Shown: in pieces, positions 1-49,930 of the stretch | Position numbering within the stretch: position 1 is the first letter of the stretch | How the letters are laid out: each line of letters opens with the position of its first letter | Source of the DNA: Lentisphaerota bacterium | GTDB lineage: Bacteria; Verrucomicrobiota; Kiritimatiellia; PWTM01 | Direction: 5' to 3' | Assembly: GCA_016873715.1 (NCBI GenBank) | Contig: VGWF01000015.1 | Coordinates: 1 to 49,930, forward strand | Length of the DNA stretch: 49,930 nucleotides | Translations under genes and position numbers: made by a program | The notes under the pieces: generated by a model | The model's input: the letters and a program-made list of their open reading frames with translations, nothing else | What the model was told of the DNA's origin: nothing | Database searches by the model: none

Positions 1-307
1 GGGGCGGGTTACGAATGACAGGGGCCGGCTGCACCATCATCGGAGACTCCCTGCGCCCGATTCCCCACGATCAACGGGATGCGCGATTACGAACATGGAG
101 ATGATACCCTTCATTCCGCCGAACGTCAGCGTTGAGGCTGAGGCGCGCCAGCGCCGATAGCCTCCGACGCTTGGTTCGGGATTCCCTTCTTCAGTTCCGC
201 CAGAAAGGCAGCGTCAAGGTTGTTGGTTCCTTTGACGGGCGTTTCAGCCCGTCTTTGGACTGCGGCAGCTTGACGCCGCTTTGGAGTGTTGCTCCGCATT
301 TGAATAA
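1..307. other. Gene-free stretch with stacked hairpins
   Basis: I see no convincing gene here; the short plus-strand reading frame has no ribosome binding site and no recognisable family. The right part holds three consecutive inverted repeats: GACGGGC/GCCCGTC at 234-240 and 247-253, GCGGC/GCCGC at 262-266 and 275-279, and GGAG/CTCC at 283-286 and 292-295. They lie just past the stop of the minus-strand gene at 308-745 and could act as its transcription end, although no T-run follows. Base composition is clearly less GC-rich than the rest of the window. Confidence 0.5.
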
Positions 308-745
308 TTACTGAACAAAGCTAAATCCCTCGAGTATCAAACCAAAGCGCCTGACTGAATCAGTCGTGTTTTCAGCTTGAAGGTAGGCCGTGCCCGTCCA
401 TCCCTTTTTGATGACCAGTGGAGCTTCCTTGAAACCTTCCTCAGATTTGCTGAGTTGTTCGTTGGTCATATAGCGCCTTCGTGATTTGATCACGATCTTG
501 TCGCCGTTCTTGACTCCACAGGCGCTACGCACAACCTTGGTAACCGTCGCTTCCATGAGCACATCCTTGAAATTGCCTGCAGTCTCTTCGAGATATACCT
601 TAGTCACCTCTAGCTGGAATGCCTCCTTAGCCTGCTCGTGCTTGCGCTCCGCTGTCCACGGAGCGGTGGCAGCATCAGTTCGTGGAGTCAACGAAATGAC
701 CGTGAGTGCGGCGACTGCGATTGCGATTGTGATAAGTGATTTCAT
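308..745 (-). CDS. Small exported protein of unknown function
   Basis: A 145-residue protein I do not recognise. The start at 745 is favoured over an in-frame codon 69 nt upstream because AAAGGAGAGGGT directly precedes this ATG and the protein then begins with a signal peptide (MKSLITIAIAVAALTVISLT, cleavage probably near the following Ala-rich stretch). The mature part is about 120 residues, with alternating hydrophobic strands (ATVTKVVRSACGV, DKIVIKSRRRYM, GLILEGFSFV) that suggest a small beta-barrel of OB-fold type; that fold is a guess. It has one cysteine. Composition is less GC-rich than neighbouring genes, so recent acquisition is possible. It stands alone, with a -10-like TAGAAT (minus strand, 774-779) upstream and hairpins downstream. 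Confidence 0.75.
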   Translation of the reverse strand: MKSLITIAIAVAALTVISLTPRTDAATAPWTAERKHEQAKEAFQLEVTKVYLEETAGNFKDVLMEATVTKVVRSACGVKNGDKIVIKSRRRYMTNEQLSKSEEGFKEAPLVIKKGWTGTAYLQAENTTDSVRRFGLILEGFSFVQ

Positions 746-1061
746 ACCCTCTCCTTTAATTGTGTTTGCATTGATTCTATAGGTTGATCTGCCTTCCAGC
801 AGGGATTTCTTCATTCTTTCTTATGTCGAACGTGTATTCTACGACCAGTCGCTTTTCGCGGGTCCGTGCCGCTCCGACGTTGTCTTGTGATCCTCCATCC
901 GTTCACTTTGCAGATGATGCTGCGCCTGCCGGCGAGCGGTTTCAAGCGGTTTCGAGATCAAGTTCAACGCCGATGCGCCAACGGGTTACGCGACTGGCTC
1001 GAAGTGAAAGCAACTCGCGCATCATGACCGGGCAGGGGCGGTGTCGAGTCCCGGCGTGACG

Positions 1062-1104
1062 CAAAACCCCGCCATTACGAGGATATGCGACGCGTCGCAT
1101 ATCC
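1062..1104. repeat. Palindromic repeat, copy 1
   Basis: Positions 1081-1104 are a perfect 24-bp palindrome with half-site GGATATGCGACG. The left flank (GCAAAACCCCGCCATTACGA) matches that of copy 2 at 1193-1216 with a few changes, so the repeat unit is about 45 bp rather than the palindrome alone. The perfect symmetry suits either a dimeric DNA-binding protein or a REP-like hairpin; the sequence does not decide which. Confidence 0.85.
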
Positions 1105-1173
1105 CGGAGTCGCCCGGGCTGGGCAGCGGTGCTCAGGGCCCGTTTCGCACCCGTCCTGGCTGGCTCCGCGGCG

Positions 1174-1216
1174 TAAAAGCCCGGTATTACCCGGATATGC
1201 GACGCGTCGCATATCC
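1174..1216. repeat. Palindromic repeat, copy 2
   Basis: Positions 1193-1216 are identical to the 24-bp palindrome at 1081-1104, 112 bp away. The left flank (GTAAAAGCCCGGTATTACCC) corresponds to the copy-1 flank, while the right flanks differ. Flanking CCGGTAT/ATACCGG arms would extend the hairpin. Confidence 0.85.
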
Positions 1217-1428
1217 AGGTATTGGACGGCGGTCATACCGGATCAATTTGATATGCAGCGCATTATGGATAGACCTGAAGGAGGATGTCCCCACTCCGCT
1301 CCCTTCGGTCGCCCCCGATTCGGTCGTCATGTCCCCGGCACGCTCTCGACACCGGACACTCGACTCGTACGCTCAACCCTTGCCCCCAGCAACACCATCC
1401 AGGGCACTGGGCGGGCGGCGGGGGGCGG

Positions 1429-2259
1429 TCAGCGCAGGGCGAGGAGGGCGTCGACGACGTCGTCGGGGACGGCGAGCGAGCCGAAGCCGCGTCCGATGCG
1501 GATGCCCGGCGACATCGCCCCGTGGTAGTCCGACCCGCCCGTCGCCACGAGCCCGTGAAGAGCGGCGAGCCGCCTGAGCCTGCGCACCTGCACCGCGGTG
1601 TGCCGCGAATGCCAGGCCTCGATCCCGGCGAGCCCGGCCGCCGCCAGTTCGGCGACCAGTTCCTTCAGGTGCCGGCCCTCGCAGCGCAGCAGGCCGGGAT
1701 GGGCCAGCACCGCCGCGCCCCGGGCCCGGCGCAGGATGCCGATGGCCCCGGCGGCGGGATAGCGGAAGCGCTCGACGTAGGCGGGGCGCCCGCGGGCCAG
1801 GTACCGCGCGAAGGCGTCGTCCTTCGTCGGCACGTGCCCGCGCGCGACCAGCGCCATCGCGAAGTGCGGCCGGCCGACGAGGTCGCCGCCGGCGATCGCG
1901 AGGACCTCCTCCCAGGTCACCGGCGCGCCCAGAGCGACGAGGCGGTCCACGATCGCGAGGTTCCGCTCCTCGCGGCCGCGCCGGATCCGCTCCAGCGCCG
2001 CGTTCAGTTCGTCGCCGGGCTCCATGAAGTAGCCGAGCAGGTGCAGGGGGCCGTGCTCGTGGGCGACGCTCAGTTCGACGCCGGGCACCGGGCGCACGCC
2101 GGTTCCCCCGGCCGCCCCGACCAGCTCCGGAACGCCGGCCATCGTGTCGTGATCCGTCACGGCCAGGGCCGTCAGGCCGGCCGCGACCGCCTCGGAGACC
2201 AGTTCGGCCGGCGTGCGGGATCCGTCGGAGAACGTCGAATGGACGTGGAGGTCGATCAT
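1429..2259 (-). CDS. PHP-domain phosphoesterase (RNase AM / nucleoside bisphosphate phosphatase-like)
   Basis: A 276-residue single-domain PHP protein. The N-terminus shows the metal-binding start DLHVHSTFSDG followed by VTDHDTMAGV, then a Glu ligand in PGVELSV and His ligands in VLAHPG and GSDYHG near the C-terminus, the order seen in the TrpH/YciV group. Proteins of this group hydrolyse 3',5'-nucleoside bisphosphates or trim RNA 5' ends in the cytoplasm; the exact substrate here is inferred. The ATG at 2259 overlaps the topA stop codon as ATGA, so translation is probably coupled. It is the last gene of the operon that begins with aroB. Confidence 0.88.
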   Translation of the reverse strand: MIDLHVHSTFSDGSRTPAELVSEAVAAGLTALAVTDHDTMAGVPELVGAAGGTGVRPVPGVELSVAHEHGPLHLLGYFMEPGDELNAALERIRRGREERNLAIVDRLVALGAPVTWEEVLAIAGGDLVGRPHFAMALVARGHVPTKDDAFARYLARGRPAYVERFRYPAAGAIGILRRARGAAVLAHPGLLRCEGRHLKELVAELAAAGLAGIEAWHSRHTAVQVRRLRRLAALHGLVATGGSDYHGAMSPGIRIGRGFGSLAVPDDVVDALLALR

Positions 2260-4832
2260 CCGCCCGCGGGCGCCTCCGGCGCGCCGGGCGCGGGCTCCGT
2301 GCCCGGCGGGGCGGAAAGCGTCGTCTCGCCGGTGTGCCCGGCATCGACCTTGTAGCGCTTCGCCAGCTTGCGGAGCGCGAAGACCTGCCGCGGGGAGAGC
2401 CGGTTGCTCTCGCGGAACTGGCGATCGAGCGAATCGAAGAACGACTTGTCGTCCCACGTCTTCTTGCCGCGGACGACCGGCGCCTTCCACTCCGTGACCG
2501 CGCGCAGGCCGTCGAGGATCGGCTTCGGGTCGACCGCATGCGCCGGGGCCTCCTCCGCCGGCACGGCGGCGTCGAGGACGGGCTTGAGCTGCTCGAAGTT
2601 CGGGACGGATTCCGCGTACCGGCGAACGAGCCGGACAAGCACCGCGACCTGCTTCGGCGAGAGGTCCTTGCCGCCCTCGGCCTGCTGCTTCAGCGACTTG
2701 AAGAACTTGCCGTCGTCGTAGGTCCGCCCGCGAACCTTCGACGGCGGCTTGAACTCGACGTTCGACAGCGCCGCGAGCATGGCTTCGACCCGCGCGCGCT
2801 CCTCGGGCGTCGCCGGCGCCACCGCATCGCGGGCGTCCGGGGCCAGGCCGAACGCCTCCGCCTGCGCGGCGAGATCCGGGACCTGTTCGCGGTACTTCCA
2901 CGCGACGCGCTTGAGCACCTCGACCTGGCGCTCGGAGAGGGCCTTGCCGCCGTCGACCTGCGTGCGGAGCGACTCGATGAAGTCGCGCTCGCTGAACGCG
3001 CGCTTGCCCTTGCCGACCGGCGGCGCCCAGTCCTTCACCTGGCCGAGGAGGGCGAGCATCTTCGAGGACTGGTCCGGGTTCGGATCCTGTCCGCGCGCGG
3101 TCTCCATCCAGCCGAGGAACGATCCGTGGAAGGCCTGGAGCATCGCGGTCCACTGGACCTTCCCCTCCTCCACCTCGTCGAGCTGCTCCTCCATCTGCGC
3201 GGTGAACTTCACGTCGAACAGCACGGGCAGCCGCTCGGCCAGGTAGTCGTTCACGGCCATGCCGATCGCGGTGGGCTTGAGCGTGCGCTTCTCGCGCTCG
3301 ATGTAGTTGCGGTCGTAGAGGACCGTCACGGTCGACGAGTAGGTGCTCGGGCGTCCGATGCCGTTCTCCTCCATCGCGCGCACGAGGGTCGCATCCGAGT
3401 AGCGCCGCGGCGGCTGGGTGAACTTCTGCTCCGCGAGCCAGTCGCCGACGCGGTCGAGCCCCTCGCCCTCGGCGAGCGGCGGCAGCTTCTGGACCTCCTC
3501 GGGCTGGCCGTCCTCCGCCGGTGCGGGCGCGGCGATCTCCTCGCCGACGACGCGCATGTAGCCGGGGAAGACGACCTGCGACGACGACGCGCGGAACATG
3601 AACGCCCGCCCGCCGGCGGACGGCGTGACCGCCTCCACCTCGACCTGCGTCTGCGCCAGCCGCGCGGGGGCCATCTGGCTCGCGACGAAGCGCTCCCAGA
3701 CGATGCGGTAGAGCTTCAGCTCGTCGCCCTTCAGGTGCCCGGCCATCGAGTCCGGCGTGCGCAGGACGTCCGTCGGACGGATCGCCTCGTGCGCCTCCTG
3801 CGCGCTCGACTTGCTGCGGAAGACGTTCGGCTTCTCCGGCACGTATTCCGCCCCGTACCGGGTGCCGATGTACTGCAGGCACGCCGCCTGCGCCTCGCGC
3901 GCGACGGAGAACGAGTCCGTGCGCATGTAGGTGATCAGGCCGACGGGACCGCTGCCGAGGTCGACGCCCTCGTAGAGGGTCTGCGCGACGCGCATCGTCC
4001 GCGACGGCACGAACCCGCACGCGCGCGAGCCGGCCTGCTGCAGCGTGCTCGTGATGAACGGCGGCGGCGCGCGCTTGGTCACCGTGTTCGTCGCGACCGA
4101 CGCCACGCGCATCGCGCGGCCCTCGAGGTCGCGGCGGACGGCCTCCGCCTCCTCCGCGCTCCGGATCTCGGCCTTCTGGCCGTCGATCCGCGAGAGGCGG
4201 ACGACGAACGGGTCGCGCGGGTCGACCCGCTTGGCGACGTTCGCGCCGACGATCCAGAACTCCTCGGGCTTGAAGCCCAGGATCGCCTTCTCCCGGTCGC
4301 ACACGAGCCGAAGCGCGGCCGACTGCACGCGCCCGGCGCTCGAGGCTCCGGGGATGCGGCGCCACAGCAGCGGGCTGACGCGGTAGCCGACGATGCGGTC
4401 GAGCACGCGCCGCGCCTGCTGCGAATCGACCATGTTCTGGTCGATCTCGTGCGCCTGGTCGAAGGCGCGGTGGATGGCGCTCTCGGTGATCTCGTGGTAG
4501 GTGATGCGGTGGAACGCCGCCTTCACCGACTTGTCGGAGAGCGCCGCCCTCAGGTGCCACGCGATCGCCTCGCCCTCGCGGTCGGGATCGGGCGCCAGGT
4601 AGATGTCCGTCGCGGTCTTCGCGGCCGCCTTCAGCTCGCCCAGGATCTTCACGCGGCCGGGGATCGCGACGTACTGCGGCTTGAAGCCGCGGTCGATGTC
4701 GACGCCGAACGCCTTGGCCGGCAGGTCGCGCACGTGGCCCATCGAGGCGCGCACCGTGTAGTCGGGCCCGAGGAACCGGTTGATGGTTTTCGCCTTCGCG
4801 GGCGACTCGACGATGACCAGCTTGGTGCTCAT
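2256..4832 (-). CDS. topA: DNA topoisomerase I with three C-terminal repeats in place of zinc fingers
   Basis: An 858-residue type IA topoisomerase that relaxes negative supercoils. The Toprim domain is at the N-terminus (VESPAKAKTI; DPDREGEAIAWHL near residue 85-97). The catalytic tyrosine is in ITYMRTDSFS near residue 300, and the typical GRPSTY motif follows. Instead of the usual tetracysteine zinc fingers, the last 250 residues hold three copies, about 90 residues apart (near 612, 702 and 792), of a motif of the form F-x-x-SL-x-x-Q-...-LS-x-(K/R)Q-...-L-...-Y. I see no CxxC pair in this region. The start at 4832 overlaps the dprA stop (ATGA), and the stop overlaps the PHP start. The dprA-topA order is common in bacteria. 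Confidence 0.96.
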   Translation of the reverse strand: MSTKLVIVESPAKAKTINRFLGPDYTVRASMGHVRDLPAKAFGVDIDRGFKPQYVAIPGRVKILGELKAAAKTATDIYLAPDPDREGEAIAWHLRAALSDKSVKAAFHRITYHEITESAIHRAFDQAHEIDQNMVDSQQARRVLDRIVGYRVSPLLWRRIPGASSAGRVQSAALRLVCDREKAILGFKPEEFWIVGANVAKRVDPRDPFVVRLSRIDGQKAEIRSAEEAEAVRRDLEGRAMRVASVATNTVTKRAPPPFITSTLQQAGSRACGFVPSRTMRVAQTLYEGVDLGSGPVGLITYMRTDSFSVAREAQAACLQYIGTRYGAEYVPEKPNVFRSKSSAQEAHEAIRPTDVLRTPDSMAGHLKGDELKLYRIVWERFVASQMAPARLAQTQVEVEAVTPSAGGRAFMFRASSSQVVFPGYMRVVGEEIAAPAPAEDGQPEEVQKLPPLAEGEGLDRVGDWLAEQKFTQPPRRYSDATLVRAMEENGIGRPSTYSSTVTVLYDRNYIEREKRTLKPTAIGMAVNDYLAERLPVLFDVKFTAQMEEQLDEVEEGKVQWTAMLQAFHGSFLGWMETARGQDPNPDQSSKMLALLGQVKDWAPPVGKGKRAFSERDFIESLRTQVDGGKALSERQVEVLKRVAWKYREQVPDLAAQAEAFGLAPDARDAVAPATPEERARVEAMLAALSNVEFKPPSKVRGRTYDDGKFFKSLKQQAEGGKDLSPKQVAVLVRLVRRYAESVPNFEQLKPVLDAAVPAEEAPAHAVDPKPILDGLRAVTEWKAPVVRGKKTWDDKSFFDSLDRQFRESNRLSPRQVFALRKLAKRYKVDAGHTGETTLSAPPGTEPAPGAPEAPAGG

Positions 4833-5989
4833 TCCCCCTCGGCTTCCTTTCGCGGCAGCGTCACCGTCAGCACGACCCGGCGGCCGGGCAGCATGCGGAC
4901 GACGCGCTTCATTTCCAGGCCGATCAGCAGCGCCCCGAGCTTCGCGACCGGCACCGCGGCGCGGCGCGAGAGCGTGTCGACGTCCAGTTCGCCCTCCGCG
5001 AGCGCCTCGACGACCCGCCCCTCCTCCGGCCCGAAGACGAAGGCCGGCGCGGCCGGGGCCTCCGGCGCGGGGCTTCCGTCCGTCCCCGCCCCGGCCGATG
5101 CCGTGGCGGAGGGCGGGATCAGGTACTCGAATTCCTCGAGAATGTCGCGCACGTCCTCGACCAGCTTCGCGCCCTGCCGGATCAGGTGGTGCGTGCCGTG
5201 CGACGAGGGCTGGTCGATGCGGCCGGGCACGGCAAAGACCTGCCGTCCCTGCTCGCCCGCCTGGTCGGCGGTGATCATCGCGCCGCTCTTGCGGTCGGCC
5301 TCGACGACCACGACGCCCATCGACAGCCCGCTGATCACGCGGTTGCGGTACGGGAAGGTCGTGCGGTCCGGCTCGCGCCCGAGCGTGTACTCCGAGATCA
5401 CCGCGCCCTGCTTTGCGATGCGGTCGGCCAGCGGGCGGGCCTCGGCCGGATAGAGGCAGTCCAGCGCGCCGCCGAGCACGGCGATCGTGCGGCCCCCGGC
5501 CTTCAGCGCCCCCTCGTGCGCCGCGATGTCGATGCCGCGCGCCAGCCCGCTGACGACGGTGAACCCCGCCTTGGCGAGCTGGAAGCCCAGCCGGTCGGCG
5601 ACGCCCTTGCCGTACTGCGTGCAGCGGCGCGACCCGACGACCCCGATGCACTGGCGGTCGCGCGGGGTGAGATCGCCGGCGACATAGAGCGCGAGCGGCG
5701 GGTCGTGGATCTTGAGCAGGGCGGCCGGGTAGTCCGGATCGGCCGGCGTCACGAGCCTCGCGGACAGCGCCCGCGCCCTGGCCTCCTCCGCCGCCGGGTC
5801 GGCCTCCACCCGGCGCGCCACGATCGAGGCCGCCAGCTCGCGCCCGATCCCCTCGGCCCCGCGGAGCGACGCCTCGTCCGCCTCGAAGATCGCCTGCAGC
5901 GACCCGAGATGCGCCACCAGCGCGCGCACCCGGACCGGACCGAGCTGGTCGATCAGGTTCAGGGCGATGTAGGCGTCGCGATCCGTCAT
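4829..5989 (-). CDS. dprA: DNA processing protein DprA
   Basis: A 386-residue DprA/Smf protein. It loads RecA on incoming single-stranded DNA during natural transformation and protects that DNA. An N-terminal helix-hairpin-helix/SAM-like region (residues 1-70) precedes the Rossmann-like core, with VVGSRRCTQYGKG, VSGLARGIDIAAH, and the RNRVISGLS signature. A C-terminal winged-helix segment (about 315-380) follows a Ala/Pro-rich linker. Length agrees with the family. It begins 9 nt after the preceding gene ends and overlaps topA by 4 nt. No other competence gene is in the window. Confidence 0.95.
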   Translation of the reverse strand: MTDRDAYIALNLIDQLGPVRVRALVAHLGSLQAIFEADEASLRGAEGIGRELAASIVARRVEADPAAEEARARALSARLVTPADPDYPAALLKIHDPPLALYVAGDLTPRDRQCIGVVGSRRCTQYGKGVADRLGFQLAKAGFTVVSGLARGIDIAAHEGALKAGGRTIAVLGGALDCLYPAEARPLADRIAKQGAVISEYTLGREPDRTTFPYRNRVISGLSMGVVVVEADRKSGAMITADQAGEQGRQVFAVPGRIDQPSSHGTHHLIRQGAKLVEDVRDILEEFEYLIPPSATASAGAGTDGSPAPEAPAAPAFVFGPEEGRVVEALAEGELDVDTLSRRAAVPVAKLGALLIGLEMKRVVRMLPGRRVVLTVTLPRKEAEGE

Positions 5990-5998
5990 GAAGGGGTC

Positions 5999-6847
5999 TC
6001 AGGCAGGGGGGTCGGAGGCCGGGGATTCGCAGGTTCGCAGGTTCGCAGGTTCGGAGGTTCGAAGGTTCGAAGGTTCCGCAGTTGGTTGTTGGCTGTTGGA
6101 TATTGGATGTTGGTTGTTGGACGTCGGTTGCTGGATGTTGGTCTCCGCCCTTGGAGGTTCGGCGTTCGGTGTTCGATTTTCGGCGCTCGCAGTCTCCTCC
6201 TCGCCCTCCGCGGCGTCGGCGGACGCGTCGTCCTCCGCCTCCTCGTCGCGGACCTTCGACGACTTGCGGCGCGTGCGGAACAGGTCCATCTGCGCGCTGC
6301 GGAGCAGGCCGTAGGACTTGAGAATCCGCATCAGCTGCATCACGTCCGACTGGTCGTAGACGAAGTGCGACCGCACCATCCCGGACAGTTCGAGCAGGAT
6401 CGTCCGGAACGGCAGGACCCCGGCGATGCCGCTCTCGCGGATCATCCTCAGCGCCCGGCGCTGCAGGTCGAGCGACGCCGGAAGGCCCGGCAGGCACAGC
6501 ACGGGCGTCACCGTCTCGACGCCCAGCCGCCGGGCGGCCTCCTTCAGCACGTCGGGCGCGCCGATCCGCAGCACGTCGGGCGACGATTCCAGCGTCGACG
6601 GCGAGAACCGTTCCGTGTGCCAGCCGCGGATGCCGACGACCATCGCGCGCACGCGCCGCAGGTCGGCGCCGGTCCAGACGCCCGGATCGGGCGCCGCGCC
6701 GGTCGCATGGGGGTTCCATGCGAGCAGGTCGATCTCCTCGTCCGGCCGCTTCGCGCGTGCCACGACCTGGTACTTGCGCGGCTGGAGGACCGTGAACCCG
6801 AGCCCCTCCAGGTAATCGCGAACGATCGCCTCACTGACGGCAGACAT
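5999..6847 (-). CDS. Unknown protein, possible restriction-endonuclease-like fold, with repeat-encoded tail
   Basis: A 282-residue protein I cannot assign to a named family. The first 80 residues have the layout of a PD-(D/E)xK nuclease core: a helix (IVRDYLEGLGF), then EEIDLLAWNP, then a strand VVGIRGWH where active members would have ExK. The catalytic acid-x-lysine is thus not obvious, and activity is doubtful. Residues 100-200 look globular and helical. From about residue 215 the protein turns acidic and then becomes pure low-complexity (Q-Q-P-T-S-N-like), encoded by the octamer and heptamer tracts at 6029-6188. Those tracts probably invaded the 3' end of the gene. It overlaps the end of aroB by 17 nt and ends 9 nt before dprA. 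Confidence 0.7.
   Translation of the reverse strand: MSAVSEAIVRDYLEGLGFTVLQPRKYQVVARAKRPDEEIDLLAWNPHATGAAPDPGVWTGADLRRVRAMVVGIRGWHTERFSPSTLESSPDVLRIGAPDVLKEAARRLGVETVTPVLCLPGLPASLDLQRRALRMIRESGIAGVLPFRTILLELSGMVRSHFVYDQSDVMQLMRILKSYGLLRSAQMDLFRTRRKSSKVRDEEAEDDASADAAEGEEETASAENRTPNAEPPRAETNIQQPTSNNQHPISNSQQPTAEPSNLRTSEPANLRTCESPASDPPA
6029..6188 (-). repeat. Octamer and heptamer repeat tracts inside a coding 3' end
   Basis: Three consecutive short-period tracts. 6029-6076 is six 8-mers of consensus GNAGGTTC (second base C, C, C, G, A, A). 6081-6143 is nine 7-mers of consensus GTTGGNT. 6154-6188 is five 7-mers close to GGNGTTC. On the minus strand the second reads ANCCAAC and the third GAACNCC, the same two heptamer families found in the array at 48237-49860. 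One position in each unit varies freely while the rest is held. They encode the C-terminal tail of the gene at 5999-6847. Confidence 0.9.
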
Positions 6848-7925
6848 CCCACGCCTCCTTCATCAGCGCCGGCGTCGCCTCCACGCCGTGGCGCGCGTGC
6901 CCGATCCGGTCCGCGAGGACGAACCTCGGGATGCGGCCGGACGCCTTCTTGTCGAGGGCCATGGCCCGCACGAGCCCCAGCCACGTCGCGCGGAGCCCGC
7001 GCGCGGAATCCGGCAGCCCGAACGCCCGCAGCAGCGCCGCGAGGCGCGCGAGGTCGCCCTCCGGCAGGCCGCACAGCCGCATCGAAAGCCACCCCGCATA
7101 GCCCATGCCCGCGGCGACCGCTTCGCCGTGCAGGAGCCCCTCGTAGCCCGCGGCGTTCTCGAGCGCGTGGCCCAGGGTGTGACCGAAGTTCAGAATGGCC
7201 CGCACGCCGCCCTCGCGCTCGTCGGCGCCGACGACCTCGGCCTTGATCTCGCAGCAGCGGGCGATCACGCGGTCCATCAGCGCCCGGTCGCACGCGAGCA
7301 CGTCGGCCGCGCGCCGCTCCAGCAGCCGGAAGAGGGCGGCGTCGCGGATGACGCCGTACTTCACCACCTCGGCGAGCCCCGCGGCGTACTCGCGGCGCGG
7401 GAGCGTCGACAGGGTGTCCGTGTCCGCCAGCACCAGCGCCGGCTGGTGGAACGCCCCGACGAGGTTCTTCCCGCGCGGCAGGTCGATCCCCGTCTTGCCG
7501 CCGACGGAACTGTCCACCATCGCCAGCAGCGAGGTCGGAATCTGGACGAACGCGATGCCCCGGAGGTAGGAGGCGGCCAGGTAGCCGGCGAGATCGCCGA
7601 CCACGCCGCCGCCGAGGGCGACGACGAAGGACTTCCGGTCCAGCCCGGCGTCCAACGCGCGGTCGTACAGCTCGAACAGCCGTGCCCCGCACTTCGAGGA
7701 CTCCCCCGCGGGCACCACCGCCATCGAGACGCGGCAGCCCGCCCCCTCCAGCGCCGCCCGGACCGGCCCTGCGTAGCGCCGGGCGACGTTCCGGTCCGTC
7801 ACCACCAGCGCCGCTCCCCCGAGCCCCGCGTCCCGGCAGAGGGCGCCGGCGCGCGACAGCAGCCCGCCCCCGATCAGGATGCGGTAGCTGCGGTCCCCCA
7901 ATTCCACCCGTACGCGCTTCGGCAT
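6831..7925 (-). CDS. aroB: 3-dehydroquinate synthase
   Basis: A 364-residue AroB converting DAHP to 3-dehydroquinate, the second step of the shikimate pathway, in the cytoplasm. NAD-binding GGGVVGDLAGYLAASYLRG, the substrate/metal region GKTGIDLPRGKNLVGAFHQP, and metal ligands in FGHTLGHALE and HGEAV are all present, and length is typical. A good promoter lies directly upstream (-35 TTGACA, 17 bp, -10 TATTTC on the minus strand, 7934-7962). It places the transcript start at or within about 2 nt of the ATG, so the message is probably leaderless. It is the first gene of an overlapping five-gene operon ending with the PHP protein. Confidence 0.96.
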   Translation of the reverse strand: MPKRVRVELGDRSYRILIGGGLLSRAGALCRDAGLGGAALVVTDRNVARRYAGPVRAALEGAGCRVSMAVVPAGESSKCGARLFELYDRALDAGLDRKSFVVALGGGVVGDLAGYLAASYLRGIAFVQIPTSLLAMVDSSVGGKTGIDLPRGKNLVGAFHQPALVLADTDTLSTLPRREYAAGLAEVVKYGVIRDAALFRLLERRAADVLACDRALMDRVIARCCEIKAEVVGADEREGGVRAILNFGHTLGHALENAAGYEGLLHGEAVAAGMGYAGWLSMRLCGLPEGDLARLAALLRAFGLPDSARGLRATWLGLVRAMALDKKASGRIPRFVLADRIGHARHGVEATPALMKEAWDVCRQ

Positions 7926-7933
7926 GGGGGGTG

Positions 7934-7962
7934 GAAATACCCCCGCGGATGCATCCTGTCAA
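7934..7962 (-). promoter_or_regulatory. aroB promoter (sigma-70 type)
   Basis: On the minus strand TTGACA (7962-7957), a 17-bp spacer and TATTTC (7939-7934). The -10 ends 8 nt before the aroB ATG, which predicts a leaderless transcript. Confidence 0.7.
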
Positions 7963-8376
7963 CCCCCCGCGCCGGCCTCCAATCATCGGCCAAGCCGTGG
8001 GCATCCGGCGGCCCCCCGTGAGAAATACGCATGGACGCGGCCGCGACTGCGCGCCGCTTCGCGTCGAGTGGCAGGCGGCGCCGCCTTCGCCAGGGCGCTT
8101 CGGCGGCCCAAGGCGCAGCCCTCCAGAACCTGTTCCTTGGGGACATCGCTAAGCAGGGTCGGCGCGGTTCGGGAGGCCCCGAAGCATCGTTCGTTCCCGA
8201 TCGACCGCCCTTGGCCGGGGATTCGGACGGCAAACCGTCCAACCCTTGGAAGCCGCAGCCAGGCGTTTTCCAGACCTTGGAAGCAATAGGCGCCCCCACC
8301 CTGCGTTAGCTGGAGGAAGTTCGCGTCGGCTTCCGGGCGGCGTCGCCTGCGGCCCACGACGCACGGAGGAACGGAC
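7963..8376. other. Intergenic stretch with paired short palindromes
   Basis: Divergent region between aroB and the exported protein at 8377. No gene is supported. It holds the paired TCCAA...TTGGA palindromes at 8238-8282, listed separately. A good Shine-Dalgarno for the 8377 gene (GGAGGAACGGAC before the ATG) lies at the right end. Confidence 0.5.
8238..8282. repeat. Paired TTGGA palindromes, locus 1
   Basis: TCCAACCCTTGGAA (8238-8251) and TTCCAGACCTTGGAA (8268-8282), each a short palindrome with TCCAA/TTGGA-type arms, centres about 31 bp apart. The same 14-mer and the same spacing recur at 37638-37682. They could be operators for a dimeric regulator or a dispersed small repeat. Confidence 0.75.
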
Positions 8377-9153
8377 ATGCAGACCAGTCGATGGATGACC
8401 CTGGCGGTGGGCGCGGCCGTTGCGGCCTCCACCCCCGCCTTCGCGCAGCGGCCCGGCGACCGGCCCGACCGCGGCCGCGACGACGAACACCGCGGCCCGC
8501 CGCCCTGGGCGCAGATGCACCGGGAACGCCAGCCCCAGCCGCCCCCGACGTGGGGACCGTGGGGACAGGGAATGCAGAACCGCCGGCCCGATTTCCGGTC
8601 GCTCATGCAGAACCGTCCGATGCTCAGGGAGTTCGCGCAGCGCCACCCCGAACTCGCGCAGCGCTTCCGCCAGCGGATGATGGAGGGCGGCATGGGCCGG
8701 GGCGGTATGGCCCCGTGGGCCGGGAGGTCCGGACGCCAGGGCGCCCCGTGGATGCAACCGCACGGCGGCGGCCCGATGCCCGGAATGGGCGGTGGCCCGT
8801 CGATGCAGCCCCGGGGTCCGCAGGAATGCCCCCGGTGCCACTTCCGCTTCGGCCCCCCGCCGCAGGCCGGCGACCGGCCCGATGCCCCCGCCGTCCGCCC
8901 GCAGGATCCGCGCAAGCCCCAGGTCCATTCGCCCATCGCCCCGGAACGCCGCGACGGCGTGCGCCCCGAGGCACGCAAGGGCGGCGGCTGCGGGGACTGC
9001 GACAAGGCCGGCGGATGCGCGAAGGCCGGGGGGGCGTGCGAGGAGGCTGCGAAGGGCGCGAAGGAAGGCCCCCGGGACGCACCCGACCGGGCCGCCCCCC
9101 GTCGCGAGGACGAGCGCAAACGCGACGGCCGCTCCCGCCGCAACCGGACTTGA
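8377..9153 (+). CDS. Exported Met/His/Pro/Gly-rich protein with cysteine clusters
   Basis: A 258-residue protein I do not recognise by family. A clear signal peptide (MQTSRWMTLAVGAAVAASTPAFA, cut after AFA) is followed by a strongly polar chain. It has a Met/His/Trp-rich part (residues 40-150, with a helical stretch LREFAQRHPELAQRFRQRMM resembling periplasmic CpxP/Spy-type helices), a CPRCHFRF pair near 150, and a Gly/Cys-rich cluster (GGGCGDCDKAGGCAKAGGAC, about 203-222). The tail is basic. The density of Met, His and Cys suggests metal binding outside the cytoplasm, which is inference. GGAGG lies 7 nt before the ATG. A strong terminator follows at 9178-9212. Confidence 0.7.
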   Translation: MQTSRWMTLAVGAAVAASTPAFAQRPGDRPDRGRDDEHRGPPPWAQMHRERQPQPPPTWGPWGQGMQNRRPDFRSLMQNRPMLREFAQRHPELAQRFRQRMMEGGMGRGGMAPWAGRSGRQGAPWMQPHGGGPMPGMGGGPSMQPRGPQECPRCHFRFGPPPQAGDRPDAPAVRPQDPRKPQVHSPIAPERRDGVRPEARKGGGCGDCDKAGGCAKAGGACEEAAKGAKEGPRDAPDRAAPRREDERKRDGRSRRNRT

Positions 9154-9177
9154 CCCACGGGTTGGGGAACCCCGGAA

Positions 9178-9212
9178 GGCCGCAGCCGCCAGGCTGCGGC
9201 CTCCGTCTTTTT
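9178..9212 (+). terminator. Rho-independent terminator
   Basis: GGCCGCAGCC (9178-9187), loop GCCA, GGCTGCGGCC (9192-9201), then a T-rich run ending TCTTTTT at 9212. It closes the 8377 gene and abuts the -35 box of the next promoter. Confidence 0.9.
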
Positions 9213-9240
9213 GACACCCCCCGCGAGGCTGTGCTAGCTT
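9211..9240 (+). promoter_or_regulatory. Promoter of the zinc-ribbon/mutS unit
   Basis: -35 TTGACA (9211-9216), 18-bp spacer, -10 TAGCTT (9235-9240). It predicts a start near 9247, about 53 nt before the GTG at 9300, leaving room for the Shine-Dalgarno GGAGGAAGG seen before that GTG. Confidence 0.65.
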
Positions 9241-9299
9241 TTTTCAGGGTCGCGCGGCCGGACGGAATCGCCCGCGCGCCCCGTTCGGAGGAAGGCACT

Positions 9300-9605
9300 G
9301 TGAGCGTGGACGACGACGAGCCGATGCTTCACCTCGGCGAGGGCTGCCTGGTGCACGGCGACGACTACATGACGGAGTGCTCCGTCTGCGGAACCGAGTT
9401 CTGCAGCCGCTGCACCCCGGGCACGCACGTTTGCGCCACCTGCTCCGAGACGGGCGACGAGGACGACGACCTGGACCCCAAGCCCTCGGCGCGCAAGAAG
9501 ACCAGGGACGATGACGACGGCGTCGATCAACTCCTCAGGGAAGCCGACCAGCTCGGGCTCGTGGACGACGAGACCGGGGGCAAGGACGGCGACCCCCGTG
9601 ATTGA
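9300..9605 (+). CDS. Small zinc-ribbon protein with acidic tail
   Basis: A 101-residue cytoplasmic protein starting at GTG 9300, chosen because GGAGGAAGG sits 4 nt upstream and the chain begins just ahead of its metal motif. Residues 25-50 carry CSVCGTEFCSRCTPGTHVC followed by another CxxC-type Cys, consistent with a two-site treble-clef or B-box-like zinc fold. The C-terminal half is Asp/Glu/Lys-rich and probably unstructured, apart from a short helix (VDQLLREADQLGLV). No specific family is recognised. It ends 42 nt before mutS and probably shares its transcript. Confidence 0.75.
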   Translation: MSVDDDEPMLHLGEGCLVHGDDYMTECSVCGTEFCSRCTPGTHVCATCSETGDEDDDLDPKPSARKKTRDDDDGVDQLLREADQLGLVDDETGGKDGDPRD

Positions 9606-9647
9606 CCGGGCGCAGCCCTCCGCGCGCCCGCCCCGCCCGGCGGCGAC

Positions 9648-12140
9648 ATGAGCGACACCCTCACGCCGATGATGGCGCAGTACCGGCGCGTGCGCGCGGA
9701 CCTTCCGCCGGACACGATCCTCTTCTTCCACCTCGGCGACTTCTACGAGATGTTCTACGACGACGCCGTCGTCGCGGCGCCGATCCTCGACATCGCCCTC
9801 ACGAAGCGCCAGGCCATGCCGATGTGCGGCGTGCCCGTCCATGCGGCCGACTCCTACATCGCCCGCCTGATCCGCGCCGGGAAGAAGGTCGCCGTCTGCG
9901 AGCAGGTCGAGGATCCCTCCCAGGCGAAGGGCATCGTCCGCCGCGACGTCACCCGCATCGTGACCCCCGGCACCGTCGTCGAGGAGGGCATGCTCGACGC
10001 CCGCCTGAGCAACTACCTCGGCGGCCTCTGGCGCCGCGCCGATGCGTTCGGCCTCGCCATGCTCGAGCTCTCCACCGGCGCCTTCTGGGTCGAGGAGCGG
10101 CCCGATGCCGACAGCGTCCGCGAGTTGCTGGCGAAGTACGCGCCCACCGAGGTCATCGTTCCGCAGGAGCAGCGCGACGCGCTCCTCCCCGCCGCCGCCG
10201 CCGACGGCCGGATGGTCACGCCGGTCGACGACTGGCGCTTCGAACCCGAGGCCGCACGCGACGCGCTTCTGCGCCACTTCGGCGTCGTCTCGCTCGACGG
10301 GTTCGGCTGCGAGGGCCTGCCCGCGGGCGTCGGGGCCGCCGGCGCCGTGCTTCACTACGTGACGGTCGACCTCCGCCGTCCCGCCGGGCACATCCGCCGC
10401 CTCCAGGCCCGCAGCGCCTCGGACTTCGTGGTGCTCGACGAGGCCACCGTCGCCAACCTCGAGCTGGTCACGCCCCGCGGCGGCGGCGCGGGGCCGTGCC
10501 TGCTCAGGGTTGTCGACGCCACCTGCACGCCGATGGGCGGACGGCAGATCCGCGAATGGCTCGTCCGCCCGCTCGGCCGGCGCGACGCCATCGAGGCCCG
10601 CCACGAGGTCGTCGCCGCGCTCTGCGCCAACCGCGACGCGCTGCGCCGCCTGCGCGAGGCCCTCGGCGGCATCCGCGACCTCGAGCGGCTGGTCGCCCGC
10701 ATCAGCGCCGGCGGCGGCAATGCGCGCGACCTGCGCGCCGTCGCCCAGTCGCTGCAGCAGCTGCCCGCGGCGCGCGACGCGGCGGAGTCGCTCGCGGCCC
10801 CCCTCGCCCTCCGGCTCGCCGCGGAGATCCGGCCGCAACCGGCCCTGCTCGACCGCATCGACCGGACGATCGTCGACGAGCCCCCGATCTCCGTCCGCGA
10901 CGGCGGCATGATCCGCGCCGGCTGCCACGCGGAGCTGGACGAACTCCGCAACGCGGCCAGCTCCGGCCGCTCGTGGATCGCGTCCTTCCAGGCCGCCGAG
11001 CAGCAGCGCACGGGCATCAAGTCGCTGAAGATCCGCCACAACAAGATCTTCGGCTACTACATCGAGATCACGCGCAGCAACCTTCAGAGCGTGCCGCCGG
11101 AGTACATCCGCAAGCAGACGATGGCCAACGCGGAGCGGTTCATCACGCCGGAGCTCAAGGACTACGAGAACCGCATCCTCGGCGCCCAGGAGCGCGCCGT
11201 CGCGCTGGAATACGAGCTGTTCCTGGAGGTGCGAGGCGCCGTGCTGGAGCAGACCGACGCCCTCCTGCGCTCCGCCTCGGCCCTCGCCGCGCTCGACGCC
11301 CTCGCCTCGTTCGCCGACCGCGCCCTGGCGCTCGGCTACGCCCGGCCGGTCATGACCGACGGCGACACCCTCCGCATCCGCGACGGGCGCCATCCCGTGA
11401 TCGAGACGCTGCCCGAGGCCGAGCGGTTCGTCCCGAACGACACGCTCCTCGACGGCCGCGGGAACCAGCTCGCCATCATCACCGGCCCCAACATGGCCGG
11501 AAAGTCGACCTACATCCGGCAGGTCGCCCTGATCACGATCCTCGCCCACGCGGGCTCCTTCGTCCCCGCCGCCGAGGCCGAGGTCGGCGTCGTGGACCGC
11601 GTCTTCACCCGCATCGGCGCCTCCGACGACCTCGCCCGCGGCCGCAGCACCTTCATGGTCGAGATGCAGGAGACCGCCAGCATCCTGAACAACGCGACGC
11701 CCCGCAGCCTGATCGTCCTCGACGAGATCGGCCGCGGCACCAGCACCTTCGACGGCATCAGCCTCGCGTGGGCCGTCGCGGAGCACCTCCACAACCGCGC
11801 CTCGGTGAAGGCCAAGACGCTCTTCGCGACGCACTATCACGAGCTGACCGACCTGGCCCTGACCCTGCCGGGGGTGAAGAACTACAACGTCCTCATCCGC
11901 GAAAGCGGCCAGCGGATCGCGTTCCTGCGCAAGATCGTGCCCGGCGCCGCGGACAAGAGCTACGGCATCCACGTCGCCCGCCTCGCCGGCATGCCCGACG
12001 AGGTCATCGACCGCGCGCGCGAGATCCTCTCGAACCTCGAGGAGGGCGAGTTCGGCGAGGCCGGCCAGCCCAAGATCGCCCGCACCCGCCCCTCCCGCCG
12101 CGGCCGCGACGACGGCGGCGCGCAGATGTCGCTGTTCTGA
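9648..12140 (+). CDS. mutS: DNA mismatch repair ATPase MutS
   Basis: An 830-residue MutS that recognises base mismatches and small loops and starts mismatch repair. The N-terminal mismatch-binding domain has the GDFYEMF signature (Phe-x-Glu wedge) near residue 25. The connector, lever and clamp domains follow. The C-terminal ATPase has Walker A GPNMAGKSTY near residue 613, Walker B LIVLDEIGRGTSTFDG near 690, and ATHYHEL. Length is typical of MutS1. No mutL is in the window. It sits 42 nt downstream of the zinc-ribbon gene. Confidence 0.97.
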   Translation: MSDTLTPMMAQYRRVRADLPPDTILFFHLGDFYEMFYDDAVVAAPILDIALTKRQAMPMCGVPVHAADSYIARLIRAGKKVAVCEQVEDPSQAKGIVRRDVTRIVTPGTVVEEGMLDARLSNYLGGLWRRADAFGLAMLELSTGAFWVEERPDADSVRELLAKYAPTEVIVPQEQRDALLPAAAADGRMVTPVDDWRFEPEAARDALLRHFGVVSLDGFGCEGLPAGVGAAGAVLHYVTVDLRRPAGHIRRLQARSASDFVVLDEATVANLELVTPRGGGAGPCLLRVVDATCTPMGGRQIREWLVRPLGRRDAIEARHEVVAALCANRDALRRLREALGGIRDLERLVARISAGGGNARDLRAVAQSLQQLPAARDAAESLAAPLALRLAAEIRPQPALLDRIDRTIVDEPPISVRDGGMIRAGCHAELDELRNAASSGRSWIASFQAAEQQRTGIKSLKIRHNKIFGYYIEITRSNLQSVPPEYIRKQTMANAERFITPELKDYENRILGAQERAVALEYELFLEVRGAVLEQTDALLRSASALAALDALASFADRALALGYARPVMTDGDTLRIRDGRHPVIETLPEAERFVPNDTLLDGRGNQLAIITGPNMAGKSTYIRQVALITILAHAGSFVPAAEAEVGVVDRVFTRIGASDDLARGRSTFMVEMQETASILNNATPRSLIVLDEIGRGTSTFDGISLAWAVAEHLHNRASVKAKTLFATHYHELTDLALTLPGVKNYNVLIRESGQRIAFLRKIVPGAADKSYGIHVARLAGMPDEVIDRAREILSNLEEGEFGEAGQPKIARTRPSRRGRDDGGAQMSLF

Positions 12141-12236
12141 AGGCCTGTCCAACCGCACCGTCCCGCCGGAAGATGGATCGGACGCAGCGCAGCCGTACAG
12201 GTGAAAGGGCTCATACCGTGTCGGATTCCCGTCCCT

Positions 12237-12278
12237 GATCGTAATCGCAATCCCAAGCGCAACCGTGATCGCAATCGC
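12237..12278. repeat. Hexamer tract, left of the four-helix-bundle remnant
   Basis: Seven degenerate 6-mers related to (G/A)ATCG(C/T), reading GATCGT AATCGC AATCCC and so on. The reverse complement of this pattern (GATTAC/GATTAG units) forms the tract at 12543-12580 on the other side of the small gene, so the two tracts are inverted with respect to each other. Confidence 0.75.
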
Positions 12279-12289
12279 CCCCCGGGGGC

Positions 12290-12318
12290 TTGCCCCCCAC
12301 CTCCCGGCTCACTACATT
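12290..12318 (+). promoter_or_regulatory. Promoter of the four-helix-bundle remnant
   Basis: TTGCCC (12290-12295), 17-bp spacer, TACATT (12313-12318), ending 7 nt before the ATG at 12326. It looks intact although the gene is broken. Confidence 0.5.
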
Positions 12319-12325
12319 GCTCCCC

Positions 12326-12556
12326 ATGACGACGTGCTTCGAGCACGAGAAGCTGGACGTGTACCAGGACGCCATCCGCTTCGCCTCCCGGGTCGATGCC
12401 CTGTTGAAAGGCGTGGATTCCGGCACGGCGGTGCTGGTGCGGATCGTCCCGACGCTCGTGGGCCTCGTGCGCAGCACGTCGCCCCATCGGGTTCACGAGG
12501 GCCCGGCGGAATGCACCATGCGTCAGGCCGGGGCCGGCGGAGGCGATTACGATTAG
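12326..12556 (+). pseudogene. Internally deleted four-helix-bundle (23S IVP / Avd-like) gene
   Basis: A 76-codon frame. Its start (CFEHEKLDVYQDAIRFASRV) is the characteristic beginning of the S23/IVP four-helix-bundle family. It then jumps to LVRIVPTLVGLVRSTS followed by RVHEGPAE, which resembles the last helix of the same family. Intact members are about 115-130 residues, so roughly 65 residues of the middle helices appear to be deleted in frame. The tail runs into the hexamer tract (DYD, then TAG, then DYDHEQ if read through). Family members are associated with rRNA intervening sequences and, as Avd, with diversity-generating retroelements; no reverse transcriptase is nearby. Family recognition is from memory of the motif. 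Confidence 0.7.
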
Positions 12557-12580
12557 GATTACGATCACGAGCAGGATCGG
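12543..12580. repeat. Hexamer tract, right of the four-helix-bundle remnant
   Basis: Units GATTAC GATTAG GATTAC GATCAC GAGCAG GATCGG, inverted relative to the tract at 12237-12278. Together the two tracts enclose the remnant gene like imperfect inverted ends. The ORF stop (TAG, 12554-12556) falls inside the tract. Confidence 0.75.
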
Positions 12581-12614
12581 GAGTTGACCGCACACCGAGC
12601 ACCCGAGGTTCCCC

Positions 12615-13463
12615 ATGACCATCATCGAACCCCACATCCACATGTACTCCCGCACGACGGACGACTACACCGCGATGTACCGCGAGGGCATCCGGTGCGT
12701 CGTCGAACCGTCGTTCTGGCTCGGCTCGACGCGTCGCTTCGCCGGGACGTTCTGGGACTACTTCCAGCTCAGCCTTGATTTCGAGGTGAAGCGCTCGGAA
12801 CGCTACGGCATCGACCATTTCTCCTGCGTCGCCGTGAACCCGAAGGAGGCCGAGGATCTCGCGCTGGCGAGGGAGACGCTGGCCGGCATGGGCCCCTACC
12901 TCGATCACCCGCGCTGCGTCGCGATCGGCGAGATCGGCTTCAACCGCATCACGCCGAACGAGGAGGAGGTCTTCCAGCTTCAACTCGAGATGGCGAAGAC
13001 GCGCGGCATGCTGGTCCTCATCCACACGCCGCACGACACGCCCGAGGTCAGCAAGCGAAAGGGCGTCGAGCGCACGCTCGCCATCCTGCGGGAGCTGAAC
13101 TACGACAGCGCGCGGATCATCGTCGACCACAACACCGAGGACACGATGGATCTCACCCGCAAGACCGACGTCTGGGCGGGCATGACCGTCTACCCCTATT
13201 CCAAGCTGAACCCCGAGCGTGTCGTCAACCTGCTCAGGCGTTGGGGACTCGACCGCGTCCTCGTGAACAGCTCCGCCGACTGGGGCGTGTCCGACCCCTG
13301 CTCGCTCCCGAAGGCCGCGCGCCACATGAAGGCGAGCGGCTTCCCCGACGCGCAGGTGCAGAAGGTGATGTTCGACAACCCCCTCGCCTTCTACGGCCAG
13401 TGCCCCAAGTTCAAGCCGCGCCTCGACCTGCCCTGGCAGGATCCGGCGCAATACCAGCGGTAA
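12615..13463 (+). CDS. eboB: TatD-family metal hydrolase, EboB type
   Basis: A 282-residue amidohydrolase-like TIM barrel. Metal ligands are visible in EPHIHMYSR at the N-terminus, a Glu in CVAIGEIGFNR, His in VLIHTPH and IIVDHN, and an Asp in NSSADWGVSDP. The sequence, especially PHIHMYSRTTDDY and VVEPSFWLG, matches what I know of EboB from the ebo (edge biosynthesis organisation) cluster rather than generic TatD nucleases. That cluster is linked in cyanobacteria and other bacteria to export of an isoprenoid-like precursor. The stop is followed after 1 nt by the UbiA-like gene, which fits EboC. GAGG lies 6 nt before the ATG. Confidence 0.85.
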   Translation: MTIIEPHIHMYSRTTDDYTAMYREGIRCVVEPSFWLGSTRRFAGTFWDYFQLSLDFEVKRSERYGIDHFSCVAVNPKEAEDLALARETLAGMGPYLDHPRCVAIGEIGFNRITPNEEEVFQLQLEMAKTRGMLVLIHTPHDTPEVSKRKGVERTLAILRELNYDSARIIVDHNTEDTMDLTRKTDVWAGMTVYPYSKLNPERVVNLLRRWGLDRVLVNSSADWGVSDPCSLPKAARHMKASGFPDAQVQKVMFDNPLAFYGQCPKFKPRLDLPWQDPAQYQR

Positions 13464-13464
13464 C

Positions 13465-14205
13465 GTGATTGCCACGAACCCGAGGACCGGCTTCCATGCG
13501 TGGCTCTCCCTGCTGCGCGTGCCGAACCTGCTGACCGTCCCCGGCGACCCGCTAGCCGGCGCCATGCTGGCGATGGCCGAGCGCGGCTGGAACGAACCGA
13601 TCCCCTGGGCCGCGGCAGCGGCGTCCGTCGTTCTGTACGCGGCCGGGCTGACCGACAACGACCTCGCGGACCTCGAGGAGGACCGGCGCGAGCGGCCGGG
13701 CCGTCCCCTGCCCGCAGGCGCGGTCTCCGCGCGCGCCGCGGCCATCGCGAGGGCGCTCCTGCTCGCCGCAGGCCTCGGACTCGCCGCGGTCCACGGGATG
13801 CACGCGCTGCTGGCCGCCGCCGCGATCGGCGGGCTGATGACCGCCTACAACCACGGGCTCAAGCGGGTGCCGCTGATCGGTCCGCTGGCGATGGGCGCCT
13901 GCCGCGGGTTGAGCGTGCTGCTCGGGGCCACCGCCGTGGCCCTGCCCCCGGCCGGGGCGTCCACGACGTGGTCCGGCGTGGCGGCGGTCACGATCTACAT
14001 CGCCGCGGTCGCGCAGATGGCCCGCGACGAGACGCGGATCCCCGGCCGCGCACGGCTGATCGGCACGCTGATCGGACTCCTCCCGCTCCTCCAGGCCGCC
14101 CTCGTGCTCTCCGCGCTCCGCCGCGCCGGCCCGTGGGTCGCGCTGGGACTCGTCGCCTGTGCCGCGGCCTCCGCCCTCCTCCGCCGCCGCTTCGCCGCCA
14201 GTTGA
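13465..14205 (+). CDS. eboC: UbiA-like prenyltransferase, EboC type
   Basis: A 246-residue integral membrane protein with about seven to eight hydrophobic helices. The first prenyl-diphosphate-binding aspartate motif is NDLADLEED (NDxxDxxxD), and a second acidic motif ARDETR lies near residue 190. UbiA enzymes transfer prenyl chains to acceptors at the membrane; the acceptor for EboC is unknown to me. Starting codon GTG 13465 comes 1 nt after the eboB stop, so the two are surely co-transcribed. The remaining ebo genes (eboA, D, E, F) are not adjacent. An AroB-like EboD is absent; the aroB at 6831-7925 looks like a normal shikimate enzyme. Confidence 0.85.
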   Translation: MIATNPRTGFHAWLSLLRVPNLLTVPGDPLAGAMLAMAERGWNEPIPWAAAAASVVLYAAGLTDNDLADLEEDRRERPGRPLPAGAVSARAAAIARALLLAAGLGLAAVHGMHALLAAAAIGGLMTAYNHGLKRVPLIGPLAMGACRGLSVLLGATAVALPPAGASTTWSGVAAVTIYIAAVAQMARDETRIPGRARLIGTLIGLLPLLQAALVLSALRRAGPWVALGLVACAAASALLRRRFAAS

Positions 14206-14211
14206 CTACGG

Positions 14212-14240
14212 TTGCACATCCCCGCCGACGGTGGCACCTT
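14212..14240 (+). promoter_or_regulatory. Possible promoter of the ankyrin gene
   Basis: TTGCAC (14212-14217), 17-bp spacer, CACCTT (14235-14240), ending 6 nt before the ATG at 14247. The boxes are weak, but the spacing matches other leaderless starts in the window. Confidence 0.35.
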
Positions 14241-14246
14241 TGCGGC

Positions 14247-14825
14247 ATGAAGACGCTGTGGACTGCGATCGGGCTGGCGGCCGGCGTGGCGCTGGGGGCG
14301 GCGGGACAGGGACGCGAGGGCGGCTTGGGCAGCGGCGGGGGAGGCGGCCTCGGCCAGCGCAGCGGTTCCGGCGGCGGGTCGGGCGGCGGATCGGGCGTGC
14401 ACGGAAGCAAGCTCGGCGAGTTCACGCCGGCCCCCTCGCTTCCGGCGCCGAACACCTCCGCCGGGGCGCCGGGCGAAACCGAGTCCCAGCGCAAGGCCGC
14501 GCGCCTCCAGTCCTCGCACGGCGTGGTCGCGGGCCAGGAGGCCTTTCTCCGCACGCTCCGCGCGCGCCTGATCCCGGGCACCTGGACGCCGGACCACGTG
14601 GTCGACCCGGCGGATGACTCGACGCTGCTGCACGTCGCCGTCCGCGAAAGCTATCCCGAGGCGGTGCGCTACCTGCTCGACCAGGGTGCGAATCCGCGGG
14701 TCAAGGATCTCACCGGCGCGACGCCGCTGGACCTCGCCCGGAAGATGAAGGTCGCGGAGATCGTCGCGATGCTGGAGAAGGCCGCCGCACCGAAGGAGAC
14801 GGGGGCGCCGGCCGCGCGTCCGTAG
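14247..14825 (+). CDS. Exported protein with a Gly/Ser linker and ankyrin repeats
   Basis: A 192-residue protein. A signal peptide (MKTLWTAIGLAAGVALGAAG) is followed by a long Gly/Ser-rich linker (residues 22-55), a Pro-rich part, and a C-terminal region with about two ankyrin-type repeats (STLLHVAVRESYPEAVRYLL and GATPLDLARKMKVAEIVAML, residues 125-185). Ankyrin repeats usually mediate protein binding; the partner is unknown. No Shine-Dalgarno is evident and the start is set by the signal peptide. The gene converges on ilvN, with a hairpin (CCCTCCG/CGGAGGG, 14833-14851) between them. Confidence 0.78.
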   Translation: MKTLWTAIGLAAGVALGAAGQGREGGLGSGGGGGLGQRSGSGGGSGGGSGVHGSKLGEFTPAPSLPAPNTSAGAPGETESQRKAARLQSSHGVVAGQEAFLRTLRARLIPGTWTPDHVVDPADDSTLLHVAVRESYPEAVRYLLDQGANPRVKDLTGATPLDLARKMKVAEIVAMLEKAAAPKETGAPAARP

Positions 14826-14832
14826 ACCCGGC

Positions 14833-14851
14833 CCCTCCGGGCGGCGGAGGG
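14833..14851. terminator. Hairpin between convergent genes
   Basis: CCCTCCG (14833-14839), loop GGCGG, CGGAGGG (14845-14851), lying between the convergent ankyrin and ilvN genes. There is no T-run, so termination is only plausible. Confidence 0.4.
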
Positions 14852-14853
14852 AA

Positions 14854-15369
14854 TCAGGTCACCTCGTCCCCGCGCGCCAGCACCACCTTGCCGGTGCGCA
14901 CCAACTCGATCACCTTGAAGCGCCCGAGGAGCCGGATCATCGCGTCGAGCTTGTCCGAATTGCCCGTCACCTGGAGGATCATGGAGCTTTCCGTCAGGTC
15001 GACGGTCTTCGCCCCGAAGTGATCCGCGATCTGGAGGGCCAGCGTCCGCTCCGCCTCGTCCGCGGCGATCTTGACCAGGGCCATCTCCTTGACGACCGAC
15101 TCCTCGTCGCGGTGCTCCACGCAGCGGATCACGTCGATGAGCTTGCTCGTCTGCTGGATGACCTGGTCGAGGCCCTCCGGATCGCCCTTGAGCGTGATGG
15201 TCATGCGCGAGAAGTGAGTGTCGACGACCGACGACACCACGAGCGCGTCGATGTTGTAGCCCCGCCGCGCGAAGACCTGGGCGATGCGCGCGAGCACGCC
15301 CGGCTTGTTCGCCACGTACACGCTGATGGTGTGGGCCGCCGTTTCCGCGTCTGTCGTTCCGTTGCTCAT
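14854..15369 (-). CDS. ilvN: Acetolactate synthase small (regulatory) subunit
   Basis: A 171-residue IlvN/IlvH. The N-terminal ACT domain (HTISVYVANKPGVLARIAQV, residues 13-32) senses valine and activates the catalytic subunit. The C-terminal ACT-like domain with MILQVTGNSDKLDAMIRLL follows. Length is typical of the IlvH type (about 160-175). It lies 21 nt downstream of ilvB on the same strand, so the two make one operon for the first common step of branched-chain amino acid synthesis. Confidence 0.95.
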   Translation of the reverse strand: MSNGTTDAETAAHTISVYVANKPGVLARIAQVFARRGYNIDALVVSSVVDTHFSRMTITLKGDPEGLDQVIQQTSKLIDVIRCVEHRDEESVVKEMALVKIAADEAERTLALQIADHFGAKTVDLTESSMILQVTGNSDKLDAMIRLLGRFKVIELVRTGKVVLARGDEVT

Positions 15370-15390
15370 GATGCTCGCTCCGTCCTTCGA

Positions 15391-17118
15391 TCAGGTCGAA
15401 CCCGTGGGTTTCTCCATCTTGTAGCGCGGCCGTTCCACGATCATGTCCTCCAGCGGACGGCCGGCCGGCACCATCGGGTACACGTTGTCGGTCTTCTCCA
15501 CCTCGGCGTTGATCAGCGCCGGGCCGTCGTTGTAGGCCAGCGCCCGCGACAGGATCTTGCGGACATCGGCCCCGCGCTTCAGGTTGAAGGCCTTCACGCC
15601 CTCGAACGCCTGCGCGAGCTTCACGAAGTCCGGGTTGCCGAGCAGGTCCACCCCGCTCTTCCGGTCGTCGTAGAACAGCTCCTGCCACTGCCGCACCATG
15701 CCGAGGTAGTGGTTGTTCAGGATGACGATCTTGATCGGAAGCCGGTGGATCGCGGCGGTCGCCAGCTCGAACATCGTCATCTGGAAGCCGCCGTCGCCGC
15801 AGAAGGCGAGCACGGTCTCCTTCGGGCGTCCGAACTGCGCGCCGATCGCGGCCGGCAGCGCGAAGCCCATCGTGCCGGCTCCGCCGGACGAGAGGAAGTT
15901 GTGCGGGTGGTCGGAGCGGTAGAACTGCGCGGCCCACATCTGGTGCTGGCCCACGTCGGTCACGACCACCGCCTTGCCTTCCGTCAGCCGCCAGGCCTCG
16001 TCGATGACGTGCTGCATCTTGAGGCCGCCCTTCTTCTTGAAGTGGAGCGGGTAGCGGCGCTTGTACTCCGCGAGGTGCGCGATCCACGCGTCGGTCTTGA
16101 GCCGGCTGACGTGCGGCATCAGCGCCTTCAGCGCGGCCTTCGCGTCCGCCACGCAGTGGATGTGGCAGCGGATCATCTTGCCCATCTCGGCGGGGTCGAT
16201 GTCGATGTGGATGCGCGTGGCGTCCTTGCAGAACTTCGCGGGCTGGCCCACGATGCGGTCGTCGTAGCGCGAGCCGATCGACATGATCAGGTCGCACTCG
16301 ACCACGGCCTTGTTCGCGTAGGCCGTGCCGTGCATGCCCATCCAGCCGAGCGACAGCGCGTGCGACTCCGGGAACGCCCCCTTGCCCAGCAGGGTCGTCA
16401 CCACCGGCGCCTGGAGCTTCTCGGCCAGTTCGCGCACCTCGTCCCATGCGCCGGAGATCAGCGCGCCGTGCCCCACCAGAAGCACCGGGCGCACCGACTT
16501 GCTCATCGCCTTGGCGATCGCATGGATGATCGCCGCGTCCACCTTCGCCGCCGGCGGCCGGTAGCCCGGCAGGTCCATCGTCGCACGCAGGTCCGCCGTG
16601 CAGGGGCCGGACGACACGTCCTTCGGCAGGTCGATCAGCACCGGGCCCGGCCGCCCGCTGTTCGTGATGTGGAAGGCCTCGCGCACGACCCGCGGGATGT
16701 CGTTCGTGCTCTTCACGAGGTAGCTGTGCTTCACCACCGGCATCGTCAGGCCGAAGATGTCCGCCTCCTGGAAGGCGTCCTTCCCGATCATCGACCGGAT
16801 CTGCTGGCCGGTGATCACGATCATCGGAACCGAATCCATGTGCGCCGTCAGGATCCCCGTGATCGTGTTCGTCGCGCCGGGACCGCTCGTCACCAGCACC
16901 ACCGCCGGCTTGCCCGTCGCCCGGGCATAGCCGTCCGCCATGTGCGTCGCCCCCTGCTCGTGCCGCACCAGCACCAGCTTGATCTTCGTCTTCGTCGTGA
17001 CGATCGCATCGAAAATCGGAATCGCCGCCCCGCCCGAATAGCCGAAGATGTGCTCCACACCCTCGTTCTCCAGGCACCGGATCAACGCCTGCGCACCATC
17101 CAGCTGCTCTTTAGCCAT
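15391..17118 (-). CDS. ilvB: Acetolactate synthase large (catalytic) subunit
   Basis: A 575-residue thiamine-diphosphate enzyme joining two pyruvates (or pyruvate and 2-oxobutyrate). Visible motifs are YSGGAAIPIFDAI, the catalytic glutamate in RHEQGATHMADGYARATG, FAD-domain features in the middle (GSRYDDRIVG), and the ThDP/Mg motif GDGGFQMTMFELATA ending at ILNNHYLG. The start at 17118 (MAKEQLDG) is preferred over two upstream in-frame ATGs because GGGAG lies 6 nt before it. A promoter with TTGCGC and CATATT lies just upstream. Co-transcribed with ilvN. Confidence 0.96.
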   Translation of the reverse strand: MAKEQLDGAQALIRCLENEGVEHIFGYSGGAAIPIFDAIVTTKTKIKLVLVRHEQGATHMADGYARATGKPAVVLVTSGPGATNTITGILTAHMDSVPMIVITGQQIRSMIGKDAFQEADIFGLTMPVVKHSYLVKSTNDIPRVVREAFHITNSGRPGPVLIDLPKDVSSGPCTADLRATMDLPGYRPPAAKVDAAIIHAIAKAMSKSVRPVLLVGHGALISGAWDEVRELAEKLQAPVVTTLLGKGAFPESHALSLGWMGMHGTAYANKAVVECDLIMSIGSRYDDRIVGQPAKFCKDATRIHIDIDPAEMGKMIRCHIHCVADAKAALKALMPHVSRLKTDAWIAHLAEYKRRYPLHFKKKGGLKMQHVIDEAWRLTEGKAVVVTDVGQHQMWAAQFYRSDHPHNFLSSGGAGTMGFALPAAIGAQFGRPKETVLAFCGDGGFQMTMFELATAAIHRLPIKIVILNNHYLGMVRQWQELFYDDRKSGVDLLGNPDFVKLAQAFEGVKAFNLKRGADVRKILSRALAYNDGPALINAEVEKTDNVYPMVPAGRPLEDMIVERPRYKMEKPTGST

Positions 17119-17144
17119 GACCATCTCCCAAACGGTATTGGAGC

Positions 17145-17173
17145 AATATGGCACACCGCCGCGAAGCGCGCAA
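17145..17173 (-). promoter_or_regulatory. ilvBN promoter
   Basis: On the minus strand TTGCGC (17173-17168), 17-bp spacer, CATATT (17150-17145). The transcript would start about 20 nt before the ilvB ATG, leaving space for its Shine-Dalgarno. No attenuator peptide with runs of Val/Leu/Ile codons is seen in this short leader. Confidence 0.55.
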
Positions 17174-17453
17174 TACGAAAACAGCGATCCACAGCTTAAC
17201 TTCTCACCTGTACTACGGTGTTATACCGAAAAGTGATATCTTTCGCGCTAAGTTTGGCCTTCCATCTGTACCCATGACCGGAAAGTCTCGATTTAATGGA
17301 ATACATGGCACCCATGGGGCCGATCGGGAGGCTGAGACGCCAGGGCGGGGGGTTGGATCCCGGCGGCGGCCCCGTCCCTGAGCGGCAGGCCCCCGGGCGG
17401 CGGGGAGGCGAGGAGGACCGCCGGACCGGACATGCCGGGAATGCGGCTGCGGG
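17174..17453. other. Divergent intergenic stretch
   Basis: About 280 nt between the ilvB promoter and the TIM-barrel promoter. The part up to 17300 is markedly AT-richer than surrounding DNA. I see no gene and no convincing RNA structure; the short palindrome-like CACC...GGTG at 17210-17220 is weak. Confidence 0.4.
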
Positions 17454-17482
17454 TTGGACCGGCGGCGGCGGGATGATACAGT
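17454..17482 (+). promoter_or_regulatory. Promoter of the exported TIM-barrel gene
   Basis: TTGGAC (17454-17459), 17-bp spacer, TACAGT (17477-17482), ending 6 nt before the ATG at 17489. A leaderless transcript is predicted. Confidence 0.6.
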
Positions 17483-17488
17483 GCGGGC

Positions 17489-18352
17489 ATGAAACACATC
17501 CTAGTCGGTTCGGCAGTGGCCTGCGCCGCCGTGCTGTCGGCGGTCGCGGGGGAGAAGACGGTCGGCACGGGCGATGCGTTCAAGGGGCCGGTGGGCTTGC
17601 AGCTCTACAGCCTGCGCGACAGCTTCAAGAAGGATGTCCCCGGAACGCTCGACGCCGTGAAGGCCCTCGGGTTCAAGTACGTCGAACTGGCCGGCACCTA
17701 CGGCCTCTCCGCCGGCGAATTTCGCACGATGCTCGACGCCCGCGGGCTCGTCGCGATCGCCGGGCACTTCCCGATGGACCGTTACCTCAAGGATCCCGAC
17801 GGCCTCGCGAAGGAGGCGAAGGAACTCGGCCTGCAATACACCGGCGTGGCGTGGTACGGCCACAAGTCCCCCCTGGACGAGGCGCAGTGCCTCAAGATGG
17901 CCGCGGACTTCAACGCCGCAGGCAAGAACATGGCCGAGCGCGGACTGAAGTTCTACTACCACAACCACGGCTACGAGTTTCACCCGCACGGCGACGGCAC
18001 GCTCTTCGACCTGCTGATGGCGAAGACCGACCCGAACACCGTCTTCTTCCAGATGGATGTCCTGTGGACCCTCTTCCCGGGCCAGGATCCTGCGAAGCTC
18101 ATGGCGAAGTACGGCCCGCGCTGGCACCTCGTTCACCTCAAGGATCTCCGCAAGGGCGTGCAGGGCGACATGAGCGGCAAGACCCCCGTGACGAACGACG
18201 TCGCCCTCGGCACCGGCCAGGTCGACTACGCCGCCCTGCTCAAGGCCGCGCAGAAGGCCGGCGTGAAATGGTACTTCATCGAGGATGAGTCCCCCACGGT
18301 CACCGAGCAGCTGCCCGTCAGCCTCAAGTTCCTCTCGGGCATCTCCTGGTAG
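17489..18352 (+). CDS. Exported sugar phosphate isomerase/epimerase-like TIM barrel
   Basis: A 287-residue protein with a signal peptide (MKHILVGSAVACAAVLSAVA) and an AP-endonuclease-2/xylose-isomerase-like TIM barrel. The family start GLQLYSLRDSFKKD is followed by metal-site residues: Glu in YVELAG, the HNHGYEF segment, Asp in QMDVLW, His in HLVHLKD, and Glu in FIEDES. Secreted proteins of this group are abundant in planctomycetes and relatives and are thought to act on sugars, possibly 3-keto-sugars, beside DUF1080 proteins; the substrate is not known. It is followed 3 nt later by an unknown gene and then by a heparinase-like protein. Confidence 0.88.
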   Translation: MKHILVGSAVACAAVLSAVAGEKTVGTGDAFKGPVGLQLYSLRDSFKKDVPGTLDAVKALGFKYVELAGTYGLSAGEFRTMLDARGLVAIAGHFPMDRYLKDPDGLAKEAKELGLQYTGVAWYGHKSPLDEAQCLKMAADFNAAGKNMAERGLKFYYHNHGYEFHPHGDGTLFDLLMAKTDPNTVFFQMDVLWTLFPGQDPAKLMAKYGPRWHLVHLKDLRKGVQGDMSGKTPVTNDVALGTGQVDYAALLKAAQKAGVKWYFIEDESPTVTEQLPVSLKFLSGISW

Positions 18353-18355
18353 ACC

Positions 18356-19012
18356 ATGACCCGCCGCGGGTTGCTGGTCGCCGCATGCGCCGCCGCCGCG
18401 ATCGTCGCGGCGGTGGCGCTGCGCCCGCGGGCGCCGTTCGACACCGCCGCCGTCGCCGACGCCGAGACGCGGATGTGGTTCGCCTACTACTCCGGCGAGA
18501 CGCCGATGATCTCCGCCTACATGGAGGCGATGCTCCGGGAGCAGTTCGGGATCCAGGTCTATCCGTCGCGGGAAGTCGCCCGCAGGTTCTCCATCGCCTC
18601 CATGTGGTTTCGCAACGTCCCCGGCGGCTACGAAACCAACACCCTGCCCCACCTCACCGAGGCCTACCGCGTGCTCGCCGCCAACGCGGGGGCGACGTTC
18701 AACCCCCACGAGGCCGCCAAGGCCGAACTCGCGTGGTGGGTCGCGCGCCGCGCGCCGGAGACGAACTCCGTGGAGGCCATCGGCGCAAGAATCGCAACCC
18801 TCTACCGCACGATCTACGGCGGCGACCATCCCGCGTTCGAGACGGCCGGCCGCCTGCGCGCCGAGGCCGCCGCCCTGCGCGACGCCGGCCGCGGCAACGC
18901 CGACTGGCACCGCATCCGCACCCTGCTCCGCCGCTCCTACGCCGACCTCGGCAGGGCCGCCCGCGCCGCACCCCCCACGAACGCCGCCCCGCCGCCACCC
19001 GCCGGCACCTGA
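18356..19012 (+). CDS. Membrane-anchored or exported protein of unknown function
   Basis: A 218-residue protein not recognised. The N-terminus (RGLLVAACAAAAIVAAVALR) is a signal anchor or uncleaved signal peptide. The rest is mostly alpha-helical, with aromatic-rich stretches (TRMWFAYYSGETPMISAYME; SIASMWFRNVPGGYE) and a helical C-terminal half that ends in a Pro/Ala-rich tail. The shape suggests a small helical bundle outside the cytoplasmic membrane. It starts 3 nt after the TIM-barrel stop and so belongs to the same transcript. Confidence 0.7.
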   Translation: MTRRGLLVAACAAAAIVAAVALRPRAPFDTAAVADAETRMWFAYYSGETPMISAYMEAMLREQFGIQVYPSREVARRFSIASMWFRNVPGGYETNTLPHLTEAYRVLAANAGATFNPHEAAKAELAWWVARRAPETNSVEAIGARIATLYRTIYGGDHPAFETAGRLRAEAAALRDAGRGNADWHRIRTLLRRSYADLGRAARAAPPTNAAPPPPAGT

Positions 19013-19029
19013 GCGACGGACGCGCGGCT

Positions 19030-19058
19030 TTGACAGCCCGCCGGGCCTGTGGTCCCAT
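19030..19058 (+). promoter_or_regulatory. Promoter of the heparinase-like gene
   Basis: TTGACA (19030-19035), 17-bp spacer, TCCCAT (19053-19058, weak), ending 9 nt before the ATG at 19068. Confidence 0.45.
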
Positions 19059-19067
19059 GCCGGCGGC

Positions 19068-21764
19068 ATGAACGCATCGATGCGATGGATCGGCGCCTGC
19101 GCGGCGATGGCACTCCAGGTCCCCGCGGCGGCGGCGAAGGACCTCATCCTCGAGGCCGAGGGCGCCCGGTACGCGCCGGAACGCGTGGAAGCGGTCGCGC
19201 AGGATGCGCTGAGCGGCGGAAAGGGCGTCGTCCTCCGGACCGGCATCGCCGAGGCGCTGGAACCGGGCCGCGGCGGCGCGGACGTCACGTTCACCGCCCA
19301 CATCCCCGCGGCCGGGCGCTTCGTGCTGTTCACTTATGCGACCGTGGACGAGGCCGCCGCCGCGCGCATGCGCAAGGCCCGGAGCAAGCACGACTCGATC
19401 CAGGCCGTCCTCCGGATCGGTGACCGGCCGCCCGTGCGACGCGTCGTCTACCTGCCGTGGGAGGACGAGCCCGTCTGCCGCGAACGCGCCGGCATCTTCG
19501 ACCTCGAGGCCGGCGACCGGGAGATCGCGATCTGGCTCCCGGCGGGCGTCCGCCTCGACCGCATCCAGCTATCCCCCTACAAGCCGCCGTCCATCCCGCC
19601 CGAGGCCGCGGCATACCGGCCCCCCATCCTCCCGCCGCCGACGCACCCGCGGCTGTGGGTCGACGCCGCGTCGCTCGCGCGGATCCGCGCCAACCTCGAC
19701 CATCCCGAGAACAAGCCGCACTGGGACCGCATCCGTGCCGCGGCCGCCAAGCCCTTCGCGTTCGCCCCGCCCGCGGAGGGCGAACTGGACTACAACACGC
19801 CGCTCGAACAGGCGGCGCTGGCGAAGGCGTTCTGCCGGCTTGCGGCGGGCGACGAAAGGGCCGGGCGCGAGGCGGCGGACCTCATGCTCGCGTACCTGCC
19901 GCGCGTCGAGTTCGGCAACCTGCTCGACATCACCCGCGAGACCGGCGCCGCGATCTACGCCTCCGCCTGCGTCTACGACTGGTGCCACGACCTTCTGACG
20001 CCCGACGAGCGAGCGACGCTGCGACGCCACATGATCCGCCTCGCCGAGAGCATGGAGTGCGGCTGGCCGCCGTTCCGGCAGAACATCGTCAACGGCCACG
20101 GCAACGAGGCGCAGATCAACCGCGACTTGCTCGCCATGTCGATCGCCATCCACGACGACGACCCCGCCCCCTACCGCTACTGCGCCTGGCACGTGCTGGA
20201 GCAGCTCGTCCCCCTGCGGCGCTTCGAATACCAATCCCCCCGCCACAACCAGGGCATCAACTACGCGGCCTACCGGTTCGCATGGGAGATGCACGCCGCG
20301 TGGCTGATGCGGCGCATGTGCGGACGCGAGGTTTTCGACCCGAACATCAAGGACGTCCCGTACTACTGGGTCCACATGCGCCTGCCGAGCGGAGAGATGC
20401 TTCGCGACGGCGACGGCGTGCCCGACCGCCGGCCGTGGCGTCACCCGGACACGTTCCTCGTCGCCGGCGCCTACAGCGGCGACCCGCTCGTCAAGGGCGA
20501 GTGGGTGCGCCAGGGCGGCCTGCGCGACAGCAATTCCCTCCTCGTCCTCCTTCTGAACGACCCCGCCATCGCCGCGGTCACGAACCTCGACGTCCTCCCG
20601 CGCACGTTCGATTTCGGGCCGGTCCTCGGCGGCATGGTCGCGCGCACCGGCTGGACGATGGGCACCCACTCGGCCGAGGTCGTCGCGGAGATCCGCGGCG
20701 GCGGCCACCACTTCGGCAACCACCAGCACGCCGACGCCGGATCGTTCCAGATCTACTACCGCGGCCTCCAGGCGGCCCGGCTCGCGCAGTACAAGTTCTA
20801 TGGCACGCCCTACGACATGAACTTCGGCAAGCGCTCCGTCGCCCAAAACATGGTGCTGGTCGTCGACCCGGACGAGCGTTTCCTTGCGACGAAGGGCAAC
20901 GACGGCGGATCGCGCTTCCTGCAGAGTTACCCGCGCACCCCGACGCAGGCCGCGAAGGATCCGCTCTTCGACTACGGCCGTGTCATCGCCTGCAGTCACG
21001 GCCCGACGTCCGCCGCGCCCGCGTTCAGCTACTTCAGCGCCGACCTCCGCGCCGCCTATTCCGCCAAGATGGCCGGCTACGTGCGTCAGTTCTGCGTGCT
21101 CGACCTCGGCCGGCCCGGCAACCCGGCGGCCGTCATCGTCCGCGACGATGTCGAGTCCGCGAAGGCGGAGTTCCGGAAGTACTGGCAGGTCAACACGCTC
21201 CGGCCCCCGCAGACGACCCCCTCCGGCGTGCGCCTCTGGAACGTCGAGGGCGGCGTCACCGGCCGGCTCGATGTCGCGGTGCTGGAGCCCGCTGCGGAGG
21301 CGCGCGCGGTGGAGATCCTCGGGGGCGACGCCGTCCACGACGTCTTCGGCCTGCGCTTCACGCCGCCCTTGCCCGACGCGCCGGAGGCCAACGGCACGCG
21401 CGTGATGGTCTCGCCCCGCACGCCGCGCGCCCGCGACCGGTTTCTCGTCGTGATGCAGGCCTGCGACGCGGAGCCGCTGCCGGTGGTCCGGGAGGACGGC
21501 GAGCACGTCGTCATCGTCCGCATCGCCGACCGGATCGCCGCGCTGGCCGCCGGCCGCGACCTCGTGGCCGAGCCCTTCGAGGTCACGGTGCCCGCCGGGG
21601 GCACGACCTTCCAGGTTCTCTGTGCCGGTCTCAAGGCCGGGACGTGGAAGGTCTCATCTTCGGGGCAGCCCGACCGCACGTTCGCCGTCGCACCCGGGAA
21701 GCACACGCTGTTCCTCGAGTCCGTCGGCGCCCGCCTGCGCGTTGCGCCGGCCGGTCCACGCTGA
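19068..21764 (+). CDS. Exported heparinase II/III-like polysaccharide lyase
   Basis: An 898-residue exported protein. After the signal peptide (ending near residue 24) comes a beta-rich N-terminal module (residues 25-170), then an alpha/alpha-toroid part (about 200-480) and a beta-sandwich part. The heparinase II/III-type signature RGGGHHFGNHQHADAGSF lies near residue 545, with candidate catalytic and zinc-binding His residues. Such enzymes cleave uronic-acid polysaccharides (heparin-like, alginate-like) by elimination; the substrate cannot be told. It follows the TIM-barrel and unknown gene with its own promoter, so the three form a locus for exported carbohydrate breakdown. Confidence 0.85.
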   Translation: MNASMRWIGACAAMALQVPAAAAKDLILEAEGARYAPERVEAVAQDALSGGKGVVLRTGIAEALEPGRGGADVTFTAHIPAAGRFVLFTYATVDEAAAARMRKARSKHDSIQAVLRIGDRPPVRRVVYLPWEDEPVCRERAGIFDLEAGDREIAIWLPAGVRLDRIQLSPYKPPSIPPEAAAYRPPILPPPTHPRLWVDAASLARIRANLDHPENKPHWDRIRAAAAKPFAFAPPAEGELDYNTPLEQAALAKAFCRLAAGDERAGREAADLMLAYLPRVEFGNLLDITRETGAAIYASACVYDWCHDLLTPDERATLRRHMIRLAESMECGWPPFRQNIVNGHGNEAQINRDLLAMSIAIHDDDPAPYRYCAWHVLEQLVPLRRFEYQSPRHNQGINYAAYRFAWEMHAAWLMRRMCGREVFDPNIKDVPYYWVHMRLPSGEMLRDGDGVPDRRPWRHPDTFLVAGAYSGDPLVKGEWVRQGGLRDSNSLLVLLLNDPAIAAVTNLDVLPRTFDFGPVLGGMVARTGWTMGTHSAEVVAEIRGGGHHFGNHQHADAGSFQIYYRGLQAARLAQYKFYGTPYDMNFGKRSVAQNMVLVVDPDERFLATKGNDGGSRFLQSYPRTPTQAAKDPLFDYGRVIACSHGPTSAAPAFSYFSADLRAAYSAKMAGYVRQFCVLDLGRPGNPAAVIVRDDVESAKAEFRKYWQVNTLRPPQTTPSGVRLWNVEGGVTGRLDVAVLEPAAEARAVEILGGDAVHDVFGLRFTPPLPDAPEANGTRVMVSPRTPRARDRFLVVMQACDAEPLPVVREDGEHVVIVRIADRIAALAAGRDLVAEPFEVTVPAGGTTFQVLCAGLKAGTWKVSSSGQPDRTFAVAPGKHTLFLESVGARLRVAPAGPR

Positions 21765-21917
21765 CCGGCGACGGCGACGGATCCCCACCCGGAAGCGATC
21801 CATCGAAGGATTGCGGTGGGATGCGGCCCTCGGTCTCGGCCGGCGGCCGTCACGATCCGCCGCTGGCTGCCGGCCGTCGGCCCCTGACCATCGTCCGCGG
21901 ATGCCGCTGCGCCCGCC
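21765..21917. other. Convergent intergenic spacer
   Basis: Spacer between convergent genes. It holds a possible hairpin between ATCCCCACC (21781-21789) and GGTGGGAT (21820s) but no T-run. Nothing else is seen. Confidence 0.35.
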
Positions 21918-24311
21918 TTACACCCATTCCCGCGCGCGGGCCTGGTCGATGGCCTCGCTGTAGCGGTCCATCGAGGCCTCGCCTCCGTCGAGGGAGACGA
22001 ACATGCGGACGAAGTCGGCCAGTTCCGGGGGCGCGGGCTTGAGGCCGAACTCCTTGGAGACGTCGTCGATGACCGCGTCGAGCCCGTGCTCCTGCGCGAC
22101 CTCGACAAAGGCGCGCAGGTGGCCGATGCGCCGCTTGCGGGCCCCGAAGACCCAGTTCGACACGCCGAGGATCGCGTGGACGCCCTTCATCGCGGCGTCC
22201 CCGCGGATCGCGCGGATCGCGTGGAACGAGTTCCGCGTGTGCGAGGGCTTCAGGTTCCCCTCGCCGTCCAGGAACCCGTCGGTCCCGATGCCGAGCGTGA
22301 CGGTGTCGAAGAAGAGGTCCCCGGGCCGGAAGCCGGCCGCGGTGCAGCGCGCGAACATCCGGCGCGCGGCATCGACCATGTCCGCCTCGGACGACAGGGG
22401 TCCGGTCGGTCCGACCAGCAGGCACACCGCCGAAAAGGCCCGGTCGCGCCGCCGCGCCAGGAGCCCGTCGTAGCGCTCCGTCTCGGAGAAGGTGACGGAG
22501 TTGACCAGCGGCGGACGGAGGTCCGCCCCGGCGCCGAGCCACTCGTCGAGCCCGGCCTCGAGGACCGCGGGGTCGGAGCTGTCGACGCAGGGCGGCACGC
22601 CCGCGCCGTGGTCGAGCACGAGGCGCACCATGCTGCGCATGAACCCCGGCGCATCCGGGTGGCCGAGCGCGTCGATGTTGAGGTCGATGTAGTCCGCCCC
22701 CTGCGCCGCCTGGGTCGCGATAAGATCCTCGATCGCCAGCCGCCCGCGGTTCGGCGTCGAGAAGCCGTCATCGCCCAGTTCGCGGATCGCCCGCATCGCG
22801 GCGCCCGCCAGCGGCACCGAGGCATGGATCAGTTCGGCGACGTGGACCATTCCGCTCCCCTCCAGCGGCCGCGGCCGCGCGTTGTGGTCGCGACCGAAGA
22901 ACCGGTTCAGCACCGACGACGTCTCGCGAAGGTCCGCCCGGCGCGGCGGGAAGACCGCCCGGCGGAACTCCTCGACCGCGTCGCGCCGCAGCAGCCGCGC
23001 GTGGATGCGCTCGCCGACGCAGACGCGGTTCGGGTTGTTCCCGCACCGCCCCTGCGGATCGGCGTCGCCGCACGGCACGTTGGCCAGGCCCTTCTCGCAT
23101 CCGCCCATGGTGCAGAGGTACTCGTTCTCGGGAAGGAAACAGTCGCCGCAATGCTCGCAGCGGTAGACCGCCTCCTTGCCGGCGTCCTCCATCGCGCGGA
23201 AGAGCCGGTAGAGCACGCCCTCGCGGTCGGCCGAACGGTTCACCGGCGCGAGGATCGCGCGAGCGACGCCGTGCAGGGCGCCGTCCTCCTCAAAGACCGC
23301 CGCATGGACGGCGCGCGACGCCTTCGCCGCGCCCGCGGCCGCCGGCCCCGGCGATTCCGGCGCCGGGAACGTGAGGTCGTCGCGGTGCGCGCGCCAGTCG
23401 GCGATCGAGAGCGCCTCCCCGACGATCGCGGCGATCTCGTCGGCCGACTGGAAGTCGCCGGGACGTCCGAGGTCGACGCCCGCGTAGCCGAGCTGGCGGA
23501 ACATCGCGATCTGCCGCGCCGCCCGGGAGCGAACGCCGGCGGGACCGCCGGATGCGATCCGGTCGATCAGCGCATCGGTGATCACGCAGCCCGGAAGGTC
23601 GCGCATCACGCGGGCGGCGGACTCGTCGAGCACCAGCGCGTTGCCGAGCAGCGGCACCCGCTCCCCGCGGAGATCCGCGATCAGGCGCTCCGAACGCTCC
23701 GAGTCCCAGCCCGACTGGCAGACGAGGAACGCGGCGCCCGCGCGCACCTTCTTCGAGGCCTTGATCATCTGCATCGCGAGCGACCCCGGCGTGTACTTGA
23801 AGGGCGACACCGCCGCGCCCGCCGCCAGCTGCGGCGCGGCGGCGAGATCGGCGTCGGACCGCGCCGCGCGCAGCGCGGATGCATTGACCTCGCGAACGAG
23901 CTGAAGCACACCGACCGAATCGCGGTCGAAGACGCCGCGGGCGGACGGCTGGTCCCCCGTGAGCGCCAGGATCGTCCGCACGCCCCCGTCCGCCAGCCCG
24001 CGAAGCAGCGACGCGATCGCGTCGCCGTTCATGTCCTTGCCGGTGACATGCGGCAGCAGCTCGATGTCCTCCGGCCAGCCCGCGGCGCGGAGAGCCGCCA
24101 CCGCCGCCTGGAGATCGTAGGAGGTCTTGCCGCCGGGGTTCTGCGTGATCGAAACGGCGGGAAAGACGACGCCCGCGCTCTCGAAGCGGCGCGAGAGATC
24201 CGGGAGGGTCCGGGCAATGGCGGCGATCCGCTTCAGGTCCGCCGCCACGTGGGGCGTGAACTCGACCACGATGTTGAACCGCCCCGGTCGCAGCGACGGA
24301 AGGAGGGCCAT
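21918..24311 (-). CDS. Three-part fusion: MetF-type MTHFR, MetV-type cysteine domain, and pterin-binding methyltransferase
   Basis: A 797-residue protein joining three folate/one-carbon modules. Residues 1-320 are a MetF-like TIM barrel (EFTPHVAADLKRI; LALTGDQPS), the methylenetetrahydrofolate reductase fold. Residues about 385-445 are a cysteine-rich MetV-like region (CEHCGDCFLPENEYLC, then further Cys) that would bind zinc or an Fe-S cluster. Residues about 500-775 are a DHPS-like pterin-binding methyltransferase barrel (YIDLNIDAL, CVDSSDPAVL, LVNSVTF) of the AcsE/MtrH/MetH type. The reaction implied is reduction of methylene-THF and transfer of the methyl group, normally to a corrinoid protein. 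No corrinoid protein lies beside it. It starts 6 nt after exbD. Confidence 0.85.
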   Translation of the reverse strand: MALLPSLRPGRFNIVVEFTPHVAADLKRIAAIARTLPDLSRRFESAGVVFPAVSITQNPGGKTSYDLQAAVAALRAAGWPEDIELLPHVTGKDMNGDAIASLLRGLADGGVRTILALTGDQPSARGVFDRDSVGVLQLVREVNASALRAARSDADLAAAPQLAAGAAVSPFKYTPGSLAMQMIKASKKVRAGAAFLVCQSGWDSERSERLIADLRGERVPLLGNALVLDESAARVMRDLPGCVITDALIDRIASGGPAGVRSRAARQIAMFRQLGYAGVDLGRPGDFQSADEIAAIVGEALSIADWRAHRDDLTFPAPESPGPAAAGAAKASRAVHAAVFEEDGALHGVARAILAPVNRSADREGVLYRLFRAMEDAGKEAVYRCEHCGDCFLPENEYLCTMGGCEKGLANVPCGDADPQGRCGNNPNRVCVGERIHARLLRRDAVEEFRRAVFPPRRADLRETSSVLNRFFGRDHNARPRPLEGSGMVHVAELIHASVPLAGAAMRAIRELGDDGFSTPNRGRLAIEDLIATQAAQGADYIDLNIDALGHPDAPGFMRSMVRLVLDHGAGVPPCVDSSDPAVLEAGLDEWLGAGADLRPPLVNSVTFSETERYDGLLARRRDRAFSAVCLLVGPTGPLSSEADMVDAARRMFARCTAAGFRPGDLFFDTVTLGIGTDGFLDGEGNLKPSHTRNSFHAIRAIRGDAAMKGVHAILGVSNWVFGARKRRIGHLRAFVEVAQEHGLDAVIDDVSKEFGLKPAPPELADFVRMFVSLDGGEASMDRYSEAIDQARAREWV

Positions 24312-24317
24312 GGCCGG

Positions 24318-24716
24318 TCAGTGCCCGCCCCGCGAAACAACCGAAAGGCGGCCCAGCCCGGCCGACGCGCAATGGTTCAGCGCGGCGACCAGCCGTTCAT
24401 GCGGGGCCGACGGGCTGCAGTCCAGGACCACCGCCTGGTTGCGGTCCAACCCGCCCAACCGGACGAGGTGCGCCCGCAGACCCTCGACGTCCACCGGCAT
24501 CCCGTTCAGCGCGAAGCCGTCCGCATCCACCGCGACGCGAAGCACCGCGGCGGAGGGTCCCGGCACGCCCGACGGGCGCAGGAACTCCAGGTGCGAGAGG
24601 ACATTGGCCGGCTTGATCGTCACCAGGAAGAAAACCATCAGCAGGAAGACGATGTCGATCATCGGGGTCATCGGCAGTTCGGCCGATGCTCGGTCGCGCT
24701 CACGCCTGGCTCTCAT
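24318..24716 (-). CDS. ExbD/TolR-family biopolymer transport protein
   Basis: A 132-residue ExbD-type protein: a short basic cytoplasmic N-terminus, one transmembrane helix with the conserved aspartate (PMTPMIDIVFLLMVFFLVTI), and a periplasmic domain. The start at 24716 is chosen because GGGAGGT lies 5 nt upstream, rather than an earlier in-frame ATG. ExbD uses the proton gradient together with ExbB to energise outer-membrane transport. No exbB or tonB is next to it, and its downstream neighbour is the folate fusion 6 nt away, so the pairing is odd. Confidence 0.88.
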   Translation of the reverse strand: MRARRERDRASAELPMTPMIDIVFLLMVFFLVTIKPANVLSHLEFLRPSGVPGPSAAVLRVAVDADGFALNGMPVDVEGLRAHLVRLGGLDRNQAVVLDCSPSAPHERLVAALNHCASAGLGRLSVVSRGGH

Positions 24717-25048
24717 GGGCACCTCCCGGGCTATTTCCATTCTGCGTCCGACCGTCCGACCCTACACCCGGCCCCGGGGCCGCGCAAGCGCTTGAAGACC
24801 GCAGGAGGGTCCCCCGGGGTGCACCGGTGATCCGATGCCCGGTCATCGGCCGCGCGGCTTCGTCCACCCCGGCGCGGCCCTCGCGCTGCTCATCACGGCG
24901 GCGGCGACGGACGGGCGGATCGTGGGCGCGAGTTCTACCGGGACTCGGGTCCACGGCACCGGGGGCGCGGTCCTTGTGACCGACCCCGACGCGACGGGAC
25001 CGGCCCCGGGATTCCACCGCGTGCGGCTCGTCGAGCCCGGACCCGGAA
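24717..25048. other. Intergenic stretch, nothing recognised
   Basis: About 330 nt between two minus-strand genes (the M42 peptidase upstream, exbD downstream). There is an open frame on the plus strand (24835-25113), but no ribosome site, no family, and it runs into the peptidase gene. No clear terminator or RNA gene is seen. Confidence 0.4.
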
Positions 25049-26116
25049 CTACACGATCGCGAACCGGGTGTCCGGCGCGATGCGCGCCGCCGTCTCGGCG
25101 AAGAGACGGATGACCGCCTCGACATCGCCGGCGTGGATCATCTCGCACGAACTGTGCATGTAGCGGTTCGGCACGCTGACGAGGCCGGTGATGACGCCGG
25201 CCCGGTTGACCTGGATCAGGTTCGCGTCCGTGCCGGTGGGTCCGCTCTGCGCCTCGACCTGGTACGGGATCTTCTTTTTCTCCGCCGTCTCGACGAGCAG
25301 GTCGAACAGGCGCGGATGGACGTTCGGACCGCGCGTGATCACGGCGCCGGATCCGAGCTTGATCCGGCCGAACCGCTTCACGGCGTCCTCCATGGTCGGG
25401 TGGTCGGTCGCGAACGTGACATCCACCGCGATCCCCACCTGCGGGTCGATGCCGAAGGCCGCGGTGCGCGCGCCGCGGATGCCGATCTCCTCCTGCACGG
25501 TGGCGACGGCGTGGATCTCGGCCTTGATCTTCATCTCCGAGAGCAGGCGCGCGGCCTCGAGCACGATGAAGGCGCCGATGCGGTTGTCGAAGCCGCGGGC
25601 GACGAGGAACTCGCCCTGCAGTTCGCCCATCTCGTGGTCGAGCACGAGCGGGTCGCCGATCGCGACGAGCTTCTCCGCCTGCTTGCGGTTCTTCACGCCG
25701 ATGTCGACCCACAGGCTGTCGAGCTTGGTGACCTTGTCCCGCTCCTCCGGCCGGATCAGGTGGATGGGCTTCTTGCCGATGACGCCCGGCACGCGGCCCT
25801 TGCGGCCCCGGATGACGACGCGGTGCCCCTGCGGGATCTGCGCGTCCCATCCTCCGATCGGCTGGATCCAGAGGAAACCGTTGTCGTCGACATGCGAGAC
25901 GAGGAACCCGATCTCGTCGTAATGCCCGGCGAACATGATGCGCGGCGACCCGCCGGGATTCACGATGGCGTGGCTGTTGCCGTGCGCGTCGTGCTTGACC
26001 GACGCGGCGAACGTCTTCGCCTCCGCCTGCCAGATGCGCGCCGCCTCCTCCTCGTAGCCCGAGGGGCTGATGGCCGCGATCAGGTTCTTCAGAAACTGCT
26101 TGGAATGGTCCTTCAT
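25049..26116 (-). CDS. M42-family metallo-aminopeptidase
   Basis: A 355-residue cytoplasmic peptidase of the M42 family (FrvX/tetrahedral aminopeptidase type), which typically forms 12-subunit cages that trim peptides. The dinuclear zinc ligands are visible: His and Asp in AGHYDEIGF, Asp in ARGFDNRIGA, the catalytic pair in TVQEEIGIRGA, Asp in IAVDVTFATD, and His near the C-terminus in YMHSSCEMI. Length matches the family. Some relatives were once labelled endoglucanases; peptidase activity is better supported. It stands apart from its neighbours by more than 150 nt on both sides. Confidence 0.93.
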   Translation of the reverse strand: MKDHSKQFLKNLIAAISPSGYEEEAARIWQAEAKTFAASVKHDAHGNSHAIVNPGGSPRIMFAGHYDEIGFLVSHVDDNGFLWIQPIGGWDAQIPQGHRVVIRGRKGRVPGVIGKKPIHLIRPEERDKVTKLDSLWVDIGVKNRKQAEKLVAIGDPLVLDHEMGELQGEFLVARGFDNRIGAFIVLEAARLLSEMKIKAEIHAVATVQEEIGIRGARTAAFGIDPQVGIAVDVTFATDHPTMEDAVKRFGRIKLGSGAVITRGPNVHPRLFDLLVETAEKKKIPYQVEAQSGPTGTDANLIQVNRAGVITGLVSVPNRYMHSSCEMIHAGDVEAVIRLFAETAARIAPDTRFAIV

Positions 26117-26210
26117 CCGCCTTCCGTCCTTTCCCGAACGACCGCATCAGCCTAGCCCGCGAACCCCCGCGATTCAAGCGCGCCCGCGCGGACGGGGCGC
26201 ACGCCGCACA

Positions 26211-26232
26211 GGGCCGCGACGGGGCGCGGCCC
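26211..26232 (-). terminator. Hairpin after the LVIVD gene
   Basis: GGGCCGCG (26211-26218) and CGCGGCCC (26225-26232) form an 8-bp GC stem about 40 nt past the stop of the minus-strand LVIVD gene. There is no T-run, so the role is tentative. Confidence 0.4.
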
Positions 26233-26269
26233 CCGGGCTGGTCCGTGGAACCCGGGAGAGACCGGGCCG

Positions 26270-28306
26270 CTACGGGACCGCCGCCTCGCGCTCGACCAGA
26301 AGGCCCTGATAGGCGGCGGGGATCACGAGGCGGCCCCGCCAGAACCCGCAGGCGCCGGGATGACCGGTAAGCTCGTACCGCCGCGCGAGCCGCGGGGCCG
26401 CCGGATCGCGGATGTCCAGCACGTCGACAACCCGCTCGTGGCGCCGGGCCAGGGCGAGGCGCGATCCGTCCGTCGACGGCCGGCCCCCCATGCGGAATCC
26501 CCCGACGCGATGCGCGGGGATCTCCGACGCGGGGCGCCGCTCGTTCGGATCGAGCAACCGGCAGACGCCTCCCTTCACCAGCAGCAGCCGGTCGCCCAGC
26601 GCGCAGGCGCCATCGGTCCAGCTGTAGTTTGTCGCGTCCGGCGTGTTCCCGGCCAGGACCGGGGCGGCTCCGCCGACGTCGTACCACGCCGGGCCGCTGA
26701 GCTGCCAATGTGCGACCAGGTAGCGTCCGCCGAGGCGGCGCTCGACGAACTGATCCCCGTAGAAGAGCCCGACCTGCGAGTCCTTGAGGACAACCCTCGC
26801 GTTGGAGGGATCCCGGACGTCCGCCACGTAGACCGACGCGCCGCCGCAGTGGATCAGCGCGAAGTCGCCCGGAGAAGGCACCGTCACCTGGCGCACCCCC
26901 TGCCCCGGGATCACCAGCCGCCCGATCTCCGTCGCGCGGTGGTCGCCGTCCACCCGATGGATGCCCGCGCCCGCCGGGCCCTCGGCGGTGAACAGGAGGT
27001 CGCCGCAGAGGCTGAGATGATGGACGTCGTTCGTTCCGCGCCACGCGCCGACCCGGCGCAGGCCGGAGTCCAGCCGGACCGCGTGCACGCCCGCCGCACC
27101 GCAGGCGGCCCACGCGAGGTCGCCGGTCACCGTCACGGAGCGCACCTGGCCCGACGGCCTGTAGGCGTCGAAGGCCGGGTCGGCGGCATCGCCGCCCTGC
27201 GCGGAGGAAAGGACCGGCGCACGGTCCGGTTCACGCTGCGACGGATGCGCAAGCCCCGCGGCAGGGATCGCATAGAGGCCCGTGTAGATCCCCGCGGCGT
27301 AGATGACACCCTCCGCCATCGCGACACCGCCGACCGGGTCGGGGCGACCCTCCCGCGGCTCGGGAGGCAGTTCCGCCCGGGCAACGATCGCGGGCTTCGC
27401 CGGATCGCGCACGTCGACGACGAACAGACCGTTCCACGTGTCGGCCACGACGCAATGATCCCCGCCGACGCGCGCGCTCCACAGGTCGTTGAAGATCGTG
27501 TAGCCGCGCGGGAACTTCACGCGCGAGACGAACGCCGGGCGGGCGGGATCGGACACGTCGAGGATCTCAAGACCATGCCCGCGGCCGTCGGCCTCCGCCT
27601 TGTCCGCGTGGCGCGAATGGTGCCCGGTGGCGGCGTAGCAGAAGCGACCGCGCAGACAACCGCCGTCGCCATAGCCGTCCAGCGCCCCCTCGCCCACGAT
27701 CCTCGGCCGCCGCGGGTCCCGCACGTCGGCAACGAGCAGCTTTCGCGGCACCCAGTCGCCTATGTAGAGGAAGCCGTCCCGCGCCCAGCACGACTGCGCC
27801 TCCCCCGTCTTGAGCGTCGTGAGATGCCGCACTCGCTTCGGGTCCGACACGTCGACGATCTCGACGCCGTAGCACCGCGTCGCGATGAAGCCGATGCCGC
27901 CCGAGACCCAGATGCCCGTCGCCATCTCGACCGTGTCGTAGTGGCTCACGAGCCGCGGCGCCGCCGGGTTCGAGACATCGACGATCCACAGGCCGTCCTG
28001 CCGCGCCGTCACGTAGGCAAGATCCCCGGCGACGAAGATCTGCCGGGTGGTCCCCAGTCCTCCGAGGCTGCCCAGCACGCGCGGCGAATCGGGCCTCGAG
28101 ATATCCAGCACATGCAGGAAGCCGCCACCTGCGGCATAGAGCCGGTCGCCGGCGACCTCGACCGCCATGCACGGTCCGACCCCCTCGACTCGCCGGCCCG
28201 TCAGGCTCAGCCCCCACTCACCCGCAACCGCACTCCCCGCCCGGGAAGCCCCGGTCCCCGCAACAAGCGCCGCCGCGACGGTCACCACACCCAGAATCGC
28301 CCTCAT
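26270..28306 (-). CDS. Exported LVIVD-repeat beta-propeller protein
   Basis: A 678-residue protein with a signal peptide (MRAILGVVTVAAALVAGTGA) and many LVIVD-type repeats of about 45 residues. Examples are GFLHVLDISRPDSPRVLG, GLWIVDVSNPAAPRLVS, GVEIVDVSDPKRVRHL and KLLVADVRDPRRPRIVG. These repeats fold as beta-propellers and occur in surface or exported proteins of unknown function, probably binding partners or glycans. A promoter (TTGACA, 18 bp, GACGAT) ends 7 nt before the ATG, pointing to a leaderless transcript. Confidence 0.85.
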   Translation of the reverse strand: MRAILGVVTVAAALVAGTGASRAGSAVAGEWGLSLTGRRVEGVGPCMAVEVAGDRLYAAGGGFLHVLDISRPDSPRVLGSLGGLGTTRQIFVAGDLAYVTARQDGLWIVDVSNPAAPRLVSHYDTVEMATGIWVSGGIGFIATRCYGVEIVDVSDPKRVRHLTTLKTGEAQSCWARDGFLYIGDWVPRKLLVADVRDPRRPRIVGEGALDGYGDGGCLRGRFCYAATGHHSRHADKAEADGRGHGLEILDVSDPARPAFVSRVKFPRGYTIFNDLWSARVGGDHCVVADTWNGLFVVDVRDPAKPAIVARAELPPEPREGRPDPVGGVAMAEGVIYAAGIYTGLYAIPAAGLAHPSQREPDRAPVLSSAQGGDAADPAFDAYRPSGQVRSVTVTGDLAWAACGAAGVHAVRLDSGLRRVGAWRGTNDVHHLSLCGDLLFTAEGPAGAGIHRVDGDHRATEIGRLVIPGQGVRQVTVPSPGDFALIHCGGASVYVADVRDPSNARVVLKDSQVGLFYGDQFVERRLGGRYLVAHWQLSGPAWYDVGGAAPVLAGNTPDATNYSWTDGACALGDRLLLVKGGVCRLLDPNERRPASEIPAHRVGGFRMGGRPSTDGSRLALARRHERVVDVLDIRDPAAPRLARRYELTGHPGACGFWRGRLVIPAAYQGLLVEREAAVP

Positions 28307-28313
28307 GTCCGTG

Positions 28314-28343
28314 ATCGTCGTCCCCCGACGCCCATCCTGTCAA
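28314..28343 (-). promoter_or_regulatory. Promoter of the LVIVD gene
   Basis: On the minus strand TTGACA (28343-28338), 18-bp spacer, GACGAT (28319-28314), ending 7 nt before the ATG at 28306. Confidence 0.5.
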
Positions 28344-28415
28344 ACCCCGACCGATCACCCCGCCCTCGCCCCACCCGCCGGCACTTCGCGCAACGCCCCA
28401 TGCCCGGGATTCCTA

Positions 28416-28471
28416 TGCGCCATCATGGCGCATTAGTGATCGTCCGGTACAGACTGCGCCATTATGGCCCT
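28416..28471 (+). promoter_or_regulatory. Paired palindromes, probable enhancer sites for the hsp20 operon
   Basis: TGCGCCATCATGGCGCA (28416-28432) is a perfect palindrome with 8-bp arms. TGCGCCATTATGGCCCT (28455-28471) is the same site with two changes in the right arm. Centres are 39 bp apart and lie about 116 and 77 bp upstream of the -24 element at 28540, the usual distance for activator sites of sigma-54 promoters. The activator itself is not in the window. Confidence 0.7.
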
Positions 28472-28538
28472 TGCTTTGGATTGGTCTGACACGACGGATC
28501 TGGCTCATTTCATTATTCTTACATCACATCCTTAACAC

Positions 28539-28554
28539 TGGCACGAGTGTTGCA
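28539..28554 (+). promoter_or_regulatory. Sigma-54 (-24/-12) promoter of the hsp20 operon
   Basis: TGGCACGAGTGTTGCA matches the sigma-54 consensus TGGCAC-N5-TTGCA exactly in both boxes, with 10 bp between the GG and GC dinucleotides. It predicts a start near 28567, about 20 nt upstream of the first hsp20 ATG, where AGGAGGA provides the ribosome site. Confidence 0.85.
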
Positions 28555-28587
28555 TAAGGGGACGGCAGAAATCAGGAGGACCGAGTC

Positions 28588-29013
28588 ATGATGCTGAGAA
28601 ATGCGTATCTGGATCCGATGGCCGAGATGGTGAAGTTCCAGCGGGACATGAACCGGCTGTTGAACGGCTACTGCCGTCCTGCGGACGTGTTCCCGCGGGT
28701 GAACGCTTGGGCTGACGACACGAAGGCGGAGGTTCGGGCCGAGGTGCCGGGCGTGGAATCGTCGGCGCTGCACCTGACGGTCACGGGCGACGTGCTGGTG
28801 ATCGAGGGCGATCGGAGCGCGATGGCCGATGCCGAGGGACTGCAGGTCCACCGGCGGGAGCGGACCGGCGGAGCCTTCCGGCGCTCCATCCGCCTGCCGT
28901 GGGAGATCGAGGAAGGCGAGGTGAAGGCGGCGCAGCGGAACGGCGTACTGACCGTGACACTGCCCCGGCGGGCCTCGACGAAGCCCCGGGCGATCCCCGT
29001 GGCGGCCGAGTAG
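28588..29013 (+). CDS. Small heat-shock protein Hsp20, first gene
   Basis: A 141-residue alpha-crystallin-domain chaperone that binds unfolding proteins without ATP. The domain spans residues 40-135: VRAEVPGVESSALHLTVTGD, LVIEGDRS, then a Phe-Arg-Arg-Ser-Ile-Arg-Leu-Pro strand (residues about 94-101) and NGVLTVTLP, followed by a C-terminal extension with RAIPV (an I-x-I-like anchor). GGAGG lies 8 nt before the ATG. Transcription is predicted from the sigma-54 promoter at 28539-28554. It is the first of two intact hsp20 genes and one broken one. Confidence 0.95.
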   Translation: MMLRNAYLDPMAEMVKFQRDMNRLLNGYCRPADVFPRVNAWADDTKAEVRAEVPGVESSALHLTVTGDVLVIEGDRSAMADAEGLQVHRRERTGGAFRRSIRLPWEIEEGEVKAAQRNGVLTVTLPRRASTKPRAIPVAAE

Positions 29014-29046
29014 ACGAAACGGACCCTTCGAACGGAGGACATGACC

Positions 29047-29439
29047 ATGACGACAGCAACCGAACTGAAGGCAACCGATCCGCGGCCGGTCGAGGCGACC
29101 CGGGACCGCCCCGTGCACATCCCCGACGCGGACATCTTCGAGGCCGACGGCGCCATCGTCGTGCTGGCGGACATGCCGGGCCTCGACGACAGGGCCGTGA
29201 CGGTGGAACTCGAGAACGACGTGTTGACGATCCGCGGCCGCGCCCCCGAGGCCGGCGTGGAACCCGCCCAGCCGATCGTCCGCGAGTTCGGCGAACGCGA
29301 CTACGAGCGATCGTTCGCCATCAACACGGAGATCGATCGCGAGCACATCCGGGCGCAGATGAGGAACGGCGTCCTGAAGGTGACCCTGCCCCTGGCGGCG
29401 GAGGTCAAGCCGCGGCAGATCGCGGTCGAGTCGCACTGA
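29047..29439 (+). CDS. Small heat-shock protein Hsp20, second gene
   Basis: A 130-residue alpha-crystallin protein of a type different from the first gene (weak similarity by eye): ALVLADMPGLDD-like start (VVLADMPGLDDRAVTVELEN), LTIRGRAP, YERSFAINTEIDREHIRAQM, NGVLKVTLPLA, and a short tail. The ATG at 29047 is preferred over the one at 29041 because it leaves the same 8-nt spacing from GGAGG that the first gene has. It lies 33 nt after the first gene; the pair resembles the two-member Hsp20 operons seen in several delta-proteobacteria and PVC bacteria. Confidence 0.94.
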   Translation: MTTATELKATDPRPVEATRDRPVHIPDADIFEADGAIVVLADMPGLDDRAVTVELENDVLTIRGRAPEAGVEPAQPIVREFGERDYERSFAINTEIDREHIRAQMRNGVLKVTLPLAAEVKPRQIAVESH

Positions 29440-29450
29440 ATCCCACGGCC

Positions 29451-29615
29451 GTCGAGCGGTCCTGCGGCCGGTTCGAACGGGCCGTCGCCCTGCCCCACGG
29501 CATCGGCCCGGGCCAGGTGAAGGCGCGGTTCAAGAACGGCGTACTCCAGGGGACGCTGCCGAAGACGCCGCAGCACCGGTCGTGCAGCCGCGCGATCGAG
29601 ATCACGGCCGGGTAG
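29451..29615 (+). pseudogene. Truncated third Hsp20
   Basis: From 29451 one frame reads VERSCGRFERAVALPHGIGP and continues to KARFKNGVLQGTLPKTP and a basic end (AIEITAG, stop 29613-29615). This is the C-terminal half of an alpha-crystallin domain (compare ERSYGRF...LP, NGVL.V.LPK). The N-terminal half is missing and the frame differs from that of the gene just upstream, whose stop lies 11 nt before. It is best read as a remnant of a third hsp20 gene after deletion. It could be translated only if an internal start were used. Confidence 0.8.
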
Positions 29616-29636
29616 CGTTCCGACAGGGCATCCCAC

Positions 29637-29673
29637 GGGCGCGCGGGCTCCCCCCTCCCCGCGCGCCCTTTTT
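29637..29673 (+). terminator. Rho-independent terminator of the hsp20 operon
   Basis: An 11-bp perfect stem GGGCGCGCGGG (29637-29647) and CCCGCGCGCCC (29658-29668), followed by five Ts (29669-29673). It sits directly after the broken third hsp20, and its T-run touches the stop codon of the convergent malic enzyme gene. Confidence 0.95.
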
Positions 29674-31031
29674 CACGCCTCCGGGGCGGCCGGGATGTCG
29701 CCGCGCCGCATGGCCTCCGCCGTCATCCCGCGCGACCGGCGGATCATCCGCGACGCATGGTCGAAAAGGTCCTGCCAGGAGCGCTTCGTCCGCGCCAGGC
29801 CGAGCTCCTGGGCCCGCACGCCGACGTCGGCCGCCTCGCGCGGGAAGACCTCCCAATCGTCCATGGTCGGGAGAATCCGGTCGGCGCGGATGTCGCTGCC
29901 CGCGGAGGAGGCGAGCGACTCGGCGGCGGCGAAGCACATCTCGTCGGTGATCGTTCGCGCGCGCACATCGAGCGCGCCGCGGAAGAGGCCCGGGAAGCAC
30001 AGGGAGTTGTTCACCTGGTTCGGGAAGTCGGAGCGTCCGGTGGCGAAGACGGTGACGCCCGCCTCCGCGGCCTCCCACGGCCAGATCTCGGGGATCGGAT
30101 TGGCGCAGGCGAACACGATCGCGCCGGGCTTCATGGCCCGCACCCACTCCGGCTTGATCGTCCCCGGGCCGGGCGTCGAGCACCCGATGACGACGTCCAT
30201 GCCGCGAAGGGCCTCCTCGATGCCGCCCCGGCGGCCCTCAGCGTTCGTGGTCCTGCAGAGATTCCACTTGGCGGCGAACCGGTCCTTCACGGCCTCGACG
30301 TCCGTGCGGTGCGCCCCGAGGATGCCGCGGCTGTCGACGATCATGCACCGTCCCGGGTCGCCTCCCCGGCCGAAGATGAGACGGGCAGCCGCCGAATTGG
30401 AGGCGCCGGCCCCGACGAAGGCGATGCCGACGTCGCCGATCCTCTTGCCGACGACCTTCAGCGCGTTGATCAGGCCGGCGAGGATGACGGTCGCGGTGCC
30501 CTGCTGATCGTCGTGCCAGACGGGGATCTCGGCCTTCTCGCGGAGCGCGTCGAGGATCTCGAAGCACTTCGGCTGGGCGATGTCCTCGAGGTTGATGCCG
30601 CCGAACGAGGGCTGCGCGGCGAGGACGAATTCGATGATCCTCTGCGGATCCTTGGTGTCGAGCATCAGCGGAAACGCGTCGACGCCGCCGAGGTACTTGA
30701 AGAGAAGCGCCTTCCCCTCCATGACCGGAAGCCCCGCCTTGGGACCGATGTCCCCGAGGCCGAGGACTCGCGTGCCGTCGCTGACGACCGCCACCGTGTT
30801 CCACTTGTTGGTGTGGTCGTAGACGGTCTCCGGGTCGGCGGCGATCGCCTTGCACGGCGCGGCGACTCCGGGCGAGTACCAGATCGCGAAGTCGTCGAAG
30901 TCGCGCACGCGGCACTTGAGCCCGGTCTCGATCTTGCCGCGGTAGAACGGATGCAGCCGCATCGCCTCGCGCGCCGGCACCTCCGCCCTGGCCTTCAACG
31001 CCTCCACACCGACCCGGGGCTCTCCGCTCAT
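29673..31031 (-). CDS. Malic enzyme (NAD(P)-dependent, oxaloacetate-decarboxylating)
   Basis: A 452-residue malic enzyme converting malate to pyruvate and CO2. The N-terminal malic domain carries YSPGVAAPCKAIA, the metal/substrate motifs INLEDIAQPKCFEIL and WHDDQQGTATV. The NAD-binding domain has the glycine-rich FVGAGASNSAAARLIFGRGG, and CANPIPEIWPWEA follows. It is the short bacterial form without the phosphotransacetylase tail. The ATG at 31031 is preferred over an upstream TTG because AAGGAG lies 9 nt before it. It stands alone, converging on the hsp20 terminator. Confidence 0.93.
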   Translation of the reverse strand: MSGEPRVGVEALKARAEVPAREAMRLHPFYRGKIETGLKCRVRDFDDFAIWYSPGVAAPCKAIAADPETVYDHTNKWNTVAVVSDGTRVLGLGDIGPKAGLPVMEGKALLFKYLGGVDAFPLMLDTKDPQRIIEFVLAAQPSFGGINLEDIAQPKCFEILDALREKAEIPVWHDDQQGTATVILAGLINALKVVGKRIGDVGIAFVGAGASNSAAARLIFGRGGDPGRCMIVDSRGILGAHRTDVEAVKDRFAAKWNLCRTTNAEGRRGGIEEALRGMDVVIGCSTPGPGTIKPEWVRAMKPGAIVFACANPIPEIWPWEAAEAGVTVFATGRSDFPNQVNNSLCFPGLFRGALDVRARTITDEMCFAAAESLASSAGSDIRADRILPTMDDWEVFPREAADVGVRAQELGLARTKRSWQDLFDHASRMIRRSRGMTAEAMRRGDIPAAPEA

Positions 31032-31130
31032 GTCGTCGACTCCTTCCAACGCAAGCGGCCAGTATTGCGAAAAACGAAGGCCGTCGCGACAAGAAAAGCG
31101 GCCCGCGGCGACCGCGGCCCCGTCCTCCGC

Positions 31131-32453
31131 CTACCGCCCGCAGCACTGCTTGAACTTCCTCCCGCTGCCGCAGGGACACGGCGCGTTGCGGCCGGGGCGC
31201 CCGGCGGGCGACGAAGCGGCCGCGGGGGCGGTCGCCGGCCGGAACCGGGCCATGATTTCCGCGGCCGGCCGGCCGGCCCGGAGCAATTCGGCCATGGCGT
31301 CGATGGACGGAAGAATGTGGTTGAAGAACCGGCGGTAGCCGTCGCAGAGCACGCTGCGCGGACGGTCCGGCGGCTCCCCCGCATCGGCCAGCAGCCGGTG
31401 CTTGGGACAGTCGCCATGGCACAGGAAGAGAACCTCGCAACACCGGCACGCCGCCGGAAGGAGATCCGCCTTGGCCCGGCCGAATCCGACCTGCGCGGGA
31501 TCGTCCACCATCTCGGCGAGCGGCCGGTCGAGCAGGTTCCCGCGGCGCCAGGCCGGGTAGACGTAGTGATCGCAGGCGAAGACGTCGCCGTTCATCTCGA
31601 CGACGAGCGAGCGTCCGCACTCCGGCGCGAACTGGCAGACCGAACCCCCCGCCCCCATCCGGTTCGCAAGCGCGGAGTCGAAGGCCTGCACGAAGACGCG
31701 GCCGACGTCGCGGCGGATCCACTCGTCGAACACGGCGATCAGGAAGTCGCCGAAGGCCCCGGCGGAGACGCTCCACGGCGTCAGGCGCACCGCCCCGGGC
31801 GGACCGGCCGTCCCGGGAGCGCCGAGACCGAGGCCGAGGGCGCGCGCCGCGTCGTCGGGCTCGCGCTCGACGATCGGGATGAACTGCAGGTGCCGCACGC
31901 CGAGCCCGCGGAGGAACCGGTAGACCTCCAACGGGCGGCGGACATTCGCCGCCTGCACGGTGGTCAGGACATTGTACTGGACGCCGCGCACCTGCATCCG
32001 CATCAGGGCGGCAACGACCTCGTCGAAGCACGGGACGCCGGCCCGGTCGACGCGGTGGACATCGTGCAACTCGCGCGGGCCGTCGAGGCTGAGTCCGACG
32101 AGGAACGGGTTCGCCGCGAGGAAGGCGCACCATTCGTCGTCCAGGAGCCTCCCGTTGGTCTGCAGGGCGATCGTGAAGTCACGGCTTCCGCACGCCTCCC
32201 GGGCCAGGTCGAGGGCCCGCCGGAAGAAACCGAGACCGGCCAGCGTCGGCTCGCCGCCCTGGAAGGCGAACTGCACGGGCCCGGTCGTCGCGGCGGCGGT
32301 CGCGCGGATGTAGGAGGTCAGGACGGCGTCGCTCATCCGCGGCCCGGAGGCCTCCGGAAAGAGCGCGGCCTTCTCCGTGTAGAAGCAGTACCGGCAGGCC
32401 ATGTTGCAGCGCGGCCCGACGGGCTTGGCCATCAGATGGAACGGCGACGTCAC
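31131..32453 (-). CDS. Radical SAM protein, anaerobic sulfatase maturase-like, with C-terminal SEC-C motif
   Basis: A radical SAM enzyme of the anSME group, which oxidises Cys or Ser in sulfatases to formylglycine. The cluster motif CNMACRYC (CxxxCxxC) lies near residue 15; GGEPTL and the auxiliary-cluster cysteines in CQFAPECGRS, VFACDHY and CRCCEVLFLCHGDCPKH follow. The last 16 residues are a SEC-C zinc motif (CPCGSGRKFKQCCG). I place the start at GTG 32453, 7 residues before MAKPVGPRC and about 10 nt after GGTGAAGG. An in-frame ATG at 32540 would add 29 residues of low-complexity sequence. No sulfatase gene is in the window, so its target is elsewhere. Confidence 0.85.
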   Translation of the reverse strand: MTSPFHLMAKPVGPRCNMACRYCFYTEKAALFPEASGPRMSDAVLTSYIRATAAATTGPVQFAFQGGEPTLAGLGFFRRALDLAREACGSRDFTIALQTNGRLLDDEWCAFLAANPFLVGLSLDGPRELHDVHRVDRAGVPCFDEVVAALMRMQVRGVQYNVLTTVQAANVRRPLEVYRFLRGLGVRHLQFIPIVEREPDDAARALGLGLGAPGTAGPPGAVRLTPWSVSAGAFGDFLIAVFDEWIRRDVGRVFVQAFDSALANRMGAGGSVCQFAPECGRSLVVEMNGDVFACDHYVYPAWRRGNLLDRPLAEMVDDPAQVGFGRAKADLLPAACRCCEVLFLCHGDCPKHRLLADAGEPPDRPRSVLCDGYRRFFNHILPSIDAMAELLRAGRPAAEIMARFRPATAPAAASSPAGRPGRNAPCPCGSGRKFKQCCGR

Positions 32454-32555
32454 GCGGGAGGCGCCTTCACCGGGCGCGGCCGGGACCCCACGGAGCCCCG
32501 GAACGCGAGCCACGGCGGCCCGGGGACGGGCATCGCCCACGAATCCATGGCTGCA

Positions 32556-33944
32556 TCAGGGCTTCTTCACGCGGAAGTTGCGGAAGGCGACGGGATCGTT
32601 GTGGCCGGCGAAGCCGATGTGGCCGGTCTTGCGATCGAGCCCCTTCGGAACGACGGGCAGCTTGGAGCGGTCGATCGTGTCGATGTCGACGTCGAGGATC
32701 TTCGTCCCGTTGAGCGTCACCCGGATCCGCTGGCCCTCGACGCGGATCTCCTCGGTGTTCCAGACGCCGGGCTCGCGCAGGTAGCCGGGCTTGGCCCCGG
32801 CGCAGTGGTAGAGCGAACCGTGATACTGGTAGGACTTGAGCGGCGTCTTCGACTTCGCGTTGTAGCCGTCGTTGTCGATCACCTGGATCTCGAGCCCCTG
32901 CGACGCCGATCCGCCGGTCGGCGGCGTGCGCAGCGCGATGCCGTTGTTCCCCGCGGGCGGAAGCTTGAACTCGAACCGGAGCACCATGTCGCCGTACTCC
33001 TCCTTCGACAGGAGGTCGCCGCCCTTGCCCGGCTTGCAGACGATGCAGCCGTCCTTCACCTCGTAGTTGTCCACCGCGCCCTGCCAGTTCGAGAGGTCCG
33101 TGCCGTTGTCGAGCCGCGTGAAGCCCTCCTCGCCCGCCGCCAGCATCCGGTTCGCCTCGTCCGCGCCGATCTCGCGGATGTAGACGTTCCGCCACCGGAT
33201 CTCGCTGCCGTGCGTCTGGAGCTGGATCGGACCCCTCGCGAAGATCGGGTCGACCATCGCGTTCGGATCGGTGATCTCGCCGGCCTTCTTCGCCTTCTGG
33301 AACGCGGCGCGGGCGAAGTAATTCTCCATGACGGCGTTGTCGACCACCGTCTCGCCGTTGAAGACCACGGTCACGCGCTCGCCGACCATCGTGATCTTGA
33401 AGAGGTTCCACTCGCCGAACGGCTTGTCCATGCGCTTCGACGGATCCTTGCCCGGCGCGCCGGGGCTGTTGTTCCAGAGACCGCCCGAGCCCTTGTCCTG
33501 CCCGAGACCGCGCGGATCGCCCTTCGTGCTGTCCCAGATCTGCACCTGCGGGACGCCGCGCAGGTAGACGCCGCTGTCGCCGTCGGGCAGGGCCTTGTAC
33601 TCGACCCACAGCTCGAAATCGCCGTAATCCTTCTCCGTCGTCAGGTAGAGCCCGCGCCCGTCGTTGACGATCTCGCCGTCCTCGACCTTCCAATGCGCGC
33701 GGATGTGGTCGCCGCCGGCCTTGCCGTCCAATCCGCCCTCGACGGACTTCTTCCCGTAGTCGGCGCGAGCCTCGGGCGTCATCTTCCCCAGCTCGGACGG
33801 ATCGCGCGTGCCCCATCCGTACCAGCCGGACAGGTCCTTCCCGTTGAAGAGCGCCGTGAACCCGGGCGGGGGCGTGTTGTTCTGGGCATTGGCACCCGCC
33901 GCCAGCGCGGCGAGGATGAGAAGCGACAGCAGCCGTGCGTTCAT
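32556..33944 (-). CDS. Exported protein with two DUF1080 (3-keto-disaccharide hydrolase-like) domains
   Basis: A 462-residue exported protein. A signal peptide (MNARLLSLLILAALAAGANA) precedes two concanavalin-like DUF1080 domains, residues about 30-255 (FTALFNGKDLSGWYGWG ... IWDSTKGDP ... VYIREIG) and about 265-460 (TRLDNGTDLSNWQGAV ... LEIQVIDNDG ... VAFRNFRVKKP). DUF1080 proteins have been linked to hydrolysis of 3-keto-disaccharides; whether both domains are active is unknown. GGGAG 8 nt before the ATG fixes the start. A 393-bp mobile-like element lies in the 500-nt region upstream. Confidence 0.9.
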   Translation of the reverse strand: MNARLLSLLILAALAAGANAQNNTPPPGFTALFNGKDLSGWYGWGTRDPSELGKMTPEARADYGKKSVEGGLDGKAGGDHIRAHWKVEDGEIVNDGRGLYLTTEKDYGDFELWVEYKALPDGDSGVYLRGVPQVQIWDSTKGDPRGLGQDKGSGGLWNNSPGAPGKDPSKRMDKPFGEWNLFKITMVGERVTVVFNGETVVDNAVMENYFARAAFQKAKKAGEITDPNAMVDPIFARGPIQLQTHGSEIRWRNVYIREIGADEANRMLAAGEEGFTRLDNGTDLSNWQGAVDNYEVKDGCIVCKPGKGGDLLSKEEYGDMVLRFEFKLPPAGNNGIALRTPPTGGSASQGLEIQVIDNDGYNAKSKTPLKSYQYHGSLYHCAGAKPGYLREPGVWNTEEIRVEGQRIRVTLNGTKILDVDIDTIDRSKLPVVPKGLDRKTGHIGFAGHNDPVAFRNFRVKKP

Positions 33945-34052
33945 GATCCGGACTCCCATGGACCGCCCCGTCCGCGCCGGGCGGAGAAAGCGGGACCCGG
34001 GTCCACGATGCCGGAGAGCCGGAGGCAACGCAAGCGGAAGAACGGGCCGCCC
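33945..34052. other. Spacer between DUF1080 gene and the 393-bp element
   Basis: About 100 nt upstream of the double DUF1080 gene. Its left end carries the GGGAG ribosome site, and its right end holds the left copy of the direct repeat that flanks the element (34044-34057). Confidence 0.5.
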
Positions 34053-34445
34053 CAGGGCAGACGCATCTTCCTCGAGGTAGTGGCACCTTTCGGTCGGCAG
34101 AGCGCGGAGTGGCTGGTGGACGCTGGAGCGCTTGCGGTTGCGGGGGTGCGACGCGCACCAGGCCGGCCGGATCGCGCGGGATCCCGCCCCGCCTGCGGCG
34201 TTGCCGAAGGGGGCGCGGACACGAGTCCAGCGCCCCCTTCGTCGCCTTGCATCCGGGGCGGTCTGCCGCGTTCCCGGCCGGGCCCCTCGCGGGCTCGGGG
34301 CCACCCGGTGCGCGCCGCGGCATCGCCTTCGCCTTGATTCAAGGATCGTTCGGCTGGGATCTCTCTTTCCCGGCGATGGAAGGGGAATCCTGAGGATCCC
34401 GAGCACACGGCTCGGTTTCGACAGGAACAAGATGCGTTTGCCCTG
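34053..34445. mobile_element. 393-bp MITE-like element, copy A
   Basis: A non-coding segment almost 90 percent identical by eye to 42254-42646. Its ends are inverted: CAGGGCAGACGCATCTT (34053-34069) against AAGATGCGTTTGCCCTG (34429-34445), one mismatch in 17. It is flanked by perfect direct repeats of CGGGCCGCCC (34043-34052 and 34446-34455), which extend to 15 bp if the element's own CAGGG is counted. Inside, a strong stem GGGGGCGCGGAC/GTCC-A-GCGCCCCC with loop ACGA (about 34209-34237) is conserved in both copies. The right end touches the stop codon of DUF4159 (34461). It encodes no transposase, so it would depend on one supplied in trans. Confidence 0.85.
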
Positions 34446-34460
34446 CGGGCCGCCCCAGGG

Positions 34461-35987
34461 TCACTGCGTCAGCGCGTACATCAGGATGTTCATGCCGAGC
34501 GCGAGCGAGCCGGACTCGTCGTACCCGCGCCCGTACGGGTTCGGCGACAGCTCCCAGCCGCCGGCGAGACCGAAGGGGCTGTAGAGGACCGCGTAGTGGC
34601 CGTTCAGCTCGATCGCCTCCATCCGGGGCTCGATGCGCGACCGGCCGCCCTGCTGCGAGAGCGCGGGCGTCACGCCGACGGCCTCGACCTTGTTCGGCAG
34701 CGTGAAGATCATGTCGCCGGCCGCGACCGGCGCGAGGGGCTGGTCGGGCAGCACCTTGCGCAGCTCGCGGCGGAGCGCGGCGTCGAACGCGGCGCGACCG
34801 CAGCACGCCTCCGCGAACAGGAAGCCGCCCTTGCGCAGGTATTCCCGCAGGTTCTGCGCCTCGGCGGGCGAGAGCCGGAAGTCCTCGTGGCCCGTCATGT
34901 AGAGCAGCGGGCAGTCGAACAGCTTCGGGTCGGAGAGCCGCAGCTCGGTCAGGCCGAACTTCACCGGGACGCCGGTCTTGAGGTTGAACTGCTGCAGGAG
35001 GACCGACAACCCCTTGTGCCGGGTCTTCCATTCGCCGTCGTACACGATCTGCGCCACCGCGACCTTGCCGGCCGCCGTCGGCTCGCGGTCGATGAACTGC
35101 AGGCTCTGCGCGAGTTGCCGCGCCCAGGCCCGCTGCGCCGTCGCGTAGGCCATCAGGTTGACGCCCAGCTTGCGGGCCGAGTCGACCGCGTAGGCGCGCG
35201 TCGTGTCGACGGCGTGGCCGTCCCACGCGATCCCCATGCCCCAGCGCGACACGACCGCGATCGTGCGGCAGTTGACCGTGATGCCGTCGAGCCACGGCAG
35301 CGGCTCCGCGTAGCCGGCGTCGCGCACGCCCTGCAGGTATTCCACCCGGTCGAGGTCGTAGTACGAATGGAAGACCGCGTGGTCCGGCCCCAGCCGCTGC
35401 ACCGGCGCCTCGGGGAAGATGGCCTTGAGCTCGGCGATGGCGGAGTCGTAGAACGGCTTCGAGCCGCCGCCGGCGTCGTAGATGATCATGCCGCCGCCCA
35501 GCAGGTACTGCCGCAGCCGCGCGCGCTCCTCGGGCGAGTGCGTGATGCGGAAATGGCCGGTGCGGTAGAGGATCGGATTCCGCTCGGCGTTGGTGTCGAT
35601 CTCCGCCAGCGACTTCGCCTCGCAGGAGAGGTGAACGTCCATCATGGACTTCATCCCCTTGAGGAGGTTGTTCACGTCGTCCGGGCGCGAGGCCCAGTCG
35701 AGAAGGCCCTTGTCGGACTTGATCTTCGTGAACATCACCGGCGGATTGGGCGGGTTCTTCTTCTCCGACCGCGCCTGCGGAACGACCGGCGGCGGAGGGT
35801 ACGGGATGTAGGACTCGCCCGACGACATCCGCGCCGGCGGCGGGGGCGGCGGCGCGCCGACGATCGGCGCCACGAAGCCCGGTTCGTCGGATCCGTCGCC
35901 CTCGAAGAGCATGTAGCCGCGCGCGGGCGCGATCGCCATCGCCGCCAGCGCCACCACGACCAGCCCCGGAATGAAGCGCCGTTTCAT
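34461..35987 (-). CDS. Exported DUF4159-domain protein
   Basis: A 508-residue protein. The start at 35987 is fixed by GGGGAGGC upstream and by the signal peptide (MKRRFIPGLVVVALAAMAIA). A Pro-rich spacer (PPPPPP near residue 48) precedes two DUF4159 domains, about 85-285 and 295-505, each ending in a glutamine-amidotransferase-like (flavodoxin/ThuA-type) pattern: LRQYLLGGGMIIYDAGGG and LREYLRKGGFLFAEACCGR. DUF4159 proteins are common in planctomycetes and relatives and often occur beside MoxR/VWA gene clusters; no function is established, and none of those partners is here. It is followed downstream by element copy A. Confidence 0.85.
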   Translation of the reverse strand: MKRRFIPGLVVVALAAMAIAPARGYMLFEGDGSDEPGFVAPIVGAPPPPPPARMSSGESYIPYPPPPVVPQARSEKKNPPNPPVMFTKIKSDKGLLDWASRPDDVNNLLKGMKSMMDVHLSCEAKSLAEIDTNAERNPILYRTGHFRITHSPEERARLRQYLLGGGMIIYDAGGGSKPFYDSAIAELKAIFPEAPVQRLGPDHAVFHSYYDLDRVEYLQGVRDAGYAEPLPWLDGITVNCRTIAVVSRWGMGIAWDGHAVDTTRAYAVDSARKLGVNLMAYATAQRAWARQLAQSLQFIDREPTAAGKVAVAQIVYDGEWKTRHKGLSVLLQQFNLKTGVPVKFGLTELRLSDPKLFDCPLLYMTGHEDFRLSPAEAQNLREYLRKGGFLFAEACCGRAAFDAALRRELRKVLPDQPLAPVAAGDMIFTLPNKVEAVGVTPALSQQGGRSRIEPRMEAIELNGHYAVLYSPFGLAGGWELSPNPYGRGYDESGSLALGMNILMYALTQ

Positions 35988-36004
35988 GACACGCCTCCCC
36001 GCCC

Positions 36005-36478
36005 TCACCGGGCGGTTCGATCCACTTCCTTGAGCAGTTCCTTCCCCGCCTTCGGCGAGGCCCGGTCCTTGAATTGCAGCAGCGCCGGGTTCACGACGAA
36101 CACATCCGCCTTCGGCCCCCTCAGCACGATCAGCCGGCCGCGCGTCGCCACCGTGTCGCCCGGCTGCAGCGTCTTCGCCAGTTCCACGGACTGCCGGCTG
36201 TCGGTCACGAAGATCACGAGGATGTCCGAACTGGGCTCGGTGGTCTGGAGCGTCATCGCACCCCTGTCGTCGGGACCGGCGACGGAGACGACCCGCATGA
36301 AGCGAAACGTGTGCAGAAGGTTCGTGTGCGCGGCCGCGAGGGCCGGCCGCGCCTTCGCGTCGGCTCCCTGCCATTCGAGCGCGAAATCGTTCCCGTTCCG
36401 CACGGCCTCGGCCCGCGCGCCGAACGCCGCGGCGAGGGCCAGCGCCCCCGCCGCCCACGCTGGGCGGACATCCATCAT
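36005..36478 (-). CDS. Small exported protein of unknown function
   Basis: A 157-residue protein with a signal peptide (MMDVRPAWAAGALALAAAFG). The mature part is beta-rich (MRVVSVAGPDDRGAMTLQTT, ILVIFVTDS, LIVLRGPKADVFVVNPALL), suggesting a small OB-like or sandwich domain; no family is recognised. A GTG at 36484 overlaps the stop of the upstream TIM-barrel gene as GTGA and would add two residues, so the true start may be there with translational coupling. It ends 17 nt before DUF4159 begins, so TIM barrel, this gene and DUF4159 form one operon. Confidence 0.75.
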   Translation of the reverse strand: MMDVRPAWAAGALALAAAFGARAEAVRNGNDFALEWQGADAKARPALAAAHTNLLHTFRFMRVVSVAGPDDRGAMTLQTTEPSSDILVIFVTDSRQSVELAKTLQPGDTVATRGRLIVLRGPKADVFVVNPALLQFKDRASPKAGKELLKEVDRTAR

Positions 36479-36480
36479 CG

Positions 36481-37518
36481 TCACCGCCCGCCGGTCAGGC
36501 GCCGGAGGACGATCCGCTCGAGTTCCTCGTAGTCCCGCGCCTTGAGCAGCGGCTCCACGACACGGTCCTCCAGGCTCCGCGAAATGTCCAGCAGGCGCAG
36601 GAACATTTCGCGGCTGTTGGACAGGTGCTTGTGGGCCAGCCCCTTCTTCTGCGTCCGCATCGCCTTGACGTCCAGGCCCACCCATTCCCCGCGGCGGCCG
36701 AAGCCGTGGCGGTCGAGGATGCGCACCTGGTTGAAGGCGCGGCGCAGGTCGACGGCCCCGAAGGTCTTGTCCTCGTCGAACTTCAGCCCGTTCTGGTCGT
36801 TCAGGTGCACGGTCCAGAGCTTGTCGAACGACAGCGCGAAGCCCATCTCGTCCGACGGATCCAACCCGGCGAGGATCGCGTGGGCGCTCTCGATGTTGAC
36901 GCCGACGCGCGACGGATCGATCGACCGGTAGCCCAGCGCGATCGCGTGGCCGGTGGTCGGCAGGTACGCATGGTCCATCGGCTCGTTCGGCTTCGGCTCG
37001 ATCGCGATCCGGATCTTCTTGTTGTAGGCGAGCATGTCGTCGATCGCCTCGAGCAGCCGGTTCGTCGCGGCCACGCTGTCCTTCGCCTCGCGGATGTAGG
37101 TCCCCTCGCGCGCCAGCCACAACACGATCAGCCGCGTGCCCAGCGCATCGGCGATGTCGATCGCCTTGCGCGAGCGGTCGCGCGCGTACAGGCGGGCCTT
37201 GCGGTCGTTCGACGTGTAGGCGCCGTCGATCGTCATCGGGCTCTCCCACAGGCGCGGCGCGACGAACTCCGCCTTCAGTCCGTGGCGGTCGAGGGCCCGC
37301 TTGCAGTCCGCCGCCTGCGCCGCGATCTTCGCCGGGGAGAAACGGTCAAGCCCGGGGACCGCATCGTCGTCGTGGAACTGGACCGCGCCGAACCCGAGCT
37401 TCCGATAGGCCTTCAGCTTTACGTTGAAGGGGATCTTCTCGCGAACCATGGGGCCGAAGGGATCGGCGCCCTCGTGCAGGTTCCACGGACCGAACGAAAA
37501 ACGGAACACGCCTTTCAT
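36481..37518 (-). CDS. Xylose-isomerase-like TIM barrel
   Basis: A 345-residue cytoplasmic TIM barrel of the sugar isomerase type (no signal peptide, unlike the 17489 gene). Candidate metal ligands are in IAIEPKPNEP (Glu), VGVNIESAHA (Glu, His), TVHLNDQNGLKFDED (His, Asp), and the early FHDDD. This resembles xylose isomerase and L-rhamnose isomerase relatives; the exact substrate cannot be given. The ATG at 37518 follows AGGAGCGACG. It heads the operon with the small exported protein and DUF4159, and is divergent from the methyltransferase gene. Confidence 0.85.
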   Translation of the reverse strand: MKGVFRFSFGPWNLHEGADPFGPMVREKIPFNVKLKAYRKLGFGAVQFHDDDAVPGLDRFSPAKIAAQAADCKRALDRHGLKAEFVAPRLWESPMTIDGAYTSNDRKARLYARDRSRKAIDIADALGTRLIVLWLAREGTYIREAKDSVAATNRLLEAIDDMLAYNKKIRIAIEPKPNEPMDHAYLPTTGHAIALGYRSIDPSRVGVNIESAHAILAGLDPSDEMGFALSFDKLWTVHLNDQNGLKFDEDKTFGAVDLRRAFNQVRILDRHGFGRRGEWVGLDVKAMRTQKKGLAHKHLSNSREMFLRLLDISRSLEDRVVEPLLKARDYEELERIVLRRLTGGR

Positions 37519-37774
37519 CGTCGCTCCTCCGGGTGGTTGCCCGCATCATGGCACGCCACCGGCCCGCAATCCAGCCCCGAAACGCTCCCCGCACCCGTCC
37601 CGGCCGTGCGCCCGTCGCCCCGCGCCCCCTCCAGGCGTCCAACCCTTGGAAACGCCCCGCGGAGGCGCGTCCAAGCCTTGGACGCTGTCGGTCCGTCGTT
37701 GTAACGATCGCTACGACGAATGGACGATGCGGCCGCGCTCCGCGGGACGGCGCGGATGCGGTAAGATGCGGGGC
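37519..37774. other. Divergent intergenic stretch with paired palindromes
   Basis: Between divergent TIM-barrel and methyltransferase genes. It holds two TTGGA palindromes (listed separately) and a -10-like TAAGAT (37762-37767) 7 nt before the methyltransferase ATG, for which I find no good -35. Confidence 0.5.
37638..37685. repeat. Paired TTGGA palindromes, locus 2
   Basis: TCCAACCCTTGGAA (37638-37651), identical to the 14-mer at 8238-8251, and GCGTCCAAGCCTTGGACGC (37667-37685), a palindrome with 9-bp arms. Centres are about 31-32 bp apart, as at locus 1. Confidence 0.75.
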
Positions 37775-38968
37775 ATGAGCGATGCGATCCGCGGGTTTAT
37801 CGAAGCGTGCCGCGCAGCCCTCGCGGCCGGCACGTGGGCGAAGCTGACGCTCGGCGCGCACCGCGGCGCGGACGCGACGCTGCGGAACGTCATCGTGCAG
37901 CCCGTCGCCCTGCGGTCCGGCGACCGCCTCTCGTTCGTGTACCGTCACGCCACGCGGGATGTGACGAAGAACCTCCCCCCCGGGGAGGGACTCGCGCGGG
38001 TCTCCGAACTCCTCGCGACGGACTTCGGCGGCGCCCACCTCTTCACCACCGAGGCCGAGATCGAACTGCAGCCCGCACGGGGCCGGTCGGCGGCGCGCGT
38101 CATCCGCCGCCCCCCGCGCCACGACGCGCCGGCCCCGGACACGCACGACCACGCCCGGGTGCGGCCCATCGATCCCGCCGGCGCGGCGTGGCTGCGCACG
38201 CTCGGCGTCGTCAACGCCGCCGGCCGCCCCCGCGACGGCATGTCGGGGAAGCTCCGGCAGATCGAGAAGTTCGCGGAGATCCTGCTCCACCATGTCGCGG
38301 AGATCCCGCCGCGCGGCGACCGCTCGCTCGCGGTCGTCGACATGGGCTGCGGCAAGGGCTACCTCACGTTCGCCGCCTTCGAGGTCCTCCACTCGGCCGG
38401 CTGGACCCCGCTCCGCGTCACGGGCGTCGAGCGCCGCGCGGACCTGGTCGACGCCTGCAACCGGGCCGCGGCGGAGCACGGCCTCGACGGACTGGCCTTC
38501 ACCCGGGGAGACGTCGCATCGACGCCGCTCGACCGGGCCGACATCCTCGTCGCCCTCCACGCCTGCGACACGGCCACCGACGACGCGCTGGCCAAGGGAA
38601 TCGCCGCCGGCGCCTCGCTGATCCTCGCCTCCCCCTGCTGCCACAAGGAGGTGCGCCGCGGCCTCCGCCCTCCCGCGATTCTCGATCCGGCCCTGCGGCA
38701 CGGGATCCTGCTCGACCGCCACGCGGAACTCGTGACCGACGCCGTGCGCGCATCGCTCCTCGAGTGGGCGGGATACGATGTGAAGGTCTTCGAGTTCGTC
38801 TCGACCGAGCACACGGCCAAGAATCTCATGATCGCCGCCGTCCGCCGTCCCGGCCCCGCCCGCACCGACGCGGCCGCCCACGCGATCCGCGATTTCGCCG
38901 CCTTCCACGGCCTTCGGCGCCAGCGCCTCGCGGAGCATCTCGGATTCACGCTGGACCCGGCCCCGTGA
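37775..38968 (+). CDS. SAM-dependent methyltransferase (METTL25/GSTCD-like domain)
   Basis: A 397-residue protein. An N-terminal domain (1-140) precedes a Rossmann-fold methyltransferase with the SAM motif VVDMGCGKGYLTFAAFEVL near residue 190. A later signature HACDTATDDALAKGI and SPCCHKEVR near 270-290 is typical of the group that includes METTL25 and bacterial rRNA/tRNA-methyltransferase-like proteins. The substrate is unknown, perhaps RNA. The start at 37775 is 7 nt after TAAGAT and no Shine-Dalgarno is seen, consistent with a leaderless message. It converges on the ACT gene, with a tandem repeat between. Confidence 0.85.
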   Translation: MSDAIRGFIEACRAALAAGTWAKLTLGAHRGADATLRNVIVQPVALRSGDRLSFVYRHATRDVTKNLPPGEGLARVSELLATDFGGAHLFTTEAEIELQPARGRSAARVIRRPPRHDAPAPDTHDHARVRPIDPAGAAWLRTLGVVNAAGRPRDGMSGKLRQIEKFAEILLHHVAEIPPRGDRSLAVVDMGCGKGYLTFAAFEVLHSAGWTPLRVTGVERRADLVDACNRAAAEHGLDGLAFTRGDVASTPLDRADILVALHACDTATDDALAKGIAAGASLILASPCCHKEVRRGLRPPAILDPALRHGILLDRHAELVTDAVRASLLEWAGYDVKVFEFVSTEHTAKNLMIAAVRRPGPARTDAAAHAIRDFAAFHGLRRQRLAEHLGFTLDPAP

Positions 38969-39197
38969 CGGACGGGGGGAGACGCACCCGAAGCGGCGTT
39001 CCTTCGCGGGCCCCGTTCACGGCCGCGGTGGCACGCGGCCCGCCCGATCCTCTTCCGGAGCAAGGAAGGTACGCCCACGGACGGTGGGAGGCACCCGAAG
39101 CGGTGTTGCTTCGCGGGCTCCGTTCACGGCCGCGGTGGAACGCGGCCCGCCCGATCCTGTTCCGGAGCAAGGAAGGTCCGCCCACGGACGGTGGACG
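38969..39197. repeat. Tandem repeat, 107-bp period, two copies
   Basis: The unit beginning GCACCCGAAGCGG at 38984 repeats at 39091, about 95 percent identical by eye, and ends with CGCCCACGGACGGTGG; a third copy begins at about 39189 and breaks off. The unit includes an inverted pair GGCCGCG/CGCGGCC. It lies wholly between convergent genes. Confidence 0.85.
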
Positions 39198-39204
39198 CCA
39201 GCCG

Positions 39205-39262
39205 TTCCGCCGTCCCTCCCTCGCCCCCCGCCCCTCGTCCCTCGTCCCCCGCCCCTCGTCCT
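39205..39262. repeat. Pyrimidine-rich heptamer tract
   Basis: A run of 7-mers related to CCCTCGT and CCCCCGC directly after the 107-bp repeats. The same kind of tract (CCCTCGC units) is a module of the array at 48309-49930. Confidence 0.7.
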
Positions 39263-39695
39263 ACACCCTTGCGAAGAGGTCGACGGAGGAGAGGACGTTC
39301 ACCTTCGCGGCCTGGAGCGCGGCGATGGCCTTATCGGTGTCGTCGAAGCGGAAGACGAGGATGCCCCGCCCGCCGCTCTTGATGGTGAAGGCGTACATGT
39401 ACTCGACGCTCAGGCCGCCCTTCTCCGCGACGGCGAGGATCCTCGCCAGCCCGCCGGGCTCGTCGGAGACCTCGACCGCCAGCACGGAGCTCGTCTTGAC
39501 GACGAAGCCCTTCGCGCCGAGCGCCGCCCGAGCGCGGTCGACGTCCTTCACGATCAGCCGCAGGATGCCGAACTTCTCCGTGTCGGCCAGCGACAGCGTC
39601 GTGATGTTGATCCCCTCGCCCGAGAGCGTCTCGCACAGTTCGCGTAGGCGGCCCGGGCGGTTCTCCAGGAACACCGAGAGTTGCGTCAGTTTCAT
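39261..39695 (-). CDS. Two-ACT-domain amino-acid-binding protein
   Basis: A 144-residue protein made of two ACT domains: residues 1-70 (TQLSVFLENRPGRLRELCET) and 71-140 (SVLAVEVSDEPGGLARILAV). It matches the small ACT protein commonly found next to phenylacetate-CoA ligase genes, where it may sense an aromatic amino acid or a related acid. It lies 11 nt downstream of paaK on the same strand. No catalytic residues are expected. Confidence 0.88.
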   Translation of the reverse strand: MKLTQLSVFLENRPGRLRELCETLSGEGINITTLSLADTEKFGILRLIVKDVDRARAALGAKGFVVKTSSVLAVEVSDEPGGLARILAVAEKGGLSVEYMYAFTIKSGGRGILVFRFDDTDKAIAALQAAKVNVLSSVDLFARV

Positions 39696-39706
39696 GGTCG
39701 TCCTCC

Positions 39707-41041
39707 TCAGCCGTTGCGCTTGTCCAGCACCCGTTTCGCCTTGCCCTGGCTCCGCTCGATCGTGTTCGGCTCGACGAGCCGGACCCCGACGCGGATGCCG
39801 AGGGTGTGCTCGACCGACTTCGCCAGCTTGGCCTCCAGGGTCTCGAGTTCGCGCACGCGGTCGCCGAAGACATCCGCGGTGACCTCGACCCGGACCTCCA
39901 TCTGGTCCAGCCCGCCCTCGCGGGTGAGCACGATCTGGTAATGGGGCACGGTGCTCTCGACGGCCAGCAGCGCGGCCTCCACCTGCGACGGGAACACGTT
40001 CACGCCGCGGATGATGAACATGTCGTCGCTGCGCCGCCCGATGCGCGCGATGCGGCGGATCGTGCGTCCGCAGGGGCACGGCTCGGCGATCACCCGGGTG
40101 ATGTCGTGCGTGCGATAGCGGATCATCGGCATCGCCTGCTTGCTCAGCGTCGTGAGGACCAGTTCGCCCTCGCCCCCGTCCGGCACGGCGGCATCGGTCT
40201 TCGGGTCGACGATCTCCAGCAGGAAATGGTCCTCGAAGATGTGGAGCCCGGCCTGCTCGCTGCATTCGATGCCGACGCCCGGTCCGATGATCTCCGAGAG
40301 GCCGTAGATGTCGTAGGCGCGGATGCCGGTGCGGTCCTGGATGAATTTCCGCATGCCCTCGGTCCACGGCTCGGCGCCGAAGATGCCGGCGCGCAGCGGG
40401 ATGTCCTTCCAGACGACGCCCATCGACTCGGCGACCTCGATCAGGTGCGTGAAGTAGCTCGGCGTGCAGCACATCGCCGTCGAGCCGAAGTCGCGCATGA
40501 CCATCACCTGCCGCTCGCTGTTGCCGCCCGAGATCGGGATCACGGTCGCGCCGAGCGCCTCCGCGCCGTAGTGCGCGCCGAGTCCGCCGGTGAACAGGCC
40601 GTAGCCGTAGGCGTTCTGGATGATGTCGCTCGCGCCGAGGCCGGCGGCGGCGAAGCTGCGGACCATCACGTTGCGCCAGACGTCGATGTCGTCCTGCGTG
40701 TAGGCGACGACGATCGGCTTGCCGGTGGTTCCGCTCGAGGCGTGCAGGCGCACGACCTCGCTCATCGGGCTGGCGAACATGCCGTAGGGATAGGTGTCGC
40801 GCAGGTCGGTCTTCACGGTGAAGGGCAGCCGGCGCACGTCGTCCAGCGTCCGCACGTCGTCCGGCTTCATGCCGAGGGCGTCCATGCGCCCGCGCGTCAG
40901 CGGGACGTTGCGGTAGGCACGCTCGACGGTTGCGCGCAGCCGCTGCAACTGGATCCGGCGCAGCGAGGGCGCCGCGAGGAAGTCCGTCGCCGCCGCCGGA
41001 TGAAAGAGGTTCTCACGGTCGTTCCACAGGTCCCGCATCAT
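39707..41041 (-). CDS. paaK: Phenylacetate-CoA ligase-like adenylate-forming enzyme
   Basis: A 444-residue PaaK-type enzyme activating an aryl acid to its CoA ester. Motifs are the P-loop SSGTTGKPIVV near residue 92, YGLSEIIGPG, and the C-terminal IRGVNVFPSQVE. A CPCGRT cysteine pair usual in PaaK proteins is present. The start at 41041 (MMRDLWN) has GGGAG 7 nt upstream; an earlier in-frame ATG at 41086 lies in non-conserved sequence. The rest of the phenylacetate (paa) pathway and indolepyruvate ferredoxin oxidoreductase genes are absent here, so its role is probably salvage of aryl acids from amino acid fermentation. Confidence 0.92.
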   Translation of the reverse strand: MMRDLWNDRENLFHPAAATDFLAAPSLRRIQLQRLRATVERAYRNVPLTRGRMDALGMKPDDVRTLDDVRRLPFTVKTDLRDTYPYGMFASPMSEVVRLHASSGTTGKPIVVAYTQDDIDVWRNVMVRSFAAAGLGASDIIQNAYGYGLFTGGLGAHYGAEALGATVIPISGGNSERQVMVMRDFGSTAMCCTPSYFTHLIEVAESMGVVWKDIPLRAGIFGAEPWTEGMRKFIQDRTGIRAYDIYGLSEIIGPGVGIECSEQAGLHIFEDHFLLEIVDPKTDAAVPDGGEGELVLTTLSKQAMPMIRYRTHDITRVIAEPCPCGRTIRRIARIGRRSDDMFIIRGVNVFPSQVEAALLAVESTVPHYQIVLTREGGLDQMEVRVEVTADVFGDRVRELETLEAKLAKSVEHTLGIRVGVRLVEPNTIERSQGKAKRVLDKRNG

Positions 41042-41146
41042 GGTCTCGCTCCCCGCGGCTCCTCCGCCGCGCGGCAAGGAAATCACAAAGGCGGGGCGGA
41101 ATCAAAGGGAACCTCGCGCCGGCTGGCGGGCGGACGGACGGGATGG

Positions 41147-41152
41147 TATGAA
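41147..41152 (+). promoter_or_regulatory. -10 box of the glycosyltransferase-like gene
   Basis: TATGAA ends 6 nt before the GTG at 41159, the same spacing as other leaderless starts in the window. The -35 position (TGGCGG, 41124-41129) is weak. Confidence 0.4.
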
Positions 41153-41158
41153 CGGCGC

Positions 41159-42250
41159 GTGAACGCGGCGCGTCCCCTCGTCTGGTACGTCACCCCGCAC
41201 GGCAACGGTCATGCCGTGCGGACGTGCGACATCGTCCGCGCCTTCAACGAGCGGTACCCGGAGATCCCGGTCGTCCTCGTCGCGCGGCACCCGGAGGTCT
41301 TCCTGCGCCACCGCGTTCCCTCGCCCGCCACGGCGATCCGGCACGACGGCTTCGACACGGGCCTCGTGCAGCATGACTCCGTGCGCAGCGACGCGGACGC
41401 AAGCCTCCGCGCCGCGCTGGACCTGACCGTCCGGCGCCGCGACCTCGTCGCCGCCGAGGCCGCCAGCCTCCGCGACCTTCGCGCCGGCGCCGTGGTCTGC
41501 GACATCCCCGCGATCCCGCTCGAGGCCGCCCGCGCCGCCGGCATCCCGGCCCTCGCCGCCGGCAACTTCTCCTGGAACTGGATCTACGAGCACATGGCCC
41601 TCTCCGACCCGGCCTGGGCGCCGGCCGCCGCCGCCTTCCGCGAGGGCTACGCCGGATGCGACCTGCTCCTCCGGATGCCGTTCCACGAGCCGATGTCCGC
41701 CTTTCCGCGCATCGAGGACATCCCCGTCGTCGCCTCCCCCGGCAGCGACCGGCGCGACGAGATCGCCGCCCGCACCGGCTGCGATCCCTCCCGGGTCTGG
41801 GTGCTCCTCTCGTTCAGCACGCTGCACTGGGACGCCGCCGCCCTGCGCCGCCTCGGGGCGATGGAGGATCATGCGTTCTTCACGGTCCGCCCGCTCGAAT
41901 GGCGCGCGCCCGGCTTCCACGCGCTCGACCGCCACGAGTTCCCCTTCTGCGACGCCCTCGCGTCGTGCGATGCCGTTCTCACCAAGCCGGGCTTCGGCAT
42001 CGTGTCCGAGTGCGTCGTGAACCGGAAGCCCGTCGTCTATGCCGAGCGGCCCGAGTGGCCCGAGACCGCGCCGCTGGTCGACGGCATCCGCCGCTTCGGC
42101 CGCGGCGCGCCGCTGACGATGGAGCGCCTCTACGCCGGCGACATCCGCGCCGCGCTCGACGCCGCACTCGCCGCACCGCCGCCGCCCGAGACCGCCGCCA
42201 CGGGGGGCGCCGGGATCGCGGCCGACCGCATCCGCTCGTTCCTGCCCTGA
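41159..42250 (+). CDS. GT-B glycosyltransferase-like protein
   Basis: A 363-residue cytoplasmic protein beginning at GTG 41159. WYVTPHGNGHAVRTCDIVRA is the N-terminal glycine-rich loop of GT-B enzymes (MurG/UDP-glycosyltransferase-like), and a C-terminal nucleotide-binding half with DAVLTKPGFGIVSECV follows. The sequence is close to the N-terminal, glycosyltransferase-like part of L-arabinokinase-type proteins, here without a kinase domain. Sugar donor and acceptor are unknown. Its stop codon lies inside the left direct repeat flanking element copy B. Confidence 0.82.
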   Translation: MNAARPLVWYVTPHGNGHAVRTCDIVRAFNERYPEIPVVLVARHPEVFLRHRVPSPATAIRHDGFDTGLVQHDSVRSDADASLRAALDLTVRRRDLVAAEAASLRDLRAGAVVCDIPAIPLEAARAAGIPALAAGNFSWNWIYEHMALSDPAWAPAAAAFREGYAGCDLLLRMPFHEPMSAFPRIEDIPVVASPGSDRRDEIAARTGCDPSRVWVLLSFSTLHWDAAALRRLGAMEDHAFFTVRPLEWRAPGFHALDRHEFPFCDALASCDAVLTKPGFGIVSECVVNRKPVVYAERPEWPETAPLVDGIRRFGRGAPLTMERLYAGDIRAALDAALAAPPPPETAATGGAGIAADRIRSFLP

Positions 42251-42253
42251 GCC

Positions 42254-42646
42254 CAGGGTCGACGCGCTTCCTTGCCGTAGTCGTACTGTCCGGTCGGCGG
42301 AGCGCGGAGTCGCGGGCGGACGCTGGAGCCCTTGCGGTTGCGGGGGTGCGGCGCGCACCAGGCCGGCCGGATCGCGCGGGATCCCGCCCCGCCTGCGGCG
42401 TTGCCGAAGGGGGCGCGGACACGAGTCCAGCGCCCCCCTTCGTCGCCTTGCATTCGGGGCGGTCTGCCGCGTTCCCGGCCGGGCCCCTCGCAAGCTCGGG
42501 GCCACCCGGTGCGCGCCGCGCATCGCCTCTGCCTCGATTCGAGGATCGTTCGGCTGTGATCTCCCCTTCCCGGCGATGGACGGGGGCGTCCTGGGGCTTC
42601 CGTGCCCATGGCTCGATCTCGACAGGAACAAGATGCATCGGCCCTG
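42254..42646. mobile_element. 393-bp MITE-like element, copy B
   Basis: Same element and same orientation as 34053-34445, with scattered substitutions and a few single-base indels. Ends: CAGGGTCGACGCGCTT (42254-42269) against AAGATGCATCGGCCCTG (42630-42646), an imperfect inverted repeat. The flanking direct repeat is CCCTGAGCC (42245-42253 and 42647-42655), different from that of copy A and 14 bp long (CCTGCCCTGAGCCC) if adjoining matching bases are counted. That is the pattern expected of target-site duplication at a new site. The left direct repeat contains the stop codon (42248-42250) of the gene at 41159. No coding capacity is visible. Confidence 0.85.
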
Positions 42647-42665
42647 CCCTGAGCCCGGATTCGCA

Positions 42666-42694
42666 TTGCGGCGACGGGGCGCTTCCGCTATCCA
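42666..42694 (+). promoter_or_regulatory. Promoter of the single-domain DUF1080 gene
   Basis: TTGCGG (42666-42671), 17-bp spacer, TATCCA (42689-42694), ending 6 nt before the ATG at 42701. It lies just outside the 393-bp element. Confidence 0.5.
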
Positions 42695-42700
42695 TTCCCC

Positions 42701-43303
42701 ATGAACTCCCTCCTCCGGATCCCGATGCTCGCGGCGGTCCTTGCGATCGCCGTGCCCGCCGCCCGCGGCGCCGACGAACTCCCGTCCATCTTCAACGGAC
42801 GCGACCTCTCGGGCTGGAAGGTCCCGGACCCGAATCCGTTCTGGAAGGCGGTCGACGGCGTGCTCGTCGGCGAGAACAACCCCGAACTCAAGGGCAGCAT
42901 GCTCTTCACCGAGGCCGACTACGGGGACGTCGTCTTCGAGACCGAGGCCCGGTGGACCGGCGAGATCGACAGCGGCGTCATGATGCGGAAGCCCGCCGTC
43001 CAGGTGCAGATCGGCGTCTCCCGCAGCCTGAAAAGGGACATGACCTGCTCCTTCTACGTCGGCAAGTACCCCGAGGAGGCGCAGGCGAAGGAGGCCGGCA
43101 GGCTGCTGAAGCCCGACGGCTGGAACCGCATCCGCATCGAGGCCCGCGGCACCACGTTCACCGTGTGGCTCAACGGCGAGAAGGTGTCGCAGTTCTCCGA
43201 TCCGAAGTACGCCGCGCCCGGCCCGATCGGCCTGCAGATCCACGGCGGGCTGAAGATGAAGATCGAGTTCCGCAACGTCCGCGCGAAGCCGCTGGCGCCG
43301 TAG
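42701..43303 (+). CDS. Exported single-domain DUF1080 protein
   Basis: A 200-residue exported protein with a signal peptide (MNSLLRIPMLAAVLAIAVPAARGA) and one DUF1080 domain: PSIFNGRDLSGWKVPDPN near the start, GVMMRKPAVQVQIG in the middle, and IEFRNVRAKPLAP at the end. Proteins with this domain bind or hydrolyse sugars, with 3-keto-disaccharides the best-known substrates. It is compact, lacking the second domain seen in the 32556 protein. It converges on the UppP-FAD fusion, separated by 4 nt. Confidence 0.9.
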   Translation: MNSLLRIPMLAAVLAIAVPAARGADELPSIFNGRDLSGWKVPDPNPFWKAVDGVLVGENNPELKGSMLFTEADYGDVVFETEARWTGEIDSGVMMRKPAVQVQIGVSRSLKRDMTCSFYVGKYPEEAQAKEAGRLLKPDGWNRIRIEARGTTFTVWLNGEKVSQFSDPKYAAPGPIGLQIHGGLKMKIEFRNVRAKPLAP

Positions 43304-43307
43304 CCGC

Positions 43308-45986
43308 TCAGGGCTTGACGGTCTTGCGCAGTTCGAGCGCCCAGTCCGGCGTCGTCGCCTTGTAGTCCTGGAACGCGGCGTATTCGGCTTCGTCGAGGGA
43401 ACCGTCGCCGTTCCGGTCGATGTGGGGAAAGAGCCACTCCCACCCGCCCTTCCCCGCGTCCCACTCGGCGGCGGTCATGCGTCGGTCCCCGTTCCGGTCG
43501 CACGCGTCGAGCAGCGCCCCGAACGTGAACCCGCCCGACGACGGCCTCGATCCGGGAGGCGGCACGGGACCGTCCCAGACCAGCTTCTGTCCCGCCTTCT
43601 CCAGGGACGCGCGCAGCGCCGCGGCGTCGACGGCCTGCACGGCCACGCCCTCCGCGATCGCGCGGACGGCCGCGATGCCGGCCGACTCGCCGCAGATCAT
43701 GAAGACCGGCTCCATGCGCGCCGACGCGTAGCCGAGGTGCGAGGCCGAGAAGCAGACCGGCACGAGCAGGTTCACGCATTCCTCCCGGACCGGCGTGATC
43801 GCGCGGTACGGGATCGGGTACGGCACGTCGGTCGGCCCGCGGCCGCCGCCGATGAACATCTTGCCCTCGAGGCCGACCCGGACGCGGCCGTCGCGCTCGA
43901 ACGCGATCCGCCGCGCCGGGTAGGTGTCGATGCCGTACTGCGCCAGTCCGACGGGATCGTCGACCGTGGTCCGGTTGTAGACGTCGTGCGCCGTGATCGT
44001 GACCGGCCCCTTCAGCCGGCGCGCGACGCGGATGTAGAGCTGGTGCGGCCAGCCCTGCGTGTCCGGATGGAACCGCGGGTCGAGTCCGATCGCCGCGGTC
44101 TGCCGCTGGAACGCCTCCGGCACGCGCGGGTCCGTGCTCATGAACTCGTGCAACCCGCGCAGGTAGTCCTGGTGCAGCTTCCACACGCGTGCCTTCGCCG
44201 CCCAGTCGCCGGCCGCGTAGTCCTGGCTGATGCCGACCGGCGACATCGAGAAGAGCGAGTCGCGGTGGTAGTTCCACTCGCCCGAGTTCTTCCAGCCGGG
44301 GAAGATGCGGGCGAGGCGGGCGAACAGCTCCTTCTCGTCCGCGACCGTCGCGACCAGGTGCCCGACGTAGCGCCCGACGAGTTCGAAATCCCTCGGATCG
44401 TAGCCCGGCGGCGCGGTGATCGGGATGCGCGTCGCGGGATCGTCGGTCGTGTAGTAGCGGTAGTTGTAGGCCTGCGTGAACCCGTCCGCCGCGCCGACCG
44501 GACGGCCGTGGTCCTTCTCCACCCACTTCAGCAGCCCGCTCGCGGGGTCGCCCGGCACGACATAGGGATCGATCGGCGTGTCCTCCATCGGCGGCTGCAC
44601 GCCGGCATGGGGTTCGCCGTATTCATCCGCCGACTCGCGGCCCGCCCGCCACGTCACGCCGGCCGCGGGCATCAGGTCGCCCTCGTAGCTGGCGTCGATG
44701 AAGATCCGCGCCTCCACCCGCAGGTCCGCCCGCGCCGCCGGTTCCGCCGGCGGACATCCGAGCGCGTCGAACGGCGCGAGGTCGAAGACCGCCGCGACGA
44801 TCGACGCGCCCCTCTTCTCGCACGACGCGACGCGGCGATCGAAGATGACCTCGATCCCGTGCTCGCGCAGCAGTGCCGCGAAATCCTCCCGGACCCGGAG
44901 CGGGCTCATCGCGGCCATCGAGCCATGCACGAGGCGGTCGCCGTCCCACTCCGGCGATCCGAGCGTCCGGAGCAGTTTCCGCGTCAGCCCGCCCGTCGCC
45001 GCGTAGTTCGGACAGTCCTGCATGGGCTTGAGCCCGGCGCCGAGCATCCCGCCGACCCAGCGGCCGGGTTCGACGATCACGACGGACCGCCCCTCGCGTT
45101 TCACCGCGACCGCCGCCAGGATGCCGCCCGGCGTCGCGCCGTAGACGCAGACGTCCGCCGCGACCGCGGGCATCGCCGCACCGGCCCGCGCGGTCGCCAG
45201 CCAGAGGACCAGCGCCGCCAGACCCAGCCGGTACCAGGCGAACGCGTCCAGCCGGTGCCGGCCGAGAAAGTGAACGAGGAACCGGATCGAGATCCACCCG
45301 AAGACGAACGAGGTCGCCAGCCCGACCGCGAAGAACGGGATCCACCGCGCCGAAAGCGTCGACATCCCCTTGATCAGGGCGAAGACCGCGGCCAGCCCGA
45401 GCAGGGGGACCGCGGCGAAGAACGAGAACTCCGTCGCGGTCTTCCGATCGACGCCGAGCGCCATGCCGCCGAGGATCGTCGACGCCGAGCGCGACATCCC
45501 CGGCCACAGGGCGAGACACTGGAAGCAGCCGATCCGCAGCGCGTCCCTCCACGTCAGCGAGTCCACGCCGGCCTTGTGCGGGTCCGGATGGCCCCGGTGC
45601 TCCGCCAGCAGCATCCAGACCGCCCCCACGGCCAGCCCCACCGCCACCGTCTTCGGCGTGAAGAGATGCTCCTCGATCAACGGATGCAGCAGCAGTCCGG
45701 CCAGCGCCGCGGGCAGCGTCGTCAGCGCCAGCATCAGCCACGCGCGACCGCCGGCGAACGCCCCGGCCGCGCCGCGCCGAAAGAAGCCGGCGAAGCGCCC
45801 CGGATAGGCAAGGATCACGGCGAGGATCGCGCCGGCCTGGATGAAGACCTCGAACGCGCCCTCGACCTCCGGCGGCACCCCGAACCACTTCCCGACCAGG
45901 ATCAGGTGACCGGTCGACGAGACGGGCACATACTCCGTCAGCCCCTCGACCACCCCCATCGCCGCCGCAGTCAGCAGGTTGGTCAC
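43308..45986 (-). CDS. Fusion of UppP (undecaprenyl-diphosphatase), FAD-dependent oxidoreductase and EF-hands
   Basis: A continuous frame of 892 residues. Residues 1-265 are UppP/BacA: EGLTEYVPVSSTGHLI near residue 14, PGMSRSASTILGGM near 160, and about eight hydrophobic helices. UppP dephosphorylates undecaprenyl diphosphate for cell-wall lipid carrier recycling. From residue 275 a FAD-dependent oxidoreductase begins (DVCVYGATPGGILAAVAV, IFIDASYEGDLMPAAG, LLVPVCFSASHLGY), related to the neighbouring 45983 gene. Two EF-hands close the chain (CDRNGDRRMTAAE, DRNGDGSLDEAE). The last UppP helix (LGLAALVLWLATARAGAA) runs straight into the oxidoreductase like a signal peptide. The start GTG 45986 overlaps the preceding stop (GTGA); GTG 46001 is an alternative. 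Confidence 0.85.
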   Translation of the reverse strand: MTNLLTAAAMGVVEGLTEYVPVSSTGHLILVGKWFGVPPEVEGAFEVFIQAGAILAVILAYPGRFAGFFRRGAAGAFAGGRAWLMLALTTLPAALAGLLLHPLIEEHLFTPKTVAVGLAVGAVWMLLAEHRGHPDPHKAGVDSLTWRDALRIGCFQCLALWPGMSRSASTILGGMALGVDRKTATEFSFFAAVPLLGLAAVFALIKGMSTLSARWIPFFAVGLATSFVFGWISIRFLVHFLGRHRLDAFAWYRLGLAALVLWLATARAGAAMPAVAADVCVYGATPGGILAAVAVKREGRSVVIVEPGRWVGGMLGAGLKPMQDCPNYAATGGLTRKLLRTLGSPEWDGDRLVHGSMAAMSPLRVREDFAALLREHGIEVIFDRRVASCEKRGASIVAAVFDLAPFDALGCPPAEPAARADLRVEARIFIDASYEGDLMPAAGVTWRAGRESADEYGEPHAGVQPPMEDTPIDPYVVPGDPASGLLKWVEKDHGRPVGAADGFTQAYNYRYYTTDDPATRIPITAPPGYDPRDFELVGRYVGHLVATVADEKELFARLARIFPGWKNSGEWNYHRDSLFSMSPVGISQDYAAGDWAAKARVWKLHQDYLRGLHEFMSTDPRVPEAFQRQTAAIGLDPRFHPDTQGWPHQLYIRVARRLKGPVTITAHDVYNRTTVDDPVGLAQYGIDTYPARRIAFERDGRVRVGLEGKMFIGGGRGPTDVPYPIPYRAITPVREECVNLLVPVCFSASHLGYASARMEPVFMICGESAGIAAVRAIAEGVAVQAVDAAALRASLEKAGQKLVWDGPVPPPGSRPSSGGFTFGALLDACDRNGDRRMTAAEWDAGKGGWEWLFPHIDRNGDGSLDEAEYAAFQDYKATTPDWALELRKTVKP

Positions 45987-48079
45987 GGCGCCGGGACCCA
46001 CTGGACCGCGTCGACGACCACGTGCCCCTTCGTCCCGGCATTCGACACGAGCACCTCGGCCTTGCCGCCGGGCGCAAACTCGAAGGTGCCGAGGGGGACG
46101 AGCATGCCGTCGATCGGCGGCGTTTCACGCTGATTCACGGTCGCCTTCGCCTCCCCGCCCGCGTGCCGCACCGTCACCGGCACGGCCGTCGCGCGGTTGG
46201 AACTGGCGGGGAACGCCAGCCTCACCTCGTACCGCCCGGCCTTCGGAATCGCCGCCTGGAACAGCGCCGTGCACTCGCCCTTCGCCGAATTGCCGTCATG
46301 GCGGTAGCCGTTGCCCACCCACGTCCCGAGGGAGTGGCTGTCGCCCCAAGGGCCGGCCAGCTCGGCCTTCTCGTCGTCGACCACGATCCCCGGCAGTTCG
46401 ACGCCCGTCCGGTGGCCGCCGTGCAGCCGCTCGGCGCCGGGCGGCGTCTCGAGGACCTGGCCGTCCGCCAGCAGCCGCTCGCGCAGCTTTGCGTAGTCGA
46501 CCTCCTGGACCGCCTGCCCCGCATCGATCGCCATCGCCGCCGCCGTCGCCGCGCTCTGGCCGAGGATCATGAACACGGGTTCCATCCGGATCGACCCGTA
46601 CGCGATGTGCGAGCTGCCGACGCAGACGGGCACGAGCAGGTTCGCGCACTCGCCCCGCTTCGGAACGAGCGATCCGTAGGAGATCCTGTAGGGCTTCAGT
46701 CCGACGCCGATGTCGCCCTCGTTCTGCACCGTGCCCTCGGGCGTCACGTAGCGCCAGACATTGTGCGAGTCCATCGCGTAGGAGCCCATGCCGACCGGCT
46801 GCGGCACCTCGCGCTTGCCGAGCAGATGCTGGTCGGTCATCACGAACTCCCCGACCATCCGCCGCGCCTCGCGGACGTAGATCTGGTGCGACCAGTTCCC
46901 GTTGTCCGCGAACTCGTCCTTCGGCAGCCCCCAGCGGCTCATCTCGGTCCGCACGTCCTCCGGCACGCGCGGATCGTTGGCGAGGAAGTAGAGCCAGCCC
47001 TTCTGGTAGGTCTCGTGCTCGCGCAGGATCTCGCGGCGGCGGTCGTAGTCCGCCTCGGGGTAGTCGTGGTTCATCCCGATGTTGTCGGTGCTGAACGGCC
47101 CGTGGTTGTTCGTGTCGGTCTTCTTGTTCGGGATCGGGTCGAACTTCCCGAACGTCTCGCGCCACCCCGTCGCGAGGACGCGCAGGACCAGCTCGTACTG
47201 CAGCGGATCGTACCCCTCGGGCTTCGCGAACGGGATGCGGTTCTCCGGGCAGTCGGTCAGGCACATCCGGTAGCAGTAGGCCTGCACGCCCGCGTCGCCG
47301 GATCCGTTCTCGCCCGGCGGGGTCTTCGCGATGCGCGGCAGGAGCCCGCTCGACGGGTCCCCCGGCTTCACGTAGGGGTCGACCGGCTTCTTGAAGTAGT
47401 GCCCGTGGTGCTTCGCGCCTTTCTGGACGCCGTTCCACTGCTCGCCGTAGACCGAATTCGCCTCGCGCCCGACGTGGTAGCCGACCCCCGCCGCCGCCAT
47501 CAGGTCGCCCTCGTAGGTCGCGTCGATGAACATCTTCCCCGCGTAGACGTTGCCGCCCAGCATGCGGACCGACGCGATGCGCCCGCCCTCCTTGCGGACC
47601 CCCGCCTTGCGGTCGAGCCACTCGTCGCGGAACACGCGGATCTTGAACTCGGCGACGAAGTCCTCGAAAACCGCCTCGGCCACGTGCGGCTCGAAGATCC
47701 ACATCGTGCGCTGGTCGCCGTCGATCGCCGCCGTCCCCTGCCCCTTGTTCCCGTACTCCTCGCGCTTCTGCCAGCGCCACGCGTCGGCCCGGTCGTAGTG
47801 CTTCCAGACGCGGTGGTAGAACTCGCGGGAGAGGCCGCCGATCACCGCCTTGTTGCCGGTGTCGGTCCAGCCGAGACCGCCGGAGGACAACCCGCCGAGG
47901 TGCTTGTCGGGGCAGACGAGGATCGCGGTCTTTCCCATCTTCACCGCCTGCACCGCCGCAATGACGCCCGCCGACGTGCCGCCGTAGACGATCACGTCCG
48001 CCTCGCGGGTCTCCGCCGTCCGCCCCGTCCCCGCGAGGGCCGTCACCGCCGCCAGAATCCACCCGAGGTGCTTCTTCAT
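45983..48079 (-). CDS. Exported FAD-dependent oxidoreductase with C-terminal golvesin-like domain
   Basis: A 698-residue exported protein. A signal peptide (MKKHLGWILAAVTALAGTGR) is followed by a FAD-binding Rossmann fold (VIVYGGTSAGVIAAVQAVKM, GGLSSGGLGWTD), the family segments FIDATYEGDLMAAAGVGYHV and ANLLVPVCVGSSHIAYGSIR, and a C-terminal beta-sandwich (about 565-698, KAGRYEVRLAFPASSNRATA). The latter resembles golvesin/xanthan lyase carbohydrate-binding domains. Secreted FAD enzymes of this family are abundant in PVC bacteria; the sugar or polyol oxidised is unknown. GGGAGAG upstream of ATG 48079 sets the start. It overlaps the UppP fusion by 4 nt. Confidence 0.9.
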   Translation of the reverse strand: MKKHLGWILAAVTALAGTGRTAETREADVIVYGGTSAGVIAAVQAVKMGKTAILVCPDKHLGGLSSGGLGWTDTGNKAVIGGLSREFYHRVWKHYDRADAWRWQKREEYGNKGQGTAAIDGDQRTMWIFEPHVAEAVFEDFVAEFKIRVFRDEWLDRKAGVRKEGGRIASVRMLGGNVYAGKMFIDATYEGDLMAAAGVGYHVGREANSVYGEQWNGVQKGAKHHGHYFKKPVDPYVKPGDPSSGLLPRIAKTPPGENGSGDAGVQAYCYRMCLTDCPENRIPFAKPEGYDPLQYELVLRVLATGWRETFGKFDPIPNKKTDTNNHGPFSTDNIGMNHDYPEADYDRRREILREHETYQKGWLYFLANDPRVPEDVRTEMSRWGLPKDEFADNGNWSHQIYVREARRMVGEFVMTDQHLLGKREVPQPVGMGSYAMDSHNVWRYVTPEGTVQNEGDIGVGLKPYRISYGSLVPKRGECANLLVPVCVGSSHIAYGSIRMEPVFMILGQSAATAAAMAIDAGQAVQEVDYAKLRERLLADGQVLETPPGAERLHGGHRTGVELPGIVVDDEKAELAGPWGDSHSLGTWVGNGYRHDGNSAKGECTALFQAAIPKAGRYEVRLAFPASSNRATAVPVTVRHAGGEAKATVNQRETPPIDGMLVPLGTFEFAPGGKAEVLVSNAGTKGHVVVDAVQWVPAP

Positions 48080-48116
48080 CGCCCGCTCTCCCGTATGCGT
48101 CCGTTCCGGTCCGCGC

Positions 48117-48145
48117 AGTATCCGCATCCCCCGCGCCCCTGTCGA
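48117..48145 (-). promoter_or_regulatory. Promoter of the FAD oxidoreductase pair
   Basis: On the minus strand TCGACA (48145-48140), 17-bp spacer, GATACT (48122-48117). It predicts a leader of about 30 nt carrying the Shine-Dalgarno GGGAGAG before ATG 48079. It sits only 28 nt from the edge of the repeat array. Confidence 0.55.
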
Positions 48146-48240
48146 GCCCGCGCCGCATTCCGCCGCCCCGGTGGAGGATGACAACCGAATGGGGACAACC
48201 GAATGGGCGCGAGGCGCGAACACCGACGTTCGGACTCAAC

Positions 48241-48275
48241 ACCCAACAACCAACAGCCAACAACCAACACCCAAC
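48241..48275. repeat. ANCCAAC heptamer tract, five units
   Basis: ACCCAAC AACCAAC AGCCAAC and two more; the second base is C, A, G, A, C while the other six are fixed. Further tracts of the same heptamer are at 48735-48783 (seven units), 48975-49002 (four), 49428-49434 (one), 49654-49674 (three) and 49852-49858 (one). Confidence 0.9.
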
Positions 48276-48413
48276 GCGGAAAACGAGGAAGGCCGCGAGG
48301 AAGAGACCGACACTCGACACCTGCCACTCGACACCGTTTTCCCTCGCCCCCCGACCCTCGCCCCTTTCCGGGTGCGAACTACCGCGAGCCCGAACGCAGG
48401 ATCCCGGGACGCA

Positions 48414-48730
48414 CTCCCCGGCCTCGCAGTAGCTCGGCCCTCCATTGGTTGGCTATGGAGTTCTGGCTGTCGGGTGTTTGACGTTGAATCCCGCCGCCCT
48501 GGCCGGAGGATGACAACCGAATGGGGACAACCGAATGGAAACGGGCAATAAACACCGAACACCGAACGCCGGACGCTTTCAGGTTTCAGGTTTCCGCCCT
48601 CATCCTTCCTGTCTCCGCGCCCTGGAGGGGCGAGCTACCGCGAGCCCGAACGCAGGATCCCGTTACCCTCCCGCCGGCCTCGCAGTAGCTCGGCCCTCCA
48701 GCACAGGAAGAGGGACGAGGGGCGGGGATC
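48414..48730. repeat. 317-bp duplicated block, copy 1
   Basis: Repeated at 49108-49424 (offset 694) with a single visible difference (G at 48448, T at 49142). It contains a partial inverted-repeat element, the CAACCGAATGG pair, the GAACACC/GAACGCC and TTTCAGG heptamers, and a full inverted-repeat element. Confidence 0.9.
48623..48700. repeat. Inverted-repeat element of the array, best full copy
   Basis: Begins CTGGAGGGGCGAGCTACCGC and ends with CTCGCAGTAGCTCGGCCCTCCAG; the two ends pair over about 23 bp with few mismatches around a core containing GAACGCAGGATCCCGTTACC. Other full copies lie near 48370-48443, 48866-48942, 49315-49394 and 49530-49603. Two copies (49097-49138 and 49771-49811) lack the left arm and core, so they keep only the right arm. 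Confidence 0.85.
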
Positions 48731-49107
48731 ACAACCCCAACAACCAACAGCCAACAACCAACAGCCAACAACCAACATCCAACGGCGAATAGCGAGGAAG
48801 AGGCCGACACTCGACACCTGCCACTCGAAACCGCCCTCCCTCGCCCCCCGACCCTCGCCCCTTTCCGGGTGCGAACTACCGCGAGCCCGAACACAGGATC
48901 CCGTTACCCTCCCCCCGGCCTCGCAGTAGCTCGGCCCTCCATCACACGAAGAGGGACGAGGGGCGGGGATCAACAGCCAACAACCAACAGCCAACATCCA
49001 ACGCGGAAGACGAGGAAGGCCGCGAGGAAGAGACCGACACCCGACACCTGCCGCTCGACACCGTCCTCCCTCGCCCCCCGACCCTCGCCCCTTTCCGGCT
49101 GCGAGCC

Positions 49108-49424
49108 CTCCCCGGCCTCGCAGTAGCTCGGCCCTCCATTGTTTGGCTATGGAGTTCTGGCTGTCGGGTGTTTGACGTTGAATCCCGCCGCCCTGGCCGG
49201 AGGATGACAACCGAATGGGGACAACCGAATGGAAACGGGCAATAAACACCGAACACCGAACGCCGGACGCTTTCAGGTTTCAGGTTTCCGCCCTCATCCT
49301 TCCTGTCTCCGCGCCCTGGAGGGGCGAGCTACCGCGAGCCCGAACGCAGGATCCCGTTACCCTCCCGCCGGCCTCGCAGTAGCTCGGCCCTCCAGCACAG
49401 GAAGAGGGACGAGGGGCGGGGATC
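49108..49424. repeat. 317-bp duplicated block, copy 2
   Basis: Second copy of 48414-48730, identical but for one base. Near-identity over the whole block points to recent duplication or gene conversion. Confidence 0.9.
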
Positions 49425-49930
49425 AACATCCAACGGCGGAAGACGAGGAAGGCCGCGAGGAAGAGACCGACACCCGACACCTGCCACTCGACACCGTTTT
49501 CCCTCGCCCCCCGACCCTCGCCCCTTTCCGGGGGCGAGCTACCGCGAGCCCGAACGCAGGATCCCGTTACCCTCCCCCCGGCCTCGCAGTAGCTCGGCCC
49601 TCCATCACAGGAAGAGGGACGAGGGACGAGGGACGAGAGGCGGGGATCACAACACCCAACAACCAACAGCCAACGGCGGAAGACGAGGAAGGCCGCGAGG
49701 AAGAGACCGACACTCGACACCGGCCACTCGACACCGTTCTCCCTCGACCCCCGACCCTCGCCCCTTTCCGGCGGCGAGCCCTCCCCGGCCTCGCAGTAGC
49801 TCGGCCCTCCAGCACAGGAAGAGGGACGAGGGACGAGGGACGGGGATCAACATCCAACGGCGGAAGACGAGGAAGGCCGCGAGGAAGAGGCCGACACTCG
49901 ACACCTGCCACTCGACACCGCTCTCCCTCG

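Follow-up and report, generated by a model that had tools for sequence, protein, structure and literature searches.

Inverted short-unit arrays around Avd-like four-helix-bundle genes, and a decayed copy beside mutS in a Lentisphaerota genome

Between two genes of a Lentisphaerota bacterium lies a short open reading frame (ORF) bordered on both sides by mirrored tracts of hexamers, and the question this locus raises is whether gene and repeats belong together or met there by chance. We analysed the 49,930-nucleotide stretch that contains it (hereafter the window; contig C15 of a 5.1 Mb genome in 289 contigs, 97.6% complete), together with related loci in the same genome, its class and other bacteria (Table 1). 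The upstream neighbour is presumably mutS, judging by its sequence.

Table 1. Features of the window discussed in the text (positions counted from its first nucleotide).
Feature	Positions	Strand	Basis
Upstream neighbour, presumed mutS, stop at 12140	9648..12140	+	ORF list, name presumed from sequence
Gap of 474 bp between the mutS stop and the downstream ATG	12141..12614	+	Junction comparison with same-family genomes
Left arm, hexamer array (ATCGTA, ATCGCA and variant units)	12227..12279	+	Lag-6 match 0.68
Remnant ORF of the four-helix-bundle family (76 aa and a stop codon), shortened in frame by an internal deletion	12326..12556	+	Alignments to L112 and L120
Deletion junction, 193 nt lost and 4 nt present relative to L120	12411..12414	+	DNA alignment
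Right arm, hexamer array reverse-complementary to the left one, holds ORF 3' end	12541..12582	+	Lag-6 match 0.72
Downstream neighbour, TatD-like metal-dependent hydrolase, PF01026, ATG at 12615	12615..13463	+	ORF list, profile match
Array region without four-helix gene, units TTCGCAGG, GTTGGAT, GTTCGGT	6019..6190	+	Repeat scan
Gene-less mixed arrays, units CAACAAC, TTTCAGG, CCCTCGC	48180..49918	+	Repeat scan, arm comparison

The two arms, taken as 12227-12265 and 12544-12582, are 39 nt each and 72% reverse-complementary. Self-match at a lag of 6 nt reached 0.68 in 12236-12279 and 0.72 in 12541-12578, and at every other lag except 12 it was 0.34 or less. The arm pair gave a Smith-Waterman score of 33, equalled among 1982 equally spaced stretch pairs in the same window only near 48601, itself inside an array-rich region; as RNA the arms pair with a z of -2.5 (equally stable shuffles, 0/100). 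In profile searches of Pfam and NCBIfam the ORF matched no family at E<1, as expected with its core deleted. BLASTP against L112 aligned aa 1-36 of the ORF with aa 1-36 (50% identity) and aa 26-58 with aa 89-121 (58% identity), two collinear segments whose E values, 4e-10 and 5e-11, are valid for a single comparison. At the DNA level, 12303-12410 aligned to -22..+85 of L120 and 12415-12518 to 279..382, an exchange that kept the frame and left about 63 middle codons missing. Both L112 and L120 are intact genes from same-class genomes, and their arms carry the unit ATCGTA / ATCCTA as in the window. Given the two-block alignment and the common arm unit, the window locus is a defined element shortened by deletion with both arms retained, and its ORF descends by in-frame deletion from an Avd-like PF05635 (S23/IVP) four-helix-bundle gene. 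The first-pass annotation had described inverted hexamer tracts around a gene that keeps its first helix and last part, has lost its middle and ends inside the right array, and in all of this it was right (the stop codon lies at 12554-12556); the retained promoter that it also claimed did not appear, since the promoter and terminator scan of the locus was empty, with 0 promoter-like sites. The window's own genome held no second array of this hexamer, just two single decamers. Without its gene core, the window copy is probably an inactive relic.

We then compared the mutS / hydrolase junction with that of same-family genomes, where it measured 63 bp (L390), 62 bp (L392) and 20 bp (L397) and was free of arrays; the comparison covered the loci with a mutS anchor, five others having none and L389 being unparsable. 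From these bare sites, the inserted DNA probably spans about 12180-12235 to 12578-12590, borders that are approximate because the flanks of the bare sites are too diverged to align exactly. The empty-site orthologues expected of a mobile cassette are thus present, and that earlier idea fits both them and the gene-less copies described below; as to its other half, actual mobility, neither an event of transposition nor an enzyme nor a duplicated target was shown.

The case for an association had been made to depend on whether intact homologues are bordered in the same way, and it survived this comparison. Matched inverted flanking arrays (score of at least 30) were found at 133 of 195 intact loci versus 2 of 746 control intervals, which had equal length and flanks and lay 800-900 bp off in the same loci. 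The 195 loci come from this class and a set of named genomes and amount to 200 minus those with short or N-containing flanks (flanks with N were likewise kept out of the Mantel and unit-length comparisons); about one third (62/195) scored below 30. The named genomes alone, which include Flavobacterium, Acidobacteria, Planctomycetes, Clostridia and candidate-phyla bacteria, gave 49 of 79 loci at or above that score (manual count; 79 of the set of 80, L173 being too short). Manual counts from the scores, with no separate neighbour control, gave 33 of 38 genes in five Flavobacterium genomes (38 of their 46 PF05635 matches) and 26 of 29 in Xanthomonadaceae (29 newly taken loci among more numerous PF05635 matches). 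Ten more PF05635 loci lie in the window's own genome, and nearly all of them, by eye, sit between mirrored short tandem arrays whose motif is locus-specific. When the left arm of each of these 11 elements (the window's among them) was scored against all right arms, its own partner came first in 9; L002 was beaten once and L009 stood at background. A four-helix gene framed by inverted short-unit arrays is a real and recurrent unit, and the association is general rather than accidental. At one of these loci (L003, 1348-2772) the four-helix frame continues through the right array into pseudopilin-like sequence without a stop, possibly a fusion, the pseudopilin-like call resting on a prepilin motif seen by eye.

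Among 140 armed elements, the best unit length was 7 nt in 86 left and 89 right arms, 8 nt in 28 and 29, and 14-15 nt, i.e. two units, in 20 and 16; a length of 6 nt was rare (2 left, 2 right), and the two sides agreed in 113 elements. The arm strand that reads toward the gene is rich in G (0.37) and poor in C (0.14). The elements begin a median of 6 bp past the upstream stop and end 18 bp ahead of the next ATG. The four-helix gene and both its neighbours share one direction in 76 of 131 cases, and both neighbours oppose it in 14 of 131, strands being taken from longest open frames, a crude measure in GC-rich DNA. Shuffling the order of units lowered the arm score from 46 to 38, with a cross background of about 17; this test is biased because the arms had been picked by alignment. 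Pure base pairing as the sole source of the arm match was rejected on this moderate cost of shuffled unit order.

Each gene has its own motif, common to both arms and to close homologues, even across phyla. Over 88 elements of this class, the 4-mer content of the arms correlated with protein identity at a Mantel r of 0.35, the highest of 2000 permutations being 0.08. Cross-taxon pairs had an arm cosine of 0.09 below 50% protein identity, 0.32 at 60-70% (n = 35) and 0.61 at 70% or more (n = 4). Many close pairs differ in motif all the same (L083/L081: 78% protein identity, arm cosine 0.14), which indicates that motifs can switch. A pattern scan with a mixed-subfamily profile was unusable, the profile being too diverged.

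One element has been retained at a single locus across many Flavobacterium species, and its unit in 25 orthologues is roughly NNNC[A/T]RAG. The bracketed letter was mainly A in both arms of 13 orthologues and mainly T in both arms of 12; its fractions in left and right arms correlated at 0.97, while adjacent unit positions varied from unit to unit. L245 had mixed left units (A,T,A,T), T in its right units and a protein of the T clade. The gene is under purifying selection (dN/dS 0.10, from the 168 pairs out of 276 whose dS was usable, the set being taken without L246, where no ORF was found), and fixed protein differences between the A and T clades include aa 58, 60, 84 and 87. Since the letter follows the clade split, there may have been just one A/T switch, one that affected about eight units in two places. 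This concerted change speaks less for pure base pairing than for recognition of the unit core, most simply by the protein that the element encodes; slippage plus hairpin-templated repair is a possible route to it. A neutral account would give that route the leading part, with slippage making the arrays, hairpin-templated (quasipalindrome) correction keeping them matched and the gene a mere passenger. The arms are tandem repeats and gene-less hairpins are common, as this account would have it, and a Xanthomonadaceae genome (G215, below) has arrays and no gene. We nevertheless consider it improbable, in view of the contrast between family loci and their neighbouring intervals, of a motif that follows the protein across phyla, and of a unit core that is kept as adjacent positions vary, which pairing alone does not predict.

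At another Flavobacterium locus, that of L217, 50 junction sequences from 49 genomes (G067 twice, as L299 and L318) were compared; at this and the first Flavobacterium locus the junctions were a non-random choice among the matches listed. Three were bare (11 bp), eight held full-length elements and one a partial element. The others measured 60-173 bp and held no gene, mostly being heptamer-array hairpins of several unrelated motifs (GTTTCAA, AAAGTCT, GTTTAAA and others), with a different, C-rich hairpin in four genomes. The hairpin type CCCCCTAGCCCCCGAAGGGGG, free of any heptamer array, was seen in L299, L322, L324 and L325. Another sequence of this junction, L285 (G115), with 278 bp between anchors and the gene start missing, appears to have been shortened by an internal deletion of a different kind. 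The first Flavobacterium locus likewise had gene-less hairpins, and in two cases a different four-helix gene whose arms carry another motif. In two of the three genomes tested (G171 and G176), a cognate gene for the gene-less motif lies elsewhere in the genome; the third, G172, has a GTTTCAG hairpin and no cognate among its eight genes. Adjoining or nested arrays of two motifs, seen in L008 and L287/L288, suggest insertion into or beside older elements.

Such turnover bears on a reading in which nothing is selfish, the protein being a post-transcriptional host regulator that binds unit arrays in transcripts, the gene-less arrays its regulon and the arms a means of autoregulation. TRAP, a ring protein that binds tandem units, is the model for this. 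It would suit the intercistronic position and codirectional bias of the elements, the purifying selection on the gene, its mostly single-copy state in Xanthomonadaceae and the five chains of solved relatives. Several genes of different motif per genome speak against it, and the finding that one junction in close species is bare, gene-bearing or gene-less with unrelated motifs suits turnover better than a conserved regulon; on balance we think a host regulator unlikely.

A PF05635 gene was present in 64 of 149 Xanthomonadaceae genomes, usually one per genome, with arm motifs that include GGGACTC, GGGATTC, GGGACCC, GGGAATA and AGGGCTC (classes assigned by eye). The four genomes with a GGGACTC-armed gene carried 36-243 tandem copies of GGGACTC, and 30 copies or more were found in 4/4 cognate versus 3/25 other-motif genomes (Fisher p 0.0015), some of the non-cognate genomes having a second PF05635 gene beyond the one inspected. 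For GGGATTC the abundance was weaker (5/6 cognate vs 7/23 other-motif genomes; p 0.056). The control pattern, GGGACTC read backwards, coincides with the AGGGCTC unit; of this type G244, whose gene is armed with AGGGCTC, has 86 copies, and each of the other 38 genomes has 0. At least 10 copies of GGGACTC plus GGGATTC occurred in 20 of 29 gene-bearing genomes versus 2 of 10 gene-free genomes, the first ten listed (p 0.011). In this family, then, the arm motif of the gene tends to equal the dispersed heptamer of its genome. In the genome G215, 98 GGGACTC pairs occur although it lacks a PF05635 match; the stretches taken from it (L384-L386) show long one-sided GGGACTC arrays and no inverted pairs.

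The window has gene-less arrays too (Table 1). In the first of the two regions, the GTTGGAT part is the motif of the own-genome element L008, and the three units listed for the second resemble the arm motifs of L008, L006 and L005. Arms of L005, L006 and L008 matched gene-less window arrays at a normalised score of 0.68-0.79, whereas all 81 arms of other genomes scored 0.59 or less on the same arrays; the other five own-genome arms tested had no such match in the window. The second region looks like a graveyard of arrays with the motifs of own-genome elements. It is a complex satellite in which CAACAAC, TTTCAGG, GGACGAG and CGACACT heptamers alternate with a repeated hairpin-like block. Elsewhere, a 107-bp sequence is repeated twice in tandem (38968-39195, 92% match) beside a CCCTCGC array at 39217-39261. 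One genome can hold several PF05635 genes with different motifs, as the window's own genome and Flavobacterium do.

To place the protein, we compared a structural model of the family member L012 (pLDDT 95.7) with solved structures. It matches XCC0516 (2gsc), a four-helix bundle, at TM 0.91 and also BT_0352 (2rld), structures with five chains each, and the Avd of a phage diversity-generating retroelement (4dwl) at TM 0.79 with 14% sequence identity. The Avd-like fold that the first-pass annotation proposed is therefore upheld by the model. Its suggested link to such retroelements, whose accessory protein Avd (4dwl, 8ub7) has a like fold (TM about 0.79), found no partner in the window's own genome: a search for reverse transcriptase gave no RVT_1 match (0, in a genome 97.6% complete), and we rejected a retroelement accessory as almost certainly the wrong reading. 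The structures of S23/IVP four-helix proteins have been solved, and no function for them was found in the literature searched.

An S23 ORF between terminal inverted repeats has been described in rRNA. The excerpted account of the Coxiella burnetii intervening sequence (IVS) gives a 428-nt element with an S23 ORF and 28-bp terminal inverted repeats, excised by RNase III and called selfish; GACAGAT heptameric direct repeats ahead of the ATG are described apart from the inverted repeats (PMC4990558). As far as those excerpts go, the rRNA IVS and the present elements have in common their protein family, a size of about 0.43-0.5 kb, terminal inverted repeats around an S23 ORF and repeats of heptameric units. 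The IVS lies in rRNA, whereas the present elements lie between protein genes and, unlike it, occur several per genome with different motifs and gene-less relatives. The elements might still act only as RNA in the manner of an IVS, with RNase III excision silencing a harmful insertion and the motif merely reflecting descent. The Coxiella features and the pairing of the window arms as RNA point that way, but there was no Rfam match, rRNA included, in the window or in the ten own-genome loci L001-L010, and descent alone leaves the dispersed cognate arrays unexplained; we hold this to be quite unlikely.

A second system compared was REPIN-RAYT. In the excerpts at hand, a single-copy recognition gene is flanked by cognate repeats with which it coevolves, and REPINs are many gene-less hairpins of two inverted repeats (PMC3116915). 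A putative recognition gene amid cognate repeats, numerous gene-less hairpins, single gene copies and coevolution are the points of likeness. On the other side, RAYT is a Y1 (HUH) transposase and REPIN repeats are palindromes, whereas the protein here is an Avd-like four-helix bundle with no known active site and the repeats are tandem unit arrays. The element is thus REPIN-RAYT-like, yet no REPIN-RAYT, because its protein is no Y1 transposase. A gene flanked by the dispersed repeat of its own genome, as in REPIN systems, was seen for GGGACTC and AGGGCTC, more weakly for GGGATTC and not for the window hexamer.

Heptamer repeats have been described without such a gene. The excerpted text of PMC4692102 reports GGGNATC heptamers of Xanthomonas and Nostoc that are intergenic, mostly of four units and, per its authors, generally not associated with mobile elements, GGGAATC arrays forming 70 and 75 convergent inverted pairs in two Xanthomonas genomes. 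It further states that heptamer repeats are over-represented in bacteria, their source not being given, and the excerpts contain 0 hits for 'four helix' or '23S rRNA', the four-helix gene going unmentioned there. Going by this text, the unit type of the Xanthomonas repeats is identical to that of the Xanthomonadaceae arms. The TAACTGA heptamers of Beggiatoaceae, according to the portion of PMC4679880 consulted, are intergenic near start codons, with a patchy phylogeny and no evident mechanism; they are mostly direct sets, unlike the inverted arms here. No published link between the four-helix gene and heptamer arrays was found in titles and abstract starts outside subscription papers and preprints, which is a weak absence.

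The arms are matched within each element, differ between elements, track the protein, have changed in concert and also occur without the gene. We think these observations are best explained, with a probability of about 0.62, by a two-part system that resembles REPIN/RAYT, an Avd-like protein recognising the repeat unit of its own element, with the window locus as a decayed copy. The element would consist of an arm, the four-helix gene and the reverse-complement arm, about 0.5 kb in all, set between a stop and the next start codon. The protein may recognise its unit in DNA or RNA, perhaps with one unit per subunit of a five-chain ring; such recognition would hold both arms and the dispersed gene-less copies to one motif, and the bound ring would mark the element and its gene-less kin. 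Host enzymes would probably be required for movement, and at an RNA stage the paired arms would allow excision by RNase III, as reported for the rRNA intervening sequence. No catalytic residue or target duplication was seen, which counts against this two-part reading, and we infer recognition from the behaviour of the repeats. Also weighing against it are the intact loci below a score of 30, L009 among the own-genome elements, the possibly single A/T switch, the gene-free but array-rich G215, the GGGATTC abundance in non-cognate genomes and the G172 hairpin that lacks a cognate gene; slippage plus hairpin-templated repair could match arms with no help from the protein.

More tentatively, and at somewhat less than even odds, the elements could form a distinct class of mobile element, whose Avd-like protein reads tandem units of 6-8 nt as a code and spreads hairpins built from them, whose specificity is rewritten by protein-repeat coevolution, and whose footprint is the bacterial excess of heptamers. 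The rRNA intervening sequence would, on the best reading of the comparison above, be an already described special case of the wider family. If the two-part reading is true, the function of four-helix proteins and the origin of heptamer repeats, two open puzzles, would join; rRNA intervening sequences would fall within a much wider family; and the elements would offer a natural set of protein / repeat-unit pairs from which to read the recognition code. The findings point to an overlooked family of dispersing elements behind the short scattered repeats of bacteria.

Follow-up and report, generated by a model that had tools for sequence, protein, structure and literature searches.

Background

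Heat-shock control in bacteria is usually described in terms of sigma-32, of HrcA and its CIRCE element, or of related repressors. Sigma-54 enters this picture at ibpB of Escherichia coli, a small heat-shock gene reported with both sigma-32 and sigma-54 promoters. Among the regulators of sigma-54 promoters, NtrC serves nitrogen genes from enhancer sites such as that of glnA, TGCACCAACATGGTGCA, and HsfA of Myxococcus xanthus is likewise of the enhancer-binding type. The two-component system HsfA/HsfB activates lonD (Ueki and Inouye 2002, as cited in PMC9548883). More recently, a survey from 2025 predicted sigma-54 promoters on chaperone genes of Planctomycetota and Bacteroidota, the targets belonging to the hsp20, groEL, groES, grpE, dnaJ and dnaK families (PMC12316311). 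For R. baltica, heat induction of hsp20 has been described (PMC2754498).

Results and discussion

The hsp20 locus and its genome

The stretch of DNA analysed (the window, 49,930 nucleotides) is contig 15 of a 5.1-Mb draft genome, which comprises 289 contigs and is 97.6% complete. By sequence comparison, the basis of the whole analysis, it was examined within a set of 58 genomes of the class Kiritimatiellia, the source genome included. Since the relatives are mostly metagenome-assembled, single absences constitute weak evidence; among those with named GTDB records, most are Kiritimatiellae, and some are labelled Lentisphaerae, Verrucomicrobia or other. A match to hsp20 was obtained in 46 of the 58 genomes, again counting the source genome. 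The following features were assigned around the operon:

28416 to 28432, no strand assigned: UAS1, predicted activator site TGCGCCATCATGGCGCA, centred 115 bp ahead of the -24 box; 18.7 bits, the highest score of the window
28455 to 28471, no strand assigned: UAS2, predicted activator site TGCGCCATTATGGCCCT, centred 76 bp ahead of the -24 box; 17.8 bits, the second highest score of the window
28539 to 28554, plus strand: predicted sigma-54 promoter (-24/-12) TGGCACGAGTGTTGCA with GG-N10-GC spacing; box kept ahead of the first hsp20 in 30/30 loci of the class
28575 to 28580, plus strand: ribosome-binding site AGGAGG, assigned from sequence, about 7 bases ahead of the hsp20 start
28588 to 29013, plus strand: hsp20-1, small heat-shock protein of 141 aa (PF00011, 4e-19), in relatives likewise kept as first hsp20 of the cluster
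29041 to 29439, plus strand: hsp20-2, small heat-shock protein of 132 aa (PF00011, 3e-16), 27 bases past hsp20-1
29433 to 29615, plus strand: truncated third hsp20 of which the C-terminal half is left (PF00011, 2.6e-9, profile positions 49-102)

Both complete proteins belong to the Hsp20 family, with 68.9 bits for hsp20-1 and 59.9 bits for hsp20-2 at a PF00011 cut-off of 20.8. The third hsp20, right behind hsp20-2, is devoid of its N-terminal part, and many relatives possess a full third gene.

Sigma-54 box and absence of HrcA/CIRCE

A reading of this DNA from its sequence only had proposed a canonical -24/-12 box at 28539-28554. The box TGGCACGAGTGTTGCA does sit there and is of the TGGCAY-N5-TTGCW type with the spacing GG-N10-GC. 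In the whole 5.1-Mb genome the pattern TGGCACN5TTGCW occurs twice and the perfect palindrome once. Within the window alone, one box with up to one mismatch was observed at 0.32 expected by chance, and two palindromes with up to three mismatches at 0.29 expected, a number reached by 3 of 100 shuffles. Judged from the window alone, box and palindromes are thus modestly, few-fold, above chance. The comparison across the class is considerably more informative: a box agreeing in at least 10 of 11 positions was present upstream of the first hsp20 in 30/30 loci, compared to 1.3% of dinucleotide shuffles, the commonest form being TGGCATG-N5-TGCT.

The lack of rpoN, which the same reading had named as an argument against itself, does not apply, as the source genome carries a single copy (PF04552, 198.8 bits; ORF of 491 aa) with an intact RpoN box ARRTIAKYREEL. 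A scan of the region around the hsp20 operon with a sigma-70-type consensus returned no sigma-70-like promoter, and no Rfam match for an RNA thermometer was obtained around the operon. The exclusion of HrcA/CIRCE, also part of the earlier proposal, agrees with the genomes, since both hallmarks of this regulon were missing: hrcA was detected in 0/58 genomes, with 7 of 14 control genomes matched in the positive control (those that matched being genomes known to have HrcA), and no CIRCE element with up to three mismatches is contained in the window.

Paired upstream palindromes

UAS1 TGCGCCATCATGGCGCA is a perfect palindrome but for its central base, and UAS2 TGCGCCATTATGGCCCT, located 39 bp from UAS1, deviates from the pattern at two positions. 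A perfect palindrome and a two-mismatch copy had been described before, and both were recovered at 28416-28432 and 28455-28471. Their upstream location stands, but the distances of 116 and 77 bp given for them have to be corrected to 115 and 76 bp, measured from the centres.

A de novo motif search (expectation-maximisation from random starts, 200 bases upstream of the box in the 30 first-hsp20 regions) yielded the class-wide consensus TGtGnCATnATGnCaCA, usually in two copies, around positions -74 and -116 relative to the box; the best-scoring restarts converged on tGtG.CAt.aTG.CaCa. At a threshold of 7 bits, 68 palindromes were counted in the 30 regions compared to 4.4 in shuffles, with at least one in 30/30 regions and at least two in 29/30. 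The centres lay most often at -72 to -76 and at about -114 to -119 relative to the box, and the spacing of a pair was often 39-45 bp. Judged by this geometry, the pair would represent a typical enhancer arrangement, with the two copies about four helical turns apart.

When the matrix was rebuilt without the family of the source genome, UAS1 and UAS2 still ranked first and second in the 50-kb window, the next site scoring 12.3 bits. Box and palindromes were similarly placed in held-out loci from another collection (L102, L105, L106, L108, L110 and L113). Of the further held-out genomes, G025 and G037 possess both elements at comparable positions, and G014 and G048 showed the box with one or two sites. 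Proteobacterial hsp20 loci contained neither box nor palindrome, and three planctomycete loci (L117-L119) showed the box and no clear palindrome. One hsp20 locus with the same box and site (L114) stems from a record labelled Gemmatimonadetes, which would be either a mislabelled bin or a transfer.

It could be argued that the box is a chance promoter look-alike and that the operon is expressed from a conventional sigma-70 or heat-shock promoter. While the few-fold excess seen in the window by itself would leave room for this explanation, it is rendered very improbable by the elements conserved throughout the 30 regions and the held-out loci, and by the missing sigma-70-like site in the region. 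Altogether, the class-wide conservation strongly supports a sigma-54 promoter served by an enhancer that is specific to its activator, and it likewise backs the earlier prediction that hsp20 is driven through an enhancer-binding protein.

Extent of the chaperone regulon

For a wider search, a composite pattern of the box and one palindrome core was scanned over the 58 genomes, resulting in about 33 matches compared to 9 for a reversed control pattern. Matches were located before clpB in the source genome and in G008, G010, G017, G023, G038 and G056, before dnaK in G048, and before membrane-anchored hsp20 in G009, G028, G039 and G050, some of the latter being core-only with less than 8 bits for the full matrix. 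Membrane-anchored Hsp20 proteins with an N-terminal transmembrane segment were noted at L061 (10876-11604) and L188-L190, some of them behind the same promoter type. In G033 and G034 (L185, L200) the same box and sites precede a gene for a zinc peptidase (PF04298), and this metallopeptidase is a possible additional member of the regulon.

In the source genome, clpB (C23) is preceded by the box TGGCACCGTCAGTGCT and two sites at -103 and -74. The dnaK-groES-groEL locus (C34), in which groES and groEL follow dnaK on the same strand, shows the box TGGCACACCCTCTGCT and the site TGTGCCGGGATGGCACA at -125; at this promoter, one good site is accompanied by a weak second one (8.6 bits). Since sites were found before all three loci, hsp20, clpB and dnaK-groESL of the source genome all carry the architecture. 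The expectation that the binding site would mark a regulon was thus borne out, as the site leads to clpB and dnaK-groESL.

In clpB upstream regions across the class, the box together with a site scoring 12 bits or more was present in 15/45, the mean for shuffled sequences being 0.03, and the regions ahead of the C85 gene, taken as control, showed this combination in 0/30. As the palindrome occurs on clpB in only about one third of the genomes, membership in the regulon varies. In G002 and G006, clpB and hsp20 are oriented divergently, each with its own sigma-54 box, and the palindrome between them serves both. In family f9 and in G001, clpB has a sigma-54 box with altered or missing palindromes. 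Upstream of clpB in family f9 (L245-L248), TGGCA repeats replace the palindromes in most of the four genomes, which possibly reflects a changed activator specificity.

Proposed mechanism

Taken as a whole, it is very probable from the conservation of these elements that sigma-54 and an enhancer-binding protein on the paired palindromes drive the chaperone operons. The hsp20-hsp20 operon would be transcribed by sigma-54 RNA polymerase from the box at 28539-28554, with a predicted transcript start at about 28564-28567, some 12 bp past the -12 element. The two palindromes, each 17 bp long and situated about 75 and 115 bp ahead of the box, would be bound by dimers of an AAA+ enhancer-binding protein, TGCGCCATNATGGCGCA being the candidate target in the hsp20 upstream DNA. 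The bound activator would form a ring, loop to the polymerase, hydrolyse ATP and open the closed complex. Binding, looping and ATP-dependent opening are established for sigma-54 promoters generally, and we infer them for the hsp20 promoter by analogy. Upon a stress signal, the same activator would also turn on clpB and dnaK-groES-groEL in the source genome and, in other Kiritimatiellia, chaperone gene sets that overlap with these, and would take the role that is held elsewhere by HrcA/CIRCE or sigma-32. Heat is presumed to be the inducing signal because the gene products are chaperones.

The more specific proposal, that hsp20, clpB and dnaK-groESL are under the positive control of one orthologous activator, bound at paired TGTGNCATNATGNCACA sites, across the HrcA-less Kiritimatiellia, is given an even chance. 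If it is true, the heat-shock response has moved to sigma-54, and its induction is activator-driven and ATP-gated instead of relying on repressor release or sigma-factor exchange.

Candidate activators

The source genome contains three enhancer-binding proteins, C85, C76 and C111; two further weak PF00158 matches are Clp-family ATPases, C23 being clpB and C106 being classified by its sequence. The search for a matching activator gene, as proposed by the sequence-only reading, delivered these three candidates, each with either a narrow distribution or another plausible function. C111 is weakly favoured, its distribution speaking for it and its gene context pointing towards a nitrogen role. In some of the genome searches, scoring covered the best 16-28 candidates of each genome, and an activator not found may therefore have been missed.

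That the activator is C111 (C111:13920-15503, GAF-AAA+-HTH), a NifA-like protein scoring above the TIGR01817 cut-off, is plausible at slightly below an even chance. It is the sole one of the three that occurs in nearly all palindrome-bearing genomes, including G004, G015, G018, G042, G047 and G051, all six without a C85 match; moreover, G001, without a C111 match, shows hsp20 palindromes that are among the weakest and none on clpB. On the other hand, the neighbours of C111 comprise nadE in 13/20 loci, amtB in 5/20 and glutamine synthetase III in 4/20 (names from sequence), and G008 (68% complete) possesses palindromes and no C111 match. The amtB genes near C111 have sigma-54 boxes lacking the chaperone palindrome, which suggests a nitrogen role of C111 with another site. 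The exact NifA site TGT-N10-ACA was present in only 2/30 hsp20 upstream regions. If C111 is the activator, the chaperone regulon would be coupled to a small-molecule or metabolic signal via the GAF domain. By comparison, it is unlikely that the response regulator C85 (C85:17530-18906, REC-AAA+-HTH) acts here as HsfA does on lonD in Myxococcus. Although C85 occurs in about 46/58 genomes with 49-72% identity (source genome excluded) and its gene adjoins the hsp20 cluster convergently in G052, it was not found in G004, G018, G042 and G051, all with palindromes on hsp20 or clpB. In at least 11/30 loci its neighbour is a type IV pilin gene that possesses a separate sigma-54 box and lacks the chaperone palindrome, an arrangement suggestive of a PilR-like function. 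These pilin neighbours and absences disfavour C85 as the chaperone regulator.

Another protein may fill this position, be it C76 with unrelated replacements elsewhere, a class-wide kinase-regulator pair (group 2), or an activator lost in an assembly gap, and we regard this tentatively as a real possibility. The completeness of 97.6% over 289 contigs leaves room for such a loss. Most relatives possess group 2, which in 17/20 loci is immediately preceded by a sensor kinase gene and in G016 sits 3.5 kb from clpB; nevertheless, it was not found in G007 or in the source genome, both with some of the strongest palindromes, and for the latter it is rejected as the activator. C76 forms a separate lineage with one distant relative (G056). 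As the palindrome is class-wide, an orthologous activator is expected, which argues against C76; being nearly confined to the source genome, it was rejected as a conserved regulator. With regard to an HsfA-type system, both C85 and group 2 carry receiver domains, and their distributions do not fit that of the palindromes.

Apart from the chaperone genes, pilin genes with sigma-54 boxes were observed directly downstream of C85-type regulators at L069, L071, L072, L076, L079, L083, L086, L087, L090, L091 and L092. Judging by this arrangement, regulator and pilin genes probably constitute a PilR-like system of the class. Autoregulation of C85 was considered and rejected, no sign of it being found. 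Upstream of amtB (L259, L261 and L270), a common motif TACATTTTTGT lies 100-145 bp before the sigma-54 boxes and is possibly the site of another activator.

Comparison with known systems

Sigma-54 is already known to control single heat-shock genes. What appears to be new is the conservation of the enhancer, the class-wide extent of the chaperone regulon and the coincident absence of HrcA, as no description of them was found in searches of the open-access literature. Several main chaperone operons share one sigma-54 enhancer architecture in a class with hrcA in 0/58 genomes, and the palindrome provides a concrete predicted target sequence for a regulon of largely uncultured bacteria.

A resemblance in architecture exists to NtrC, which also uses paired 17-bp inverted repeats some 100 bp ahead of a sigma-54 box. 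The glnA site TGCACCAACATGGTGCA and UAS1 agree in 14/17 bases; the Kiritimatiellia consensus TGtGnCAT, however, is distinct from TGCACC. HsfA/HsfB acts on lonD, the single known heat-shock target in the account cited above, and belongs to a different phylum. The 2025 survey does not name the class in its main text, and no enhancer site for these genes was found in it (PMC12316311). The findings reported here lend independent support to the proposal of sigma-54 for proteostasis in PVC bacteria. With ibpB, the Kiritimatiellia locus shares a small heat-shock gene carrying a sigma-54 promoter. However, sigma-54 is secondary to sigma-32 at ibpB and concerns a single gene, whereas in Kiritimatiellia, where HrcA was not found, sigma-54 boxes and a conserved palindrome pair are present on several chaperone operons.

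Follow-up and report, generated by a model that had tools for sequence, protein, structure and literature searches.

Introduction

An excess of heptameric repeats is reported for many bacterial genomes, and one hypothesis quoted to explain it is that it reflects the length of DNA in contact with the polymerase active site (Rehm et al., PMC4692102). Arrays of the heptamer TAACTGA have been found mixed with other heptamers, with 7-nt indels between Cyanothece strains and with contigs ending in the repeats (MacGregor, PMC4679880). Satellite families derived from heptamers have been described (Subirana and Messeguer, PMC6749651), as have bacterial tandem repeats of constant length and varying sequence, with units of 20-21 and 52 nt (Subirana and Messeguer, PMC8161180). 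Among palindromic elements, those of the GTAG-tagged REP type have been reported from the PVC superphylum (PMC3733652). The heptamer preference and the existence of mixed heptamer assemblages are already published, and the locus described here, from a Lentisphaerota bacterium, is a rich further example of both.

Results

Architecture of the locus

The window, by which we mean the whole stretch of DNA that was analysed, is the entire 49,930 bp contig C15 of a 5.13 Mb genome in 289 contigs (completeness 97.6%). Its best protein hits are mostly to Planctomycetes and Verrucomicrobia MAGs, which makes a PVC-group genome likely. A minus-strand gene for a FAD-oxidoreductase/golvesin-domain protein (45983-48079) has its start approximately 100 bp from the beginning of the repeat array, which lies upstream of it and extends to the contig end, i.e. 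to an assembly break. The original prediction, that the array leaves the window, is correct in that it reaches the window end, but that end is the contig end, and the full array length is hidden because the assembly stops there and not because the window was cut. In the same part of the contig, an open frame of 897 aa (43308-46001, minus strand) encodes first a BacA/UppP domain (13-263) and then a FAD_oxidored domain (283-800), and is a possible fusion or a missed boundary.

The locus is built of successive higher-order units, each roughly 200-260 bp long; in the commonest of these, an ~80-bp palindrome is followed by arrays of GAGGGAC and then CCAACAN, a linker, arrays of GACACYC and then CCCTCGC, and the next palindrome (Table 1). 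Palindrome, linker and higher-order duplication, rather than heptamer array, make up the bulk of 48173-49930: of its 1758 bp, 301 bp (17%) lie in strict arrays, defined by at least 17 lag-7 matches in 21, and 593 bp (34%) in looser ones (15 in 21). The same scan of this region covered 0 bp at periods 5, 6, 8, 9, 10, 11 and 13. Elsewhere in the window, a period-8 array of TTCGCAGG (6.9 copies, 6026-6081) adjoins the GTTGGNT heptamer array, and a 107-bp direct duplication lies beside the CCCTCGN heptamer array (38968-39261).

Table 1. Repeat features of the locus and of two further heptamer arrays in the same window
Feature	Position	Strand	Other copies	Evidence or remark
GACAACCGAATGGG x2, 14-bp direct repeat	48180..48210	+	48512, 49206	no lag-7 signal
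CCAACAN heptamer array	48233..48278	+		lag-7 module test
GACACYC heptamer array, degenerate	48307..48337	+	48806, 49036, 49469, 49711, 49894	lag-7 p 0.0005-0.011
CCCTCGC heptamer array (minus-strand GAGGGNC)	48341..48368	-	48838, 49068, 49742	lag-7 module test
694-bp segment, higher-order repeat	48429..49122	+	second copy from 49123 onward	48440-48731 100% identical to 49134-49425
AACACCG heptamer array	48549..48578	+	49243-49272 (identical)	lag-7 module test
TTTCAGG heptamer array, 2.6 perfect copies	48577..48594	+	49271 (identical)	lag-7 module test
Palindromic element TGGAGGGGCGAGCTAC...GTAGCTCGGCCCTCCA, ~80 bp	48618..48704	.	more full/partial copies through 49811	DNA fold, genome copies
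GAGGGAC heptamer array	48709..48730	+	49403, 49609, 49817	lag-7 module test
CCAACAN heptamer array, ~7 units	48735..48786	+		lag-7 module test
CCAACAN heptamer array	48969..49004	+		lag-7 module test
GAGGGAC array (49607-49645) directly abutting CCAACAN array (49647-49678)	49607..49678	+		lag-7 module test
GAGGGAC array, ~4 units	49814..49849	+		longer than the equivalent array at 48709
CCAACAN (GTTGGNT) heptamer array, outside 48173-49930	6081..6142	-		
CCCTCGN heptamer array, outside 48173-49930	39217..39261	-		

A 7-bp period at the locus and across the genome

The 7-bp periodicity of 48173-49930 is real and significant against shuffled sequence. The lag-7 self-match is 0.438 (z 13.3 against first-order shuffles), harmonics appear at lag 14 (z 10.3) and lag 21 (z 8.3), and z exceeds 6.0 at no other lag up to 60. 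When modules were shuffled one at a time, lag 7 was significant in the CCAAC, GACAC, CCCTCGC, AACACCG, TTTCAGG and GAGGGAC modules (p from 0 to 0.012), while the GACAACCGAATGGG module at 48180 proved to be a 14-bp duplication without a lag-7 signal. The statement that nearly every module has this period therefore holds for the repeat modules, with GACAACCGAATGGG as the exception, and does not extend to the region as a whole, most of which is palindrome or linker.

Using a sample of 677 kb chosen regardless of repeats (contigs C1-C9), we found 41 period-7 segments, grouped into 24 loci; 37 of the 41 were non-coding-like by a crude GC-frame measure, compared with 15% of random places. The same sample held 8 segments at period 8, 2 at period 4 and 4 at period 5 (of which 0-1 were non-coding), and 0-1 at each of periods 10, 11 and 13; segments at periods 14, 21 and 28 were largely harmonics and those at 3, 6, 9 and 12 mostly coding. 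The second-commonest non-coding-like short period was 8, tied with period 12 (8 segments each). Sets of four identical pentamers at equal distances occurred 95 times at spacing 7, eight times at spacing 8, once at spacing 6 and never at 10, 11 or 13, against 1 overall after shuffling. The exact sequence (CCAACAN)2CCAAC occurs 345 times in the genome, as against three times for a reversed control, and was absent from all eight other genomes searched in the same family. Of 48 flanks of array loci, 27 have another match, which may reflect degenerate array tails. The pattern is thus not confined to one locus, and the search for many 7-bp-periodic loci with different motifs was positive both in this genome and in others (see below), which makes a shared process behind these loci likely. 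On another contig (L065; C10, about 45000-50000), 5 kb of the sequence reads as N.

Kinship of the heptamer words

The motifs of the locus had looked unrelated to one another; most of them are kin. CCCTCGC is GAGGGAC read from the opposite strand, units of the GACAC, GAGGG and CCAAC types intergrade within single arrays, and CCAACAN and CGAACAN are intermixed in many arrays. Words also change by one base in phase within an array, for example AGGGGCG/AGTGGCG/AGTGTCG (L033, 15330-15391) and GTGTTGG/GTGTCGG (L037, 5453-5513). The 112 non-coding arrays reduce to 35 distinct consensus words, 29 of which join in one Hamming-1 (single-substitution) network; letter-shuffled word sets, a null that preserves letter composition only, join 41% of words on average and 77% at most (200 trials). 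Outside the network stand five families (AAGACGG, AAACTTG and others) and a sixth, CCGCGCG, which is of low complexity. The motifs in this genome are thus mostly related by point substitution. Within arrays of at least five units variation is clustered in a few positions, somewhat beyond random scatter, and CSAACAN units are more than 95% fixed at five positions, with a variable last base (T, G, A, C) and C or G as the second base.

Growth of the arrays

Outside arrays, exact two-copy 7-bp duplications number 90 (15 of them in non-coding-like DNA), against 127 expected from third-order shuffles, and so give no sign of a process that duplicates arbitrary 7-bp sequences. Existing arrays, on the other hand, do change copy number in 7-nt steps, as seen between duplicated units within this genome only. 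Distinct indels of at least 6 bp between higher-order units that are ~5% diverged include lengths of 7 (eight times), 14 (five), 28 (five), 21, 35 and 42, mostly complete heptamer units, although roughly one in two of the larger indels has a length not divisible by 7 and the unit pairs that were aligned are not independent of each other. GAGGGAC arrays that occupy the equivalent unit position in the window hold about two to four copies. Arrays thus change in whole units, and the period is inherited.

A simulation of plain slippage with mutation yielded a profile of fixed and variable positions similar to the observed one. Simulated slippage that needed at least 4 bases of exact homology failed to keep the arrays periodic, and the slippage model is therefore crude. 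Ordinary slippage had been discounted on the grounds that it gives one motif of arbitrary period, an argument that fails once a heptamer array exists: slippage within it keeps the period while the sequence drifts.

The palindromic element

An inverted-repeat element had been seen to separate the motif groups, and indeed an ~80-bp palindrome alternates with the arrays; folded as single-stranded DNA it reaches -29.7 kcal/mol (z -5.6). A search with 48440-48760 returned 146 matches in the genome, mostly to the palindrome part. Other contigs also hold tandem series of palindrome half-sites, and in several of these series the spacers are heptamer arrays. In the 677-kb sample, a half-site lies within 300 bp of only 1 of the 24 array loci. 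A second palindrome subtype (CGGCCGCGCGGAGCGCGGCCCTCC) is found in tandem at ~110-bp spacing on contig C198 (L044, 312-1045).

The unpaired terminal GTAG tag of REP/BIME elements was not seen; the predicted fold pairs GTAG within the palindrome stem. Neither did we find a RAYT (Y1_Tnp) gene flanked by the palindrome, the genome giving three weak Y1_Tnp hits with the palindrome pattern absent from their loci. With no candidates but these, Y1_Tnp/RAYT was rejected as the driver of the palindrome.

Period-7 repeats in other genomes

Of 289 genomes of the phylum, 25 have arrays of CGAACAY, and these genomes belong to scattered families. In 100-kb samples from each of four CGAACAY-bearing genomes, some from contigs picked for carrying that word, period-7 segments numbered 1, 7, 11 and 6, compared with 0-2 at period 8, and additional words were CTAATTC, CACTTCT, TATGAAC, CCGAAAC, CATCAAC and GTCAGAG. 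In 180 kb of G002, a genome of the same family as ours, there were no period-7 segments. In records from Verrucomicrobia, Planctomycetes and the Bacteroidota group, the DNA flanking a homologous gene held 5, 4 and 5 period-7 segments and 1, 0 and 0 period-8 segments, respectively. In a Verrucomicrobium record (L133), an AATTAGG period-7 array (8080-8113) follows closely downstream of the gene homologous to the array-adjacent one. Although relatives were sampled thinly, genomes of other lineages also show period 7, so that the preference for 7 extends beyond this lineage and is not accounted for by descent within it.

Discussion

Taken together, these data probably describe heptamer microsatellites that change length in steps of 7n and drift in sequence, co-amplified with an ~80-bp palindrome as non-coding satellite DNA. 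Arrays would gain or lose whole 7-bp units by replication slippage or unequal exchange; the copy differences are observed, and slippage or exchange would be the enzymatic step behind them. Point mutations within units may then be amplified, so that an array lineage drifts to new words, a plausible series being CCAACAN, CCGACAC, TCGACAC, TCGCCAC, TCGCCCC; the intergrading is plain in the arrays, and the direction of change is presumed. The 7-bp spacing would be inherited through this drift. At this locus the arrays lie between palindrome copies, and the composite has been tandem-duplicated as units of roughly 200-260 bp and of 694 bp. We infer that the arrays are most probably neutral or close to neutral, and the repeats are best read as copied from repeats and not as a coded signal. 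On the best reading no 7-nt reader is needed, the period being inherited; a common period among different-looking motifs can be inheritance, not code. Where a common copying mechanism or a 7-nt reader had been proposed, the number of loci makes a shared process likely, but neither a copying machine nor a reader follows, given that the motifs are mostly kin and exact two-copy 7-bp duplications outside arrays are not in excess.

Several observations count against this account of drifting satellite DNA. Descent within one genome leaves the other words in other genomes of the phylum (CTAATTC, TATGAAC, CCGAAAC, CATCAAC) unexplained, five word families fall outside the single-substitution network, many of the larger indels are not multiples of 7, and slippage simulated with a homology requirement lost the periodicity. 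With only 1 of 24 array loci near a palindrome, the palindrome does not account for the spread of arrays to many separate loci.

Several candidate causes or common denominators were rejected. No reverse transcriptase (PF00078), which telomerase-like or DGR templating would call for, was matched in this genome; MutS is present (window 11475-12041), which does not fit microsatellite expansion through MutS loss; and Y-family polymerases occur in array-rich and array-poor genomes alike. None of the three separates rich from poor genomes. Rfam gave 0 hits over the window, and G-quadruplexes are not the common denominator, since only GAGGGNC units contain runs of three or more G, and such runs are as a rule missing from both strands of CSAACAN and GACACYC units.

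The period might instead be imposed on arbitrary sequence by a 7-nt copying bias, whether through polymerase contact size or through re-annealing one 7-nt step back. The polymerase-contact hypothesis is already published for bacterial heptamers (PMC4692102), and an excess of period 7 in several genomes whose motifs differ suits such a bias, but we consider it rather unlikely: two-copy duplications are not enriched outside arrays, most motifs of this genome are kin, and G002 has no period-7 segment in 180 kb yet has Y-family polymerases. In its strong form, a 7-nt ruler built into DNA synthesis or repair of some bacteria would write arrays of any sequence, would be active in scattered lineages and would yield much intergenic repeat DNA, a proposal that we regard as doubtful.

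It is quite improbable that the units are binding sites of a protein or RNA that reads ~7 nt per step, with the spacing kept by selection. The near-fixation of CSAACAN units, with one position free and one C/G, would fit such sites, as would the CGAACAY word in 25 phylum genomes, of which only 2 carry the reversed word. Against this, many different words have the same period and drift inside arrays, word sets vary by genome in a patchy pattern, and neutral simulation also yields fixed and variable positions; since the motif is not constant between arrays or between genomes, a reader specific to one sequence is disfavoured.

That a mobile palindromic (REP/MITE-like) element carries the arrays is highly improbable. 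The palindrome is widely repeated and flanks arrays here and on several other contigs, and palindrome carriage may account for local co-amplification, but as a carrier of all arrays it is largely refuted by the 1 in 24 array loci near it and by the weak Y1_Tnp candidates, none with the palindrome nearby. We give almost no credence to an assembly artefact for, although the contig ends inside an array, arrays are also internal to contigs (e.g. C1 109,245) and occur in long contigs of other genomes (G201, a single contig of 4.4 Mb; G189).

Heptamer arrays break assemblies. A preference for 7 over 5, 6 or 8 is a known property of many bacterial genomes. With ~24 array loci per 677 kb here, none in 180 kb of G002, and other words in distant phylum members, the contrast of rich and poor genomes is a natural comparison in which to seek the cause of this preference.

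The palindrome resembles REP elements yet fails two defining REP features. Like GTAG-tagged REP/BIMEs (PMC3733652) it is short, many-copy, often in inverted pairs and clustered, with flanking DNA tandemly reiterated; unlike them, its GTAG lies within a long stem and is not an unpaired tag, and no flanking RAYT gene was found. The arrays share with constant-length, variable-sequence repeats (PMC8161180) a conserved unit length and a varying sequence, but have a unit of 7 and interrelated motifs. TAACTGA direct repeats of Beggiatoaceae, Cyanobacteria and Bacteroidetes (PMC4679880) are likewise intergenic heptamers in which contigs break, with mixed heptamer assemblages in Microcystis, Gramella and Aequorivita and 7-nt indels between close strains; their words differ, and TAACTGA often stands just upstream of start codons. 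Heptameric SSRs, namely GGGAATC/GGGANTN in Xanthomonas, GGGGA(C/T)T in Nostoc and the cyanobacterial STRRs (PMC4692102), have one dominant G-rich word, whereas here several words intergrade, the host is GC-rich and a palindrome is interleaved in higher-order repeats. As in those systems, the tandem unit is 7 bp, commoner than other lengths, mainly non-coding and intergenic at many loci, with some degenerate unit positions, variable copy number and a patchy distribution among relatives.
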